Made by a program: the position numbers and the translations under genes. Below, piece after piece: positions 1-64,000 of a DNA stretch of 64,000 nucleotides. How positions within the stretch are numbered: the first letter of the stretch is position 1; the number at the start of each line of letters is the position of its first letter. The notes beneath the pieces were generated by a model that worked only from the letters and a program-made list of their open reading frames with translations, was not told the origin of the DNA and ran no database searches. Location: contig CALLLW010000023.1 in NCBI GenBank assembly GCA_938007995.1, positions 124,001-188,000 of the forward strand, written 5' to 3'. The DNA comes from an uncultured Granulosicoccaceae bacterium (GTDB taxonomy: Bacteria; Pseudomonadota; Gammaproteobacteria; Granulosicoccales; Granulosicoccaceae).

Positions 1-801
1 ATCGATGTAAGGATGACCGGCGTATTCACTGAGTTCTTCACCGCTTGACACAAACATCGGCCACACAGTGAAGTTATTGCTTGCGTCGCTTCGCATCGTT
101 TCACATTCATACTTTGCAGCATCAGCATATTGGTCAATGTACTGTGCAGCGTCGTGGAAGGCAGGTAACGGTAACAATACTTCTTTAAGGTTGTTAGCTA
201 TGTTGTCTATATTGCGCATAGCCTGTGCAATTTTTATAAAGCGTGATTCGTAAAAGGTTTCAATCGGTACGGAAAACGCTCGAAACGGTTCACCCCAGAG
301 TTCGTCGATCCCTTCCTGACCACTATAGTGTTTTACCTGTCTGCCTAGCTCCAGAGCTTCTTTAAAACACTGACCGCATTCCTGCATTAGTTCGTTATCG
401 TTACTGACCTCAACACCTTTGCTGGTCAGATCAACGATCGTTCTGAATATATCTGTTGCACGATTAAACAAAGCTCCAGCGAGCATTGCGCCATTAACGC
501 GCTTTTTTCTGGGATCAGTCTGGCTGTCGTATGACTCTCTGGCTTGTTGTAAGTACTGCCCCGGTGTGTTGATGCCGTGCTCAGTGTGATGGAAGGTGCG
601 CCGGGTTAAAGACTCAATGAGGTTTTTCTTCGCCTCCATGGTTTCGGCTGGCGGCTGGTAATAGCGTATCCAGTAGTCGTCGTAAAAAACAAACTCCTGG
701 TCTTCTATTATCCGCCTTGTTCCGTTCTGAATCTGCTGACCGGCTGCCGGTTGCCATTCAGGACCACTGCGAAAAGTAATTGTTGACTGTGGAAAGTCCA
801 T
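1..801 (-). CDS. Unrecognised protein, 3' end cut off by the window edge
   Basis: An open frame runs from an ATG at 801 to the first base of the window without a stop, giving 267 codons with the C-terminus missing. The product has no signal peptide or membrane segment. The first 60 residues are rich in aromatic residues (FVFYDDYWIRYYQPP). The rest looks mostly helical, with an NGAMLAGALFNRATDIF stretch near residue 105 and a FYESRFIKIAQAM stretch near residue 195. I recognise no catalytic motif or family. It lies on the same strand as cmoB but about 440 bases downstream, so it probably has its own promoter. That it is a real gene rests on frame length and protein-like composition. Confidence 0.6.
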   Translation of the reverse strand, partial: MDFPQSTITFRSGPEWQPAAGQQIQNGTRRIIEDQEFVFYDDYWIRYYQPPAETMEAKKNLIESLTRRTFHHTEHGINTPGQYLQQARESYDSQTDPRKKRVNGAMLAGALFNRATDIFRTIVDLTSKGVEVSNDNELMQECGQCFKEALELGRQVKHYSGQEGIDELWGEPFRAFSVPIETFYESRFIKIAQAMRNIDNIANNLKEVLLPLPAFHDAAQYIDQYADAAKYECETMRSDASNNFTVWPMFVSSGEELSEYAGHPYID

Positions 802-1240
802 TTTACTACTCGTGCTTCGACGCCATAGCGGTTCTGAAATGCGATCGGGCTTCTGGATTAACACAATAGAGGCGATGTATTTGTGATTCAGCCGTGCCGG
901 TGAAAGTTAAAGCAGCGATGACTGTGCTCTCTGACACGGGCTTATTAGAGATGGTTAGGTCCGGGGCGTGGAAAGCCATGTCGTTTGCCACGTGTGTTTT
1001 CACAATTCTGGTTCGTTGCTGCCATCATTATCTGTGCACACACAAAATTATTGTCAGAATAACGTCACACTATGAGTTGCAAAAATGAAGCTGTTTGCAC
1101 TCAGCTGTCACACCGCGGGCGCGCATTATTGCATAACTTCAAAGTCGATTGGGAGGTGTTTTGCTGCGCGCGAGACTATTTAATTGATTGGTATGCGCTG
1201 GTGCGTATTGTGTGCCATGTATGCGTCCGGACGCTAAAAG
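802..1240. other. Intergenic stretch without a convincing gene
   Basis: About 440 bases separate cmoB from the unrecognised gene at the left edge. Three short frames of 64-65 codons overlap each other here on both strands and none has protein-like composition or a good ribosome binding site. The stretch presumably holds the end of the cmoAB transcript and the promoter of the left-edge gene. I found no clear hairpin terminator or RNA gene. Confidence 0.5.
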
Positions 1241-2221
1241 CTATACCTTGCCTGGCTTCTGAGCGATGACCACACATCTTGTGGGCGCTGGATGTCCCTC
1301 TATTGTCTGATTCGGATCGTCCGGGTTTAATCCATTGATCAGTGAATGAGTTGGCATCCAGTCAGTTGAGCGTTGCTCATTTGTGGTGGTTTTACAACTA
1401 TCGATACACTTTATTTCGCTAAAGCCCGCGTCGGATAACATATTGGTCAATAACGGCAGGCTTGGCAGGATCCAGACATTTCTCATGTTGGCGTATCGAT
1501 CTTGCGGCACCAGCGACAGAGCGTCTGTGTGATCGATAATCAGCGTTTCCAGAACCAGCTCACCGCCATCCCTGAGGCATTCGAGCAGGCCTTTAAGGTG
1601 TTCCTGCGGATCGCGACGATGACTGACAACCCCCATTGAGAACACGGTGTCAAACTGATACGGGTTGGCGAAAATCATTTCTCCGGTCAACGGCAGTACA
1701 GAAAGCTGTGCACTTTTTATAAAGTGATTGACGGCTGCAAACTGAGTACAAAACAACTCGCCGGGATCCACTCCTACGACTGTTTTTGCGCCTGCACCAA
1801 GCATGCGATATCCGTAGTATCCGTTGCCGCAACCCACATCCAGTACGTTGCGACCTGCAAGCGGCGCGATCTTGTTTTTTATACGGTCCCACTTAAGATT
1901 TGAACGCCATTCACTGTCAATGAATAGGTCGTCAATTTGAAACGGGCCTTTGCGCCACGGTCGCAGTCTCTTTAAAGCAGATTCAATCTGTTGAACGTTA
2001 TATTGTTGATTTGTTTTAACTGAAACTCTTTCACTGTTCAGATCAATAGCACTTGCCTGGTAGTCAGGTAACGAATGAAGTGCATCAAGCCAGCCGGTAA
2101 AATGACCGTGCCTCTTTGGATTAGATTGCGCTTCTATTGTTGCGCTGAGAGACTGCAGCCATTGCCCGAGGTTTGTATCGTGACTGGCGTGTAAGAATTG
2201 ATCGTAGTTAAGCGTCTTCAA
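1241..2221 (-). CDS. cmoB: tRNA U34 carboxymethyltransferase CmoB
   Basis: CmoB transfers the carboxymethyl group of carboxy-S-adenosyl-methionine to 5-hydroxyuridine at position 34 of tRNA, giving cmo5U, which widens wobble decoding. The 326 residues match the family's usual length. The family hallmark LRPWRKGPFQIDDLFIDSEW lies near residues 86-105, followed by the Rossmann methyltransferase motif NVLDVGCGNGYYGYRML. The start is TTG at 2221, inside the TTGA that also holds the stop of cmoA, so the two genes are translationally coupled. Function is assigned from strong family similarity and from the partner gene. Confidence 0.95.
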   Translation of the reverse strand: MKTLNYDQFLHASHDTNLGQWLQSLSATIEAQSNPKRHGHFTGWLDALHSLPDYQASAIDLNSERVSVKTNQQYNVQQIESALKRLRPWRKGPFQIDDLFIDSEWRSNLKWDRIKNKIAPLAGRNVLDVGCGNGYYGYRMLGAGAKTVVGVDPGELFCTQFAAVNHFIKSAQLSVLPLTGEMIFANPYQFDTVFSMGVVSHRRDPQEHLKGLLECLRDGGELVLETLIIDHTDALSLVPQDRYANMRNVWILPSLPLLTNMLSDAGFSEIKCIDSCKTTTNEQRSTDWMPTHSLINGLNPDDPNQTIEGHPAPTRCVVIAQKPGKV

Positions 2222-2967
2222 CGAAAAGCCACCAGTGACGCAAAGTTAAAGCATTGAAACCAGACTTCAACGCTGCTGAAACCGCTGTTAAGTAGTCTTT
2301 TTTTATGAGCCTGCAGCGTTTCCGGAATTAACACATTCTCAAGTGCATCTCGTTTCTGGCTTATTTCAAGCTCGGAGTAACCGTTTGATCGTTTGAAGTT
2401 TTCATACATGGAAACCATCAGCTGTTGTTGTTGTTCGTCTTCAAATTTGATTTTTTCAGAGAGTATCAGTGCACCGCCGCTGATCATATTGTCTGCAAGC
2501 GATTGTATGATTGTTGACCGATCCTGCAGCGGGATGAACTGCAACGTGAAGTTCAGAACAGCAACGCTGTGCTTTGTATAACTGTATGTTGTGATGTCTG
2601 CCAGTTCTGTTGTTACCGGCACCGGACTGCCCTCATTGCTGATTCGTGCATTCATGCGTGATAGCATGGCTGCAGAGTTATCGATTGCAATGATGGGAAT
2701 TTTTGCAGCACTCTGTTGATGATGCCGTTCAATCTGGTGGCGCATTGATAACGTGGCGGCACCCAGCGAGCTGCCAAGGTCATAGCAGGTGGTTCCAGGG
2801 ATAGAGAATTTGCCTGCCAGCATGCCGGTTTGTAAAACGATGCTGCGATACCCCGGCACTGAGCGTTCGATCATGTCATCAAAAACACTGGCCACTGCAT
2901 CGTTAAATTCAAATGGCTTGATGTGATCAAGAGTATTGGCGAAGACGCGGTCTGTGGTATTGGTCAC
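2218..2967 (-). CDS. cmoA: Carboxy-S-adenosyl-L-methionine synthase CmoA
   Basis: CmoA makes carboxy-S-adenosyl-methionine from SAM and prephenate, the substrate CmoB uses next. The 249-residue protein has the SAM-binding loop CYDLGSSLGAATLSMRHQI, the acidic motif IIAIDNSAAMLSRM and the family segment VAVLNFTLQFIPLQDR. It starts at GTG 2967 and opens a two-gene operon with cmoB, overlapping it by four bases. Upstream, 2968-3131 separates it from the divergent glycosylase gene and must hold promoters for both directions. Confidence 0.95.
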   Translation of the reverse strand: MTNTTDRVFANTLDHIKPFEFNDAVASVFDDMIERSVPGYRSIVLQTGMLAGKFSIPGTTCYDLGSSLGAATLSMRHQIERHHQQSAAKIPIIAIDNSAAMLSRMNARISNEGSPVPVTTELADITTYSYTKHSVAVLNFTLQFIPLQDRSTIIQSLADNMISGGALILSEKIKFEDEQQQQLMVSMYENFKRSNGYSELEISQKRDALENVLIPETLQAHKKRLLNSGFSSVEVWFQCFNFASLVAFR

Positions 2968-3131
2968 GGTGGCTTAGTTTTATACGGGGTTTAGTTTTGA
3001 GAGGCAGTAAGGCGTATTATCAGTAAACATGATTTTGTACTGAAAAGTCTGCAATAACATAAGGCTTGTAACATTAAGTTCAGTAACACCAATGGAGCAC
3101 GCTCATCGTCGCTAAAGATCGTCATTATAAA

Positions 3132-3941
3132 TTGCCGGAGGCAAAAAAGTATCTGTCTGCAACCGATGCGGCCATGGGTAGATTAATTTCTCTGGTTGGT
3201 AAGACGCAAGTGCGTAGTGAACAGGAGCTGAGTGTATTTCAGTCACTGGTTCGTGCCATAGCTTATCAGATGATATCAACCAAGGCGGCCGCCGCGATTC
3301 ACCAGCGCCTGATTGCGCAGTGCGATAATGACCTGCAACCGCAGAAGCTGTTAGCGCTCGGTGAGAATGTTATCAGAGAGACCGGCTTTTCAGGGGCTAA
3401 AACAAAATCGCTGCTGGATTTGGCTGATAAATTTGTCAGAGGTCAGCTACCGGACGATGCCACGCTGGATGCACTGGATGATAAAGCCCTGACCCGCAGA
3501 TTGACTGAGGTGCGTGGCATTGGCGACTGGAGTGTGCAAATGCTGATGATCTTTAACTTGCGGCGTGCCGATGTTTTTCCGGCAACTGATCTCGGCGTAC
3601 GCCGCGGGCATATGCTGGCTTATGGTCTTGATGAGATGCTGGATGCAAAAGAGCTGCGGCAAGCCTCAACAGTCTGGCAGCCGTACCGATCTGTTGCCGC
3701 GTGGTATTTGTGGCGCGCCAATGATTGTGTTGATTGGAGTAGTGCGGCAGCAACAGATTCCGCTTCAGCTGCCGGGGTTGGTGTAGCGGCGAAGAAGCGC
3801 GCGTTAAGTAAACCCGCGTTAAGTCAACCCAGGGCAAGTAAATCCAGGGCAAGTCAACCCAGTGCAAGCAAACCCGGGGCAAGTAAACCCGGGGCAAGTA
3901 AGTCAAAGGTAAATAAATCCAGGGGAAAGCGGCCCGGGTAG
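3132..3941 (+). CDS. AlkA-type DNA-3-methyladenine glycosylase with repetitive basic tail
   Basis: This is a base-excision repair glycosylase of the HhH-GPD superfamily, which removes alkylated bases. The helix-hairpin-helix with its conserved turn (VRGIGDWSVQM, residues 128-137) and the catalytic Asp153 (FPATDLGVRRG) are intact. Residues 1-223 correspond to a complete enzyme of the short AlkA/Mag1 class. After residue 223 comes a tail of about 46 residues built from pentapeptides such as ALSKP, RASQP and GASKP, encoded by 15-bp tandem units. The start is uncertain: TTG at 3132 is the best near the conserved core and there is no in-frame ATG upstream. The stop overlaps the next gene by one base (TAGTG). 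Confidence 0.85.
   Translation: MPEAKKYLSATDAAMGRLISLVGKTQVRSEQELSVFQSLVRAIAYQMISTKAAAAIHQRLIAQCDNDLQPQKLLALGENVIRETGFSGAKTKSLLDLADKFVRGQLPDDATLDALDDKALTRRLTEVRGIGDWSVQMLMIFNLRRADVFPATDLGVRRGHMLAYGLDEMLDAKELRQASTVWQPYRSVAAWYLWRANDCVDWSSAAATDSASAAGVGVAAKKRALSKPALSQPRASKSRASQPSASKPGASKPGASKSKVNKSRGKRPG
3801..3920 (+). repeat. Eight imperfect 15-bp tandem repeats in the glycosylase 3' end
   Basis: Eight successive 15-base units, each close to GGGCAAGTAAACCC plus one base, encode pentapeptides of the pattern (A/G/R)-(L/A)-S-(K/Q)-(P/S). The unit length is a multiple of three, so copy-number changes would keep the frame. The encoded tail is basic and proline/serine rich, and could contact DNA or act as a flexible linker; that role is inference. 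Confidence 0.85.
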
Positions 3942-4792
3942 TGAAAATCATACTGAGCCGCAAAAGTGTGGACAGCAGTGCTGGTGGTTTCGCCAGTCCG
4001 ATCTTCCCAGACGGTCGGATGTTATCAATTCCAATCCCTGACAAGCGTTCCGTGGTGCGATATCAGGATCTTCAGGCTGCGGACTCCAATAGATCGATTG
4101 GCAAGCTCGTCAGGGAGCTTTCTGCAGGTAAGCTAAGGTCGTCGGCTAAAGCCCATGTTGATCCTGATTTGTATCGACATCATCTACGCAGGGATGCGGC
4201 ATGGCGACCACTATTCGGGCAATGTGGAGCCGCGCAGTCGCACCTGAACAGTTTGGCAGTAGGTCGGGGTGATCTGTTTCTTTTTTTTGGATGGTTCAGG
4301 CAGGTTGAACAGTATCGACGGCGCTGGCGTTACGTGGCCGGTGCGCCGGATCTGCATGTGATCTACGGTTGGCAGCAGGTTGAGTCAGTTGTACCGGTGG
4401 ACAACATTCTGCAAGACAAAAACTCTGCGTGGATGCATTATCACCCGCATTGTCTTGCAGTCTTTAAAGCACAGAATGTTATCTACACAGCGGCACGGCA
4501 TCTTTCAGGGACAAAAGAACAGCTGCCCGGTGCTGGCACTTTTGATCAATTTCGACCTGCACTGTGCCTGACTGAAGAGGGTGCCGGACGCTCCACATGG
4601 CGGTTGCCACGCTGGATTCATCCATCCGGACGTAGCAGTACGCTGAGCTACCATGCAGACCCCGGGCGCTGGAGTAAGCATCGCGATCATGTATTGTTAA
4701 GGTCAGCTGCCCGCGGACAGGAATTTGTATTAAACGTTGAAGACTACCCGGAGGCTGTCAGCTGGGTGCGGGAATTAATGTCAGGCCAGTAG
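3941..4792 (+). CDS. Nmad3-like putative nucleotide-modification-associated protein
   Basis: The N-terminus (MKIILSRKSVDSSAGG, then SPIFPDGRMLSIPIPDK) is the pattern I associate with the Nmad3 domain, a family predicted by comparative genomics to act with modified nucleotides; its biochemistry is not known to me. The 283 residues carry several histidines and aromatics in a conserved-looking middle part (HYHPHCLAVFK, residues 167-177) and no membrane segment. The start is GTG 3941, overlapping the glycosylase stop by one base, so the two proteins are probably made together. That coupling suggests a role with damaged or modified bases, which is inference. The family call is from memory of the N-terminal motif. 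Confidence 0.65.
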   Translation: MKIILSRKSVDSSAGGFASPIFPDGRMLSIPIPDKRSVVRYQDLQAADSNRSIGKLVRELSAGKLRSSAKAHVDPDLYRHHLRRDAAWRPLFGQCGAAQSHLNSLAVGRGDLFLFFGWFRQVEQYRRRWRYVAGAPDLHVIYGWQQVESVVPVDNILQDKNSAWMHYHPHCLAVFKAQNVIYTAARHLSGTKEQLPGAGTFDQFRPALCLTEEGAGRSTWRLPRWIHPSGRSSTLSYHADPGRWSKHRDHVLLRSAARGQEFVLNVEDYPEAVSWVRELMSGQ

Positions 4793-4832
4793 TGCTGTAG
4801 GGGGTTTTTATTTTCAGCCGTTAATTAATTAC

Positions 4833-5450
4833 CTACACTGATTTCCCGTTCTGTGCTGAGTAATCGTCTGACGGGTTGGGCTCAGCTTTATTACCTTTCG
4901 TGTCGACAGTCGCTTGTGTGTCTTGATCGGCGCTATCTGTATCAATCACTTCTACATTTTCCAGCATTTTATATTCTGGTCCGGCAAGCTGATCTCTGCG
5001 TGATCTGGCGAGATAACCACCTACCGCACCGCCAGCGGTAGTCAGGCTGAGTAGTCCCAACGTGAAAAACTGCGACATCAACATGATCACACCGAAGCCA
5101 CCGGCGATTGCGATAGTGCCGCCGATTTTAAGATTGGCCCGGTTACGTTGTTTGCGCCGTTCCGCCTCGATTTCCTTGTGGGTTTTTTTCAACAGCTTTT
5201 TTTGTTCGCGCTCTGCAGACAGCTTTATTTCTTCACGTTCCGTTGCAAACTGTTCTCTGTGCGCTGCAATGTGCTTGTCTATCTGGTGTTTAGTGATGGT
5301 GTTGAACCATAACGTCGCAACGGTTGACAGCAGCACAATGATAAAACCGGTCAGCAACATGTTTTCAAGCGGATTTGACAACGGGTTAAGGGTCACAAAT
5401 GCAGCGATTGCAATCTGGACCAATACAAGGCCGGTAAAGTACCGCAACAT
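4833..5450 (-). CDS. Hypothetical membrane protein with central coiled coil
   Basis: The 205-residue protein has two hydrophobic helices near residues 5-22 and 32-50. A highly charged, probably coiled-coil stretch follows (residues 55-105, rich in E, K, R and Q), then a glycine-rich hydrophobic region at 108-150 that could form one or two more membrane helices. The C-terminal 50 residues are polar and acidic. I recognise no domain. It is transcribed alone, converging on the Nmad3-like gene and divergent from azlC. Confidence 0.6.
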   Translation of the reverse strand: MLRYFTGLVLVQIAIAAFVTLNPLSNPLENMLLTGFIIVLLSTVATLWFNTITKHQIDKHIAAHREQFATEREEIKLSAEREQKKLLKKTHKEIEAERRKQRNRANLKIGGTIAIAGGFGVIMLMSQFFTLGLLSLTTAGGAVGGYLARSRRDQLAGPEYKMLENVEVIDTDSADQDTQATVDTKGNKAEPNPSDDYSAQNGKSV

Positions 5451-5695
5451 GGTGTTTTCCTGAGCGAGCTGAATGCTTAATAGTAGATTAATGAGTGCAG
5501 TATCGCGTGTTTTTGTCGGACATCCGTTGGTACTGTAACTTTTACGGTCAAATTAATTTGCCCTGTTCCCTCGTACATGACGTATTTCAACGCCATGTTA
5601 AATGCATTAAGCTTGTCGTTTTCCCGTCTGCAGCGGGGTGCCCGCTATTCCGCTGCAACACTGATGAACATTACAATTAAAATGCTGCGACTTCT

Positions 5696-6418
5696 TTGGC
5701 TACGTTAAACAAGCGTGAGTTCCTGCATGGAGCGCGCGATACATTACCCATGATTGTCGGGGCGATTCCATTTGGTATTTTATTTGGAGCGCTGGCGACG
5801 GCTGCAGGTTTGTCCGTTTACGCAACCATGGGAATGTCGTTGTTTGTCTTTGCAGGCTCCAGTCAGTTTGTTGCTGCAACGTTGATCGGGCAGGGTGTGG
5901 GTGTTGCAGTCATTGTTATTACCACCTTTTTTGTCAATCTTCGGCATGCGCTATATTCGGCTTCGCTCGGGGGTAGCTTCAGGGGCTTGAAGCAAAAATG
6001 GTTGATCCCTCTGGGTTTCCTGTTGACCGATGAAACCTATGCGGTAGTGATAAAGCGGGTCAATGAGTCACCCGATAAACAGCATCACTGGTACTGCCTG
6101 GGATCATCAGTCGCTATGTATATCAACTGGCAGGTATGTACGATGATTGGCATTATGGCTGGTGGTGCGCTTGAAAACATGGCTGACTGGGGGCTGGAAT
6201 TTGCCATGATAGTGACTTTTATCGGCATTGTAGTACCGTTGATTGTACGAATGCCGATGCTGGTAGCAGCCCTTGTCGCTATAACAGTAGCGTTGCTGGC
6301 TCGTGATATGGCGCATAACTTCGGCTTGATTGTCGCGTCCGTCGCCGGAGTAATAGCCGGTTGTATCGCAGAATTATTTGTAGATCGCCAGCAAAGTCAG
6401 GCGACACATTCGAGTTGA
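5696..6418 (+). CDS. azlC: AzlC family branched-chain amino acid exporter subunit
   Basis: AzlC-type proteins are the large subunit of a two-component inner-membrane exporter for branched-chain amino acids and analogues. The family signature is plain: GARDTLPMIVGAIPFGILFG near the N-terminus, FAGSSQFVAATLIG near residues 52-65, and NLRHALYSASLG near residues 82-93. Several hydrophobic helices follow across 240 residues. The start is TTG at 5696; the ATG at 5682 is in another frame. azlD follows after seven bases, the usual pair arrangement. The transported substrate here is not shown by the sequence. Confidence 0.9.
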   Translation: MATLNKREFLHGARDTLPMIVGAIPFGILFGALATAAGLSVYATMGMSLFVFAGSSQFVAATLIGQGVGVAVIVITTFFVNLRHALYSASLGGSFRGLKQKWLIPLGFLLTDETYAVVIKRVNESPDKQHHWYCLGSSVAMYINWQVCTMIGIMAGGALENMADWGLEFAMIVTFIGIVVPLIVRMPMLVAALVAITVALLARDMAHNFGLIVASVAGVIAGCIAELFVDRQQSQATHSS

Positions 6419-6425
6419 ATAGAAG

Positions 6426-6746
6426 ATGAAAAATGCTTTGCTTATATTTTTGATGATGGTTGTAACGTTCGGCGTTCGCTATCCCGTACTGGCACTGGTT
6501 GGACGTTATGAACTTCCTGCTCCACTGGTAAGGGCATTGCGCTTTGTTCCTGTGGCTGTGCTAAGTGCGTTATGTGCACCGATGATCTTGCTGCCGGACG
6601 GTACATGGGATTTGTCATTGGCCAATGCCCACCTTGTTGCCAGTGTGGTGTCAATTGTCGTGGCGTGGAAATCCCGTCATCTGTTATTGACTATTGTGGC
6701 GGGACTACTGGTGTTTGCTTTACTAAGAATCTCCGGGCTTGGTTAA
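6426..6746 (+). CDS. azlD: AzlD family small exporter subunit
   Basis: This small protein of 106 residues has about four hydrophobic helices and the AzlD pattern LRFVPVAVLSALCAPMIL. It is the partner of AzlC in the branched-chain amino acid export complex. The ATG at 6426 lies seven bases after the azlC stop behind a GAAGA stretch, so the two form an operon. Its end faces the convergent gpt gene 90 bases away. Confidence 0.9.
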   Translation: MKNALLIFLMMVVTFGVRYPVLALVGRYELPAPLVRALRFVPVAVLSALCAPMILLPDGTWDLSLANAHLVASVVSIVVAWKSRHLLLTIVAGLLVFALLRISGLG

Positions 6747-6795
6747 GTAATCAGATTCTGCCAGTGCTGACTATCGAAAGTTTATCAAGCGCTAA

Positions 6796-6825
6796 AGCTT
6801 ATTAAACACCCCAGCTTATTAAACA
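6796..6825. repeat. 13-bp direct repeat between azlD and gpt
   Basis: The sequence AGCTTATTAAACA occurs at 6796-6808 and again at 6813-6825, a 17-base period. It lies in the short gap between the two convergent genes and is flanked by AAGCGC and GCGCTT, which could pair. It may be part of a shared terminator structure, but no clear U tract follows. Confidence 0.5.
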
Positions 6826-6836
6826 ACAAGGGGCGC

Positions 6837-7325
6837 TTACGCGGTTTCTTCAGTGCGATCCACCAGCGGGCTGGAGTAGTTAAGTTCCATATCCCATGGA
6901 AAGTTAATCCAGGTATTCTGTGGAACTTCTTTGATGAAGTCATCCACTTCGGTACGTCCTTCCGGTTTTGCATAAACAGTGACAAAGCGAGCTTTAGGCA
7001 CCAACGCTCTGACTGCACGTGCGGTAGTGCCAGTATCAACGAGGTCATCGATTAACAGAAAGCCTTCACCATCACCGAAGCTTGAATCGGCTGTTTTTAT
7101 AATCTCTGCACTGCCTTTATCCTGTTTTTCGTAGGTTTTTATACAAATGGTATCAAGCAGCCTGATATTCAGCTCACGAGCAATAATGGCCGCAGGAATC
7201 ATCCCGCCACGGGTAATGGCAATCGCGCCTTGCCACTGACTCGCAGGCAGTAGTTGGCGAGCCAGAATTCTGGTGTCTCTATGCAGCTCTTCCCACGATA
7301 CAAAGAAATTTTCTGTTCGATTCAT
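6837..7325 (-). CDS. gpt: Xanthine-guanine phosphoribosyltransferase (Gpt type)
   Basis: The enzyme salvages guanine, xanthine or hypoxanthine to the nucleotide using PRPP. The PRPP-binding motif FLLIDDLVDTGTTARAV is complete, and AIAITRGGMIPAAIIARELN and NFPWDMELN fit the XGPRT family. I start it at ATG 7325 (MNRTENFFVSWEEL, 162 residues), with a GGGAG ribosome site about ten bases upstream. A longer frame to 7352 would overlap apt and adds only poorly conserved residues. It is the third gene of an aroG-like, apt, gpt operon. Confidence 0.88.
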   Translation of the reverse strand: MNRTENFFVSWEELHRDTRILARQLLPASQWQGAIAITRGGMIPAAIIARELNIRLLDTICIKTYEKQDKGSAEIIKTADSSFGDGEGFLLIDDLVDTGTTARAVRALVPKARFVTVYAKPEGRTEVDDFIKEVPQNTWINFPWDMELNYSSPLVDRTEETA

Positions 7326-7330
7326 CTTTT

Positions 7331-7891
7331 TTATTCTCCCTCGAACTCGCAAATGCTGAATACATTAAATCCGGCATCAGCAAGTTTTGCCGAACCACCC
7401 AGATCAGGTAAATCGATAATTGCTGCGGCTTCAACAATTTCGCCACCAAGCTTGGTGATGAGTGAGCTGGCCGCCAACATGGTCCCGCCAGTGGCAATCA
7501 GATCATCAAGCAGCAGAACTTTGTCGCCTTTTTTTACCGCGTCTTTGTGCAGCTCGACTTCAGCGGTGCCGTATTCCAGCTCGTAGGATTCGCTGACTGT
7601 TTCGAAGGGTAGCTTGCCGCGCTTACGAACCGGCACCAGGCTGGTGCTTAATTCATATGCCAGTGCGCCACCGATAATAAATCCGCGTGCATCTATGCAC
7701 GCAAGTACATCAAAGTCTTTTTCATAGTAGCGATGCACAAAGCAATCGACCAGGCGTCTGAAGGTGGCTGGGTTTTGCAGCAGCGGTGTGATATCTCTGA
7801 ATTGAACTCCGTCAATCGGCCAGTCGGGGATGGTGCGAACACGACTGCGAATATACTCACTGAAGTACTGGTCCTGATTTGATCTGCTCAT
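7331..7891 (-). CDS. apt: Adenine phosphoribosyltransferase
   Basis: Apt converts adenine and PRPP to AMP. The 186 residues include [20 protein letters not shown] near the N-terminus, [18 protein letters not shown], and the PRPP loop [18 protein letters not shown]. The start ATG at 7891 overlaps the stop of the DAHP synthase gene as ATGA. The gpt start lies five bases after its stop. The grouping couples purine salvage with the first step of aromatic synthesis on one transcript. Confidence 0.95.
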
Positions 7892-8958
7892 GAGCTGATT
7901 CTTGCTTGCAGTGGCGTGTGTAGTTCGCTTGCCATGGTATCGAGCAGCGTTTCAGTGGTTTCCCAGTTAATACAGGCGTCGGTGATTGATACGCCATATT
8001 CAAGCGTTGATGCGTCACTACCGAGCTTCTGGTTACCGTCATTCAGGTGGCTTTCGAGCATCAGCCCGATAATTGATTTATTACCCTCAACGATTTGCTT
8101 GATAACATTATCTGCAACAAGCGGCTGGAGCTGATGATTTTTATGTGAGTTGGCATGGCTGCAATCAACAATCAAACTCGGTGTCAGACTGGCGTTGTGT
8201 AACGCTTGTTCTGCCAGTGCCACATTGACTGAATCATAGTTGGGCTCAGCGCCACCTCGTAGAATAATATGACCGTATCTGTTACCGCTTGTTGTCAGTC
8301 GGGTGACCTGACCTGCGGTATTGATGCCGAGAAAGCGATGCGCAGATGATGCAGATTTCATCGCATTGATGGCGATATCGAGACTGCCGTCTGTGCCATT
8401 TTTAAATCCCACAGGAGTAGATAATCCACTCGACATTTCACGGTGTGTTTGTGATTCTGAAGTGCGTGCACCGATGGCGGTCCAGGCAAAAAGATCGGAA
8501 AGATATTGCGGGCTGATCGGATCGAGCGCTTCTGTGCCTGCCGGTAGCTGCATTTTGGCAAGTTCTACCAACAGCTCACGTGCTTTGCGCAGGCCTTTTT
8601 CAATCTTGAAGGAGTCGTTCAGGTCGGGATCATTGACGAAGCCTTTCCAGCCGACGGTGGTGCGAGGTTTCTCAAAATAGACGCGCATAACGATGTAGAG
8701 CGAGTCCCGATATTTGTCGTGCAGCTTTTTCAGTCGTGCAGCGTATTCCAGGGCGGAGTCTGTATCATGAATGGAGCAGGGTCCGGCGACCACCAGCAGG
8801 CGTGGATCTTTGCGATCAAGAATACGCTCGACGGTTGTTCGCGCCTCGCGAATAAACTCGCCGCCACCGGCGGGACACGGAATGTCTTGATGTAATTGTC
8901 CGGGAGTAACCAGGACATCTTCGGCGACAATATTAACGTCGCTCAGGTGCTCGCTCAC
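7888..8958 (-). CDS. 3-deoxy-7-phosphoheptulonate synthase, class I
   Basis: DAHP synthase joins phosphoenolpyruvate and erythrose 4-phosphate in the first step of the shikimate pathway. The 356-residue protein has the class I AroF/G/H hallmarks: [12 protein letters not shown] (near residue 55), [24 protein letters not shown]-like [11 protein letters not shown], and [14 protein letters not shown]. Which aromatic amino acid inhibits it cannot be told from the sequence, so no isozyme symbol is given. The start is GTG at 8958. It heads an operon with apt and gpt. Confidence 0.93.
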
Positions 8959-9082
8959 GGTATTCGCTCTATCAGGTTGCAGGGTTGGAAGTTTATGAAA
9001 CTGACCGGCAGATTACAAAGGCAGTGCGGCTCGATATTGTCGGGATTGCCCGCGTTTTATAAAAAACCCCGTTATTTCAGGC

Positions 9083-10228
9083 TTAAACTATTTTTACCGA
9101 GCCGTTGTCGATTTGCAGGTGGCGCTCACCGGTTAGCAAAGATTGCAGAACCGGGCCGATTAACTCACCACGCCAGCCTTGCATCACAGAAGTTTCGGTA
9201 TTGCCTTTGATCAGGTCTTCGAGCGATTTTCGCGGTGCCAGTATGGACGGATTGATCTCAAGCTCGTGAGCGTGGATTTTGGCAACTGCTGTCAGCAGAT
9301 CGAGGCTGGCATCCTGAGCCGGTGTCAGTTTGGTCTTTCGTTTCGATTGATCCAGTGGTACGGGATCAGCGTCTTTTGATGCTTTGATTTTTTCAATAAG
9401 TGCATCGCCGTGTTTTCTGATAGTGCCGTCGTTCAAGCCACGTATGTGTTTCAGTTCACCGTGATCGAGAGGCATTTGTTTAGCAAGATCCACCAGCACG
9501 TCGTCTTTTACCAGCCAATTGCGTGGCAGGTTTTTTTCTCTGGCTGTCAGCTCACGCCACTTGGCGAGTTGTTGTGCTACTGCCAGGCGAGGTCCTTTTA
9601 GTTTGTCGATACCACGCAGACGTTTCCAGACATCGTCAGCAGGTTTTTCATATAGATCGGGATTGGTCATGCTCTGCCACTCACGATCAAGCCAGTGCAG
9701 TCTTTTCAGTTGTTCCAGTTTATCCCGCATGATTGGATACATGCGTGCAAGATAGATAACATCATCTGCTGCGTACTGGAGCTGCTGTGGTGGCAGTGGT
9801 CTTCGAGTCCAGTCTGCACGCGAGTGCGATTTGCTCAGGCTGATGTTGAGTACTTCACCGACCAGATTGGCGTATCCAATCTGCTCCTGATGGCCAAGCA
9901 ACGGTGCAGCGACCTGAGTATCGAATAGATTGCCCGGCACCTCGCCACGCAGCCAGTAAAAGATCTCAAGGTCCTGTCCGGCTGCATGCAGTACTTTTTT
10001 TATGGCAGGGTTGTAGATGACATCGAGCAACGGATCGATAGAGTCGAGCGCCAGCGGGTCAACGCAGGCAACCAGATTGGCAGTTGCTATCTGCAGAAGA
10101 CACAGCTCCGGTCGATAGGTTTTTTCACGCAGAAATTCGGTATCGAGCGCAAGCCATTGTTCGGTGGCAATACGTGCCACCAATCTGTCGAGTTGCTCTG
10201 CTGAATTGACTACCTGAACTTTACTCAT
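9083..10228 (-). CDS. rnd: Ribonuclease D
   Basis: RNase D is a 3'-5' exoribonuclease that trims tRNA and other small RNA precursors. The DEDD nuclease motifs are present: ALDTEF (Asp29, Glu31), the middle Asp in AAGQDLEIFYWL, and YAADDVIYL with the DEDDy tyrosine. An HRDC domain follows at about residues 205-290. The 381 residues match the usual length. The start is ATG 10228. A 6-bp hairpin ends two bases in front of it and covers the only ribosome-binding-like purines (see the separate entry). Confidence 0.95.
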   Translation of the reverse strand: MSKVQVVNSAEQLDRLVARIATEQWLALDTEFLREKTYRPELCLLQIATANLVACVDPLALDSIDPLLDVIYNPAIKKVLHAAGQDLEIFYWLRGEVPGNLFDTQVAAPLLGHQEQIGYANLVGEVLNISLSKSHSRADWTRRPLPPQQLQYAADDVIYLARMYPIMRDKLEQLKRLHWLDREWQSMTNPDLYEKPADDVWKRLRGIDKLKGPRLAVAQQLAKWRELTAREKNLPRNWLVKDDVLVDLAKQMPLDHGELKHIRGLNDGTIRKHGDALIEKIKASKDADPVPLDQSKRKTKLTPAQDASLDLLTAVAKIHAHELEINPSILAPRKSLEDLIKGNTETSVMQGWRGELIGPVLQSLLTGERHLQIDNGSVKIV

Positions 10229-10230
10229 GC

Positions 10231-10252
10231 GACTCGTCTTACAAGGCGAGTC
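10231..10252 (-). promoter_or_regulatory. Hairpin in the rnd leader abutting the start codon
   Basis: On the minus strand GACTCG and CGAGTC form a six-pair stem. After one mismatch, CT/AG pairs close a TGTA loop. The 3' arm ends two bases before the ATG and contains the purine run that would serve as ribosome binding site. The placement suggests translational control. From memory, E. coli rnd also has a leader stem-loop close to its start codon; that comparison is background, not shown here. Confidence 0.45.
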
Positions 10253-10321
10253 TCATGATAGCAGTTCTTTAAGCGATACGAAGCAAAGACAGAATGCGCT
10301 GTCTGATATCGCCGTTAGCTT

Positions 10322-10717
10322 TTAGCCCTGGAGCGCACGCGGATCACCGGTGCCGAAAAACTTGTGCGCCTGTACCAGGTACTCGTGGTCGTCATTAGCA
10401 GCGTCGAGTTCCATCAAACTGCTGCGCAGGTCGTCTGCTTCATCCAGTTTGTTGCTGGCAACCAGTGCCTGCATCAGGATATTGCGTGTGCGTTCCGAGT
10501 CACCTTTCAGTTCTTCAGAAGCCCCCTGCAGGATTTCACAGGCACCGTTGTAGTTGCCGCGCGCCAGTTCGACACTTGCAAGACCGATCGGCCCGGCCGC
10601 GTTGCCCGGAGCTGCCTCCGAAATCATTTCGAATGCCGGCTGCGCTGTATCAACCAGTCCGGTGGCAAGGCAGCTGATTGCCAGGCTATTCAGGTAGGTT
10701 AAGTCCTGATTTTTCAT
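10322..10717 (-). CDS. Hypothetical TPR-like protein
   Basis: I start this 131-residue protein at ATG 10717, which has a GGGGAAAGAG ribosome site just upstream. A longer frame to 10834 adds 39 unlikely residues. The sequence is a chain of alanine-rich amphipathic helices with TPR-like spacing: LNSLAISCLATGLVDTAQPAF, then IGLASVELARGNYNGACEIL, then ILMQALVASNKLDEADDLRS. It has no signal peptide. Such small TPR proteins act as adaptors or chaperones; no partner is evident next to it. Confidence 0.65.
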   Translation of the reverse strand: MKNQDLTYLNSLAISCLATGLVDTAQPAFEMISEAAPGNAAGPIGLASVELARGNYNGACEILQGASEELKGDSERTRNILMQALVASNKLDEADDLRSSLMELDAANDDHEYLVQAHKFFGTGDPRALQG

Positions 10718-10862
10718 CTCTTTCCCCGTTTCCTCCGTCTCTGTGTGCGGAGTGAATATGTACGTGTCAGGAACGGGTAGCGGCAAAAGCACAAATGACT
10801 GTAGGTGTGGTAGTCGATACCGAAAGCGGTGCAAATCTCAACGGTGGTGGTGTCGGATTATC

Positions 10863-11642
10863 TTAAGTGCGAGTGTGTTTTTTGTTTAAGAAATTGTCTA
10901 CTGCTTCAACTGTTTCTGCATCCATCATGTTGTTTGCCATGACTTCGGCTGCGTAGTTGTAAGCGTCATCCAATGGTTTGGGTAGTTGAGTGTAAAACAT
11001 GGATTTCCCGACTCTTCTTGCACTGGCGGGTTTTGAAGCGATCCGCTGTGCGAGGGAATTTGTGTGTTGCTCCAGTTCTTCCGGTTCGACACTGTGGTTG
11101 ATGAGTCCGTACTCAACCGCAGTATCTGCATCAATGAAATCCCCGGTCAGTAGCATTTCGAGTGCACGTTTATTGTTGATGTTGCGCGAGAGTGCCACTG
11201 AAGGTGTGCTGCAGAAGAGCCCGAGGTTGATGCCCGAGACGGCGAATTTTGCGGTATTGGCTGCAATTGCCAGATCGCAGGTTGCAACTAACTGGCAACC
11301 AGCTGCTGTGGCAAGTCCCTGAACACTGGCAATCACCGGTTGCGGTAGTTGTCTTATCGTCTGCATCATCTGTGAGCATTGACTGAAAAGAGACTGATAA
11401 TAGTTTTCAGAGTGATTTGCCCGCATCTGTTTTAAATCGTGCCCGGCGCAAAATGCCCGGCCTCTGGCGGCAAGAATAACGGCGGCCACCGACGGATCAT
11501 TGCGAATATCAGTGAGTGCAGTCTGCAACTCCTGCAGCAACTCTTGTGACAGAGCGTTAAACTTGTCAGGTCGGTTTAGAGTCAGTGTTGCTATCTGGCC
11601 ATCGGTAGATAAGTCCAGCAATGGCTTCACAGTCTGATTCAT
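10863..11642 (-). CDS. Enoyl-CoA hydratase/isomerase family protein (ECHDC3-like)
   Basis: This 259-residue protein has a crotonase fold, with the N-terminal LTLNRPDKFNALSQEL, the oxyanion-hole pieces RAFCAGHDLKQM and ATAAGCQLVATCDLAIAA, and the family end. The usual catalytic glutamates are not evident: where canonical crotonases have a GAGGTQRL-type motif, this protein reads LGLFCSTPSVALSR, as in the ECHDC3 branch. The reaction is therefore unclear. It is a single gene, divergent from the thioesterase gene with 64 bases between. Confidence 0.85.
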   Translation of the reverse strand: MNQTVKPLLDLSTDGQIATLTLNRPDKFNALSQELLQELQTALTDIRNDPSVAAVILAARGRAFCAGHDLKQMRANHSENYYQSLFSQCSQMMQTIRQLPQPVIASVQGLATAAGCQLVATCDLAIAANTAKFAVSGINLGLFCSTPSVALSRNINNKRALEMLLTGDFIDADTAVEYGLINHSVEPEELEQHTNSLAQRIASKPASARRVGKSMFYTQLPKPLDDAYNYAAEVMANNMMDAETVEAVDNFLNKKHTRT

Positions 11643-11706
11643 GCGCGGTGCTCCGCAAAGATGATGGGTAGTGATACTTTAGCTGGCAATATAAACCTCA
11701 TTCCAA

Positions 11707-12156
11707 ATGTTGAGCAAGCGTATGGCAAAAATCACCATAGCAGAGTTTCATGAGTTGTCGGCGCAGCGACTGCCGTTTTCTGATTTATTAGGACTTGAGT
11801 TACAGTCTATTGATGAAACTGGCATTTGGATGCGCGCCAGGTATAACGATAATTTTCTGCGCCCCGGTGGCACGGTTGCAGGCCCGGTGATGATGGGGCT
11901 GGCAGATGCCGCGGTCTATGCTTTAGTGTTGAGCAGAATAGGGCCGGTAGAGCTTGCAGTAACTACCTCTCTTAATATCAATTTTTTGCGCAAACCTCGC
12001 GCAGGTGACGTGCTCGCAAGAGCAACACCATTGAAGTTTGGCAAGCGACTGGTGGTGGCGGATGTCGTACTTTACAGTGCAGGTGATAACGATAATGTGG
12101 ATACTGACAATCCGGTGGCACACGCTACCGCTACTTATTCAATCCCTCCTGCCTGA
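11707..12156 (+). CDS. PaaI-type hotdog thioesterase
   Basis: The 149-residue hotdog-fold protein has the PaaI-family features NDNFLRPGGTVAGPVMMGLADAA (in two adjoining pieces) and TTSLNINFLRKPRAGDVL. Members hydrolyse acyl-CoA or aryl-CoA thioesters. The start may be ATG 11707 or the ATG five codons later. It lies between a crotonase gene and a dehalogenase gene, compatible with acyl-CoA turnover, but no specific substrate can be assigned. Confidence 0.82.
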   Translation: MLSKRMAKITIAEFHELSAQRLPFSDLLGLELQSIDETGIWMRARYNDNFLRPGGTVAGPVMMGLADAAVYALVLSRIGPVELAVTTSLNINFLRKPRAGDVLARATPLKFGKRLVVADVVLYSAGDNDNVDTDNPVAHATATYSIPPA

Positions 12157-12196
12157 CATCGATGGCGTTGATTTGTTTTTGAAAACGGACTAACAA

Positions 12197-12886
12197 ATGA
12201 TTCAATCACCAAACGCTATTAAAGCCTGTGTATTCGACGCTTATGGAACGCTGTTTAATGTGCACTCTGCTGTGGGTGCACATAAAGACCGGCTGGGTGA
12301 GCAGGCCGACAGTGTTAGTATGATGTGGAGAACCAAGCAGCTCGAATACACGTGGTTACGCAGTTTGATGCGGGACTTTGAAGACTTCTGGCAGGTCACC
12401 GGCGATGCGCTTGACTATGCTCTGGATGCACATGAAGTTGATGATAGCCAACTGCGCGATGATTTGATGCAGGCGTACCTTGAACTGAAAACCTATGATG
12501 AAGTAGTGCCGGTGCTCAGTGCATTGCAAAAGGCAGGTATTAAAACAGCCATACTCAGTAATGGTGCAACAGCAATGCTTGAGGCGGCTAATCGTAGCGC
12601 AGGCATAAGCGAGTTACTGGATGCAAGCCTGAGCGTTGATGAACTCAAAGTATTCAAGCCTGATCCGAGGGTTTATGAACTGGCTACCAGAGAGTTCTCA
12701 ATTGAGCCACACGAAGTATTGTTTCAATCATCCAACGCATGGGATGCAGCAGGTGCTGCGTCATTTGGTTTTAACGTACTTTGGGTTAACAGATTTGGTC
12801 AGCGCACGGAAAGACTGCCGGCTCGCCCCGATTACGAAGCAAGCGATTTAAATCATCTGCTTGAGCTACTTAGTATTCCTGCCTGA
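12197..12886 (+). CDS. (S)-2-haloacid dehalogenase (type II)
   Basis: This HAD-superfamily hydrolase resembles L-2-haloacid dehalogenases, which turn 2-haloalkanoates into hydroxy acids. Present are the nucleophile Asp14 in CVFDAYGTLF, the substrate-binding stretch WRTKQLEYTWLRSLM (with the family arginine), ILSNGA, the lysine of LKVFKPDPRVY, and SSNAWDAAGA. All catalytic residues I know for the type II family are there at the expected spacing in 229 residues. The natural substrate in this organism is unknown. It begins 40 bases after the thioesterase gene and may share its transcript. Confidence 0.9.
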   Translation: MIQSPNAIKACVFDAYGTLFNVHSAVGAHKDRLGEQADSVSMMWRTKQLEYTWLRSLMRDFEDFWQVTGDALDYALDAHEVDDSQLRDDLMQAYLELKTYDEVVPVLSALQKAGIKTAILSNGATAMLEAANRSAGISELLDASLSVDELKVFKPDPRVYELATREFSIEPHEVLFQSSNAWDAAGAASFGFNVLWVNRFGQRTERLPARPDYEASDLNHLLELLSIPA

Positions 12887-12962
12887 AGATTGCCTGAGGA
12901 CTGCCTGTAGTCTGCTTCATGAAAAGGCGCAGCTTGAGAAAGACTGTGGCTGGCTGTGAGAA

Positions 12963-13193
12963 TTAATCTTCTTTGTGGCTGCCGTCGCACAGAGGTGCAT
13001 TTGCGGTTTTTTTGCAGCTGCAAAAAAACAGCTTACCGCTTTTTTCTGCGGTGTATTTGAGTGGTTTAAAATCTGAACCTTTATGGGATCCATCACAAAA
13101 AGGCTGCTTTGACGATTTTCCGCAGGTGCACCAGAAGTAATCTTTGCCTTCTTCTACTTCAACTGCAATCGGTTTGTTGTTTGTGTCGTTCAT
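12963..13193 (-). CDS. CDGSH iron-sulfur protein with two domains
   Basis: This small protein of 76 residues contains two CDGSH-type cluster sites, WCTCGKSSKQPFCDGSHKGS and FFCSCKKTANAPLCDGSHK. Each should bind a 2Fe-2S cluster with three cysteines and one histidine. The start ATG 13193 overlaps the stop of the upstream membrane protein gene as ATGA; a longer frame through that gene is not the product. The coupling suggests a membrane partner in an electron-transfer or redox-sensing pair. Confidence 0.88.
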   Translation of the reverse strand: MNDTNNKPIAVEVEEGKDYFWCTCGKSSKQPFCDGSHKGSDFKPLKYTAEKSGKLFFCSCKKTANAPLCDGSHKED

Positions 13194-13591
13194 GATCCGC
13201 CTTTCGCGTTGTGTACTTCTTGCCGAAGGTGATGTGGGTGGCGCACGGTACGGCCACTGCCGAAGATGGTAAGTCGCTTCGAGCGTGCCAGAAACCATGA
13301 GCCGACGATGCCACTGAATATCCAGATCCCGAAGCTTGCGATACCGAAGATTCGTGCAACGGGACTTGGCCACAATATAATGGTCAGTAAAGCGCCGGCG
13401 AATACGGTCCAGAAAGAAACAATCTGCCAGATAAAGTGGCTGTAAGCATGTGTGCCACGAACACTGGCAAGTTTTGAATAGTTTATGTAAACACCAACAA
13501 CAGCTGTGATGCCAAATAGTATGCCCAGCAGCCAAAGGCAATAAACGAGGCCGGCTGTTCGGTGGGCTGTATCTGCTTGATTAAGTGACAC
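13190..13591 (-). CDS. Hypothetical membrane protein, three or four helices
   Basis: The 133 residues contain hydrophobic helices at about residues 12-36, 52-72 and 80-100 and a basic C-terminal tail (RSKRLTIFGSGRTVRHPHH). The composition is like small DUF4870-type inner-membrane proteins, but I cannot name the family with confidence. The start appears to be GTG 13591. It is translationally coupled to the CDGSH protein downstream. Confidence 0.6.
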   Translation of the reverse strand: MSLNQADTAHRTAGLVYCLWLLGILFGITAVVGVYINYSKLASVRGTHAYSHFIWQIVSFWTVFAGALLTIILWPSPVARIFGIASFGIWIFSGIVGSWFLARSKRLTIFGSGRTVRHPHHLRQEVHNAKGGS

Positions 13592-13717
13592 GGCAGTGAC
13601 CAGTTTTTGATGGGTGGAAAGTCAGAAGCCCCTGCTCCGACTGGCAGCTGAGAATACAGACACTACGCTATGCTCGATAACACGTCCAGCAGTGATCGGG
13701 TAATTTTTTGCAGTTTG

Positions 13718-14869
13718 TTACCTGTTTTGTAGAGCCCGGCTGATTACCAGCCGCTGTATGTCTGAAGTGCCTTCATAGATTTGGCAGACCCGCACATCGC
13801 GTGCGATGCGCTCGACTGGAAAGTCTGCCAGATAACCGTAGCCACCGTGGATCTGGATTGAATCGGAGCAAACGCGTTCAGCCATTTCACTGGCAAACAA
13901 TTTTGCCATTGATGCTTCAGTCAGACAGGGCAGTCCGTCTTCGCGTAGCTGGGCCGCCCGGTGTACCAGAAGTCTGGCAGCGTCGATGGAGGTTGCCATA
14001 TCAGCCAGTTTAAATGCTACCGCCTGTTGCGAAATGATAGGCGCCCCAAAGGCTTGTCTATCCTGAGCGTAGCTTAATGCGTGTTCGTAAGACGCGCGCG
14101 CCATGCCAACGGACTGGGCAGCGATTCCAATACGACCGCCTTCGAGATTGCTCAGCGCAATGCTGTATCCCTGGCCTTCATCGCCAAGTAGATGACTGGC
14201 CGGTATTTCACAATTGTCGAATATGATCTGGCAGGTATCAGAAGCACGTTGTCCCATCTTATGTTCTACTGATGCAACCTGATAACCTTCTGTGTTTGTT
14301 GGAACAATAAAAGCGCTGATACCGCGTTTACCGGCACTTTTATCAGTGACTGCAAATACAATGGCAACATCTGCGTTCTTGCCGGAGGTAATGAACTGCT
14401 TCACACCATTAAGCACATAGGTATCGCCATTGAGCTCTGCGCTGGTAGTCAGGGCTGATGCATCGGATCCCGCCTGCGGTTCGGTAAGACAGAAGGCACC
14501 AAGCATTTGACCGGTGGCAAGTTTTGGCAGCCAGGTTTGTTTTTGATCATCGGTACCGAACTTATAGATTGGCATGCAAGCTACCGAGTTATGTACGCTT
14601 ACAATGGTTGAACAGGCTCCATCACCAGCGGCGATTTCCTCGAGTGCCATGGCGTAAGCCACTGAATCAGCTGCCGAGCCTTCATATTCTTCAGGTACTA
14701 CCATGCCCAACAGGCCGAGTTCACCCATGGTGGCAATTGCGGCTTTTGGAAATTCAGCGTTTTTATCCCACTCAGCGGCGTTTGGTGCCAGGTGTTCGGA
14801 AGCAAACTGACGCGCCATGTCGCGAATCATGATTTGCTCTTCTGTGTAGTTGCTCAACGCTTGTGTCAT
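13718..14869 (-). CDS. Acyl-CoA dehydrogenase (isobutyryl/short-branched type)
   Basis: This FAD enzyme introduces a double bond into short or branched acyl-CoA. The 383 residues show the family signatures [19 protein letters not shown] and [20 protein letters not shown], and the catalytic base Glu366 in [12 protein letters not shown]. The start ATG 14869 overlaps the thiolase stop. Being downstream of a LiuR-like regulator and a thiolase, and opposite icmF, it most likely acts in branched-chain or short-chain acyl-CoA breakdown; the exact substrate is inference. Confidence 0.92.
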
Positions 14870-16056
14870 GAGTTGATCTCTATGGCCATTGCGGTTGCTT
14901 CACCACCACCGATGCAAAGCGAAGCCATGCCGCGCTTTTTGCCCTGGTTTCTGAGTGCGTGAAGGAGGGTGGTAAGAATGCGTGCTCCTGATGCTCCGAT
15001 TGGATGTCCCAGCGCGCAGGCACCGCCATGTATATTGACTTTGTCCACTGCAAGATCGAGATCGTGAATGGCTGCCATCGTGACCACGGCAAACGCCTCG
15101 TTGATTTCGTAAAGATCAAAGTCATCTTGCGTGTAGTTGAGTTTGTCCAGCAACTTACGCATGGCGAATACCGGCGCAGTGGTAAATAAGCCAGGTTCAT
15201 GGGCGTGTGTTGTATGGCCAAGGATAGTTGCCAGTGGCGTAAGTCCGCGTGATTCGCATTCACTCTTTCGCATCATGACCAACGCTGCAGCACCGTCAGA
15301 AATTGAACTGGCGTTGGCGGCAGTGACAGTGCCATCTTTGGCGAATGCGGCGCGAAGTGTGGGGATTTTTTCCGGCATTGCTTTGTGTGGCTGTTCATCT
15401 TGCTCAACGAGAGTGTCGCCTTTACGCGAACTGACCGTAACGGGTACAACTTCACTGGCAAAGTCACCATTGTCTATAGCGGCTTTGGCACGAGCCAGTG
15501 AGCGCAGTGCAAATTCATCCTGTGCTTCACGAGTGAACTTGTACTTGCTTGCGGTATCTTCAGCGAAGCAACCCATCAGTTTACCTTTGTCGTAGGCATC
15601 TTCCAGACCGTCAAGAAACATGTGATCCAGTGTCTGGCCGTGGCCCATCCGCATACCTGCACGTGCTTTTGGTAGCAGGTAAGGGGCATTGCTCATGCTT
15701 TCCATGCCGCCGGCCACTGCCACATCAGCACTGCCTGCAAGCAGGATGTCGTGTGCGAACATGGCGGCTTTCATGCCTGAACCGCACATTTTATTAACAG
15801 TGGTACAGCCGGTGCCAAGCGGTAAGCCTGCGCCCAGTGCCGCCTGCCTTGCAGGTGCCTGTCCCTGTCCTGCGGGTAACACGCAACCCATAACCACTTC
15901 GTCTATCGCACTGGCATCAATGGCGCTGGCAGTAAGTGCCGCTTTGATTGATGCCGCTCCCAAATCCGCAGCAGTCAGGCTCGCTAATGCACCCTGAAAG
16001 CCACCCAGAGGAGTGCGCATAGCGCCGGTTATTACTATTGGATCATCGCTGCTCAT
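14866..16056 (-). CDS. Acetyl-CoA C-acyltransferase (thiolase)
   Basis: Thiolase II-type enzyme of 396 residues, making or cleaving acetoacetyl-CoA or longer 3-ketoacyl-CoA. The nucleophile Cys91 lies in [10 protein letters not shown], the histidine in [20 protein letters not shown], and the second catalytic cysteine in [13 protein letters not shown]. It is the middle gene of regulator, thiolase, acyl-CoA dehydrogenase; both joints overlap by four bases, so the three proteins are co-translated. Confidence 0.93.
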
Positions 16057-16544
16057 GATGTGGTCTCCTTGATGATGGAGTTGCTGGCCGGTTGTTTGTT
16101 GTGCGTGTTTAGTTTGCCCGGATTTTTTTGGTTCTGGTTTTTATGGCCCGAATTATTATGAAATTGGTGCAGTTTTGCCATGTGGGAAATGCAGCGTTGC
16201 TCTATTTGATCGAGATCAGCCAGCGCCGAGTCGATGTCTTTTTTTTGTTGTTCCAGTTGCTCGCGGCGCTGCTCGATTTTCTGGTAGGTGTACTGCAGCT
16301 GTTTTAATTCGCCCTGTTCTTCGGTGTCGTACATGTCGAGTACGGACTTTATTTCTTCAAGCGGCCAGCCGAGTCGCTTGCCTCTGAGCAGCAGCTTGAG
16401 TCGGGTTCTGTCGGCGCGTGAGTACACCCGTCGGCTGCCTTGCCGGGTTGGGCTCAGCAGGTTTTTGTCCTCGTAGAAGCGAATGGCGCGCGTGGTGATG
16501 CCAAATTCCTTGCCGAGTTCTGAAATGCTGTAAGTTTCTTGCAT
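16053..16544 (-). CDS. MerR family regulator, LiuR-like
   Basis: The 163-residue regulator has an N-terminal MerR helix-turn-helix (YSISELGKEFGITTRAIRFY, residues 4-23), a wing with SRRVYSRADRTRL, and a coiled dimerisation helix around residues 80-125. The C-terminal 35 residues are low-complexity, N/K/Q rich. LiuR proteins control branched-chain amino acid and acyl-CoA breakdown in proteobacteria. It heads the thiolase-dehydrogenase operon, and a perfect palindrome of LiuR type lies 34 bases upstream of its start, so autoregulation is likely. Confidence 0.85.
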   Translation of the reverse strand: MQETYSISELGKEFGITTRAIRFYEDKNLLSPTRQGSRRVYSRADRTRLKLLLRGKRLGWPLEEIKSVLDMYDTEEQGELKQLQYTYQKIEQRREQLEQQKKDIDSALADLDQIEQRCISHMAKLHQFHNNSGHKNQNQKNPGKLNTHNKQPASNSIIKETTS

Positions 16545-16577
16545 ATCTCGCCGCCATCAGTAATATTCAGAAGTATA

Positions 16578-16599
16578 TTGACGTTTACGTAAACGTCAA
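16578..16599. promoter_or_regulatory. Perfect 22-bp palindrome, probable LiuR operator
   Basis: Two half-sites TTGACGTTTAC in perfect inverted orientation meet without a spacer. The core TTTACGT-ACGTAAA resembles the LiuR motif described for proteobacteria. The site lies in the 132-bp gap between the divergent MerR-type regulator and icmF, so one operator can control both directions. A MerR-type activator usually binds between long-spaced -35 and -10 boxes; I cannot place those boxes with certainty. Confidence 0.8.
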
Positions 16600-16676
16600 C
16601 TCATCCAGCTGTTTTGTGTTGATCGACGGCGCGCCTGGATTATTTAGCGCACGGCTCAATTATTTGATGGTTAATC

Positions 16677-19600
16677 ATGACTACCCAGACTTCCAGTGTT
16701 GTTCCTATAACCTCCAGTGCCGATCTGTCAGCCGGCGAACATCGCGATGTCTCGGTGCGCTTCGTCACCGCAGCCAGTTTGTTTGACGGGCACGATGCAT
16801 CGATAAACATTATGCGGCGTATTTTGCAGGGTGCCGGTGCAGAGGTGATCCACCTCGGTCACAACCGCTCAGTTGCCGAAATCGTTACTGCGGCGGTCCA
16901 GGAAGATGTGCAAGGCATTGCAATCAGCTCTTATCAGGGCGGACACGTTGAATACTTTAAATACATGGTTGATATGCTGCGTGAAAGAGGTGCAGAACAC
17001 ATTCAGGTGTTCGGCGGTGGTGGTGGTGTCATTGTTTCTCAGGAAATAGAAGAACTGCAAAACTATGGCGTTGCGCGCATCTATTCGCCGCAGGACGGCC
17101 AGAAGATCGGTTTGCAGGGCATGATTGACGACATGTTATCGCAATGTCGCTTTAACCCCGGTGAAAAGGCGGGAAGTGATCTTAAGCGGCTCGGTGAAGA
17201 TAACTTCCGTAATCTGCCACCGCTTTTAACTGCACTGGAAAGTGGCTGTTGCGCAAGTGAACTGAAAGATCAGTTGCATCAGCATGCGGTTAAAGTGCCC
17301 GTGCTCGGTATCACTGGTACTGGTGGGTCAGGTAAATCTTCACTCACTGATGAGTTGATAAGACGCTTTAGAATTGATCATGGCGATCAACTGAAGATTG
17401 CCATTTTAGCAATCGATCCGACGCGCCGGAAAACCGGTGGTGCATTGCTTGGTGATCGCATACGTATGAATGCGATAGATCATCCGAATATTTTTATGCG
17501 CTCCATTGCTACCCGTGATGCCGGTGGCGATGTGCCTGCCGAGCTTGACGATATGATCGCTGCAACAAGGTTGGCGGGTTTTGATCTGATTATTGTTGAA
17601 ACACCCGGTATCGGTCAGGGAGACGCAGGCATAGTCTCGCACAGTGATGTGTCGCTCTATGTAATGACACCGGAGTTTGGTGCAGCCAGCCAGCTTGAAA
17701 AGATCGATATGCTTGACTTCGCAGATGTTGTAGCAATAAACAAGTTCGATAGAAAAGGTGCTGCAGATGCATTGCGGGATGTGGCCAAGCAGGTGCAGCG
17801 AAACCGTGAAGACTTTTCAGTCGCACCGGATAAAATGCCGGTATATGGCACGATGGCATCACGGTTCAACGATGACGGAGTAAGTGCACTTTACGGTGCC
17901 ATCCTATCATTGCTTAATAAAAATGGATTGGCGTCCAGTGGCGGCGCTTTAACTGTGACCGACACACGTCACTCCACAGACGAGTCGGTGATTGTGCCCG
18001 CACAACGTAGTCGTTATCTGGCAGAGATTGCAGAGACAGTACGTGGTTATCATGAAGAGTGCGAAAAACAGGCGCAGGTCGCAACACAGCACCAGCAATT
18101 AACTGCATCTCAGGCTTTGATGAAAAACGCTGGTGTTAACTTTGACGAATCTGGCTTGACTGTGTTGCTTGACCGATGCAAACAATCGCTAAACGTAGTC
18201 AATACACAGCTGCTTGAAGAGTGGCCTGCATTGGCGGATCGTTATCGTGCAGATACATTTGAAGTGCAGATAAGAGATCGAACACTGGCTACCCAGCTCG
18301 GCCATGAGACTCTCAGTGGCAATACGATACGCAAGGTGAGTTTGCCTTCATTCAGCGACCAGGGTGATTTGCTGCGCTGGTTGCTGCGTGAAAACCTGCC
18401 TGGTTATTTTCCGTTTACGGCAGGAGTTTTTCCGTTTAAAAGAGAAGGTGAAGATCCGACTCGTATGTTTGCAGGTGAAGGGGATCCGTTCCGCACTAAC
18501 GCAAGATTCAAAGCGCTTTCCGAACACTCGGATGCCAAGCGATTATCTACTGCGTTTGACTCGGTGACTCTGTATGGCAACGACCCTGACCGCCGGCCCG
18601 ACATTTACGGCAAAGTCGGTAACTCAGGGGTTTCAATCGCGACGGTTAAAGATATGCAGGTGTTGTATGACGGATTCGACTTGTGTGATCCGAACACATC
18701 AGTGTCTATGACGATCAACGGCCCGGCGCCAACGATTCTGGCATTCTATTTCAATACGGCATTTCAGCAACAAAAAGCGAGGTTTGAAAAAGACAATGGC
18801 AGAGCTCCTGATGCAAGTGAACTGGCTGACATTAAGAAGTGGACGCTTGCCAATGTACGCGGGACTGTGCAGGCAGATATCCTGAAGGAAGACCAGGGTC
18901 AGAACACCTGCATTTTTTCTACAGAGTTCAGCCTGAAAGTGATGGGCGATATTCAGGAGTACTTTGTTGATAACAATGTCAGAAATTTTTATTCGGTATC
19001 TATCTCCGGTTATCACATCGCTGAAGCAGGTGCGAACCCGATCAGTCAGTTAGCTTTTACACTGGCTAATGGTTTCACTTATGTGGAATCGTATCTTGCT
19101 CGTGGTATGCACATCGATGATTTTGCCGCAAACTTATCGTTCTTTTTCAGCAATGGAATGGATCCTGAGTACACCGTTATGGGACGCGTAGCACGCCGTA
19201 TCTGGGCTGTTGCTATGCGTGATAAATACGGTGCTAATGATCGCAGCCAGAAACTTAAATATCATATCCAGACATCAGGTAGATCGTTGCATGCTCAGGA
19301 AATGGCGTTCAATGACATCAGAACAACGCTGCAGGCGTTGATTGCAATTTATGATAACTGCAATTCATTGCACACCAATGCCTATGATGAAGCAGTGACT
19401 ACACCAACCGAAGAATCTGTCAGACGTGCCATTGCTATTCAGCTGGTGATCAACCGCGAGTGGGGTCTGGCTAAATGCGAAAACCCTAATCAAGGCAGCT
19501 TTGTGATTGATGAGTTAACTGATCTGGTGGAAGAAGCAGTGCTATTGGAATTTGAAAAAATTTCAGAGCGTGGTGGTGTGCTCGGTGCCATGGAAACCGG

Positions 19601-19958
19601 TTACCAGCGCGGCAGAATACAGGAAGAGTCCATGTTGTATGAGCATCGCAAGCATGATGGCTCGCTGCCAATTATCGGGGTAAACACTTTTACCAATCCA
19701 TCAGATACGCAGGAAGAACAGACAATAGAACTGGCACGCTCCACTACTGAGGAAAAGGAAAGTCAGATTGCACGGCTTCAAACTTTTAAAGATCAGCATA
19801 ATAATGAAGCAGATGCAGCACTTCAGAGAATTAAATCTGTGGCTATGAGCAATGGCAATATTTTCGCGGAGCTGGTTGATGCGGTGCAATATTGTTCACT
19901 GGGGCAAATTACAGAGGCACTGTTTGAAGTGGGCGGTGAATATCGCCGGAACATGTAG
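16677..19958 (+). CDS. icmF: Fused isobutyryl-CoA mutase IcmF
   Basis: This 1093-residue enzyme interconverts isobutyryl-CoA and butyryl-CoA with adenosylcobalamin. Order of parts: B12-binding domain at about 20-150 with the ligand histidine in DGHDAS (His39); a MeaI-like G-protein chaperone domain with P-loop [11 protein letters not shown] (residues 211-221); then the mutase barrel from about 550, with [40 protein letters not shown] and [14 protein letters not shown]. The fusion of chaperone and mutase in this order is diagnostic of IcmF as opposed to methylmalonyl-CoA mutase. It is divergent from the LiuR-thiolase operon across the palindrome, placing it in branched-chain acyl-CoA metabolism. 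Confidence 0.95.
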
Positions 19959-19991
19959 TGGTTATATTGAAGAGTTCTTAAGGTAAAACTG

Positions 19992-20735
19992 ATGAGTGTA
20001 TTGGTAGTTACGGGAGCGAGCAGAGGAATAGGCGCGGCGACCGCAAAACTCGCAGTGTCCCAAGGCTATCGTGTTGTCGTTAACTACCTGGCTAATGAGC
20101 AGGCTGCCAACCAGGTGGTTGGCAGCATTGAGGCGGCAGGTGGATCTGCGATTGCAGTTTCTGCGGATGTATCACTTGAAGCTGATGTTGTGCGCTTATT
20201 TGAAGAGACACTATCCCGGTTTGGACAAGTCGATGCGTTAGTCAACAACGCAGGTATTCTTGGGCCTCATATGCCTCTGGAGGCTATGACTGTTGAGCGT
20301 ATCACTCGTGTATTTAATACCAACGTAATCGGATCAATGCTGTGCGCCCGCGAAGCTATAAAATTTATGTCTACCTCAAACGGGGGTGTTGGTGGGGGCA
20401 TTGTCAACGTATCTTCAATGGCTGCAAAACTGGGATCACCGTATGAGTACGTGGACTATGCAGCCAGCAAAGGGGCGATTGATTCGTTAACTAAAGGCCT
20501 TGCGATAGAGCTGGCGGAATGTGGGATACGCGTGAATGCAGTCAGGCCAGGAGTTATCCATACCGACATCCATGCATCCGGAGGTGAACCTGACCGGGTG
20601 GACCGGGTCAAACAAAATGTGCCGATGAAACGTGGTGGTACTACAGTGGAAGTTGCCCATGCAATTTTATGGTTGCTGTCGGCTGAAGCCTCGTATGTCA
20701 CAGGTGCTTTCATAGATGTATCTGGTGGTAGATGA
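19992..20735 (+). CDS. Short-chain dehydrogenase/reductase
   Basis: Classical SDR of 247 residues: cofactor motif VTGASRGIGAATAK, LVNNAGI, catalytic Ser in VNVSSMAAK, and YAASKG with the Tyr and Lys. The C-terminal YVTGAFIDVSGGR is typical. The loop after the second strand reads VNYLANE, which favours NADP(H), though weakly. It lies 33 bases after icmF and may be co-transcribed with it; the substrate is unknown. Confidence 0.88.
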   Translation: MSVLVVTGASRGIGAATAKLAVSQGYRVVVNYLANEQAANQVVGSIEAAGGSAIAVSADVSLEADVVRLFEETLSRFGQVDALVNNAGILGPHMPLEAMTVERITRVFNTNVIGSMLCAREAIKFMSTSNGGVGGGIVNVSSMAAKLGSPYEYVDYAASKGAIDSLTKGLAIELAECGIRVNAVRPGVIHTDIHASGGEPDRVDRVKQNVPMKRGGTTVEVAHAILWLLSAEASYVTGAFIDVSGGR

Positions 20736-20858
20736 CTTGTCTATGTAAACAGGCAGGTTGTGACGGTATGTAACATTTTTTGCTAGTTTACCCGTAACTT
20801 AAAAAATACTTATTTGCTAGGATGTCGCGTCGAATAGCGCACCTGATGGAGTCTTCAA

Positions 20859-21308
20859 ATGGAGGGACACGACGGGGAATTAAATTCCCTGATAAATGTA
20901 AAGCTCAATGTGGTAAACGTGAAAATGAGTCGTCAGATTGGTCAGGCAGTTCAGGCCATAGCAGATCTGAGGCTTCCTGAGTGGAGAATAATTTCTTTGC
21001 TGTCGTCTTCTGGCGGGATGAGTCAGGCAGATATACGCAGCAACATTGGCATGGATAAGGGGCAAATCAGCCGCACAGTTAAAACGATGGTTAGTAACGA
21101 GCTGATTCGATTCGACGGACAGGACGGGCAGGCGCGTAACGTTCGGCTGGCACTGACGAGTAAAGGCAAAGATATTCACACGCATGTTGATACCATCATG
21201 CAGAAGCACAAAGACCATGTGCTGGCGTCGCTGTCGAGCGATGAAAAACAATCGTTCTACAACAGCCTGCATCATATAGAAAAGTCCATTGATGCCTGGC
21301 GAGGTTAG
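20859..21308 (+). CDS. MarR family transcriptional regulator
   Basis: The 149-residue protein has a winged helix with MarR-like sequence: PEWRIISLLSSSGGMSQADI, then GMDKGQISRTVKTMVSNELI and the wing VRLALTSKGKDIHTHV. The N-terminal start is either ATG 20859 or a later methionine (MSRQIGQAV). MarR proteins repress genes and release DNA on binding a small ligand. It stands alone between an SDR gene and a GGDEF-EAL gene; the target is not evident. Confidence 0.88.
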   Translation: MEGHDGELNSLINVKLNVVNVKMSRQIGQAVQAIADLRLPEWRIISLLSSSGGMSQADIRSNIGMDKGQISRTVKTMVSNELIRFDGQDGQARNVRLALTSKGKDIHTHVDTIMQKHKDHVLASLSSDEKQSFYNSLHHIEKSIDAWRG

Positions 21309-21631
21309 GAGCTCTGGCAGCCGGGCTTTTTGCGCCAGCACACATGCCGCGCTCTGAAGCGGTAAAGCTTCTCTTGCTGACTTCCTTGGCTGGCATCCTC
21401 AGCTGGCGTCCCTGGCTAGCTTCTCCGGCTAGCCTTTCTGGATGGCTTCTTCGGTTATTGAGGCTGGCAAACCGGTCTCACCGCATATAACCGCTAATTG
21501 ATACAGTATTTCTGCGGTATCTATCGTTGAGTTAGCAATAATTTCGTTTAAATGTGACGGCAAGTCTGCTTTCCAGCCGGGTGATCGTATACGATGTGCG
21601 CCACTCACACCCTTCTTAGTAACAAGGTTGT
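21309..21631. other. Intergenic stretch with imperfect GGCTGGC/GGCTAGC repeats
   Basis: The 323 bases between the MarR gene and the GGDEF-EAL gene contain a run at about 21385-21450 in which TGGCTGGC, AGCTGGC, TGGCTAGC and CGGCTAGCC recur every 14-18 bases. A minus-strand frame crosses the stretch and enters the next gene, but I regard it as a shadow. I see no RNA gene or clear terminator. Confidence 0.4.
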
Positions 21632-24418
21632 ATGGCAGCACACCCCTCCGGAAGCGCACGACCGCGTAATTCAGCACTGAAAGATAGTCGCCTGACCTAT
21701 CGCGCCTGTACGCCCGGGTATGCAGAGTCTCTGCAGTTAATCTCTCCCGCCCAGTTAGTTGGGCAAACTGATTTTGATTTTTTATCAGATCGCAGTGCGG
21801 CATTGGTTTACGCTGCCGAAAAACGTGTGCTTGAGTCTGGCATACCTGAAATTACCGCCGGAGAAATTTTAAGTAAGAGGACAGCAGGGAAGTACTTCGT
21901 CCGCAGTCCTGTACTAAACAGCTCAGGCGAGATCACGGGTATTGAGATCGCTGTTGTGAGTATTGACGATCTTCATCGCAGTTATCAGTTATTGCTTGGT
22001 ACTGAGCTGCAGTTACGCGATGTGATAAATCAGTCGCCGTTCGGCTTGCTGATACACAGACACCACGAGCTTATCTATGTCAACGCCAGCTGGCTTGAGC
22101 TCATGGGCAGTGCCGGAGTGCTACCAAGCAAAGAAGAAATAAAAAAACTCGTTGAAGGTACGCACGGCGATTTCAAGTTGATTCGCTCTGTTAACGCCGC
22201 TGATATGGAGCAGGATCTGCGTTTGCAGTCGCGCGCTATAAAATGGAATGGCGGTGACGCGACAGCTGTCTATTGTGTGCCGGGACAAGCGGCCAATGCG
22301 TTACTGAATGAAAGCTCGGCTGCAACTAACGATACCAATGCTGCGAGTGCGGGTTTTATCGAGAAGCGCTCGGGCCACAGACGTACCAGCGAGATTCCAG
22401 AGCAGGACTCAAAAGTCAGCTCAGGACAGAGTTTTGAAATAGAATTTTTTGATAGTGCAAGGCACCCGATTCTTATTTGTAATAACTGGGTGCCGCTGCG
22501 AGCCAATGCTGCAGCGAGCTCGCTGCTTAAAAAGACTGCCGACAATAGCTATGAAACCGTGGCTTCCTGGTTCAGTGATAAGGATCGCGCCAGGGTGGAA
22601 GCAGTGCTTCACGAAGCAAGAAGTGCGGAAGATGGCGTGACGGTGAGCTTGCACAATGAGGCCAGTTCATACCACGCATTTATCAGCGCAGTGCACAAGG
22701 AAGGCAATCGCCTTGCCTACATTACCTTGCTGCCAAAAGCAGAGAGTCAACTGGAACTGGATCTTTCAGTGACGAGGCTAAAAGACTATGTGTCTGCGGC
22801 TGCAGATTTTTGGTGGGAAATGGACAATCAGTACCGGATGACGCACCTTTCTATGGAAATGAAAGACTTTCTAGGCGTGGAAACGGCGCAGTTGCTGAAT
22901 GTTCCGCTGGAATCTTTGATCACCAGGCATGTCAGTGAGGACGATCAGGCTGAGTGGAAGGTGTTGGTGGTCGATCTGAACAAGCATTTACCTTTTCGAG
23001 ACCGTGAGTATCTCTGGCAGCATAAAGATGGAGAAAAGCGAGTTGTACGCTTGTCTGGTGTGCCGGTATTTAATTCGGAAGAACAGTTTGTCGGGTATCG
23101 CGGGATAGGGTGGGACTGCACGGCGCGGTACCACAGTGCAAGTATTGTCGCTTATCACGCCAGCCATGATTCATTGACCGGTCTTGTCAATCGTCGGGAG
23201 TTTGAATCGCGTTGTGATGATGCCATCGCCAGAGCCGCTGACGCCAGGCAGGTGTTATGTTTTATCGATCTTGATAACTTTAAGCGTGTAAACGACTCGG
23301 CCGGGCACCTCGCAGGTGATGAATTATTAAGGCAGCTCTCAGCTTTGTTTACCAGTCTGGTGAGAAAAAGTGATGTTTTGGCTCGACTGGGAGGTGATGA
23401 ATTTGGCTTGTTGATTTATGACGTCGGACTACAAGAGGCAATGCGGCTCACAACACAGTTGCGTGCGGAAGTTGAAAGTTTTCAATTTGACTGGGAAGGT
23501 CAGCAATTCTCTGTGGGTGCCAGCATCGGACTGGTTATGATTGATGAGCAATGGACTACGCGTTCAGCATTGTTTGGTGCAGCAGACGCCGCGTGCTACG
23601 AGGCAAAGCATAGAGGTCGAAATCAGGTAGCGGTGTACGATCAGGCTCAGGGGGCTGGCAGCCGTAAGCGAGATGTAAGCTCGGATCAATTCGTCAAGAG
23701 TGCTATCGAGCAACGAAAAGTAAAACTGGCAATGCAGCGTATTGTCTCTTGTACAAAAGCTGCTGATTCCGGCTCTGGAGTAGAAATTCTAATGCGTGTG
23801 CCATCGCCAGATGGCGCGCTGTTGTTACCGGCAGCCGTGATTCCACTTGCAGAGCGTTACGGTTTGTCGATTGAGCTGGATAAAATCATTGTTGAGCTAA
23901 CGCTCGATTGGCTGCAGTGCCAGCCACATGTGGCTGACGGGCTTGATATATGTTGTATTAATTTAAGCGGGCTGTCGGTCAGCGATAAAGGTTTTCTGGA
24001 ATTTCTAAAGAAGGCGCTGAGCGCAACAGCGGTTGATACTTCTATTCTTTGTTTTGAGGTGAGTGAGTCGGCAGTTAGTACCACCCTGACCGCAGTATCA
24101 CAATTTATGGAAGAAATTGCAGAGTTCGGTTGTAAGTTCTCGATAGATGATTTCAGTGGATCAATTAACTCGTTCAACTATCTGAAAAAGCTGCCGGTGT
24201 CTTTTGTAAAAATTAATCGAAAGCTGGTTCGTGCAGTTCTGGATGATCCGGTTCATTACACCATGGTGCGATCAATCAATGAAGTCGCTCAAACCCTGGG
24301 TAAGCAAACGATAGCTGAGTCCGTTGAATCGGCTGATGTGCTGGCAAAGCTGCGGGAACTGGGCGTTGATATGGCGCAGGGATACTACATCTCTGCGCCA
24401 GAGTTGATCGACTTCTAG
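21632..24418 (+). CDS. PAS-GGDEF-EAL cyclic-di-GMP signalling protein
   Basis: The 928-residue cytoplasmic sensor has PAS-like domains at about residues 20-110, 120-220 and 385-505, a GGDEF domain (about 515-680) and an EAL domain (about 690-928). The cyclase site is complete (ARLGGDEFG, Gly587-Phe591) and the inhibitory RxxD site is present five residues before it (Arg578, Asp581). In the phosphodiesterase domain the glutamate of EIL (Glu718), INLS, CFEVSES, SIDDF, VKIN and the AQGYY glutamine region are kept. The loop-6 motif DFGTGYSS is replaced by DFSGSINS, so hydrolysis may be weak. No membrane segment is seen. It is probably a single-gene unit. Confidence 0.93.
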   Translation: MAAHPSGSARPRNSALKDSRLTYRACTPGYAESLQLISPAQLVGQTDFDFLSDRSAALVYAAEKRVLESGIPEITAGEILSKRTAGKYFVRSPVLNSSGEITGIEIAVVSIDDLHRSYQLLLGTELQLRDVINQSPFGLLIHRHHELIYVNASWLELMGSAGVLPSKEEIKKLVEGTHGDFKLIRSVNAADMEQDLRLQSRAIKWNGGDATAVYCVPGQAANALLNESSAATNDTNAASAGFIEKRSGHRRTSEIPEQDSKVSSGQSFEIEFFDSARHPILICNNWVPLRANAAASSLLKKTADNSYETVASWFSDKDRARVEAVLHEARSAEDGVTVSLHNEASSYHAFISAVHKEGNRLAYITLLPKAESQLELDLSVTRLKDYVSAAADFWWEMDNQYRMTHLSMEMKDFLGVETAQLLNVPLESLITRHVSEDDQAEWKVLVVDLNKHLPFRDREYLWQHKDGEKRVVRLSGVPVFNSEEQFVGYRGIGWDCTARYHSASIVAYHASHDSLTGLVNRREFESRCDDAIARAADARQVLCFIDLDNFKRVNDSAGHLAGDELLRQLSALFTSLVRKSDVLARLGGDEFGLLIYDVGLQEAMRLTTQLRAEVESFQFDWEGQQFSVGASIGLVMIDEQWTTRSALFGAADAACYEAKHRGRNQVAVYDQAQGAGSRKRDVSSDQFVKSAIEQRKVKLAMQRIVSCTKAADSGSGVEILMRVPSPDGALLLPAAVIPLAERYGLSIELDKIIVELTLDWLQCQPHVADGLDICCINLSGLSVSDKGFLEFLKKALSATAVDTSILCFEVSESAVSTTLTAVSQFMEEIAEFGCKFSIDDFSGSINSFNYLKKLPVSFVKINRKLVRAVLDDPVHYTMVRSINEVAQTLGKQTIAESVESADVLAKLRELGVDMAQGYYISAPELIDF

Positions 24419-24624
24419 CAAGCCGTACCGAATTCGGGTGACAAACTTTTAAAGCCACAGTCTTCGCAGGTAAGACCTGCGTCGAATCCATGCTTAATCA
24501 ACAACGGCAACACAGCACAGGCTGCTGTGTGCTTCGAGCTGTGTTGCTGTGCTTTCTAACAGCTCGCTGGTATATGAAACGGCGCGATAGCAATAGATTT
24601 AAACCTGCTGCTGGTCCTTCATCT

Positions 24625-26172
24625 TCACGACCCTGTGCTGCTCGCGCCAGTGGCTGACTCTTTACCGGAGGTGGAATTACTACTGTTATCAGGGGTGCCT
24701 CTGCGCCATCGATGATATCGCTCGAGTACCTTTAAAATAAACTGTGGTGCGTGTTCGCGTTGCCAGTTGCCAGCGACAGCTTTGTTTGCCTCAGACATCG
24801 TTGGGTATGTGTGTATTGTTCCGAGTATTTTTTTCAAACCCAGTTTGTATTTCATCGCAGTGACAAATTCTGTTAGCAGGTCACCTGCATGTGCACCAAC
24901 TATTGTGACCCCCAGTATTTTATCCTTACCCGGTTTGGTGAGTACTTTGACAAAACCGTGATCTTCACTGTCTGCAATTGCTCGATCAAGATCGTCAATA
25001 CCGTAGGTAGTTACCTCGTAAGGAATATTTTTTTCTTTCGCTTCTGACTCATTCAGGCCGACTCGCGCTACCTCCGGATCGGTGAATGTTGCCCATGGAA
25101 CAACCGAGTAATCAGCCTTGAATTTTTTGAATTGTCCGAACAGGCTGTTTACCGCTGCATACCAGGCCTGGTGTGATGCTGTGTGGGTGAACTGGTAGGG
25201 GCCGGTGACATCGCCAACAGCATAAATGTTATCAAAGTTGGTGCGAAGAAAGTCATCAGTTTCCACTGTGGTGTTCTTGCGTAGTGTTACACCAAGCTCT
25301 TCAAGCCCGAAGCCTTCCACATTGGGCTTTCTGCCTATCGCAACTAACATGGCGTCGAACGGAATTTCGACGGTGCTGCCGTTTTGTTCGCATACCAGAA
25401 ACTGTTCTGCCCCCTTTTTGCAGGAGACCGCTTTGGTGTCTGTGAGAACATTAATGCCCTCGTTGATAAATTTTTCCTTTACCAGAGAGGAAATTTCTTC
25501 GTCTTCACGGATCATTATCCGTGGTCCCATTTCGACCTGGGTAACTTCACTGCCTAAACGGGAAAAAGCCTGAGCCATCTCGCAGCCAATCGGGCCGCCA
25601 CCGAGAACGATAAATCGTTTCGGTTGCTCTCTTAGCGCCCATACGTTATCGGAGGTATACCAGGTAACCTGATCAAGGCCTTCGATTGGAGGCACGAAAG
25701 GTCTGGCGCCAGTAGCAAGGATTATATTACGTGCTGTTATCTTCTGGCCGTTGACTTCAACAGTCCATGGATCAACAATTTTGCCTTCTCCTGAGACACA
25801 GTCAACGCCGAGGCCGGTGAATCGTTCTACAGAATCATGCGGCTCGATCTTTTTTATAACATCCTGCACGCGTTCCATTACATCAGAAAACTCGAAATCT
25901 GCACTAGCGCTTTTTATGCCGTATTTATTCGAGTTTTTCACATCATGCAGAAACCGGGCACTCTTGATTAGTGCTTTTGATGGTACGCAACCTGTGTTGA
26001 GACAGTCGCCACCCATCTGGTGTTTTTCGATCAGTGTTACCCGGGCTTTGACGGCGGCGGCGATTAGCGCCGCAATCAATCCACCTGAACCTGCACCGAT
26101 GACGATGATGTTAGTATCAAAACTGTTGGGTGGGTTATGCAACGGTAGCTTTCCTGTTTTTGTATAGTTCAA
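24625..26172 (-). CDS. FAD-dependent disulfide oxidoreductase (mercuric reductase-like)
   Basis: This 515-residue flavoprotein of the class I pyridine nucleotide-disulfide family has FAD motif VIGAGSGGLIAALIAAA, the redox pair Cys57/Cys62 in GGDCLNTGCVPSKALI, the NAD(P) motif IVLGGGPIGCEMAQAF, and YAVGDVTGPYQFTH. It lacks the N-terminal heavy-metal domain and the C-terminal vicinal cysteines of true mercuric reductase, so mercury reduction is unlikely. The C-terminus ends in a Ser/Thr/Gly-rich tail. Its first 38 bases overlap the TVP38 gene upstream, so the two are made together; such pairs are common in proteobacteria, with unknown joint function. Confidence 0.88.
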   Translation of the reverse strand: MNYTKTGKLPLHNPPNSFDTNIIVIGAGSGGLIAALIAAAVKARVTLIEKHQMGGDCLNTGCVPSKALIKSARFLHDVKNSNKYGIKSASADFEFSDVMERVQDVIKKIEPHDSVERFTGLGVDCVSGEGKIVDPWTVEVNGQKITARNIILATGARPFVPPIEGLDQVTWYTSDNVWALREQPKRFIVLGGGPIGCEMAQAFSRLGSEVTQVEMGPRIMIREDEEISSLVKEKFINEGINVLTDTKAVSCKKGAEQFLVCEQNGSTVEIPFDAMLVAIGRKPNVEGFGLEELGVTLRKNTTVETDDFLRTNFDNIYAVGDVTGPYQFTHTASHQAWYAAVNSLFGQFKKFKADYSVVPWATFTDPEVARVGLNESEAKEKNIPYEVTTYGIDDLDRAIADSEDHGFVKVLTKPGKDKILGVTIVGAHAGDLLTEFVTAMKYKLGLKKILGTIHTYPTMSEANKAVAGNWQREHAPQFILKVLERYHRWRRGTPDNSSNSTSGKESATGASSTGS

Positions 26173-26824
26173 TTAGTTTCTTCGCAACAATTGGAAAAAT
26201 GCCGAGCAGTGCGAATGCAGCAAGCAGCGAAGGAGATAAGATGTCTTTGAGAGAATCTATTTGTGCGAGTTGATTGCCAGCGTTAACGAAAACGGCAGTA
26301 CCGGGCAACATGCCAACCTGACTAACCAGTGCGAAAGCTAGAGTCTTTAAGGTAGTCAGTCCCATCAGTAGATTGACTGCAAAGAATGGAACCACCGGAA
26401 TCAAACGCAGCGTAAACAGATAGAAAACGCCTTCTTCCTCTATACCTTTATTAATCGTTTGTAGGTAGGACGAGAATTTTTTCTGCACGCCATCACGAAA
26501 CATAAAGCGTGAAAAGAGGAATGCCAGTGTTGCGCCGATTGTCGATGCAAAGGATACGAGTATAAGGCCAGTTAAAAATCCGAATATTGCGCCGGCTGCA
26601 AGCGTCATAATGGACGCCCCCGGAAGTGATAGTGCGGCTACCGCTACATAGATGATAAAGAATCCGGATACAGCGACCAATTTGTTTTCAGCGGCGTAGT
26701 TGACGAGCAACTCATGTTTGGATTTAAGATAATCCAAAGATAGATACTGGCCAAGATCGAACACGAAGAACGCGGCGATCAAAGCGATCACTGCGATAGC
26801 TATTATTACTTTGATATTTCTCAT
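26135..26824 (-). CDS. TVP38/TMEM64 family membrane protein
   Basis: The 229-residue inner-membrane protein of the DedA/VTT superfamily has FIIYVAVAALSLPGASIMTL, GAIFGFLTGLILVSFASTIGA and LRLIPVVPFFAVNLLMGLT, the last containing the family's re-entrant loop with conserved R and P residues. The start is ATG 26824 (MRNIKVIIAIAVIALI); a frame reaching 26986 adds 54 non-membrane residues and is not used. VTT proteins handle lipids or small solutes across the membrane. It overlaps the oxidoreductase gene. Confidence 0.87.
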   Translation of the reverse strand: MRNIKVIIAIAVIALIAAFFVFDLGQYLSLDYLKSKHELLVNYAAENKLVAVSGFFIIYVAVAALSLPGASIMTLAAGAIFGFLTGLILVSFASTIGATLAFLFSRFMFRDGVQKKFSSYLQTINKGIEEEGVFYLFTLRLIPVVPFFAVNLLMGLTTLKTLAFALVSQVGMLPGTAVFVNAGNQLAQIDSLKDILSPSLLAAFALLGIFPIVAKKLIELYKNRKATVA

Positions 26825-27098
26825 GGATATAGGTTTTCTTGTTGTTCTACTTGACTGTCGTAAGCCGACAACGTTACTGGCGAGATGGCACAGACCTGGC
26901 ACGTGGTTGGCATGCACCGAGTATACCGTTCGATGACCAACACAAGGGTTAGTTCCTCTGTGATCCGGCGTGAAACCCGGGCGCATAGTGCTGTTCGTCA
27001 GAAAATGGTTAGAAATTAAGCCTTATGTCAGTCCTGATCAGGCACAAGCACACACATTTCTCCGCACGGTGAAGAAACAGTTATAGTAATGCTCACAT

Positions 27099-28187
27099 TT
27101 AATTAGCATTTAAGGCTTGTTGGACTGTTTCCGGATCAGCGTTGCCCCCGGAAATGACACAAATGACCGTGTCACTGTCAATTTTATCTGCATGAAATAA
27201 TGCTGCGGCCAGTGCCACTGCACCTCCAGGTTCGGCAACGACTTTTAGGAATCGCATTGCCGTAGCCATCGCCCGCAGAGCTTCCTGGTCGGTAACTGCG
27301 ATACCGGTGGCACAAAGACGCTGGATTATTGGAAAGCTCAGCTCACCCGGAGAAGGCGTCACGATGGCGTCACAAATCGAATGGCTCTCAGTATTGGTGC
27401 ATTCACGGTAGCCACTTTTTTGTGATCGGATAACATCATCATAGTTCTCCGGCTCTACTGGTTTGACTCTGATATTCGGCGCGTTTTTCTCAAGACTCAG
27501 GGCGATTCCCGAAGTCAATCCACCACCGCCGCAGCAAACGAGTGCTTCGGCTTCGTCAACACCGGCACACCGAGCCTGTTCGGCGATTTCCAGACCGCAG
27601 GTACCCTGGCCTGCAATAACCTCTTTGTTGTCGTAAGGTTTGATCAGATAGAGTCCGCGTTCATTGGCAAGCTTTTGACCGATAAGCTCTCGGTCTTCGC
27701 CACCTGGTCGGTCGTAGAGCACCACATCGGCCCCGTAAGCGCGGGTGTTTTCTATTTTCAGCAAGGGTGCATTATTGGGCATGATGATAGTTGCAGCTAC
27801 TCCCGCTTTGTATGCTGCATAAGCAACACCCTGAGCGTGATTGCCCGAGGAATAGGCAATCACCCCAGCGTTACGCTGTGCCTCAGTTAGCCTGGTGATC
27901 GCTGAAGTGCCGCCTCTGAACTTAAATGATCCGGTGTGTTGCAGGCATTCCGCTTTCACCAGAATTCGTCTGCCGGCTTGTTTATTCAGCAACGCACTTT
28001 CCAGTAACGGGGTTTTTACGGTGTGACCCTGTAGCCTGGCTTGTGCGTCGATGATATCTTGATACGAGACTGCTTCTTTCAATTCAGCATCTTTTGGTTT
28101 ATTGCCCGGGCACATCTTGCAGTATTGCAGTGTGCTTGTCGAATAGCGAACAGGAGGCATTGATATGATCAGCAGCGTTTTATGCAC
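27099..28187 (-). CDS. Threonine/serine dehydratase-like PLP enzyme
   Basis: Fold-type II PLP enzyme of up to 362 residues. It has the PLP lysine in CLQHTGSFKFRGGTSAI, the loop YSSGNHAQGVAYAA, the phosphate-binding GGGGL in LVCCGGGGLTSGIALSL, and EPGGAVALAAAL. No ACT regulatory domain follows, so it is of the catabolic, serine-racemase or EutB kind. The likely start is the internal methionine near 28115 (MCPGNKPKDAELKE), because the first 24 residues look non-native. It is divergent from, and nearly touching, the ectoine synthase gene; EutB-type dehydratases act in hydroxyectoine breakdown, which makes an ectoine link possible. Confidence 0.83.
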   Translation of the reverse strand: MHKTLLIISMPPVRYSTSTLQYCKMCPGNKPKDAELKEAVSYQDIIDAQARLQGHTVKTPLLESALLNKQAGRRILVKAECLQHTGSFKFRGGTSAITRLTEAQRNAGVIAYSSGNHAQGVAYAAYKAGVAATIIMPNNAPLLKIENTRAYGADVVLYDRPGGEDRELIGQKLANERGLYLIKPYDNKEVIAGQGTCGLEIAEQARCAGVDEAEALVCCGGGGLTSGIALSLEKNAPNIRVKPVEPENYDDVIRSQKSGYRECTNTESHSICDAIVTPSPGELSFPIIQRLCATGIAVTDQEALRAMATAMRFLKVVAEPGGAVALAAALFHADKIDSDTVICVISGGNADPETVQQALNAN

Positions 28188-28199
28188 CGGGATGGAATA

Positions 28200-28586
28200 A
28201 TGATTGTTAGAAGTGTTGAGGATTTAAAGGCATCTGGCGGCTACGCGGAAAAAGCTGGAGTCTGGAGCAGTGCCAGATATTTGCTGCGTAGTGACAACGT
28301 GGGCTTTACGCTAACCATGACAACAGTGGCCGCAGGGCAATTGATTGAACTTGAATACAAGAACCATGTAGAAGCCAATTTGATTATCGAAGGCAATGCC
28401 GAGCTGACTGACGTTTGTGTCAATCAGACCTATCGGCTCGGGCCGGGTGATATGTATGCGCTCGATCAGCATGACCGACACAGACTGAAAGCGCTCAGTG
28501 ATCTTAAAATAGTTTGCGTGTTTACACCGGCGCTGGTCGGCAATGAAGTACACGATGCCGACGGCTCCTACCCGTTGCGTGGGTAG
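28200..28586 (+). CDS. ectC: L-ectoine synthase (EctC), stand-alone
   Basis: EctC is a cupin enzyme that closes N-gamma-acetyl-diaminobutyrate to ectoine. The protein is 128 residues from ATG 28200 (MIVRSVEDLKASGG), the family's usual length; a frame from 28182 adds six residues. Typical stretches are LLRSDNVGFTLTMTTV, LEYKNHVEANLIIEGNAELTD and GPGDMYALDQHDRHRL, which carry metal- and substrate-binding residues. No ectA or ectB is beside it; the neighbours are a divergent dehydratase and an acyltransferase. It may make ectoine from imported precursor, run the reverse reaction, or act elsewhere. Confidence 0.85.
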   Translation: MIVRSVEDLKASGGYAEKAGVWSSARYLLRSDNVGFTLTMTTVAAGQLIELEYKNHVEANLIIEGNAELTDVCVNQTYRLGPGDMYALDQHDRHRLKALSDLKIVCVFTPALVGNEVHDADGSYPLRG

Positions 28587-28730
28587 TGGGCGCCGGGCGG
28601 CACAGTATTTCGAGTTTTTGAAGGCATATCACTGTATGCAACCGTGTTTAGTTACACCACTATTTGCATGGGATAGAATTGCGCTGTAAGTCCGAAGTGG
28701 TATCCGGTTTCATAAACATCCACACTTTTC

Positions 28731-29810
28731 TTGTCTAACCGAAATGGTATTACTCAATTGAATTCCTCACACGATAGTACAAGCCGTGTTACCGATCATG
28801 CAGCTGATGCAGGCCGTGTGCTGGTGTGGGATGGGTGGCGCGGCATGGCCATACTATTGGTTCTTTGTGGGCACTTTTATGACATAGGCTGGGTTTGGGA
28901 AGACCGGATGGGCGTGGACATTTTTTTTGTATTGTCCGGTATGTTAATGAGTGTCATTCTGTTTGAGCGGCGCATGTCGTTGCGTGACTTTTACGTTCGG
29001 CGTTTTAGCAGAATTTATCCCGTGTTTTTCGTGTGTGTGCTGATGATGTTTGCGATAGCGTTTGTGACATCGACTGAATTTACCCTGTGGGAGCTAATTT
29101 CAAGTCTGACTTTTCTACGCACCTATACTCCCTCTGATCCGCATATATGGAGTAGTGGAGTCACCGTTGGACATCTCTGGTCGCTCAACGTAGAAGAGCA
29201 TGCTTATGTTTTTCTAAGTGTGATCACATTGTGTTTTGTATCGCGAAAATTTATTGCAGTGGGGCTGCTGTTTGTTGCATTTTCTTTAATTTGCCTGAGC
29301 CTTTATCGCTATCTGCAATTGCCACCAGCTGAGTTCCGTCTGTACATGATACGAACAGAGTCTGCTGTCGTATTTATACTTTTATCAGCGGGGTATGGAT
29401 TGCTGGCACGTCAATATCAGTTTTCGGTGCCACCGGCTGCGCCCGTGCTTAGTCTGGCAGTAGCGTGTGTTTGCTATGCCAATGAGGCACCTGCATGGCT
29501 GTTGGTTACGGTGTGCCCGGTGCTGCTGGCTTTTTCAGTCAATCACCTGAAAGAAATGCCTGCATTTGTGACAGCGGTTTTGTCAAACAGTGTCATTCGA
29601 CACTTTGGTTTGTGGTCTTACTCAATCTATCTCTGGCAGCAGATTTTTTACCAATACGCGTGGGCATTGCCAGGAAAAAAGTTAACTGCTTTCCTGATCT
29701 CGATTGCAGTCGGTGTTACGTCTTACTATCTTCTAGAGCAACCTGTAAGGCGCAGGTTGAACCGGCGCTTCTCTCCTGATCCAACTTACCGAACAGGGCG
29801 TTTTAAATAA
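28731..29810 (+). CDS. Acyltransferase family 3 membrane protein
   Basis: The 359-residue polytopic membrane protein of the OafA/acyltransferase 3 family begins its fold with VWDGWRGMAILLVLCGHFYD (active-site His) and continues with VDIFFVLSGMLMS, FYVRRFSRIYPVF and WSLNVEEHAYVFL. Such enzymes O-acetylate or succinylate surface polysaccharides. The start is placed at TTG 28731 and is uncertain. It stands at the left border of the exopolysaccharide locus, so modification of that polymer is likely. Confidence 0.86.
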   Translation: MSNRNGITQLNSSHDSTSRVTDHAADAGRVLVWDGWRGMAILLVLCGHFYDIGWVWEDRMGVDIFFVLSGMLMSVILFERRMSLRDFYVRRFSRIYPVFFVCVLMMFAIAFVTSTEFTLWELISSLTFLRTYTPSDPHIWSSGVTVGHLWSLNVEEHAYVFLSVITLCFVSRKFIAVGLLFVAFSLICLSLYRYLQLPPAEFRLYMIRTESAVVFILLSAGYGLLARQYQFSVPPAAPVLSLAVACVCYANEAPAWLLVTVCPVLLAFSVNHLKEMPAFVTAVLSNSVIRHFGLWSYSIYLWQQIFYQYAWALPGKKLTAFLISIAVGVTSYYLLEQPVRRRLNRRFSPDPTYRTGRFK

Positions 29811-29838
29811 AAGGACTACTGATAGTACGATGTTTGAG

Positions 29839-31317
29839 CTAGGTTTTATTCATCAGCTTTTCGGTCAGTCTGCCACCGTAGTGCGTTACCAGTTGCCGTT
29901 CGTCTGCATCAAGCAGGGTCCAGTAGGCAATTGACACATATACAACCGCGCCGGTTAGTGCCTGACCTAACAGTGAAAAATATCCTGTAGGCGTTTTGTT
30001 TTCGGCGAAATAGTAAAGCATGGCAAACAGCACCAGGCTTGCCGGCACAATGCGCCAGTAGGTGCGTTTGATGTAATCAAGCAGAGAAAAGTTGATTACC
30101 CGGCTGGTGAGTATCGGTGTGACCACAGCGTAGAAGAGGATCTGTGTGATAGCTGTTGCCGATGCGACTCCAACCAAACCAAATTTCTGTACCAGCATGA
30201 TGCTAAGAATCAGGTTGGCCACTGAAAACGCCAGATTGTAGGTGGCAAACTTTTGGTGGTTAGCCGTGCCCAGCAAAATAGAGTAGCTGATCAGCTGAGG
30301 GCTTTTAATTAGCTGAGTCGTGAACATGATCATCAAAATGGTAGAGCATTCGACTGCATATCGCGGACCCATCCAGATACCGATGAACGCATCGCCGAGA
30401 GTCAATACACCAATACAAAGCAGGTTCGACAAAAGCAATATACCCTTGGTGCCGAAAATATAGGTTTTGTAGAGGTCGCGGTTATGCGTGGCTTCCTGTT
30501 CACTGAAAACCGGCACAAAGGTTTGCGATACCGCGTGTATGAGCTTATTGCTGTACTCGCTTAAGCTCCATGGAATAGTGTAAATGGTAATCGCTGCCGC
30601 CGACAGGAAGTAACCAATGACAAATGCATCACTGTAATAGATAAGCTGCAGGCCCAGCATGGTCAGGAAGGTAAACTTGCTGTAGTTGAATATCGACACC
30701 ATCGTCGATTTGTCAGCGTTCTTCGTGGTGATCTCAACCCGGGGTTCCAGCTTACGCATAATGTAGGCGAGCATGATCGCAACAAGAATGTGCGCTGTGA
30801 CCGAGATGACTCCCATCGCAACCAGGCTATAGCCGTTGCTCAGTGCAAAATAAAAGATAATCGCCTTGAATAAGGCAGTGAATAGAGTCGCGGCGTTGGT
30901 AACTTCGTTTCTCTGGAAGCCGTAAAACGCGCCAAAGAATACCCCTGTGGCCACGAATATTGCGACATCGATTGCGCCGATTATGACCAGCGTATGTACG
31001 GTATCACGCAGATCCGGTTCGAAATCGAATGCGCTGACCACACCATCGGCGATGAACGGGCTGAGCGCAAACAGCGTTAGTCCAACCAGAATCATAATTA
31101 CAATGCCGGATGAGAAAACGACATTGAGAGACTTGTAATCTTTGAGTGCTTTGTACTTGGAGACGTACTTCGCAATTGCCGAGCTGACCCCCAGATCGAG
31201 CAAAGTCATATAACCGGTCAGCGCCGAAATAATCGACCAGATACCATACTTGGTATCACCCAGCGTATGCACCAGAAATGGTGACAGCATGAACGCGATA
31301 ATGATCGCGCCAAACAT
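29839..31317 (-). CDS. Wzx-like polysaccharide flippase
   Basis: The 492-residue integral membrane protein with about 12-14 helices of the MATE/Wzx superfamily shows HTLGDTKYGIWSIISALTGY and LLDLGVSSAIAKYVSKYKA near the N-terminus. It would move lipid-linked sugar units across the inner membrane. The ATG at 31317 lies inside the first membrane helix. Sequence similarity seems to continue about 20 codons upstream (VLKNVFSNYVG), to a stop at about 31385, without any ATG, GTG or TTG in frame. An unusual start such as ATT, or an error, may be involved. Confidence 0.85.
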   Translation of the reverse strand: MFGAIIIAFMLSPFLVHTLGDTKYGIWSIISALTGYMTLLDLGVSSAIAKYVSKYKALKDYKSLNVVFSSGIVIMILVGLTLFALSPFIADGVVSAFDFEPDLRDTVHTLVIIGAIDVAIFVATGVFFGAFYGFQRNEVTNAATLFTALFKAIIFYFALSNGYSLVAMGVISVTAHILVAIMLAYIMRKLEPRVEITTKNADKSTMVSIFNYSKFTFLTMLGLQLIYYSDAFVIGYFLSAAAITIYTIPWSLSEYSNKLIHAVSQTFVPVFSEQEATHNRDLYKTYIFGTKGILLLSNLLCIGVLTLGDAFIGIWMGPRYAVECSTILMIMFTTQLIKSPQLISYSILLGTANHQKFATYNLAFSVANLILSIMLVQKFGLVGVASATAITQILFYAVVTPILTSRVINFSLLDYIKRTYWRIVPASLVLFAMLYYFAENKTPTGYFSLLGQALTGAVVYVSIAYWTLLDADERQLVTHYGGRLTEKLMNKT

Positions 31318-31399
31318 GCCAACATAGTTGGAGAATACATTTTTGAGTACGGTTCGAAAAATGGTCGTAGCCCTGTTACTGAGTTAGGTAAGAAACGAC

Positions 31400-31963
31400 T
31401 TACCGCTCTTTAATTACGGATGCCGGATTGCCGGCCACTATCATGTTATCGGCAACTGGATGAACCACTACAGAGCCCGCTGCTACAACACATTTTTGGC
31501 CGACATCGGCCATGACGACAGCATTGTTACCAATCCATGTGTCCTGGCCGATGTTGATTTTCGTCAGCTTGCCGCCTTGTTCGCGGATTGGAATGTCTGT
31601 GCTTTCTATGTTGTGCTGATTTTTGCCGCTTAAAATGTGAACACCGCTGCCGAACAGGCAGTCCCGAGCTATTTTGCAGCTGCCGATGTTGCATTGCGGG
31701 CCAATATAAGTGCCATGCTCAATTTCAGTGTCCGTTTGTGAGAAAAGCGTTCCAAAAGATATAACCACGCCCTGTTCACAATTTGTCATTGTCAGGTTAT
31801 AGAAGCTGTTGCGTAGATAGCTGCCGGTTTTGCCAGGTATCAGGCTCATGAATTGCGAGCAGCTCGCAAATGCATCGTTTTGGTTTATTAGCGCCAACAA
31901 CCGGTAGATTGCAAATATTGGCAGTATCAGCAGCAGGGTAATGGTTTGGACAACTTTTTTCAT
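31400..31963 (-). CDS. Left-handed beta-helix (hexapeptide) acyltransferase
   Basis: The 187-residue protein starts at ATG 31963 with a hydrophobic N-terminal helix (VVQTITLLLILPIFAIYRLL), then hexapeptide repeats such as IEHGTYIGPQCNIGSCKIA and the C-terminal IGQDTWIGNNAVVMADVG followed by AGNPASVIKE, typical of WbbJ/LacA-type acetyltransferases. A frame starting at 32167 adds 68 cysteine- and histidine-rich residues and is rejected. It probably acetylates a sugar of the exopolysaccharide. It is followed by the flippase gene in the same direction. Confidence 0.87.
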   Translation of the reverse strand: MKKVVQTITLLLILPIFAIYRLLALINQNDAFASCSQFMSLIPGKTGSYLRNSFYNLTMTNCEQGVVISFGTLFSQTDTEIEHGTYIGPQCNIGSCKIARDCLFGSGVHILSGKNQHNIESTDIPIREQGGKLTKINIGQDTWIGNNAVVMADVGQKCVVAAGSVVVHPVADNMIVAGNPASVIKER

Positions 31964-32263
31964 CAGGCGACTGGATACATGCGGGGTGGAACGCTGGTGG
32001 CAGGAATGTGAGTGGCACAGGTTGCAAGGTCTGCAAGTGCTTTTTACCGAGCCGGAATTATGCCACTTTTCAAAGCTGGTTGTCGGAGACAAATGGATCA
32101 GTTTCCCGTGACATCGGTGTGTTTGGGCAACACGCAGGGAAACGGTACTTTTTTCACTAATTTGCAAAGTCGCTGTGTGAAATTTGATCCTGATGTCGAC
32201 ACTTCAACGATCACCGTCAGGTATACTTCGCCGACTTTTCTGTAAGAGAGTTTCGACCTAAAG

Positions 32264-33706
32264 ATGACCAGTTTAAGCAGAAAAATCAAAGGCGGTGTTA
32301 GAAAAGATATCAACGTTTTGCTTGAGTCTCTGAGTGCAGGTGAGGATGACGCAAAATTGATTCGATCTGCAGTCACTAAAATTGCTGAGCTGGTCGACAG
32401 AGAAGATGCACTGGTCGAGGACAGAAAGAAATTATCCCGACAAATAGGCACTGTTCGAGCCGAGGGCAACGACCCGTCAGATCTGATTGAACAGGTTTCG
32501 ACTCTCAGTGCGAGCATAAAGCAGATTAAGGCTGATATTGAACAGAACGTTGAGCAAATAGAGGCTTGTGTTAACCGCGACTCGCACGGTGATCAGGCGG
32601 TATCCGGTGCTGACCCGGCACCAATGCCGGCGCATCTGGCGCCGAAGCAAGACGAACTGGATTTGCCACCCTGCCAACTGCGCCTTGCTTGTGAGGATGA
32701 AATCAACGTCCCGGAGTGGCAGGCGTTTGTCGACTCGCAATCGCACGCCTGTGTTTATCACGATGCGCGCTGGCACCATTTGGTTAAGCGTATTTTCGGT
32801 CACAATCCAAAGTACATTACTTGTCGTGGACCTGACGACGCATTGTGTGGTGTGTTACCGATGGTGCATCTGAGCAGCAGGTTGTTCGGCTCTTTTCTGG
32901 TGTCTATGCCATATTTTAACTACGGCGGGCCGCTCGCGACCAGTGCCGCCGTGGCAGAGAAAATGATGCAGTATGCCGCAGAAGTCGGTGAATCACTTGG
33001 CTGTACTCATTGGGAAACCAGGGACACACACCGGTTGGAACCCTGGTTGTGTAAGCAGCACAAAGTCACAATGATTCTGCCGTTGCCTCAAACCGACGAA
33101 GTGCTAGATAAACAATTGGGCACCAAGATACGTGCGCAGGTAAAGCGTTCAGCGAAAGAGGGACTGGAATTTACTCTGGGTGGCATCGAGCTGTTGCCTG
33201 AGTTTTATCATGTGTTCAGCCACAATATGCGCGACCTTGGCACACCGGTGTACAGCAGGCAGTTTTTTGCCAGCATGCTGGCGACCTTTGAGAAAGAAGC
33301 GAATGTGACGATTGTCAGATACAACGGTAAGCCCGTTGCCGCAGGGTTTTTGCTCGGCTTTCGAGAGAAACTGGAAATACCGTGGGCATCGAGCTTGCGC
33401 AAGGCTAATCCGCTTGGTGCCAACATGTATATGTATCGACAAATTCTACGTGTTGCGATTGAACAGAATTACCGGTTTTTTGATTTTGGTCGATCCAGTA
33501 AAGGTGCGAGTACTTACAAATACAAGAAGCAGTGGGGCGCTACAGAGCATCCATTGTACTGGCACTACTGGCTAAGTGACGCTGATGAGTTGCCGGAGTT
33601 AAATCCGAATAACCCGAAGTATAAGCTGGCGATTGCTGTGTGGCAGAAACTGCCTGTGCCTGTGGCAAATAGACTGGGGCCGCCGCTGGTCAGAAATCTG
33701 CCCTGA
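32264..33706 (+). CDS. FemAB-like protein of the exopolysaccharide locus, with N-terminal coiled coil
   Basis: The 480-residue protein has a FemAB/GNAT-fold part (about residues 135-480) with HDARWHHLVKRIFGHNP, MPYFNYGGPLA, WETRDTHRLEPWL, and FFDFGRSSKGASTYKYKKQW. This is the pattern of the FemAB-like proteins that accompany exosortase A loci (TIGR03019 as I recall). These enzymes usually attach amino acids or acyl groups via aminoacyl-tRNA or acyl donors; the substrate is unknown. Residues about 10-110 form an extra, highly charged coiled coil, unusual for the family. The gene is divergent from the hexapeptide transferase. Confidence 0.85.
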   Translation: MTSLSRKIKGGVRKDINVLLESLSAGEDDAKLIRSAVTKIAELVDREDALVEDRKKLSRQIGTVRAEGNDPSDLIEQVSTLSASIKQIKADIEQNVEQIEACVNRDSHGDQAVSGADPAPMPAHLAPKQDELDLPPCQLRLACEDEINVPEWQAFVDSQSHACVYHDARWHHLVKRIFGHNPKYITCRGPDDALCGVLPMVHLSSRLFGSFLVSMPYFNYGGPLATSAAVAEKMMQYAAEVGESLGCTHWETRDTHRLEPWLCKQHKVTMILPLPQTDEVLDKQLGTKIRAQVKRSAKEGLEFTLGGIELLPEFYHVFSHNMRDLGTPVYSRQFFASMLATFEKEANVTIVRYNGKPVAAGFLLGFREKLEIPWASSLRKANPLGANMYMYRQILRVAIEQNYRFFDFGRSSKGASTYKYKKQWGATEHPLYWHYWLSDADELPELNPNNPKYKLAIAVWQKLPVPVANRLGPPLVRNLP

Positions 33707-33729
33707 GCCGGATCGTTTGCCGTGACTGG

Positions 33730-34890
33730 CTAAGCTGCCTTTTTCTCATCGCTTAAAAGTTGTTGATACAGCTCTGTATATTCGATGGCCATACGCCGTG
33801 CTGAAAATTTTTCGTTTATATGTTGAGCAGCGGCTGCAGAGATTTCATTTGCCAGTTTTTCATCCCAGAGTAGTTGTTTACAACAATCGTACAATTCGTC
33901 TTTGTTGTTGAGCGTGGCAAGCAGGCCGGTTTTATTGTGTTCCAGTAGTTGGTTCACACCGGGGATGTCGTAAGCGGCTACTGGTACACCCATAGCCATA
34001 GACTCCATTAGGCACCGGGGAATGCCTTCCAGCGTAGAGCACATGACAAACAGATCAAATTTTTTTAAATATGAGAGCGGGTCAGTTTGAAAGCCGAGGA
34101 AAGAAATTCTGTCTTTTGATTTGAGCTTGTCTGAGTAAGCTTCAAACTTTTCACGGCTGATGCCGTCTCCAAGTAACACCAGCTCTAATCCGCTGTTGCT
34201 CATGGCCAGCTTTTCAAAAACATCCAGCAAATGAGTGACGTTTTTGCGGTCAATCATTTGTCCTATGAAGCCAATAGTTTTCTTTTCCGGCAGATCAATT
34301 GTTTCATGATCGGCGCGTACTTTCGGGTTGTCTGAAGGCTTGCGGTAGTCAATGTCTTTTAGATCTACGCCATTTTGAATGTAGACAATTTTCTCTTCAG
34401 GCACTTTATACCTTTGCACATCAGCATAGAGCTCGCGCGACAGAGGCACAGTGTAATCAAAATATTTAAAGGTACGGCAGCCGGCGGCAATAAAGAGTTC
34501 GAGTTTGCGATCGTTGGTTTTCTCAAAGCCATGTGGCGTAGTGATGCAGCGTATGCCAGCGATCTTTGCTGCAACGATTCCCAGAATATCCGATTTGTAG
34601 CCATGCGAGTGCAGTATGTCGACTTTCTGCTTTTTGATCAGTGCAACCAGGGACTTGATGGCTCGTGGATCGAAACGATTGTTCATCTCGACCTCATGAC
34701 TGGTAAGTCCGAGTGCATTGAAATCACGCACCAACTGTAGATCGTGGCTTGCCGCTTCTTTAGTGACCACCAGCTCGGAAGTAACTAATGCGGGGTCGCT
34801 GTTATTTGCCAGCGCCAGTATCCATTTTTCAGCACCATAAAATCCGGTAGAACAGATGAAGTGCAGGACTTTTACAGGAGTGTTGGTCAT
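33730..34890 (-). CDS. Glycosyltransferase family 4
   Basis: The 386-residue GT-B enzyme has the N-terminal FICSTGFYGAEKWILALAN, DILHSHGYKSDILG, the middle IVYIQNGVDL, and the donor-site segment SLEGIPRCLMESMAMGVPVAAYDIPG. It would transfer one sugar from a nucleotide donor to the lipid-linked exopolysaccharide unit at the cytoplasmic face. It follows the large RIFT-barrel gene in the same direction with 30 bases between. Which sugar is added cannot be told. Confidence 0.9.
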   Translation of the reverse strand: MTNTPVKVLHFICSTGFYGAEKWILALANNSDPALVTSELVVTKEAASHDLQLVRDFNALGLTSHEVEMNNRFDPRAIKSLVALIKKQKVDILHSHGYKSDILGIVAAKIAGIRCITTPHGFEKTNDRKLELFIAAGCRTFKYFDYTVPLSRELYADVQRYKVPEEKIVYIQNGVDLKDIDYRKPSDNPKVRADHETIDLPEKKTIGFIGQMIDRKNVTHLLDVFEKLAMSNSGLELVLLGDGISREKFEAYSDKLKSKDRISFLGFQTDPLSYLKKFDLFVMCSTLEGIPRCLMESMAMGVPVAAYDIPGVNQLLEHNKTGLLATLNNKDELYDCCKQLLWDEKLANEISAAAAQHINEKFSARRMAIEYTELYQQLLSDEKKAA

Positions 34891-34920
34891 AGAATGAGTA
34901 ATGCAATATTTGTATGATGG

Positions 34921-37503
34921 CTAGCTGGCACGTGATCTGATCCAGCGCAGCTCTTTAGAGATTCGAAAATTTGTAAGGCAGGTAACCCAGTTGCCGGTGA
35001 TGTGCTGTAAATGTGTCTTCGGTGTGTGAAAACACCCGTCCTTATTAGTTACATCTACTTCCCTGATACCAGGGTACGGCAAGCTATCCACGGCAAGAGC
35101 CGTGGCCGGGCCATGATTCTGCAGCAGCAGTATCTGGATTCTTGCAAAGTGCAGCGTATCGCAGGCGGCGAGCTCGCGAGTCAAATATTCGTTAAAAAAG
35201 CGTGCACGTTCAAGGAATACAGATCTGTTATTCAGAGCATACTTATACGCTGCGTAGAACACATGTACCTTTCTCGGCTCCTGCGCGATCCAGGTGGCGT
35301 TTGGGTATTCAAGGTTTTCTGCGCTTTCAAGGTACGGCGCTTCGTTTGCCGCCATCCACCTTGCGTAATGGAGCAGGGTCGCTCGGGCGTAGTAGAAATT
35401 TTTATCTTGTTGGTCAATGCTACGCTTCAGGTCGAGATACCGCACCAGCTCTTGTAGAAAAACAACGTAGTACCAGTTTTGTTCAACATCATCGAAGCCT
35501 CTTGCGTTGATATCATCACCGGGACCTGCAGTGTTACGTATTATTTTTTCTATTTTGTTCAGATAGCTGCTGTCTGCGGTCAGATCGTAACAATCCATTA
35601 GCGTACGCATATAGTTGCCAGTTTCCCTGTCCATCGGGTAGCGGTACCTGAAAATCTTCGCCCCTTTGCAGGTCTTTATAAAGTTTGCAGTGTCGTGTTG
35701 TAACGTCTTTCTGGTTGTTTCCAGCAAGGTGCCGCTGCCTTCCTGATAATTGACAATCCAGTCGCCCAGATCCAACACAGTACTTTTGGCTTCCTGATCA
35801 CCTGTCATGAAATAATAGTAAACAAGGCCTGTTGAGTAGCTGTGTCCTGAACTGGGGCCACCACCAATTTGAGGTTGTCCATCATAGTGGACCTGCGATT
35901 TTGAATAGGTTCGATGGCTTGCTGTCTGTGCTTGCATGTAGTGATCTGTGTGCCAGAACATTCCGTTGTTATATTCGACACGATCTTCTTCAGTGCGATA
36001 AATATCTATATCCATTAAATGGTTGGCAAGGTCGCTGTAGAGTGGTTGCCAACTAAAGTCTCCGCTTATAACAAACTGGCGGATGAAACCGTACAAAGCA
36101 TCATATTGGTTGTTGTAATGGGAGACAAAAGGGTGTTCATCTTTGTGGTGTGCGGCCTCATGATCTGCGTGAATGTCACCGAAGTTACGCCATCCGTATT
36201 CATCGAGATTTTCTCTTTTTGCGTAGAAACCCGTTTGAGGATCCCTTGAGGGCTCAATGAGAGCATCGTAGGCAGGGCAGGTATGCGAGTCATCCAGATA
36301 GTTGAACACACCGGCTTGCTTATAAACCTCAGCAGGCAGTCTAATTTGAGGCGCAGTGGATTGAGCAGTGGCGGTTATTTCTTTATGAGATCTTGCAAAG
36401 TTGAATAGCACCTGATGACGCTTGCGTTCACCCCCTTGTATCTCATGCCTGTCACCATGGTGGTATGGGAACAGGCGTAGTGCGAGCTCGGTGGCGCTGA
36501 CATCGATGCTTTTTGGGAAATTCTCCCAGAACTGCAACGGTTCAACCGTAAAGGCATGTGTATTCGCCTGCAGCGCGACCATCGGGCTGGAGCGATCACC
36601 GGCAACGACCTCATTGTTATCTACTGTTAGCTGATAGCCGTTAAATTTATTGCAAACTTTCCCTTCGGCATTTACGTGGACCGCGTTGTCCCAGTGTTTG
36701 CCACCACTTGCAGCTTGAAAAAGGATGGTGGATTGTGACGCATTGATCCACTCGGCATCTTTGCTGACCTGCAGTTGCACTTGTTCTGACTGGTCGTCGT
36801 AGTCAAACGCAATTGAAAAATCCTTGAATGTAACCGAACCTGGATCGCCAAGATCCCAAATGCCGCCGGCATGTAAGGCTCTTTGCGGGTTGTGCAGCTC
36901 GCATATTAGCGATAACTCTGCATCCGGTAGTACCTCGAATATGAATCGGGCATTTAACAGGTGGTTGTCGTCAATTTGATACTGTCCGCAGATCTGAACC
37001 TTGCACGAGAGGTTGTCATGATCGATGAGTGAGACGTCGTTGATTTGGAGCTGGCACAGGCTGTCGTCATTGAGTTTAAGCACAGGATGACAGGCATTCT
37101 TTCGCCATACCTCGCCGCCTTCGTATGTCACTGTGGGGAACGTGCCGGTTTGGTGAAATTCAAAAGTCGCGGCAGACGCTTTGATCTTGATTGTTTCGGA
37201 ATTTTCCGTCACCTCAATTACTGTTTGGAGTTTTCGGGCTACGCCCTGCAGCAAAACGAGTTCAAGATCAGCAGAATGGTTGTTCGTTATCGAAATTTTT
37301 GCGAGACCCCACTTTATGGTGCCATCGCTCCACCTCGCTGTCGCTGCAAAACTGCACTGCACGTCGGCTGCTGTGTCGTCAACCGTGATTACGTTTAGTT
37401 GGCTGCAGTCGGTCTGCGCACCTTTCGGCAACGGTATCCCGACCTGGACAAAATTGGTGCCTTGCTTGAGATTTGTCAGTTGTAATTTGATCGGATTCAT
37501 CAC
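34921..37503 (-). CDS. PcRGLX/YetA-like RIFT-barrel protein, putative polysaccharide lyase
   Basis: The 860-residue protein has no obvious signal peptide. The N-terminal 100 residues (LKQGTNFVQVGIPLPKGAQT and WSDGTIKWGLAKISI) resemble the RIFT-barrel domain of exo-rhamnogalacturonan-lyase (PL26) and YetA proteins. The middle is beta-rich, and the region from about 430 (HADHEAAHHKDEHPFVSHYN) onward looks like the alpha/alpha-barrel of such lyases, with GLVYYYFMTGDQEAKS and WYYVVFLQELVRYL. Placement inside the exopolysaccharide locus suggests trimming or editing of the polymer. The family is recalled from sequence pattern only; catalytic residues are not identified. Confidence 0.6.
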   Translation of the reverse strand: MMNPIKLQLTNLKQGTNFVQVGIPLPKGAQTDCSQLNVITVDDTAADVQCSFAATARWSDGTIKWGLAKISITNNHSADLELVLLQGVARKLQTVIEVTENSETIKIKASAATFEFHQTGTFPTVTYEGGEVWRKNACHPVLKLNDDSLCQLQINDVSLIDHDNLSCKVQICGQYQIDDNHLLNARFIFEVLPDAELSLICELHNPQRALHAGGIWDLGDPGSVTFKDFSIAFDYDDQSEQVQLQVSKDAEWINASQSTILFQAASGGKHWDNAVHVNAEGKVCNKFNGYQLTVDNNEVVAGDRSSPMVALQANTHAFTVEPLQFWENFPKSIDVSATELALRLFPYHHGDRHEIQGGERKRHQVLFNFARSHKEITATAQSTAPQIRLPAEVYKQAGVFNYLDDSHTCPAYDALIEPSRDPQTGFYAKRENLDEYGWRNFGDIHADHEAAHHKDEHPFVSHYNNQYDALYGFIRQFVISGDFSWQPLYSDLANHLMDIDIYRTEEDRVEYNNGMFWHTDHYMQAQTASHRTYSKSQVHYDGQPQIGGGPSSGHSYSTGLVYYYFMTGDQEAKSTVLDLGDWIVNYQEGSGTLLETTRKTLQHDTANFIKTCKGAKIFRYRYPMDRETGNYMRTLMDCYDLTADSSYLNKIEKIIRNTAGPGDDINARGFDDVEQNWYYVVFLQELVRYLDLKRSIDQQDKNFYYARATLLHYARWMAANEAPYLESAENLEYPNATWIAQEPRKVHVFYAAYKYALNNRSVFLERARFFNEYLTRELAACDTLHFARIQILLLQNHGPATALAVDSLPYPGIREVDVTNKDGCFHTPKTHLQHITGNWVTCLTNFRISKELRWIRSRAS

Positions 37504-38239
37504 GACATTGTTAAATTGTTGTTGGCAGTTCGTAAAACATGTGAGGCCAGTAACGCGCGATGCACATGATATTGGTATCAGAAAAAATATGTGTAAAAGC
37601 CGGTTTACAATAACGCCTCGCCAGAATTGTGAATCGTAAACATGTGTTGTATCGATTCGTTAGACGGCAGAGTTCGATTCAGGCTTATGTCACAGCGCCA
37701 GTCAATCTTCGCTATGCAATCTTCGCAAGCCATGCGACCCGCAATTTACCTGGCCGGGCCAGCAGCGTCCTTTATCCCACAACATTGTATCGGCAGTGAG
37801 TCATCTACACGCAGCTTATTTTGTCCGGGGCTGGAGTGATTTTGCGGTACTGAACATAAAAGTTTTCAGTTCTCTGCCAAATACTCGACATTTTGCGTTG
37901 CAGATTACTGACCGACTGCATAATAATCTGCATCTCGATGGATATAATAGCGCCTCTCAAATGGGCAGTGCATCGGAAACGTAGTTAGCTTTCAGTACCG
38001 CGAGTTATCCGAGTCCAGTTGGAATGATGTTCGGGTCACTATTACTTAAAGTAATGGTTTACCCATCTAGTTACGGAGCATCTTGAGAAGCAGTTCGCAT
38101 CGCCTGAAACTGCAGTAGCTTGTAAGAGTATCGTGCAGCGGCAGTGTGAGCAGAAGATGGTTTTGGGCAAGTGAGCAGTGAGCAGCCTTGCAGTTGCGTG
38201 CGGCTCGCCTAAGGCAGCTAAATTTATTGTGGTGAAAAT
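37504..38239. other. Long divergent intergenic region in the exopolysaccharide locus
   Basis: The 736 bases between the RIFT-barrel gene (-) and the O-ligase-like gene (+) contain no convincing gene; short frames at 37642-37839 and 37796-37984 have poor composition. The stretch must hold promoters for both directions. A TTC-GAT-TC motif near 37672 looks like a tRNA T-loop but has no matching stem. At 38041-38055 there is an inverted repeat ATTACTT-A-AAGTAAT, a possible operator. Confidence 0.5.
38041..38055. promoter_or_regulatory. 7-bp inverted repeat upstream of the O-ligase-like gene
   Basis: ATTACTT and AAGTAAT are separated by a single A, a perfect dyad about 185 bases upstream of the ligase ATG. 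Its length and AT content suit a regulator binding site, but no second copy was noticed and the regulator is unknown. Confidence 0.3.
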
Positions 38240-39796
38240 ATGACAATTCCTGTTTTGCTGTATATGTTGCTGTCTTGCATCACGGCTGTGTTCGTGCCGT
38301 GGGTCGGGGCGATCTTCTACTACATACTCGCTGTAGGGCAACCTGAGGATCTGTTCCCTCACCACTTCGGCGAGGGAAGTCGAAATTCACTTTATATATC
38401 CCTGGCTGTTATCGCTGGTCTTGGTTTGGCCACAGCGACACAACAGGTCGACTGGCGGCGATTGTTTGCGCTACCCAACCTGGCCCTGATGCTGGTTGTG
38501 GTGGCGTTCAACCTGTCTATTCTTACCAGCCCTTTTGCCGAGTTTTTTGACGTCAAGATTGCCAAGCTTTCTTCTGTGCAAATGCTTGATACTTTCAACA
38601 AAATCATGCTCATCTACTTTGTTGCCGTATTGCTTATTGATACGCGATTCAAGCTGATGTGCCTGATTTCTGTGATCGCCGGTGTGTTGCTCTACTGGGT
38701 GTTGTGGGCCAACAAAATCTACTTTACCGGGGAATTCTGGCGGTTTGGTGATAACGGCAGGCTCAATGGACCATGGGGTCTGTACCACGATGAAAATTAT
38801 CTGGCGATGTTGTTCGTGCTGGCAGTGCCCATATTTTACTACCTGTCGGTTGCTACCACGAACAGAGTAATAAAATACGGTCTGTGGCTCTGTATTCCAC
38901 TTGCGTGGCACGCGCTTTTCTTGACCGGTTCTCGCGGAGCGCTGCTATCACTCATCGTGGTAATGACGTACATATTCTTCCGCAGTTACAGCAAAAAGGC
39001 CTCGCTGATTTTCGTGGTTGGTCTTGTGGTGGCGATCGCCACACAGAGCGGTAACATGCTGCAACGTGTTACTGACACAATCAGCGCTGAAGAGCTCGAA
39101 AGAGATCGTGCATTTATTGAGAACTCAGATGATTCGCCTGAAATTCTTGAAAAGCCGGTTGATCCGCGCCTGATATCGTGGGAGGTAGGTCTGAAGATTA
39201 TGCGTGACTATCCGCTGTTGGGCGTGGGTGCTGCTAACTTTATGCGGGCCTTCCCGGAGTACGATGAGTCAGATCCGCACGTCGCGCACAATACACTCGT
39301 ACAGTTCGGGGCTGCTAATGGCGTCGGCGCCGCATTTGTATACTTGTATTTACTCTGGCTGCGGCTGCGTAATGTTATGCAGAAGCCAGATCCCGAAAAG
39401 ACATATCCGCAAGGGCATCCACGGGACTACCTTGACGATCTGTTAAATTCATTGTTTATCGGATTTTATACTGTAGCGCTGTTCCTCGATTTAATGGTGA
39501 TCGAAGTGACGTACTTTGTGTTCCTGGTGGGCACTTGCAAGTACATTCTTGATAACAAGAAGAGTCGGCCGTTCTTTACAATCATCGATTCAGTGTACCG
39601 ATGGAAGCAGAGTAAAGCAGACGCTGAAGAGGCAAAAGCGGTTGTCAATACCGCGGTGCCCGTGTACCGAACTGTCATGCAGGACGACAGCAATATTCTA
39701 GTTGATAAGCCGGTTGCACTGCCTGCGGCTGAGGCCATCAAGCCGAAGCTCAATCAGTACGCACCGACAGGTCATCTGTATGCCGACGCCAAATAG
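38240..39796 (+). CDS. O-antigen ligase/Wzy-like polymerase of exopolysaccharide locus
   Basis: The 518-residue protein has about ten membrane helices and a large periplasmic loop between them. The Wzy_C/O-antigen ligase features are LTGSRGALLSLIVV and, in the loop, DPRLISWEVGLKIMRDYPLLG followed by HVAHNTLVQFGAANG. Related proteins in exosortase A loci are annotated as O-glycosylation ligase or polymerase. It would polymerise or transfer the lipid-linked repeat in the periplasm. The C-terminal 80 residues are cytoplasmic and polar. Confidence 0.85.
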   Translation: MTIPVLLYMLLSCITAVFVPWVGAIFYYILAVGQPEDLFPHHFGEGSRNSLYISLAVIAGLGLATATQQVDWRRLFALPNLALMLVVVAFNLSILTSPFAEFFDVKIAKLSSVQMLDTFNKIMLIYFVAVLLIDTRFKLMCLISVIAGVLLYWVLWANKIYFTGEFWRFGDNGRLNGPWGLYHDENYLAMLFVLAVPIFYYLSVATTNRVIKYGLWLCIPLAWHALFLTGSRGALLSLIVVMTYIFFRSYSKKASLIFVVGLVVAIATQSGNMLQRVTDTISAEELERDRAFIENSDDSPEILEKPVDPRLISWEVGLKIMRDYPLLGVGAANFMRAFPEYDESDPHVAHNTLVQFGAANGVGAAFVYLYLLWLRLRNVMQKPDPEKTYPQGHPRDYLDDLLNSLFIGFYTVALFLDLMVIEVTYFVFLVGTCKYILDNKKSRPFFTIIDSVYRWKQSKADAEEAKAVVNTAVPVYRTVMQDDSNILVDKPVALPAAEAIKPKLNQYAPTGHLYADAK

Positions 39797-39849
39797 CCAG
39801 AGTGGTAGGCCGGGTGGTAGGCAGGCTGAAAGCAAGGCAGACTGGTCAA

Positions 39850-40992
39850 TCAGCCGTTGCTGGTAATTTTAAGATAGACCTCTTTATAGCTCTGGATCAT
39901 TTGATTCAGAGCGAATTTATTGTCAAAGGTTTTCTTCGCGTTTTCGCCTAAACGCATCCTGGTGGCTTTGTCTGTTGTGAGCTGCAGCATTGTCTCTGCC
40001 AGCTGTACTGTATTGTCTGATTCAACAACTTTGCCGTTGATTTGATCTTGTATCAGTTCAGTGTTGCCGCCGACAGCTGTGACGATACAGCAGGTGGAGA
40101 ATGACATGGCTTCAAGTAGGGTCATCGACGTGCCTTCGCTAAAAGAAGAGAGAATATAAACGTCGATTAATGACATGTATTTTTGTGTATCGGTTTGAAA
40201 GCCGGTGAAAATAACCGCCTGCTCAACTTTAAGTTCTTTAACCAGTTCTTCGATGGCGATTTTCTGGTCCCCGTCACCTACGAGTAAAAGCCTGGCGTCG
40301 GGGTGCGCTTCGTACACTTTGGCAAATGCGCGTACCATCATCGGAAGGTTTTTTATAGTGTCGAAGCGGGTGATGGTGCCGAATACTATATTTTCATCAG
40401 TCAGTTGTAGTGTGTTGTTGCCTTTCCCTTTCCCTTTCCCTTTCCCTTTCCCTTGTCCGGCAGTTGGTACATTGGCCTCGATGCCATTGTAGATAACGCT
40501 GATGGTGCTTTTTCTAAACCACTCATATTCCGCCAGAGCGTTTTTAGTTGCCTCTGATATCGCAATGATTGAGCTGGTCAAGAGCCCCAGGGCTTGATTG
40601 ACCAGTCGCCGTTTCCAGCTGTAACTGTCTGGATGGAAGCGACCGTGTTCGGTAAATACAACTTTGGCGTCTGTGAAAAGTGCCGCCAGTACACCATAGA
40701 CATAGGGTGTGTACTGGTGGCAGTGGACGATGTGTACGTTATTTTCACGTAGTATTTCTCTTATTGATTTAATCAGACTGGTATCAAATCCGGGTGATCG
40801 GTTAAGTATGTGAAACGCTGTGCCCGATTGTTGCAGTTTGTGTCCTATCGGGCCGATCTCTCCTTCAAGGCATACAATGGCATTTTCAAAAACTGATTTA
40901 TCCGCATGATTTACGAGCTGGTAGATCACCTGTTCGGTGCCACCAATGCCCATGTTATACGTGACGTGCAGAATATTAATTTTTTGATTCAT
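39850..40992 (-). CDS. Glycosyltransferase family 4 with Gly-Lys repeat
   Basis: The 380-residue GT-B glycosyltransferase has HVTYNMGIGGTEQVIYQLVN, IVHCHQYTPYVYGVLAAL, VIYNGIEANV, and the donor-site segment SFSEGTSMTLLEAMSFSTCC. In the linker between the two Rossmann halves sits a run of alternating Gly and Lys (about 11 residues) encoded by a hexanucleotide tandem repeat. The gene lies 21 bases after the asparagine-synthase-like gene in the same direction, so the two form an operon. Confidence 0.9.
   Translation of the reverse strand: MNQKINILHVTYNMGIGGTEQVIYQLVNHADKSVFENAIVCLEGEIGPIGHKLQQSGTAFHILNRSPGFDTSLIKSIREILRENNVHIVHCHQYTPYVYGVLAALFTDAKVVFTEHGRFHPDSYSWKRRLVNQALGLLTSSIIAISEATKNALAEYEWFRKSTISVIYNGIEANVPTAGQGKGKGKGKGKGNNTLQLTDENIVFGTITRFDTIKNLPMMVRAFAKVYEAHPDARLLLVGDGDQKIAIEELVKELKVEQAVIFTGFQTDTQKYMSLIDVYILSSFSEGTSMTLLEAMSFSTCCIVTAVGGNTELIQDQINGKVVESDNTVQLAETMLQLTTDKATRMRLGENAKKTFDNKFALNQMIQSYKEVYLKITSNG
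40421..40454 (-). repeat. Hexanucleotide tandem repeat encoding (Gly-Lys)n
   Basis: On the plus strand CCTTTC is repeated five times and is followed by a partial sixth copy. The six-base period adds or removes one Gly-Lys pair without changing frame. It falls in the interdomain linker of the glycosyltransferase, so copy-number variation would alter linker length instead of switching the gene off. Confidence 0.9.
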
Positions 40993-41013
40993 TGATTACT
41001 TACTTTTGAAAAA

Positions 41014-42906
41014 TTAAACAGTTTCTGCAATGTAGCGTTCCCACCACAGTTCAAAGGTCAGCATGCTCCATAGCTCGCTTGAAAAGTCACGCGAGCCATC
41101 CTGATGTTGTTGCCAGATTTTAGCTACCTCATCCGGTTTGAAAAATTGTGACAGCCCATTATTTGTAGCCAGTAATCTGGTTTCCGCAATTTCCTTTATT
41201 TCATTTCTCAGCCAGCTTGCCAAAGGCACTGAAAAGCCCATTTTCTTTCGGTACAGTGTTTCATCGCTTAGCAGCCTTTCCATCGTCTTTTTAAGGACGT
41301 ACTTGGTTTCTTTATCTTTCAGCTTAAGATTTGCCGGAATGGTGGCAGCAAATTCCACCACCCGGTAATCCAGTATTGGTGCCCTGGTCTCGAGGGAGTT
41401 AGCCATGCTCATTCGGTCGACTTTGACCAGAATATCTCCTGGCAGATAACTTTTGATATCGGTGTACAGAATTTTTGAAAGATGGTTGTCAGTGTCAGCT
41501 GCGTGATAAAGATCTGTGGTTATGTCTGCAGGATCGTAGTCTGACAGTTTGGCCTTGAAGTCGTCACGTGCCAGTCTGTTCCAAAGCTGGTTGCTGAAGA
41601 ATGTATTCGAGATATAGAAACCAGCGTCTGGAGGAACTGCCAGAGACCCCAGTAGAGAAGCGCCCCGGCGCAGTTGTCTGTTGGGGTTGTCAAACAGCGT
41701 TTTCGCACCTTTGGCTAACAGGCTTTTGGGCAGGAAAGGCGGGACTTTGGAGCGGATGCTGTTTTCGAGCTGATCCTGTTGGTACTTACTGTATCCGGCA
41801 AAGTTCTCATCACCGCCATCACCCGCCAGGGCTACAGTCACCATCGATCTTGCCAGTTTAGAAACGAAGAACGTCGGCACGAATGACGGGTCAGCAAATG
41901 GCTCGTCAAAGTAGCCTGCAATGTCAATCAGGTTGTCTGCCACCGTTTCTTTTACGGTCAATTCGTGGTGGTCTGTGTTGAACTGCTCCGCCACTTTTGC
42001 TGCGTAGGCGACTTCATCGAATTTCTCCGAATCAAATCCAATCGCACAGGTTGTGACGGCTGATTGCTGATTTTTTGCCATCAATCCGACCACAGCACTT
42101 GAGTCGACACCTCCACTTAGAAATGCACCCAGAGGCACGTCACTGACCATGCGACTTTTAACACTGTCGTTTAAAAGGGAGTAAAGCTCGTCCTGAATTT
42201 CATCAACAGGTCTTTTACTGGTATCAGCAAAAGAAACATCCCAGTATTGCCGGCTTTTTATTCCATCCCTGCCTACCAGCATCCAGTGACCGGCCTGCAC
42301 TTTATCGATGAATTTGAAGATAGATTTTGTTTCAGGAACGTATTGATAGAAGAAGAAGTCTTTGACAGCATCATCGCGGATACTGCGATCAATGTTTGGT
42401 GCGGCAAGAATCGCTTTGATCTCAGAGGCGAAAAGGAATGTGTCGTCTTTGCGATAAAAGTAGAGGGGTTTCTTTCCGAGTCGGTCTCTGGCCAGAAACA
42501 GCGTCTTCTCAACCGTGTCCCACACTGCGATTGAAAACATCCCGTTCAGATATTGCAAACAATCCGGGCCGTGTTTTTCGTATAGTGCCAGCATCACTTC
42601 CGTGTCTGATGAGCCTCGGAAATGCACACCTTCCGCCTCAAGCTCTGCACGGCGTAGCTGGAAATTATAGATCTCACCATTAAAAACCGTTACATATCGC
42701 CCTGAGGCCGACTTCATAGGTTGACGGCCGGACTCTGTCAGATCGATAATCGCCAACCTTCGATGACAAAGGCCAACAGCAGGATCGGCGTACACATCGG
42801 AGTCATCAGGGCCGCGATGAGCAATGGTGTTGCCCATTTTCTCTAATAAAGCTTCCGGGTTTTCGTATGAGTGTTCGAACTGAGTAAAACCTGCAATACC
42901 GCACAT
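41014..42906 (-). CDS. Asparagine synthase-like amidotransferase of the exopolysaccharide locus
   Basis: The 630-residue protein has an N-terminal class II glutaminase domain (catalytic Cys2 in MCGIAGFTQF, then IAHRGPDDSDVY and VTVFNGEIYN) and a C-terminal ATP-dependent synthetase domain with the PP-loop PLGAFLSGGVDSSAVVGL and LAGDGGDENFAGYSKY. It would amidate a carboxyl group using glutamine and ATP. Copies beside exosortase A (TIGR03108 as I recall) are thought to modify the polymer's uronic acids. It is divergent from the polysaccharide deacetylase gene. Confidence 0.9.
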   Translation of the reverse strand: MCGIAGFTQFEHSYENPEALLEKMGNTIAHRGPDDSDVYADPAVGLCHRRLAIIDLTESGRQPMKSASGRYVTVFNGEIYNFQLRRAELEAEGVHFRGSSDTEVMLALYEKHGPDCLQYLNGMFSIAVWDTVEKTLFLARDRLGKKPLYFYRKDDTFLFASEIKAILAAPNIDRSIRDDAVKDFFFYQYVPETKSIFKFIDKVQAGHWMLVGRDGIKSRQYWDVSFADTSKRPVDEIQDELYSLLNDSVKSRMVSDVPLGAFLSGGVDSSAVVGLMAKNQQSAVTTCAIGFDSEKFDEVAYAAKVAEQFNTDHHELTVKETVADNLIDIAGYFDEPFADPSFVPTFFVSKLARSMVTVALAGDGGDENFAGYSKYQQDQLENSIRSKVPPFLPKSLLAKGAKTLFDNPNRQLRRGASLLGSLAVPPDAGFYISNTFFSNQLWNRLARDDFKAKLSDYDPADITTDLYHAADTDNHLSKILYTDIKSYLPGDILVKVDRMSMANSLETRAPILDYRVVEFAATIPANLKLKDKETKYVLKKTMERLLSDETLYRKKMGFSVPLASWLRNEIKEIAETRLLATNNGLSQFFKPDEVAKIWQQHQDGSRDFSSELWSMLTFELWWERYIAETV

Positions 42907-43159
42907 TGTGTGAATCCGATAGTTAAATACGTCTGAGTAAATTTATTAATTGTTTGTGTAAATGAATTCTTTTACCAGCCGAAGTCGTAGCGGCTGTTCT
43001 TGAAGATTCTGATTACTGAAGCGTGAACCTACGATCTGATGCCTGCCAGGGATGGAAAGCCTGGCTGTGGAAGTGGCAGCGTACTCAAGTTTGCAGCAAA
43101 AAGTGCGGATCGGTGGATTCAGGCCGATGAAGGCCAATGAGAAATTTTTTAATCGAAAA

Positions 43160-44026
43160 ATGACTAACAACACAAATGCTATTCGTCCCGGGAATGCGAT
43201 GACGGTTGATGTCGAAGACTACTTTCAAGTTTCCGCCTTCGATCCTTACGTCGATCGCGCCAGGTGGGGGGAGTATGAGAGCAGAGTTGAAGCAAACACA
43301 GATCGTATACTCGCCAAGTTCGAGCAGTATAATGTGAAGGCGACTTTTTTCACATTAGGATGGGTGGCCGATAAGTATCCTGCGGTTGTTCGCCGTATTG
43401 TGGAAGGTGGGCACGAGCTCGCTTCGCACGGGTGGGACCATATTATGGTAACCCGTTTAACGCGTGAAGAATTTGGCAAGGATATTCAGCGAGCCAAGCA
43501 GACCCTCGAAGATGTGACCGGCGCACAGGTTGATGGTTACCGCGCCCCGAGCTACTCGTTTACCAGCAAGAACAACTGGGCGCACGATGTACTCGCTGAG
43601 CAGGGATACCGCTACAGTTCAAGCGTCGCACCGATAAAGCATGATCTGTATGGCATCCCGGACGCACCTCGATTTGCGCACACTTATGCTGACGGTGCAG
43701 TGATTGAATTGCCTATAACCACAACCCGTTTTTTAGGTCGTAACATTCCCTGTGGTGGTGGTGGCTGGTTCCGACTCTATCCCTACGCACTGAGTAGCTG
43801 GGCGATAAATCGTGTGCGTACTGATGATGGTGAGCGTTCGATATTTTACTTTCACCCGTGGGAGATTGATCCGCAGCAACCGAGGGTTGACGGGCTAAGT
43901 CTGCGCACCCGCTTCAGGCATTATCAGAACCTCACAAAAATGGAACCGAAAATTGAACGGTTACTGAAGGATTTTGACTGGGGAACCATGGCAGAGGTTT
44001 TTTCTGAAGAGTTGAAGTTAAATTGA
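43160..44026 (+). CDS. XrtA-type polysaccharide deacetylase
   Basis: NodB-type deacetylase of about 288 residues. The start chosen, ATG 43160, is the first methionine just before the conserved N-terminus AMTVDVEDYFQVSAFDP; a frame from 43052 adds 36 residues without similarity. Metal-site motifs are TVDVEDYF, SHGWDH and RAPSYSF, followed by the C-terminal segment FYFHPWEIDP. The architecture equals the DUF3473-containing deacetylases of exosortase A loci (TIGR03006). It probably removes N-acetyl groups from the polymer. Confidence 0.9.
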   Translation: MTNNTNAIRPGNAMTVDVEDYFQVSAFDPYVDRARWGEYESRVEANTDRILAKFEQYNVKATFFTLGWVADKYPAVVRRIVEGGHELASHGWDHIMVTRLTREEFGKDIQRAKQTLEDVTGAQVDGYRAPSYSFTSKNNWAHDVLAEQGYRYSSSVAPIKHDLYGIPDAPRFAHTYADGAVIELPITTTRFLGRNIPCGGGGWFRLYPYALSSWAINRVRTDDGERSIFYFHPWEIDPQQPRVDGLSLRTRFRHYQNLTKMEPKIERLLKDFDWGTMAEVFSEELKLN

Positions 44027-44300
44027 TAAACGCTCTTGCAGCCATGATTAGATTGTTCGATTTTGTTAACAATGCGTTTAGCACACGAACCGGTGTGAGA
44101 TGCATTTCACGCTTGGTTTGCAACGCCTTGAATTTGCTTCCATTGCGTTTTGTAGTATTTGGTCGATTTGGCACGAGCTGCACGGGTATCTCGTTAATGA
44201 TGATCTTAAGTGATACATTTTTGTTGCATTGTGAGACCAGGGTCGAGGTACCGAAATCGTTACGCCTGTATAGTACGTCGTTTTCCAGCAGGCTGAATTT

Positions 44301-45149
44301 ATGTATCAGGAATATTACGATCTTAAGTCCGAACCTTTTCCGCTTTCATCGCACGGCGACAACCTGTACCTGCATGAATCGTTTAAGCGATCTATGTCAT
44401 ACCTGTTTTATGCGTTCCACAGGGGCGAAGGTATGGTTTTGATTTCCGGTCGTCCTGGTAGCGGCAAATCTACTTTAATTGAAGAGATTGTTGCAGAAAC
44501 CAGTGATGTCGATATGCCTGTTACTGTGGTAGATTGTGCTGGTTTAGTAGGCAGTGATCTGTTGGAGCTGTATCTGGAACAACTTGGTGTTGTGGCTGCC
44601 CCTGAAGTATCTAATGCTCGCGCCGTTCGGGATACGCTTGCCAACCTTAGGTCTACCAAGCGTCCAGTACTTATACTTGACGATGCGCACTTGCTATCAG
44701 ATGAAGATTTGAAGACGGTTTACATGTTGTGCAACCTGAAGCAAAAAGGCGTGCATCTGGTGCAGATTGTGTTGGCGGGCCATGCGGTGTTGAGGGAAAA
44801 GCTGTTATCTCCGGGCTACGAACAGTTCCATCAGCGATTAGTTGCAACTTGCAACATTGATGCACTGGAGATGTCGGAGACACGAGAGTACATTCTGCAT
44901 AAACTGCGGTCTTCAGGATGGACGAATAACCCAAATATTGCAGAAAGTGTTTACGGTGCCGTTTACAGATCTAGCCTTGGAGTGCCGCGATGGATCGACT
45001 TGATCTGCAGCCGGATGTTATTGAACGCGATGGCTGATGAAAGAAAGTTTGTTTCCCTAGAAGATATATGTGAGGTCATACGTGACCTTATTAACGAAGA
45101 CTTGCTGCCGAACCAGGTTCGGTTATCAAGCCACACAAAAGTAGCGTGA
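44301..45149 (+). CDS. ExeA-like ATPase of XrtA-type locus
   Basis: The 282-residue AAA ATPase has the N-terminal MYQEYYDLKSEPFPLSSHGD typical of ExeA/GspA proteins, a Walker A site in SGRPGSGKSTLIEE (residues 49-62), and a Walker B site in RPVLILDDAHLLSDED. Homologues are a standard part of exosortase A loci (TIGR03015); their role is thought to be in assembly or secretion of the polymer. The 274 bases before it hold no gene. It overlaps the export lipoprotein gene at its 3' end. Confidence 0.9.
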   Translation: MYQEYYDLKSEPFPLSSHGDNLYLHESFKRSMSYLFYAFHRGEGMVLISGRPGSGKSTLIEEIVAETSDVDMPVTVVDCAGLVGSDLLELYLEQLGVVAAPEVSNARAVRDTLANLRSTKRPVLILDDAHLLSDEDLKTVYMLCNLKQKGVHLVQIVLAGHAVLREKLLSPGYEQFHQRLVATCNIDALEMSETREYILHKLRSSGWTNNPNIAESVYGAVYRSSLGVPRWIDLICSRMLLNAMADERKFVSLEDICEVIRDLINEDLLPNQVRLSSHTKVA

Positions 45150-45817
45150 GTGCCACTATGAAAACTGTGTTAACTGTCCTAACCGCTTTGTTGGTCACTG
45201 TAGGATGCACCTCCGGTCCAGCCGGTGTTGTGCAACAGCCGGAAACCACAACTGTACAGGCTTCAGCGCCGGCAACGGGGAGCCCCGCGTCGGTCTCTGC
45301 TCAGGATGCCAGCTATCAGTACATTATCGGCCCTGGCGACACACTGGATATTTTTGTCTGGGGCTACGATGACCTGTCGGCTCAGGTGCCAGTCCGGCCT
45401 GATGGTAAAATCACCACCCGCCTCATTGAAGACATGCAGGCAAGTGGTAAAACGCCAACAGACCTTGCACGAGACATAGAAAAACAGTATGTCACTTATG
45501 TAAAAAACCCGACCGTGACGATCACCGTAGATCAGTTTGTTGGCGATCCGTCGCAACAGATCAAAGTGGTTGGTGGTGGTTCAGAGCCCAAGACAGTGCC
45601 CTATCGCAACAACATGACCGTGCTTGATGTGATGATCGAAGTTGGTGGCCTGAGTAAGTTTTCAAGCGGCAACAAGGCGCGGCTGGTGCGAACAGTCAAC
45701 GGCGAGCAGCAATCTTATAGAGTGAAATTGCAAAGTTTGCTAAAAGGTGGTGATATCAGAGCCAATCGTCCGGTCCAACCTGGTGACATCATCATCATTC
45801 CGGAGTCGTGGTTCTAG
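45146..45817 (+). CDS. Wza-like polysaccharide export lipoprotein
   Basis: The 223-residue outer-membrane lipoprotein has the lipobox LLVTVGC with Cys21 as lipidation site, a Poly_export domain (YIIGPGDTLDIFVWGYDDLS to VKNPTVTITV) and a SLBB domain after it (IKVVGGGSEPKTVPY). It would form part of the export channel. The start may be GTG 45146, overlapping the ATPase stop, or ATG 45158 four codons later. It matches the short, XrtA-associated export protein (TIGR03027). The chain-length gene follows after 60 bases. Confidence 0.92.
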   Translation: MSATMKTVLTVLTALLVTVGCTSGPAGVVQQPETTTVQASAPATGSPASVSAQDASYQYIIGPGDTLDIFVWGYDDLSAQVPVRPDGKITTRLIEDMQASGKTPTDLARDIEKQYVTYVKNPTVTITVDQFVGDPSQQIKVVGGGSEPKTVPYRNNMTVLDVMIEVGGLSKFSSGNKARLVRTVNGEQQSYRVKLQSLLKGGDIRANRPVQPGDIIIIPESWF

Positions 45818-45877
45818 GGTTTCCCGGGAATCGGCGCTTGGATAAAAACTGAATTATAAAAAGGCTAGTAGACAATA

Positions 45878-47467
45878 ATGCATGAGTTATTTGACAAGTT
45901 AAGTGAGTTTGTCTGGGGTGTTACCAGATATCGTTGGACAGCACTGGCTGTTGCCTGGACGGTAGCATTGCTGGGTTGGCTATCAGTCGCGCAAATTGAT
46001 TCTCGTTATCCTGCGACAGCGCGTTTATTCGTTGATACCAATCGGATCCTTGGACCTCTGATCCGTGATATCTCGGTTCAAACAGATGTTAAGAAGCAGG
46101 TTGCGTTGATGAGTAAGACGCTGCTGAGCCGACCTAACCTCGAGTCGCTGATTGAAAAGAACAATCTCGATGCGGATATTCTTCCCGGAGACACGAACGG
46201 CTATGAAGAGCTCATCGATCTTCTGCAGGACGAAATTGATATCTACGACACCAACGGTACCAAGTCGCTATATTCGGTTGAGTATTCTCATGCAGAGTCA
46301 GATGTGGCGCTGGGAGTTGTCGAAACGCTGGTCGATATCTTTGTTAACAGCTCGCTGGATGAAGAGCGAAAAGACAACCAAACAGCTATTACTTTCCTTG
46401 ACAAACAAATACTCGACTACGAGCAACGTTTGACTGCGGCAGAAGAACGCCTGGCAGATTTCAAACTCAGAAACGCAGGTTCACTCCCGGGTGAAGAAGG
46501 GGGTTACTACCAACGTCTTGAAAATCTGGTTGTGCAGCAGCGTGCCTCTGAACTGAATTTTCAGGAAGCGCGAAACAAGCGTAACGCACTGCGAGACCAG
46601 TTGGCTCAGATTGAGAGAAGTGTGTTGAGTGCATCAACCACCACTTCGCCGGCAGACGATCGTATAGAAGAGTTACAGAACTCACTTGACGAGCTACTGG
46701 TGCGATATACAGACCGGCATCCGCAGGTCTCTATTTTACGTCAGTCCATTGCTGACCTGCAGGCATCCAAGCTTAACGCCCCCGTCGGCTCAGGCAGCCG
46801 TAACTCACTGTTGCGTGAAGACGATGTTTACCAGAAAGTCAGTACACTGCTGGCAGAGGCAGAGGCAGACGTTGCAAAGTATCAGGCAAGAACCGTTAAC
46901 TTCAATGCACGTGTGGCAGAGCTAGAGAGCACCAGTGGCAGCTTCCCGCTGGTTGAAGCCGAACTGGTACAACTTGATCGCGATTACAACACCGTTCGCA
47001 AACAACACGAAACACTGCTTAACAAGCGAGAAGCAGCAAGGCTAACCGGTAACGTTGAAGCTGATTCTAACGATGTAAAGATACGCCTGATCGATCCACC
47101 ATTCGTACCTTCACGTCCGACAGACCCGGACAAACTTCTGCTGAACGTGCTGGTGTTGGTAGGAAGCATCGCAGTTGGTGTCGCTATAAGTTTCTTTATG
47201 TCACTGCTGCATCCAGTGTTCTACAACCGCCGTGCGCTTGAGCACTACACACAGATTCCTGTGTTGGGTGGTGTGAGTATGTCCAAGAAGGCTTCGTCTA
47301 GATTTGACAACACAGTATCTAATTTGAATTTCGGTATTCTTGCATTGCTCTTACCGGTAGTTTTTGGTGGGTTGTTGTACATGCAAGTCAAGAACAACGC
47401 AGTTTATGAAAGCCTGAAGCTAGATGCATTAAGTGATACCAAGCAAGTTTCAATGCTTGAGAAGTAA
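45878..47467 (+). CDS. Wzz/Wzc-type chain length determinant
   Basis: The 529-residue polysaccharide co-polymerase has a membrane helix near residues 19-38 (WTALAVAWTVALLGWLSVA), a long periplasmic coiled coil at about 190-400, and a second helix near 425-445 (LLLNVLVLVGSIAVGVAISF). A third hydrophobic stretch lies at about 485-505. No kinase domain is fused; the tyrosine kinase is the next gene. This split arrangement is typical of exosortase A-type loci (TIGR03007). Confidence 0.92.
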   Translation: MHELFDKLSEFVWGVTRYRWTALAVAWTVALLGWLSVAQIDSRYPATARLFVDTNRILGPLIRDISVQTDVKKQVALMSKTLLSRPNLESLIEKNNLDADILPGDTNGYEELIDLLQDEIDIYDTNGTKSLYSVEYSHAESDVALGVVETLVDIFVNSSLDEERKDNQTAITFLDKQILDYEQRLTAAEERLADFKLRNAGSLPGEEGGYYQRLENLVVQQRASELNFQEARNKRNALRDQLAQIERSVLSASTTTSPADDRIEELQNSLDELLVRYTDRHPQVSILRQSIADLQASKLNAPVGSGSRNSLLREDDVYQKVSTLLAEAEADVAKYQARTVNFNARVAELESTSGSFPLVEAELVQLDRDYNTVRKQHETLLNKREAARLTGNVEADSNDVKIRLIDPPFVPSRPTDPDKLLLNVLVLVGSIAVGVAISFFMSLLHPVFYNRRALEHYTQIPVLGGVSMSKKASSRFDNTVSNLNFGILALLLPVVFGGLLYMQVKNNAVYESLKLDALSDTKQVSMLEK

Positions 47468-47501
47468 AACCGAATAACAATTTAAAGTAAGGACCGTAGT
47501 A

Positions 47502-48449
47502 ATGGGTGCGATTGAAAAAGCTATTGCGAAGTTCAATGTTGTAACCGGCCCTGAGGCAACTCAGGGCGTACCAACAGAAGATGTGGCGCAGATTCCAGCA
47601 ATCCCTGGCGTGCCGACAAAGACGGTAGTAAAGACCGACAACCCGTCGGTACAGTTAGTAAAGAGTGGAAGTCTGAAATCCGGCGCTCATTCGAATAAAA
47701 CGTTTTCATTGCCACACAAGGCAATGGAGCATGAAGGTCTGCTCGACCTTACCGCTCCGCGTAACCAGATGTCAGAAGAGTATCGTGCGATCAAGCGCCC
47801 AATTCTCGCTGCCATCGATTCGCAGGACCGGACTGACTTCTCCGCAGTGAACCGTAACGTAATCATGGTAACCAGCTGTATTTCCGGTGAGGGCAAAACT
47901 TTTTCGGCGATCAACCTGGCGTTGAGTATTGCGTTGGAGAAAGACCGCGATGTGCTGTTGGTAGATGGCGATATCACAAACCCGAGTTGTGGTGGTCGCC
48001 TTGGCTTCGATAATGATCGTCCCGGGCTGACCGAGCTGCTGCAGAACAAAGACCGCGATCCTGATGATTTGATCTGGCAGTCAGATTTGCCGAACTTTCG
48101 CTTTCTGCCCGCTGGCATTTCGCATAACCACGTGACCGAGCTGCTGTCCAGCAGGAATATGTCTGACCTGGTTGATGGTCTTTCACGTAACTATCCTGAA
48201 AGGGTGATCATCATCGATTCGGCCCCGCTGTTACTGACCAGTGAAGCGAGTATTGTCGCTGATCTCGCCGGACAAATTGTCTTTGTAGTGGGCGCAGAAT
48301 CAACTACACGTGGCATGGTTTCGGATGCATTGAGAATCGTCAACGATCACTCGCGTGTGGGATTCTTGCTAAACAAAACACGCAAAGCGCAGAACAACAT
48401 CTACGGCTATGGTTACGGCTATGGCTACGGGTATGCCAACGCTGGTTAA
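47502..48449 (+). CDS. Tyrosine autokinase (BY-kinase) of the exopolysaccharide locus
   Basis: The 315-residue cytoplasmic kinase has Walker A at residues 127-134 (SCISGEGKTFSAINLA), Walker A' in VLLVDGDITNPS, and Walker B in RVIIIDSAPLL. The C-terminus is an alternating Tyr-Gly tail with six tyrosines, the autophosphorylation cluster of BY-kinases. It pairs with the upstream chain-length protein to control polymer length and export (TIGR03018 class). The first 75 residues are a polar, proline-rich linker. Confidence 0.92.
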   Translation: MGAIEKAIAKFNVVTGPEATQGVPTEDVAQIPAIPGVPTKTVVKTDNPSVQLVKSGSLKSGAHSNKTFSLPHKAMEHEGLLDLTAPRNQMSEEYRAIKRPILAAIDSQDRTDFSAVNRNVIMVTSCISGEGKTFSAINLALSIALEKDRDVLLVDGDITNPSCGGRLGFDNDRPGLTELLQNKDRDPDDLIWQSDLPNFRFLPAGISHNHVTELLSSRNMSDLVDGLSRNYPERVIIIDSAPLLLTSEASIVADLAGQIVFVVGAESTTRGMVSDALRIVNDHSRVGFLLNKTRKAQNNIYGYGYGYGYGYANAG

Positions 48450-48521
48450 GCAAACCCTGTTAGATCCTGCGCGCTAACACTGGTTACCGGCAGGGCGTTT
48501 GTGTAATACTTCCTATGCTAG

Positions 48522-48553
48522 GCGTACCGGTAGTTATTTAAACACCGGTACGC
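48522..48553. repeat. 10-bp perfect inverted repeat between kinase and barrel genes
   Basis: GCGTACCGGT and ACCGGTACGC are separated by the 12-base AT-rich spacer AGTTATTTAAAC. It would form a strong hairpin in RNA of either strand. No U tract follows on the plus strand, so it is not a standard terminator; it may slow transcription between the export genes and the barrel gene or bind a dimeric regulator. Confidence 0.6.
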
Positions 48554-48670
48554 ACACTCCGATATGTCGTGCGGCGTGTGGCCGAATGGTCGCGGTATGT
48601 CTTTCCCCAATGTGCTGATTTGCATGCTTGACGCGTTTGGCGGCAACAGCGAAAAAACCGGAATGGCCTA

Positions 48671-49999
48671 ATGTACAAGAACATTATTCCTGCATCCTTA
48701 CTTTTTACGCTTCTCGGTTCGATGTCTGCCCCGGTGCAGGCCGAATGGGAGGTGTACAAGTTTCTGGATATCGGCGCAGAAGCGACAGACAACCTGCAAT
48801 TGTTTGCTGGTGAAGAAGTTGTTTTCAGTGTTCGCCCATCGATTGAGCTGGAGTTTAGCGGTAACCGGTTTAACTCCGAGATCATCGGCAGTGTAGAAGC
48901 ATTTCGTTTCAATGAACGCGACGACGAGATTATTGATCCGCGCCTGCAGCTGGAAACGGCAGGCACCCTGATTGACAATTTGCTTTTCACCAATGCCAGC
49001 CTCGAGTTCGGTAAGGTGATTGCCGGTGATGACTTCTTTGATCTGACTGAAGATTCAGACACTCAGGCACGACTGCGGTTAAACCCTTTTTTCGCAAGGC
49101 AGATCGGGCAGCTTGCCAATCTCTTTGTAGGCTATGGTCATCAGTCGCTCGACAACGAAACTGATGGCACAGTCGATTTTCAGCAAAACAGTGTGGCGTT
49201 TTCGTTAAATCGGAGCCCCAGGTTTGGCGGTTTTCTCTGGGGTGTTGGTGGTAACTACGAGCTATCCCGCGTGAACGACAATGAGGCGGATATTGACGAG
49301 AGCTTCGACTCTAGCTCGATCTTCGGGTCCATTGGATACACTCTCGGACAGACAGCGTTTTTCGAAGTAATTGGTGGTCAGGAAATCAACGATTTCACCG
49401 AGATTGCCAATGACGATGATCCAAGCGCATTCGCTGCTGCACGTCTGCACTGGACGCCCAGTGAGCGTACTTCCGTAGTGGTCGGGTTCAGTGATCGATT
49501 TTTTGGTGAAGGTCCAACATTATCAGTCAGTCACCAGGTGAGAAGTTCTTTACTCACGGCCAACTGGACTCGCGAGGTAAGTAATGCTGACGTTACGCTT
49601 GATGCAGTGACACCTTTCTCGGACGTAGATGATGCAATCATACCCACAGACATCAACCTGATAGACATCGATGAAAACGCGACCGCAAATCGGTTGTTCG
49701 TGGATGAAAGATTCAGTTTTGGTTACAAGCGCGCCGGTCGTCGTTCAGACTTAATTGTTGATGCGATTTTTTCTGATCAGACGGAGCTCGGTGGAGACGC
49801 CACGCGGTCGCAGTTTATTGGACGTATCGCGTTTGATCGCCAGTTAAGTCCATTGACAACGCTTCGGCTGCAGTACGAACATCTGCTTGAAGACAACCTG
49901 CAGGATGAAAGGGATAACGAGAACCGGGTCGGGCTCAGGTTTATCTTTAACTTCGATCGCAAAGAACGGGTTTCGATTATCGATGGAGAGGATTCTTAG
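48671..49999 (+). CDS. Outer-membrane beta-barrel protein of XrtA-type locus
   Basis: The 442-residue secreted protein has a signal peptide (MYKNIIPASLLFTLLGSMSA, cleavage after PVQA). The rest is built of alternating amphipathic strands with acidic turns, and ends in the strand GLRFIFNFDRKERVSII. It resembles the outer-membrane proteins of exosortase A loci (TIGR03016). It may serve as the porin through which the polymer leaves the cell, together with the Wza-like lipoprotein; that is inference from context. Confidence 0.85.
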   Translation: MYKNIIPASLLFTLLGSMSAPVQAEWEVYKFLDIGAEATDNLQLFAGEEVVFSVRPSIELEFSGNRFNSEIIGSVEAFRFNERDDEIIDPRLQLETAGTLIDNLLFTNASLEFGKVIAGDDFFDLTEDSDTQARLRLNPFFARQIGQLANLFVGYGHQSLDNETDGTVDFQQNSVAFSLNRSPRFGGFLWGVGGNYELSRVNDNEADIDESFDSSSIFGSIGYTLGQTAFFEVIGGQEINDFTEIANDDDPSAFAAARLHWTPSERTSVVVGFSDRFFGEGPTLSVSHQVRSSLLTANWTREVSNADVTLDAVTPFSDVDDAIIPTDINLIDIDENATANRLFVDERFSFGYKRAGRRSDLIVDAIFSDQTELGGDATRSQFIGRIAFDRQLSPLTTLRLQYEHLLEDNLQDERDNENRVGLRFIFNFDRKERVSIIDGEDS

Positions 50000-50018
50000 T
50001 AAAACAATGTGACGCCAG

Positions 50019-50073
50019 AACCCTGAAATTTGATACCTAAGTGTTGTGTTGAGGTAATAAATACAGGGTTTTT
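50019..50073 (+). terminator. Probable terminator after the barrel gene
   Basis: AACCCTG (50019-50025) pairs with CAGGGTT (50064-50070), and inside it TACCT pairs with AGGTA around a 13-base loop. The outer stem runs directly into a short T run. It lies 20 bases after the barrel gene stop, so it may end the export-gene transcript before the separately promoted sugar transferase gene. The stem is interrupted, which lowers confidence. Confidence 0.45.
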
Positions 50074-50240
50074 AAGTGGTTGGATGCAGGTTTATTTTTT
50101 GGCTCACCTGCTCGCACATTTTTGTGACTCTTTATGTGATCCGCGTATTAAATTAAGCTTGGTATCGCCAAGTTGGTCACTGTCCAATTAGCCTTTGCGC
50201 GTTAAAATCGCGCGGTCGTCCAAACCAGTCAAGAGAGCCG

Positions 50241-51644
50241 ATGGAATTAGATCCTATAGAAGTCTCAGCAACCGGCAATGTAGCGCGCCCGGAAGCTGTT
50301 CAGAAAACTTCCAAGAAGCTGTCCCTCGCAGGTATCCGCCCGTGGACCTGGTTTCTTATTGATTACGCACTTGCCTATGTAAGCGCCACAGTGGCGTTCA
50401 CGCTTACACCATACGCTCTGACCAACGCTAACGTAGTACAGGATCATGTGGGGCAGTTCGGTTTCTCGCTCGGCGTCGCGCTGATGGTTGCTGTAGTCGC
50501 ACACATCGCCGGCCTTCATGAGCTTGACCAGAAAGACCGATCTTTTGGTCTGCTGGGGCGCTGCTTTTTCGTGTCACTGATCGCTGCAGTTCTTATCAAC
50601 GCTGAACTACTTTTTGTGCACTACCTCACAGTGGGTCGCCTCATCACTATTTACACACTGATCGGCTGCACGGTCGGACTCTTTGCACTGCGTGCACTTT
50701 TGGTGGGTATGGCAGTGCGCAACACTTATGTAGTCGCATTGGTCGGCTCTACCGAGTACATTCGCAACAGCCTCAAGTTCCTCGGCACCAGTCAGCCAGG
50801 CGGAATGAAAGTCATATCCCTCGATATGAATGAGCACCCTGATACCAACCTGCGCGAGTGGGCAATAGCTAACGGTGTCGATCAGGTTGTCGTAGACACC
50901 GACGACCCGGCTTCTCCTTCGCAAAGCGAGCTGCTGAAGTTCATCGACGGCACGCTCACGGTTTCGAGGTTCACCAGCTTTGTCGAAAATCTGTACGAGA
51001 AGGTTCCAACGCAAAATATTACTGCTGAGTGGATCATCGATACCCAGTCAGCGCACGAGAGCCTCTACAAAAGCACAATGAAGCGGGTATTTGATGTTGT
51101 TATCGCCTCCGTGGCACTGGTCCTGTCTCTGCCGTTTGTGCTTATCGCAACGCTTGCAATCAAACTTGAAAGTCCCGGGCCGGTGGTTTTTCGTCAGGAG
51201 CGAGTCGGGCAATACGGCAAGACATTCACGATGCTGAAGCTAAGAAGCATGCGTACAGATGCCGAGAAAGATGGTGCGCAGTACGCTCAGGAAGGGGATG
51301 CTCGTGTTACCAAAGTTGGTCAGTTCCTGCGCAGCAGCCGACTGGATGAAGCACCTCAGCTGATTAATGTGCTGGCGGGTGATATGTCGCTGGTTGGTCC
51401 CAGACCTGAGCGTCCGGAGTTTACTGGTAAGCTTGAATCAAACATCCAGTTTTTCGTTCACAGACTAATGGTGAAGCCAGGTATTACTGGCTGGGCTCAG
51501 ATAAACGCAGACTATGCTGCCAGCGAGGAAGATTCCGTCACCAAGCTTTCCTACGATCTTTATTACGTAAAGATGCTGTCTCTGGCGATGGACGTTCGCA
51601 TTCTGCTGAGAACCATTTCACGGTTTTATGCTGGCGCTCGTTAG
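50241..51644 (+). CDS. Initiating sugar-phosphate transferase (polyprenyl glycosylphosphotransferase)
   Basis: The 467-residue membrane protein has five N-terminal hydrophobic helices, a CoA-binding-like middle domain, and a C-terminal bacterial sugar transferase domain from about residue 275. That domain has KRVFDVVIASVALVLSLPFV, SPGPVVFRQERVGQYGKTF, MLKLRSMR, and SLVGPRPERPEF. It starts repeat-unit synthesis by moving a sugar phosphate to undecaprenyl phosphate. It matches the XrtA-associated sugar transferases (TIGR03013). A good ribosome site (AAGAGAG) precedes ATG 50241. Confidence 0.93.
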   Translation: MELDPIEVSATGNVARPEAVQKTSKKLSLAGIRPWTWFLIDYALAYVSATVAFTLTPYALTNANVVQDHVGQFGFSLGVALMVAVVAHIAGLHELDQKDRSFGLLGRCFFVSLIAAVLINAELLFVHYLTVGRLITIYTLIGCTVGLFALRALLVGMAVRNTYVVALVGSTEYIRNSLKFLGTSQPGGMKVISLDMNEHPDTNLREWAIANGVDQVVVDTDDPASPSQSELLKFIDGTLTVSRFTSFVENLYEKVPTQNITAEWIIDTQSAHESLYKSTMKRVFDVVIASVALVLSLPFVLIATLAIKLESPGPVVFRQERVGQYGKTFTMLKLRSMRTDAEKDGAQYAQEGDARVTKVGQFLRSSRLDEAPQLINVLAGDMSLVGPRPERPEFTGKLESNIQFFVHRLMVKPGITGWAQINADYAASEEDSVTKLSYDLYYVKMLSLAMDVRILLRTISRFYAGAR

Positions 51645-51845
51645 GACTGGATCTACAGGACCAGATCTTAAAGACTTGAAATCAAAGACCAGATTGATTC
51701 GATCATCATTGTGATCCTCGTGTAGTTAACGTCGGCATCTGCCGGCGGGTCAGCATATATGACCTGCTTCGAATTTACCCTGTATGTCCGGGAACAACGC
51801 AGGGCTACCCCGGTCCTAGTGCCGTTAACCAACCGGATTGGCCAA

Positions 51846-52511
51846 ATGAAAATTTTGCGAAACGCGATGGCGTTTGTATCGGTGCCGTTAGTGGCGCTGG
51901 CTCTGCTGACTGCAGCCAACTCATCTGATGAAGACACTGCCGCTCAACAAAGCACTGACACTGAGGGCGTAGAAACCGCAATATTTGCCGGTGGATGTTT
52001 TTGGTGTGTTGAATCTGATTTTGACCAGGTGCCCGGTGTACTTGAGACGGTATCGGGCTACTCTGGCGGAGAAACAACCAGGCCGACTTACAAGAATCAC
52101 CATCAGGGCCGTCACCGCGAAGTGGTGCAGATCACCTATGATCCGCAACAGGTGAGCTACGAAGAACTCCTGCATGTGTTCTGGCGTAGCATTGATCCGA
52201 CCGACGCTGGAGGGCAGTTCTGCGATCGTGGCCACAGCTATACAACGGCTGTTTACTCGATGGATGCTGCACAGCAACAAGCAGCTGTTAAATCACTCGA
52301 AACAATCAACGAGCAGGCGTTGGTGAAGCAACCGATCGTAACAGCCATTGAACCGGCAGCAGAATTCTGGCGAGCGGAAGAGTACCATCAGGACTACTAC
52401 ATGAAAAATCCGCTGCGCTACAAGTACTACAGAGCAGCTTGCGGTCGAGATGCTCGCGTGAAGAAAGTCTGGGGTGATGAAGCATACTCAGGACTTGCAA
52501 AAGCAGGGTAA
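51846..52511 (+). CDS. msrA: Peptide-methionine (S)-S-oxide reductase MsrA, exported
   Basis: MsrA repairs methionine-S-sulfoxide in proteins. From ATG 51846 the protein has 221 residues, beginning with a hydrophobic signal or anchor (MAFVSVPLVALALLTAA), so it probably acts in the periplasm. The catalytic cysteine is in FAGGCFWCVESDF, with family segments GYSGGETTRPTY and AEEYHQDYYMKNP. A frame from 51759 adds 29 unlikely residues. The active site has ordinary cysteine, although a selenocysteine gene cluster follows. Confidence 0.93.
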   Translation: MKILRNAMAFVSVPLVALALLTAANSSDEDTAAQQSTDTEGVETAIFAGGCFWCVESDFDQVPGVLETVSGYSGGETTRPTYKNHHQGRHREVVQITYDPQQVSYEELLHVFWRSIDPTDAGGQFCDRGHSYTTAVYSMDAAQQQAAVKSLETINEQALVKQPIVTAIEPAAEFWRAEEYHQDYYMKNPLRYKYYRAACGRDARVKKVWGDEAYSGLAKAG

Positions 52512-52549
52512 TGCGCTCTTGCTAAATGTCTCTTACCTGATGAGAGCCA

Positions 52550-52603
52550 CTGCAGTATATCGCTGACTGATTGCAGAAACGTGCCACTGCAGTTATTTTT
52601 ATT
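52550..52603 (+). terminator. Probable terminator after msrA
   Basis: CTGCAGT (52550-52556) pairs with ACTGCAG (52586-52592) across a 29-base loop and is followed by TTATTTTTATT. The element GCCACTGCAGT also occurs twice as a direct repeat at 52546 and 52583. It lies about 40 bases after the msrA stop, before the convergent selA gene. The loop is long for a classic terminator. Confidence 0.4.
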
Positions 52604-52639
52604 GCTTCGTACGGCGTCACTTAATCGTGGTCAACGCAG

Positions 52640-54103
52640 TCACGACGCCAGTTCATTTTCTACCAGTTCATTTTCTACCAATTCATTTTCTATTAGAGAA
52701 CTAACCTCTGATAGTTCGTCTGTCAGTGCTCTGCAGTCAATCCAGACCGACTCCTGACTGACTCGTACAATGATCGGTACAGTCATAGATCTGAACCTCG
52801 CTGCGAGCTGATTTGCGCTTGCACCCGTGTCGCCAGCTATAACCACGGCATAGCTGTTGAGTGTTCTGGTCGGCAAAGCGCCACTGCCAATCTGGCTCTC
52901 GCACTGCTGTATCGTTACCTCCAGCGAGGGCAGTGTACGCGCGATGACCTTCTGCAACTGACCAGCTGTTTGCTGGATCGCTTCAGGCGGACGAGACAAC
53001 AGTTTCAACGAAGGTATCGTGTCAGCAAGATGTTCCGGCCTGGCATAGAGTTTTAGAACGGCGCCCAGTGCAGCCAGAGTGACTTTGTCCAGTCGCATGG
53101 CGCGCTTCATCGGGTTTTTATCAATCTTTCGGATCAAGTCTGCGCGACCGGCAATGATCCCACACTGCGGGCCACCCAGCAGTTTGTCTCCGCTGAATGT
53201 AATGAGATCTACACCATCCGCAATAGCCTCACGCGCGGTACGTTCATAGGGCAGGCCCAGGGCGGTGAGGTCGGTCAGAGTTCCACTGCCGAGATCGTCG
53301 ATTAGCGGGATGTCATGTTGGCTCGCAAGCTCTGCCAGAGAGCGTGCGTCTATGCTCTTGGTAAAGCCGTTTATCTCATAGTTGCTGGTGTGTATTTTCA
53401 TCAGGGCAGCGGTCTTTTTACCGATCGCCTCTTCGTAGTCTTTAAGATGAGTACGATTGGTGGTGCCGACCTCACGAAGTTTGCAATCTGCTTTCTTCAT
53501 GATCGCAGGAACTCGGAACGAACCACCAATTTCTATCAGTTCACCGCGTGAGACGATCACATGCTTTTTAGGGGCAATAGTGTTTAATGTGAGCAATACT
53601 GCGGCAGCATTGTTGTTTACGGTAGTGGCTGCTTCAGCACCGGTGAGCTTGCAAATCCAGGCTTCGACATGGTCGTCACGTCGCCCGCGCTTGCCTTTGG
53701 AGAGATCAAACTCAAGGTTACAGGAGCCACGGCTCACCTCGACCATCGCGTTGATTGCAGACTCGGGGTACGGCGCGCGTCCGAGGTTGGTATGCAGGAT
53801 AGTGCCAGTCAGATTGATGACTCTTTGCAGTGATAAGGTGTGGTCCTGCTGCAGACGACTTTCAACCTTCTGATGCAGTGTGTTGATCACAGCACGGTGA
53901 TCAGCATCTGTTAACGGCTGTGTGTCTGAAGCACTTGTGTTGTTTTGAATCAGCTGCGTGCGGACCTGGTTCAGGCAGGATCTGACTTCAGTTATAACCG
54001 TTTCCCGACCGTAGCACTCGCGCAGAGTCATAAACTGCTCGCTTTGCAAAAGCTTGTCGACTGACGGCAACTGGTTCGGGTGCGATAGTCTATCTATTTT
54101 CAA
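52640..54103 (-). CDS. selA: L-seryl-tRNA(Sec) selenium transferase SelA
   Basis: SelA converts seryl-tRNA(Sec) to selenocysteyl-tRNA(Sec) with selenophosphate and PLP. The 487 residues show RVINLTGTILHTNLGRAPYP, LTGAEAATTVNNNAAAVLL, LIDDLGSGTLTDL and the PLP lysine (Lys307) in TFSGDKLLGGPQCG. The C-terminus is extended by a triplet of LVENE units encoded by a 15-bp repeat. The start lies six bases after the stop of the UGA-containing selenoprotein gene, so both are on one transcript. Confidence 0.96.
   Translation of the reverse strand: MKIDRLSHPNQLPSVDKLLQSEQFMTLRECYGRETVITEVRSCLNQVRTQLIQNNTSASDTQPLTDADHRAVINTLHQKVESRLQQDHTLSLQRVINLTGTILHTNLGRAPYPESAINAMVEVSRGSCNLEFDLSKGKRGRRDDHVEAWICKLTGAEAATTVNNNAAAVLLTLNTIAPKKHVIVSRGELIEIGGSFRVPAIMKKADCKLREVGTTNRTHLKDYEEAIGKKTAALMKIHTSNYEINGFTKSIDARSLAELASQHDIPLIDDLGSGTLTDLTALGLPYERTAREAIADGVDLITFSGDKLLGGPQCGIIAGRADLIRKIDKNPMKRAMRLDKVTLAALGAVLKLYARPEHLADTIPSLKLLSRPPEAIQQTAGQLQKVIARTLPSLEVTIQQCESQIGSGALPTRTLNSYAVVIAGDTGASANQLAARFRSMTVPIIVRVSQESVWIDCRALTDELSEVSSLIENELVENELVENELAS
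52649..52693 (-). repeat. Three 15-bp tandem repeats at the selA 3' end
   Basis: Units CAGTTCATTTTCTAC (52649-52663 and 52664-52678, identical) and CAATTCATTTTCTAT (52679-52693) encode the acidic repeat ENELV at the C-terminus of SelA. The period is a multiple of three, so copy changes keep the frame. The extension lies outside the catalytic fold. Confidence 0.9.
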
Positions 54104-54109
54104 TGCCCG

Positions 54110-55279
54110 CTAGTCCCGCCATTGGTGAGGTACGATAAATTTATTACCCATATCGATGAGCTTATCATCGTCTGAATTCACAAAACGATGTCTTAGTTCG
54201 CGCATCCTGCTGCCAAGCAGTGTGCTCTGCCATAGCCAGTCGTAAATCTGTCGGCTGGACGGGCTGCCACGTTCGGCCATGGCAGCCTCAACGTAGTAGG
54301 CTTTTAAATCATCGATCGCGTATCTGAGCATCAGTCTGTCTGAAAGTTCTGGGCGGATTTTTTTGCCCTCTTTCCCATCGTATACAGCGTCGAACAGAGC
54401 GGCCAGATCAGCAATCGGTGCACCGGCTACTCCAACACTGGTTCTGCTTTTATCGACACACTGTCGCTGATACCACGGCTTTAATTCAATACACTCATCA
54501 GTCACTGAAAGGTGCGTGGCGATAACAGGCGGACGCCAGTCAGGGCAATCAATCGAGCGTGGATCCTCATCGGTGAAGTCTTCAATTACCGGTTGTTTTG
54601 CAGATTCCACAAGTTGCAGCGCCTTTACCAGCACTTGACGCTGAAACCGCGGGTCCATCGGCGCTCCGATCGGACGCCCCAGTTCAAAGGGTACCCAGAG
54701 CGCGCGCGGCGGGCGTGTTTTTTCAAGGTGAAGTTTGATTAATCCAATCACAACCGTACTAATACCGGCCATTTCCAACCAATGTGCAATAGCGCTCACG
54801 GCGCGTGTGCAGTTTGGTCAAACAGGCAGTAGACAGGCGGTGTTTATATCGGCGCTTTTGAGCTCGTTTGCCAGCTGTTCAACGCTTTCGCGAAACTTTT
54901 CCGGTGCTGTGGCACCCATAAAGGCGTAATGATTTTTTGCGGCCTCCGCAATCACCTTTTCTTCAGCTAACTCTTTCAACAAAGCGCGTGGAAATACTGA
55001 GTTGATGTCTTCGGCAAACGCAGTTCGATCAAAATTTACCGAAATATGGTTCATCAAAATATCTCGATCCGGCCACTTGCTTTCAAATGTGCGGTAGTCT
55101 GCGCTACCACCCGGTATATTCTCTTCTTTGCGCTTCATCAGCCCCGCAGACGAGATTAATGCCACCCGGCATTGTTCCAGTGGTCGCGGCGGTACGAATG
55201 CGGCATTGTCAAAGACCGGGCAGTCAAGGGTTTCGAGACCTTGCCTTTGCGCCTGGGTCATGTGCTCGGGTCTGGCCAT
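54110..55279 (-). CDS. Selenoprotein of the GrdB/PrdB family with in-frame UGA
   Basis: One reading frame of 389 codons is interrupted only by UGA at 54820-54818. Both halves share the same frame and belong to one protein of the glycine/sarcosine/betaine/D-proline reductase selenoprotein B family. The first half has VALISSAGLMKRKEENIPGG and HISVNFDRTAFAEDINSVFP; after the UGA come AHWLEMAGISTVVIGLIKLH and ELGRPIGAPMDPRFQRQVL. The UGA stands in ACLLPV-U-PNC, giving a UxxC redox pair (Sec154, Cys157) where the family has its selenocysteine. A SECIS-type hairpin begins just after it, and selA and selB adjoin. In clostridia such proteins reduce amino acids; in this organism the substrate is unknown and no GrdA, GrdC or thioredoxin partner is beside it. 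Confidence 0.9.
54779..54820 (-). promoter_or_regulatory. UGA recoding site with bacterial SECIS hairpin
   Basis: The UGA is at 54820-54818. Directly after it the RNA can fold with stems CCAA/UUGG, UGCA/UGCA and GCGC/GCGC, separated by 2x2 and 3x3 internal loops and closed by the five-base loop CGUGA (54800-54796). There are 17 bases between the UGA and the loop, and the second loop base is G followed by U. These fit the bacterial SECIS rules as I recall them (a 16-37 base gap, with G in the first two loop positions). SelB would bind the loop and deliver selenocysteyl-tRNA. Confidence 0.8.
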
Positions 55280-55427
55280 GTTTTTCTCCGTAATTGCGGT
55301 ATTCCCTGGTGTCGGACAAAATACTCACCAGGCAGTGATGCGGCACCAACAATAAAGGTATTCACCGGGCTGCACAAATCTGTCTGACCTTTTACCAACG
55401 CACGAAAAACATGTTTAAACAAGATAT
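55280..55427. promoter_or_regulatory. Divergent promoter region of the selenocysteine genes
   Basis: These 148 bases separate the start of the selenoprotein-selA operon (-) from selB (+), so promoters for both transcripts must lie here. I cannot point to clear -35/-10 boxes or an operator. A shared region would allow joint regulation of the selenoprotein and the decoding factor. Confidence 0.5.
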
Positions 55428-57368
55428 ATGATTATTGCTACAGCCGGTCACGTCGATCACGGGAAAACGTCACTGGTAAAAACACTGACCGGGACCGACA
55501 CAGACAGACATCCGGAAGAGAAAAAACGCGGCCTGACAATCGACATCGGTTTTGCCTATCTGCGAGCTGATGCCGGTAATGTTGCGATCATCGACGTACC
55601 CGGCCATGAGAAATTCGTTCGCAATATGATAGCGGGCGTAGGTTTGGTGGATATCGCGCTACTTGTTGTCGCGGCGGATGACGGACCCATGCCGCAAACA
55701 CTTGAGCACATTGCAATATTGCAGCTCATGAGCGTCAGTTTGGTTGTGCCGGTGATCAGTAAGGCTGATCTGGTCTCTGCAGAGCGTGCCACAGAGGTCA
55801 GTAATGAATTGAGTAGTCTTCTTGCAGCTGCCGGGCTGGCCACGAGTGATTTTTTCGAACTGTCAGTGCTTGATAAAGTTGCTGTTATGCAGCTTAGAGA
55901 TAAGTTGCTGGAGTTGGTGGGTTCACAAACAAAGCGCAGTGTACGTGGTCATTTCAGGATGCCGATCGACCGTTGCTTTACCATTGACGGCAGTGGCACG
56001 GTTGTCACTGGAACGGTGTCGTCCGGCCGGCTTGCAAAAAATGACACACTTGCATTGGTATCCGATATCACGTCTGAGGGCAAGACGGCTCGCGCCAGAA
56101 GTCTGCATGCACAGAACACTGAATCAGATGATGCCATTGCGGGACAACGATGTGCGATAAACCTGAGCGGTAGTTTATCGAAAGAAGAACTTAAACGCGG
56201 TAGCTGGCTGGTTGCGAATACCAGAGCTGTGCGAACCAGCATAATCGATGTGGCGCTTTCAGCTGCATTCAAACCGGATGCAGGTAAAGGTGATTCGAAT
56301 AACATAGCAGTTAATCACTGGACCCCTGCGCATCTGCATATAGGCACCGCTGATATTCCCTGTCGCATCGCCTTACTTGACTGTAAAAGTCTCAATCATG
56401 GCCAAACCGCTTTAGCCAGACTGATTTGTGATCGTACATTAACTGCCGCGCACGGTGATCGCTTTGTACTGCGTGATCAATCGGCTCGCTCAACTATTGC
56501 CGGCGGTCGTGTGATTGATGTCATGCCGCCACGTCGTGGTCGGAGCAAGCCGGCAAGGCTCGAGCAACTGGCAGCGTTGAATGCGCATACCGCTGACGAG
56601 GTGCTGAACAACCTGCTTGCTGTCAGTCCTCAGGGTATTGAGCTGGACAAGTTCGCGGCACGGTTTAATCTGTTGTCCGGTGAACTGGATGAGCTGGTAG
56701 GTAAAAATAACTTGCAAGTTATAGAAGCGGCAACCGCAAGCTGGTGTCTGACAAAATCACAAAGCGAAAAGATCGAACTCGATCTGCTGAATCAACTGCT
56801 TGAGCTTCACAAAGACAACCCCGATAAATTAGGCGTTGGCCTGGATGTTATCTATCGAGCATTGGAAAGAAAAATCCACACGGAAGTACTGGAGCATCAA
56901 CTCAAAGTACTGATCGATAAAAACAAAGTAGTGCGCACAGCGTCTGTATTCAGACACGTAGATCATCAGGTGGCAATGAGCTCTGCAGATGACAGTAGCT
57001 GGAAAAAGGTTGAGCAAAAATTATTAAAGGCTGATTTAAACCCACTCAGGCTCACAGAAATTGCAGAGTTGTTGGAAAAAGAGGTGGAAGATACGCGTCG
57101 GTTTATGAATCACTGTGTAGCGCACGGTAAAGTATTCAAAGTGACAGACAATCGTTATTTTCTGCCGCAAACGCTCAGACAGCTGGCAATCATTGCAGAA
57201 GCACTGGGTAAAGACGACAACCTTACAGTTGCCGAGTTTCGTAATGAATCCGGTATTGGCAGAAACCTGGTGGTCGAATTGTTAGAGTATTTCGATAGAT
57301 GCAGGTTTACCCAGCGAATGGGCAACAAAAGAACTGTACTGCTACGGGTAGAAGACGCGTTTCAGTAG
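55428..57368 (+). CDS. selB: Selenocysteine-specific elongation factor SelB
   Basis: SelB delivers Sec-tRNA to the ribosome at UGA codons marked by a SECIS element. The 646 residues show the GTPase motifs GHVDHGKTSLVKTLTGTDTD (residues 7-26), DVPGHEKFVRNM and SKADL, the EF-Tu-like domains with DRCFTIDGSGTVVTGTVSSG, and four C-terminal winged helices from about residue 400 that bind the SECIS. It starts at ATG 55428, divergent from the selenoprotein-selA operon. Its length and domain order are normal. Confidence 0.96.
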   Translation: MIIATAGHVDHGKTSLVKTLTGTDTDRHPEEKKRGLTIDIGFAYLRADAGNVAIIDVPGHEKFVRNMIAGVGLVDIALLVVAADDGPMPQTLEHIAILQLMSVSLVVPVISKADLVSAERATEVSNELSSLLAAAGLATSDFFELSVLDKVAVMQLRDKLLELVGSQTKRSVRGHFRMPIDRCFTIDGSGTVVTGTVSSGRLAKNDTLALVSDITSEGKTARARSLHAQNTESDDAIAGQRCAINLSGSLSKEELKRGSWLVANTRAVRTSIIDVALSAAFKPDAGKGDSNNIAVNHWTPAHLHIGTADIPCRIALLDCKSLNHGQTALARLICDRTLTAAHGDRFVLRDQSARSTIAGGRVIDVMPPRRGRSKPARLEQLAALNAHTADEVLNNLLAVSPQGIELDKFAARFNLLSGELDELVGKNNLQVIEAATASWCLTKSQSEKIELDLLNQLLELHKDNPDKLGVGLDVIYRALERKIHTEVLEHQLKVLIDKNKVVRTASVFRHVDHQVAMSSADDSSWKKVEQKLLKADLNPLRLTEIAELLEKEVEDTRRFMNHCVAHGKVFKVTDNRYFLPQTLRQLAIIAEALGKDDNLTVAEFRNESGIGRNLVVELLEYFDRCRFTQRMGNKRTVLLRVEDAFQ

Positions 57369-57415
57369 TGATAAGCAGTAGTTGCAAGCAATGGTTGTAC
57401 TGAGCAAATACTCAA

Positions 57416-58867
57416 CTATTTGCTGTCCTTGTGCTGCATGGAAAGCAACAGCCTGCCTGCAAATTGCATTAAATCTTCTGCGCCATGTGCGTAGCGCCCG
57501 TCGATGTGTACCAGATAATTGCCGCTGGTCGCCGTGACTATCTCAACCGGATAGGCTGCATCGACCAGGCCATTCGTGATGAAAGAACTGGCAGTATGCA
57601 AGTCTATGTTGTGTAATCCTACATATCGGTTGTCAATTTCTGCACTGTGATGATTCTGCTGCCACTGATCCAGCTCTATCAGCTCACCGCGAAGGTCGTT
57701 GTAGGTGTCAAGCGTACTTTCAAATATAAGAGATGCTGTTTTTTTTGCTGTAGTCGGTGTATCTGTTTGTAGTGCGATTACGGCAACCGGAATAGGTGTA
57801 TCGCTGGCATGTTCGTAGAACTCATGCTTTGTGGCTGCGAGTATCTTGGATGTGTAAAAATTAATCACCGGCTGTCTCACAGTGGGGTCTACCGAAAAAG
57901 CTGCAGCAGCGAGTATATTGCGCTTAAGCGTACCTGTGCTGTTTGTATTCCATGGCTTTGCTGCACTTTCGATAGCTTGTGAAAGCGCATCGTTACGTTC
58001 TTCTCTTTCCCGATTTGGAAACGATGCTGGATCGATAATCTGAATTGAATCGCGCGGTGGCTTTTTGAATGCAAGCTTCAGCATTGCGTCACCGTTGCTG
58101 CGCTTTTGTATCTGATCTATAAAGCGCTCACCTTCTTTGTAAACGAATTCCAGATTTTTGAAGCTGCGACTCTGTACGTATTGAAGTGCCGGATCATCCG
58201 GTGTGCCAGTATCGAACATGTATCGATTGAGTTCTTCAAACGCATAGTCGCAACCATGGACTTTGCAGATACGCCTTGTTTGCCACTGCGCATGTCCTTC
58301 TATCACTGCAGACTTCGCGAACACCTCTTGATAGGAAAGTGCCTTTTGTCTGAAAGCCTTGTACTTTTTGTCGTCTGCTGCGTGAACCAGTTCGTGAATC
58401 AGCAGTGCCTGTAATGCGTATTTCGGTGAAGCGTTTTGATTGCTCAGGTACTTTTCAAGGTTTCGCTCGTGTAGCAAAATCTGCTTTACCGATGGTGAGT
58501 AAATGGCAAGCACTGATTCGGTTTGTAACGTGAGTATGTTGTCAACCAGGTTCTCGGCAAAGCGCTGATTGTCGAGATCGTGTTCCAGCGCATCCATCAG
58601 GCTGGTCTTTGCATGTACTGCTATTCCTTTTGCGTCTGTGATGACCAGATCGATTGATGAAAGATCTGTGTTCATCTCACGGCTAACAACATCCCGCGCC
58701 TCTGCATACCAGGTGTGAACCGGTAATTCCGGTGATGCAGACAGTGTCTTGTTCTCGACAATTGTTTGTGTTGTGATGATTGACGGATTGCTCGCGCAAG
58801 CGCTGAGCATTGCACACGCTACGATGAGTTGAACGGCCGTTGTCAAATTAAATAGGCGTTGTAACAT
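57416..58867 (-). CDS. Lipoprotein with HExxH zinc metallopeptidase motif
   Basis: The 483-residue protein has a lipoprotein signal ending in LSAC (Cys24), so it is anchored in an envelope membrane. Residues 155-165 read LLIHELVHAAD, an HExxH zinc site (His158, Glu159, His162). A further glutamate in AVIEGHAQW (Glu190) is placed like the third ligand of gluzincins. The rest has no family I can name; the C-terminal part is alpha/beta with conserved-looking IPVAVIALQTDTPTTAK. It is a single gene converging on selB. Protease activity is inferred from the motif. Confidence 0.75.
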   Translation of the reverse strand: MLQRLFNLTTAVQLIVACAMLSACASNPSIITTQTIVENKTLSASPELPVHTWYAEARDVVSREMNTDLSSIDLVITDAKGIAVHAKTSLMDALEHDLDNQRFAENLVDNILTLQTESVLAIYSPSVKQILLHERNLEKYLSNQNASPKYALQALLIHELVHAADDKKYKAFRQKALSYQEVFAKSAVIEGHAQWQTRRICKVHGCDYAFEELNRYMFDTGTPDDPALQYVQSRSFKNLEFVYKEGERFIDQIQKRSNGDAMLKLAFKKPPRDSIQIIDPASFPNREREERNDALSQAIESAAKPWNTNSTGTLKRNILAAAAFSVDPTVRQPVINFYTSKILAATKHEFYEHASDTPIPVAVIALQTDTPTTAKKTASLIFESTLDTYNDLRGELIELDQWQQNHHSAEIDNRYVGLHNIDLHTASSFITNGLVDAAYPVEIVTATSGNYLVHIDGRYAHGAEDLMQFAGRLLLSMQHKDSK

Positions 58868-59217
58868 TGTAAGCGCTGGTCACTGGTTGCAGGTTCTGAT
58901 GCTATTCTCACCAAGCGCGACGTAGTGCTGCCTTGCGAAGAATAACCGGGTCTGATAGTTCTATCGAACCGCAAAAATATTGCTTGATGCCAGTGATACG
59001 GATAGTTGAACCTGGTATTCAGATGTTGTTAATTTGTATGCCGGATTTATAAGATCCGGTTGCTAGTTATATAGTGAAGTATCACCAGATTGCTCAACAA
59101 ATCCGCTGGCACTTTGAGAGATAAGGTGTGCGGGCCAGTGGCTCGTCGTATTGTTGACGACAAACCATTGGCATGGTTTTTTTATGTCAAAAAAATTACT
59201 CAGCTGGCTAATAGTGA
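58868..59217. other. Intergenic region upstream of the metallopeptidase gene
   Basis: These 350 bases lie between two genes of the same direction and should hold the promoter of the metallopeptidase lipoprotein gene and the end of the DUF11-type gene. A plus-strand frame beginning at 59090 runs antisense into the DUF11-type gene and is not credible. I see no RNA gene or clear terminator. Confidence 0.4.
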
Positions 59218-60669
59218 TTACGTTTTTCTGGTGTTGACAGGGAGCAACATCAAAGCTGCTCTGGTCATCACTAGAAAAAGTAAAGTCAGAAAGTGGATCA
59301 TGCCGCCACCATTGCTGCTCGACGTACCTGTTGTTGCAGTATTAGGTGTGGTGGTCTGCGGCTCAGTTGTTGGAGTGATGTTAAGCGGCGATGCAGAGTT
59401 GACCACGGTAACCAGCAGTGATTCATTGTCTTCGATTGAGTTCTCAGGCTGTGCTGAGCTTGCAGTGAATATAAGCTGAGAGAAACTATTGACTGTAACA
59501 GCGGTTGCCGAGACCTGTGCAGTGGTACTTGCCCCAGGTGTAAGTTCGACAAGGTTACACAAAATGGCATTGTCGTTAATAGCACATTTGTCACTGGCTT
59601 CAAACTGAAGTGAGTCGGGCAGTACTATCGCAATAACAGGTGAGGTTGCGGTATTGAATTCATGTTGATTGTTTATTGTAACCAGATAGGTCAGGCTGTC
59701 GCCTACCTCTAGTTCCTGTCTGTCTGCTGTTACTAATAGCTGGAGATCAACGGTGTCGTCGGTTGGTAGTGCGGTAGTCAGCACCTCTACAGTGGCGGTG
59801 GCTGAGTTATTAGCGGCAGTATCATCCTCCTGGTCTGCGTTTATGACTGCTGACAGTGTTTTCTGTCCGCTACTTGCAGCAGTAGCGCTAATCGTAAAAT
59901 CGGTTGACTCACCTGCGGCAAGCTCAGTCAATTCGCATGAAAGAGTTGCAGTGGCAGTTTCAGTGCATACGTCACTGATAACGTTGGCTATGCCAGTCGG
60001 CAGAGTTATCTCTACAAGCGGGTTGGTTGCAACAGCGGTTGAGAGGTTTTCTGCGATAATGGTGTAAGAGATCGCATCATTTGTCATCACTGATGGTTCT
60101 GCTACCGACAAGCCAACAGCGAGATCAATGGTTTCGATCGGGCCTGGTGTTGTCGCTTGTTCATCAGCGCTGCTAACAAGGGTTAGTCTGGTCCATCGAC
60201 CTCGTGCGTAAGCGTAGGCCTCGCCTTCCGGAATGAGCCCGTTAGAAACAGCAATCGATTCGACACCAATGAGGCTGCCTTGCGTGATGCTGACGTTTTC
60301 AAACGTATGCTGTTGTTCGCCGTAGTCCTCTGATACGGGTTCATTGTCTGCACTGCCAACAACCTCGCCATTTAACAAAAACCGAAACTCACCATCTCCG
60401 TCAATCTCGCCAAGTGCGGTGATTGTGACATCGTAGACACCGCTGGCTTCTTCAAACTCCACAGTAGCGCGCGCAAAACGGTCTCTGTATGACTCAATTG
60501 CGGCATTGATCGCTAGCGCGTTGACCCCGTTGTGTCGGTAGTATGGAACCTCACCAGCGTTGATATCTGTAAAATCGGTGGTGGCCTGAAAGGTAAAGGT
60601 ATCCGCCCACAACGATGACATCAATGTGAAAGCGGTGGCAACAGTGAGCAGCTTCACACGAAGTTTCAT
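59218..60669 (-). CDS. Secreted DUF11-repeat protein with GlyGly-CTERM-like tail
   Basis: The 483-residue secreted protein has a signal peptide (KLLTVATAFTLMSSLWA), then a beta-sandwich-like domain of about 150 residues (YDVTITALGEIDGDGEFRFL). Two DUF11/CARDB-type repeats follow at about 185-300 and 305-420, each with (I/V)xLPxx and AGESTDF or GASTTAQ patterns. A Thr/Ser/Pro linker comes next. The C-terminus SSNGGGMIHFLTLLFLVMTR, followed by a hydrophobic stretch and a basic end, is like a GlyGly-CTERM sorting tail, although a second hydrophobic run makes it atypical. It is probably a cell-surface or secreted adhesive protein. Confidence 0.78.
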   Translation of the reverse strand: MKLRVKLLTVATAFTLMSSLWADTFTFQATTDFTDINAGEVPYYRHNGVNALAINAAIESYRDRFARATVEFEEASGVYDVTITALGEIDGDGEFRFLLNGEVVGSADNEPVSEDYGEQQHTFENVSITQGSLIGVESIAVSNGLIPEGEAYAYARGRWTRLTLVSSADEQATTPGPIETIDLAVGLSVAEPSVMTNDAISYTIIAENLSTAVATNPLVEITLPTGIANVISDVCTETATATLSCELTELAAGESTDFTISATAASSGQKTLSAVINADQEDDTAANNSATATVEVLTTALPTDDTVDLQLLVTADRQELEVGDSLTYLVTINNQHEFNTATSPVIAIVLPDSLQFEASDKCAINDNAILCNLVELTPGASTTAQVSATAVTVNSFSQLIFTASSAQPENSIEDNESLLVTVVNSASPLNITPTTEPQTTTPNTATTGTSSSNGGGMIHFLTLLFLVMTRAALMLLPVNTRKT

Positions 60670-60749
60670 AATTTCCTCGACGCTAGAATGACAGACTATA
60701 TCCAGTAGACGTCAAAAACGCGGTAAACTTGATTCAGGCAGAGTGTGCG

Positions 60750-60779
60750 TTACGGCATTTCTTTCGGCGCAGGCCGTAA
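60750..60779. repeat. 7-bp inverted repeat in divergent promoter region
   Basis: TTACGGC (60750-60756) and GCCGTAA (60773-60779) flank a 16-base spacer between the DUF11-type gene (-) and the FAD oxidase gene (+). It could be an operator or a leader hairpin. No matching site elsewhere was noticed. Confidence 0.35.
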
Positions 60780-60862
60780 AGTTGATCTCCAATAACCGGA
60801 TTCAATCCTTGTGAGCGTGGCTTGTGCGCTTGGAATTTACTACTGTTTATCAGTGAAAAAAT

Positions 60863-62239
60863 ATGACCAAACAACGCGATGTGTCTCTTGCTCTCGGTGT
60901 ATTAAAGCAGCGTTTCGGTGAGCGTTTTCTGGTCGGAGAGTCGGTTCGAGAGCAGCATGGTCACACAACGACCTACCTTGAAAATCAACCACCTGATGCT
61001 GTGGTGATTGCTAATTCAGCTGAAGAGATAAAACAGATAGTGGCGGTGTGCGCCGAATACCGCTGTCCGGTGATTGCGTTCGGCGCCGGATCCTCCCTGG
61101 AGGGGCAGTTGAATGCGCCGGCGGGCGGGGTATGTATAGATACCTCTGCACTTAATCAGATCATCAGCGTCAATGCAGACGATCTGACCGTGACTGTGCA
61201 GCCGGGAGTCACCCGAGTGGCACTGAGTGAGCATCTGCGTGATACAGGGCTTTTTTTTCCAATAGATCCTGGAGCGGATGCAAGTATCGGCGGCATGGCA
61301 TCAACTCGCGCGTCAGGTACCAACGCTGTGCGTTACGGCACAATGAAAGACAATGTGCTTAGTTTGAAAGCAGTCATGGCTGATGGCAGAGAGATAACCA
61401 CCGCGAGCAAAGCCAAAAAAACCTCTGCCGGCTACGATCTGACACGTCTGCTGATCGGTTCTGAGGGCACGCTCGGAGTCATCACCGAGCTGACATTAAA
61501 GCTGCACGGGCTGCCTGAATCTATCGTTGGTGGGGTATGCAATTTCCCCGATATAGATTCGGTTTGTCGTGCCACTATTCAAACGATTCAGTACGGGTTG
61601 CCGATAGCTCGAATAGAGATGCTAGATGCAGTTCAGGTGAAAGCTTGTAATGCCTACTCAAAACTCACACTGGCAGAGAAGCCCACTTTATTTGTGGAGT
61701 TTCATGGCAGTGAAGCATCAACTAAAGAGCAGTCCGAGACATTCGCAGAGATCATCGCGGACTTCGGCGGGTCTGATTTTCAATGGACAGCCAACACTGA
61801 AGAGCGCACCAGGCTTTGGCAGGCACGACACGACGCCTACTGGGCAGCAAGGGCGCTGCGACCCGGTACCGATGCAATTGTCACAGACGCCTGCGTGCCT
61901 ATCTCGCGCCTTGCAGACTGTGTTGATGCAACCATTGCCGACATCAAAAGCCACAACTTGCTGGCACCGATTGTGGGTCACGTGGGCGATGGCAACTTCC
62001 ACACCGCTGTGATCGTTGATTTGAATTCCCCGACCGAAGTCGAAAACGCCAAAAAATTTGCCGAGCGACTGAGTCAGCGAGCTATCGAGATGGGTGGAAC
62101 CTGCACGGGTGAACACGGCATTGGTCAGGGCAAGAAGGATTATCTGCACCAGGAGCTTGGTAGCACAGTCGACTTTATGCGACTGATAAAACATTCTCTG
62201 GACCCGAAAAACATCATGAATCCTGAAAAAATATTTTAA
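60863..62239 (+). CDS. FAD-linked oxidase, D-lactate dehydrogenase/GlcD type
   Basis: The 458-residue VAO-family flavoprotein has the FAD-binding segments VIAFGAGSSLEGQLNAPAGG and DPGADASIGGMASTRASGTN, then YDLTRLLIGSEGTLGVITEL. The C-terminal substrate domain has VGHVGDGNFHTAVIVD and GGTCTGEHGIGQGKKDYL. It resembles mitochondrial-type D-lactate dehydrogenase (DLD1) and the GlcD subunit of glycolate oxidase; no glcE or glcF follows, so a single-subunit D-2-hydroxyacid dehydrogenase is favoured. The start is ATG 60863. Confidence 0.9.
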   Translation: MTKQRDVSLALGVLKQRFGERFLVGESVREQHGHTTTYLENQPPDAVVIANSAEEIKQIVAVCAEYRCPVIAFGAGSSLEGQLNAPAGGVCIDTSALNQIISVNADDLTVTVQPGVTRVALSEHLRDTGLFFPIDPGADASIGGMASTRASGTNAVRYGTMKDNVLSLKAVMADGREITTASKAKKTSAGYDLTRLLIGSEGTLGVITELTLKLHGLPESIVGGVCNFPDIDSVCRATIQTIQYGLPIARIEMLDAVQVKACNAYSKLTLAEKPTLFVEFHGSEASTKEQSETFAEIIADFGGSDFQWTANTEERTRLWQARHDAYWAARALRPGTDAIVTDACVPISRLADCVDATIADIKSHNLLAPIVGHVGDGNFHTAVIVDLNSPTEVENAKKFAERLSQRAIEMGGTCTGEHGIGQGKKDYLHQELGSTVDFMRLIKHSLDPKNIMNPEKIF

Positions 62240-62615
62240 CAGCGCGAAAAAACTATTGCGCTCGTTCCGAGAGTGTTCAATTCTTCCCTCAAGTGCTCAT
62301 CTGCCCTCATAGACGGCGCGCTGTTTCGGTCGAGTTTGCCTTCGCGGGTCTTCAATCATGACCTTTTTCAACATTCTGCTAGTTCATAGGTCTTCAGCAG
62401 CCGCACGGCGCTGCCCTGTGCGCTCGCCAGCAGCAGATCGTTAGCAGCGAACATTTCCTAAAGTGTGATGCTGATTCATCATCTGCCCCTGTAAACACTC
62501 ATCTGGACCACGCTGAAATCTGAGCGTGTCGCTATCAAGCGAGGTGTGATTTCGGCATGCTCCGGAGTACCTATCTAATAAACCGTTACTACACCGTATC
62601 CACGAGGAAAAGCTG
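62240..62615. other. Intergenic region upstream of the aminotransferase gene
   Basis: These 376 bases lie between the FAD oxidase gene and the aminotransferase gene. The beginning has a weak inverted pair AGCGC/GCGCT just after the oxidase stop. The last 20 bases hold a good ribosome binding site (GAGGAAAAG). No gene is convincing; the promoter of the aminotransferase gene should be here. Confidence 0.45.
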
Positions 62616-63998
62616 ATGAGCCTGGACAGCCCGCAAATCGATCTCGAAGAAGTCGTCGACAACGACCAGGCTCACGTCTGGCATCACCTGACGCAGCATA
62701 AACCGTTTGAAACCGCCAAGCCGCCGGTAATGATTAGTGGTTCCGGAATCCATGTAAAGAATGCTGAGGGCAAAGAATTTATTGATGCGGTCTCCGGTGG
62801 CGTTTGGACAGTCAACGTTGGCTATGGGCGCGAACGCGTCGCCAATGCAGTCAGAGATCAACTGGTACAAATGTGCTACTTCGCAGGATCTGCCGGTAAT
62901 GTGCCTGCTGCAATGTGTGCTGCAAAACTTATTGAAAAGATGCCGGGTATGAGCCGCGTCTATTACTGCAACTCAGGTTCCGAGGCCAACGAAAAGGTCT
63001 ACAAAATGGTGCGCCAGCTGGCAGCCATTGAGAACAACGGCGTCAAGCACAAAATCATTTATCGGGATCGTGACTATCACGGCACTACCATAGGTGCATT
63101 AAGCTCATGTGGTCAGTCACAAAGAAAAGATCAATATGGTCCGTTTGCACCGGGCTTTGTGATGATGCCGGACTGTCTTGAGTACCGTAGTGCTTATGGA
63201 GATGTTGATGATTACGGCGAGCGTGCAGCTCGCGAACTTGAGAAAGTTATTCTTGCAGAAGGTGCTGAAACTGTTGGTGCGGTCGTACTGGAGCCGGTCA
63301 CTGCAGGTGGTGGTGTTATCCCGCCTCCGGCAGGCTACTGGGAAACCATTCAGGAGATCTGTAAAAAGTACAACGTCTTGCTGCATATTGATGAGGTCGT
63401 TTGCGGCCTGGGCAGAACAGGCAAGTGGTTTGGTTATCAGCACTATGGTGTCAAACCTGATTTTGTCACTATGGCTAAAGGTCTCGCCAGCGGCTATGCA
63501 GCAATCGCCTGCACTGTTACCACCGAGGAAGTTTTTGATCGCTTCAAAGCCAACGCAGATGATCCGATGAGCTACTTCCGCGACATCAGTACTTTCGGCG
63601 GTTGTGCGTCAGGGCCGGCAGCCGCGCTTGAAAACATCAGAATTATCGAAGATGAAAACCTGGTAGAGAATGCTGCCGAAATGGGTGAATACCTGATGGG
63701 GCGTTTGCACGAGCTGAAAGACAGGCACGAAATTATTGGCGACGTGCGCGGGGTAGGGCTGTTTGTTGGCGTAGAGCTGGTCGAAGATCGTGTTACCAAG
63801 GTGCCGGTCCACGAATCAGTTCCTGCTGCCATCGCTGCCGATTGTATGGCAAACGGGGTAATTATCGGGCGTACCAATCGGAGCTTTGAAACGTTCAACA
63901 ATACACTGTGCCTGAGCCCGGCGCTGATTTGTACCAGAGAGCATCTCGACACTATCGTTGATGCGATTGATGCAGCCATAACGCGAGTGACTGCATAA
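62616..63998 (+). CDS. tpa: Taurine-pyruvate aminotransferase
   Basis: The 460-residue class III PLP aminotransferase would move the amino group of taurine to pyruvate, giving sulfoacetaldehyde and alanine. Characteristic stretches are HVWHHLTQHKPFE, SGGVWTVNVGYGRERVANAV, YCNSGSEANEKVYKMVRQLA, YRDRDYHGTTIGALSSCGQ, HIDEVVCGLGRTGKWFGYQH, the PLP lysine in TMAKGLASGYAAI, and IIGRTNRSFETFNNTLCLSP. The full run of these matches the Tpa branch rather than general omega-aminotransferases. A GAGGAAAAG ribosome site precedes ATG 62616. The gene ends two bases before the window edge, so further taurine genes could lie just beyond. Confidence 0.88.
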   Translation: MSLDSPQIDLEEVVDNDQAHVWHHLTQHKPFETAKPPVMISGSGIHVKNAEGKEFIDAVSGGVWTVNVGYGRERVANAVRDQLVQMCYFAGSAGNVPAAMCAAKLIEKMPGMSRVYYCNSGSEANEKVYKMVRQLAAIENNGVKHKIIYRDRDYHGTTIGALSSCGQSQRKDQYGPFAPGFVMMPDCLEYRSAYGDVDDYGERAARELEKVILAEGAETVGAVVLEPVTAGGGVIPPPAGYWETIQEICKKYNVLLHIDEVVCGLGRTGKWFGYQHYGVKPDFVTMAKGLASGYAAIACTVTTEEVFDRFKANADDPMSYFRDISTFGGCASGPAAALENIRIIEDENLVENAAEMGEYLMGRLHELKDRHEIIGDVRGVGLFVGVELVEDRVTKVPVHESVPAAIAADCMANGVIIGRTNRSFETFNNTLCLSPALICTREHLDTIVDAIDAAITRVTA

Positions 63999-64000
63999 GT

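Follow-up and report, generated by a model that had tools for sequence, protein, structure and literature searches.

A probable selenoprotein of the GrdB/PrdB superfamily encoded between selA and selB in an uncultured Granulosicoccaceae bacterium

In the window, the whole 64,000-nucleotide stretch of DNA from an uncultured Granulosicoccaceae bacterium that was analyzed here (contig CALLLW010000023.1, positions 124,001 to 188,000), two open reading frames at 54818-55279 and 54110-54799 lie on the minus strand in the same frame, which raises the question of whether they are two genes or a single gene read through an in-frame UGA, and what the product of such a gene would do. The TGA at 54818-54820 is the sole interruption of a 389-codon frame spanning 54110-55279 on the minus strand, and six sense codons separate it from the GTG with which the second open reading frame has a start of its own. 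The first-pass annotation had described this arrangement with exact coordinates and had proposed a selenoprotein with a UxxC redox motif, which was found as U154-P-N-C157 when the UGA is read as selenocysteine (Sec154). Read in this way, the 389 codons, Sec154 included, would encode a long form of the GrdB/PrdB superfamily with a C-terminal extension, and a Shine-Dalgarno-like GGAG is visible in the sequence 6 nt before the ATG (55286-55289, minus strand).

A search of GTDB genomes, using peptide patterns that left out the UGA region, confirmed 263 relatives, the best 80 of which were fetched; these come from Granulosicoccaceae (52-70% identity), alphaproteobacteria, Thermodesulfobacteriota, Nitrospinota and Chloroflexota. 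Together with locus L012 and the window they form a set of 82 full-length sequences from several phyla, and the codon in question is TGA in every one of the 82. No cysteine was found at this codon in these long-form sequences, which represent the best-matching third of the relatives. Residues H78, S80, N82-F83-D84-R85-T86, D91, H117, U154, C157, R159 and G201-R202-P203 are invariant. A sequencing error at 54818-54820, a concern raised at first pass, is ruled out by independent genomes with the same TGA; the homologues also do not match one half only, as the profiles run across the UGA (TIGR04483, residues 20-227), and the UGA column aligns with the Sec of PrdB. Short relatives, which lack the extension, mostly have Cys at this column and sometimes UGA; the short GrdB/PrdB-like paralogue in this genome (L002) is a Cys form, and UGA stands at the same column in L014, L015, L121 and L127 (MUPVCHQ, TUPVCHQ, LUPVCHQ). 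Switches between Sec and Cys occur in the short form and none was seen among the long forms of the best-matching third. In the phylogenetic tree, whose root was not used given the very long branch of the GrdB outgroup, the long form makes up one side of a branch with support of 92/87. In several Granulosicoccaceae genomes (G770, G780, G783, G785 and G788) a different contig bears an additional long-form copy, which likewise has the UGA.

A SECIS-like hairpin is predicted at 54774-54822 (minus strand) with an apical stem-loop at 54790-54806, and it was judged by synonymous constraint and covariation instead of single-sequence stability. Of the 241 four-fold third positions in the gene, the six with the lowest entropy across the 82 sequences are those of codons 158-163, immediately behind the UGA, and the chance of all six falling in a 9-codon set is 3e-10. 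In the same 82 sequences, 94.4% of the apical-stem cells are paired, with 13 double-change cells against 1.5 expected from shuffles and none of 500 shuffles as high, and slid registers of the stem do far worse. The GU in the loop (54799-54798) is invariant and resembles the SelB recognition feature of E. coli fdhF. Folded as a single sequence, the window hairpin has a z of -0.85, with 45 of 200 shuffles equally good; RNAalifold retains just 3 pairs, and the Rfam SECIS models gave no match at gathering or relaxed thresholds. A SECIS element directly after the UGA is thus strongly indicated by constraint and covariation, with single-sequence stability that is not strong. Pairwise dN/dS of the two gene halves was saturated and unusable.

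The strongest evidence from context comes from the two flanking genes, which had gone unidentified at first pass. The gene for L-seryl-tRNA(Sec) selenium transferase, selA (52640-54103, minus strand; TIGR00474, 578 bits against a cut-off of 268), lies 6 nt downstream on the same strand and is presumably cotranscribed with the selenoprotein gene, and the gene for the Sec-specific elongation factor, selB (55428-57368, plus strand; TIGR00475, 396 bits against a cut-off of 242), lies divergently 148 nt upstream. The genome also contains a tRNA-Sec with anticodon tca (UCA) and selD, so that selA, selB, selC and selD are all present. Here selD makes up the C-terminal portion of a 724-aa frame (L027, G000:C14, 4041-7381), the first part of which, read by eye, looks like an NADH-dehydrogenase-type flavoprotein. 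As this frame stands directly behind a gene that, by eye, resembles tRNA 2-selenouridine synthase, selD may be kept for selenouridine too. Beside the Sec island, exopolysaccharide-synthesis-like genes (a tyrosine-kinase-like ATPase and a sugar transferase) occupy 47502-51644 of the window in an order also seen in several relatives.

Both selA and selB adjoin the gene here and in ten records of Granulosicoccaceae, and in L043, L051 and L078 it likewise has selA as a neighbor; neighborhood clustering revealed no other recurrent neighbors, the remaining clusters being family-level synteny or scattered. Among 57 genomes (this one and those of relatives), selA occurs in precisely those 16 that have the long form, and 41 have neither; G778, from the same genus and 94% complete, lacks both. 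The Fisher value for this co-occurrence is 1.7e-14, a figure that ignores shared ancestry and linkage and therefore suggests more independence than there is. Other selenoproteins were sought in this genome among formate dehydrogenase, selD and GrdA, and no in-frame TGA was found in its formate dehydrogenase matches. Based on the co-presence with selA and on these formate dehydrogenase matches, the gene appears to be a main reason that Sec decoding is kept in this lineage. The long form is apparently a distinct, partner-free, Sec-only subfamily that is co-inherited with the Sec machinery.

The view that the UGA is a real stop, in a decayed gene, a split gene or a misread sequence, could draw on the GTG start of the second part and on the non-significance of the window hairpin by itself, but we give it practically no credence, as it is refuted by the TGA kept in 82 of 82 relatives across phyla and is opposed by a protein conserved on both sides of the UGA, by the SECIS constraint after it and by Sec machinery that adjoins the gene and is co-inherited with it. 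A pseudogene reading of 54110-55279 was likewise rejected on the conservation of the TGA across phyla. We consider it very probable from the sequence comparisons that 54110-55279 encodes one selenoprotein and that its product belongs to the GrdB/PrdB superfamily. The profile match across the UGA, the same-codon TGA in all 82 full-length relatives and the third-position constraint after the UGA amount to more than chance, and Sec coding is in this sense supported by comparative evidence.

The place of the protein within the superfamily was judged by curated profiles. PrdB is its best-scoring curated family (TIGR04483, E=2e-25), with a score of 89.6 bits that fails the NCBIfam equivalog cut-off of 300 bits. 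Two annotated PrdBs, from Enterococcus gilvus and Peptoclostridium acidaminophilum, pass this cut-off with 310 and 401 bits; both have TGA at residue 151, a position aligned with Sec154 of the window protein, and the E. gilvus gene sits in a prd cluster with prdA, prdC and prdD. The P. acidaminophilum prdB with its TGA is found at L176 2920-3630, with prdA not among the listed neighbors. GrdB was assessed by a cut-off of 602 bits, a full length of about 430 aa and a UxxCxxC motif; the window protein scores 40 bits, aligns with the C-terminal half alone and has UPNCTRA rather than UxxCxxC. A GrdB from another genome, whose gene has GrdE-type and GrdA genes as neighbors, carries Sec at the equivalent motif position (UGTC), so the UGA falls where the first-pass annotation had placed it, on the Sec of true PrdB and of a true GrdB. 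The cut-off for the broad subfamily is also failed (33 against 65 bits), and the Pfam GRDB family (PF07355), to which a comparison had been suggested, is matched weakly, above its gathering score (23.4 against 22 bits) but over no more than the later portion of the model. Every one of the 58 aligned family members is matched by the same five families.

By alignment, a core domain (residues about 20-239; 54563-55222, minus strand) shares homology with PrdB and with the C-terminal half of GrdB, and is followed by a mostly helical C-terminal extension of about 150 residues (residues about 240-389; 54113-54562, minus strand) that is absent from PrdB and largely absent from the short Cys paralogue. 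The original assignment to the GrdB/PrdB family therefore holds as superfamily kinship with PrdB nearest, and does not hold for PrdB or GrdB proper, as every curated PrdB or GrdB cut-off is failed and the extension is unlike PrdB. Identity as a genuine PrdB or GrdB was accordingly rejected, and on sequence evidence the window protein is superfamily-level kin that is neither. Separately, the PrdBs of L176 and L177 show a weak match (E 4e-5), around and after Sec, to the UGSC selenoprotein family NF041046, which may point to a remote relationship of two selenoprotein families that are both abundant in the sea.

Homology at the superfamily level, the matching position of Sec and the UxxC motif would also fit a B subunit of D-proline (or glycine-type) reductase that works with a PrdA/GrdE pyruvoyl subunit in Stickland-type reduction. 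The pyruvoyl-proprotein family of GrdE and PrdA (PF09338) was, however, absent from 24 of the 26 long-form genomes tested, including this one (G000), and GRDA (PF04723) was absent from 15 of 16, again including this one; at 91.5% completeness, these absences from the present genome are not absolute. It had been noted before that no Grd partners lie nearby, which is right, the flanks being selA and selB, and GrdA is also missing genome-wide at this completeness. With no conserved neighbor except selA and selB, scores far under the PrdB and GrdB cut-offs that true PrdBs pass, and two haem-copper oxidase (COX1) genes in the genome, which suggest that the host respires oxygen, such a B subunit is very improbable. 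One alphaproteobacterial MAG, the genome of L056, has GrdE-type, GrdB and UGA-containing GrdA genes (L174, G382:C421) in addition to the long-form gene.

A stand-alone selenolate/thiol reductase is most likely, by analogy with the characterized systems. According to a published account of D-proline reductase (PMC10298544), its selenolate probably attacks the alpha carbon of the pyruvoyl-bound substrate, after which a thiolate cleaves the selenoether, and another report links GrdB-like proteins to fluoroacetate reduction (PMC10838667), so that the superfamily is not limited to amino acids. Based on this chemistry and this link, we propose a stand-alone reductase with Sec154 as the nucleophile and Cys157 as the resolving thiol. 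Sec-tRNA(Sec) would be supplied through the neighboring selA and through selC and selD, which are unlinked, and SelB would read the hairpin just after the UGA, leading to Sec insertion at residue 154. Selenolate 154, perhaps aided by the invariant His78 and Arg159, would then attack an electrophilic substrate, with a C-N or C-X carbon as in PrdB and GrdB, an oxidized sulfur or a peroxide as candidate targets; Cys157 would resolve the product as a selenenylsulfide, and cellular thiols would re-reduce it. We infer the roles of His78 and Arg159, the type of substrate and the reductant from conservation and analogy. The structure, predicted with high confidence (pLDDT 91.6), consists of an alpha/beta core and, starting near residue 259, an all-helical region; this C-terminal helical region may replace a partner subunit. 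Searches of the PDB by sequence and with the model found no sequence match, no fold match at E<0.001 (noise only) and no solved structure of this fold.

That the reaction follows the PrdB/GrdB type of mechanism has, by analogy, slightly better than an even chance. It is possible, if doubtful, that the protein is instead a selenium-dependent antioxidant enzyme, a peroxidase or a thiol-disulfide or sulfoxide reductase, which has kept the PrdB scaffold and not the C-N cleavage chemistry. The UxxC redox motif, the apparently oxygen-respiring host, the helical region of its own with no pyruvoyl partner found, and an msrA on the far side of selA are all consistent with such an enzyme, but the model shows no peroxiredoxin- or thioredoxin-like fold at E<0.001 against the PDB, the invariant motifs HxSxNFDRTxFxxD and LGRP point to a specific site for a small molecule, and the msrA linkage occurs in 6 loci only, as family-level synteny. 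Returning to the stand-alone reductase, we tentatively suggest that this partner-free, apparently Sec-only branch in bacteria that respire oxygen, using a helical region of its own in place of a pyruvoyl subunit, may carry out an undescribed selenium-dependent reduction and be the chief or only selenoprotein keeping Sec decoding.

Occurrence in an aerobic proteobacterium, where the first-pass annotation had considered the role of the protein open, has precedent in earlier reports, in which PrdB is the third most abundant known selenoprotein family of the Sargasso Sea with 42 genes (PMC1088965, 2005), 235 PrdB members are counted in the GOS metagenomes (PMC2398784, 2008), and 'proline reductase' selenoproteins are listed for Anaeromyxobacter and Geobacter (PMC1794560). 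Judging from these excerpts, this kind of selenoprotein has been known since 2005. Less documented, apparently, is a long, partner-free, seemingly Sec-only subfamily co-inherited with the Sec machinery: the portions of the literature retrieved by term held no description of the long architecture, the apparent lack of Cys forms, the missing partners or the coupling to selA and selB. Few selenoproteins are commoner in sea water than those of this superfamily, and yet their name, 'proline reductase', comes from anaerobic clostridia, the partner proteins of which are absent here. With Cys forms apparently lacking, selA and selB linked to the gene, and close relatives missing both the gene and selA, this is a clean genetic system in which the benefit of one gene may pay for the Sec machinery.

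Compared with known systems, the window protein is like PrdB of D-proline reductase in its core (residues 20-227), Sec column and UxxC motif, whereas identity is 25-26%, the motif is of the type UPxCTR rather than UGTCHR, and a C-terminal extension is present with no PrdA-type partner found. To GrdB, GrdF and GrdH of glycine, sarcosine and betaine reductase (PF07355, TIGR01917/01918) it is homologous over their C-terminal half with a common Sec column, but it has no counterpart of the GrdB N-terminal half, has UxxC and not UxxCxxC, and was found with neither the GrdA nor the GrdE partner of those systems. The short 'selenoprotein B family' proteins of proteobacteria (L002, L014, L015, L121 and others) have the core in common with the long form, with UGA or Cys in the same column, and differ in their UPVCHQ or CPVCHQ motif, often with Cys, in having no long C-terminal extension and in their separate branch of the tree. 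Finally, the marine 'PrdB' proteins of the Sargasso Sea and GOS data, as described in excerpts of those reports (PMC1088965, PMC2398784), are UxxC selenoproteins filed under PrdB/pfam07355 and abundant in sea water, and, likened on these features, they are probably the same group as the long form or a neighboring one.
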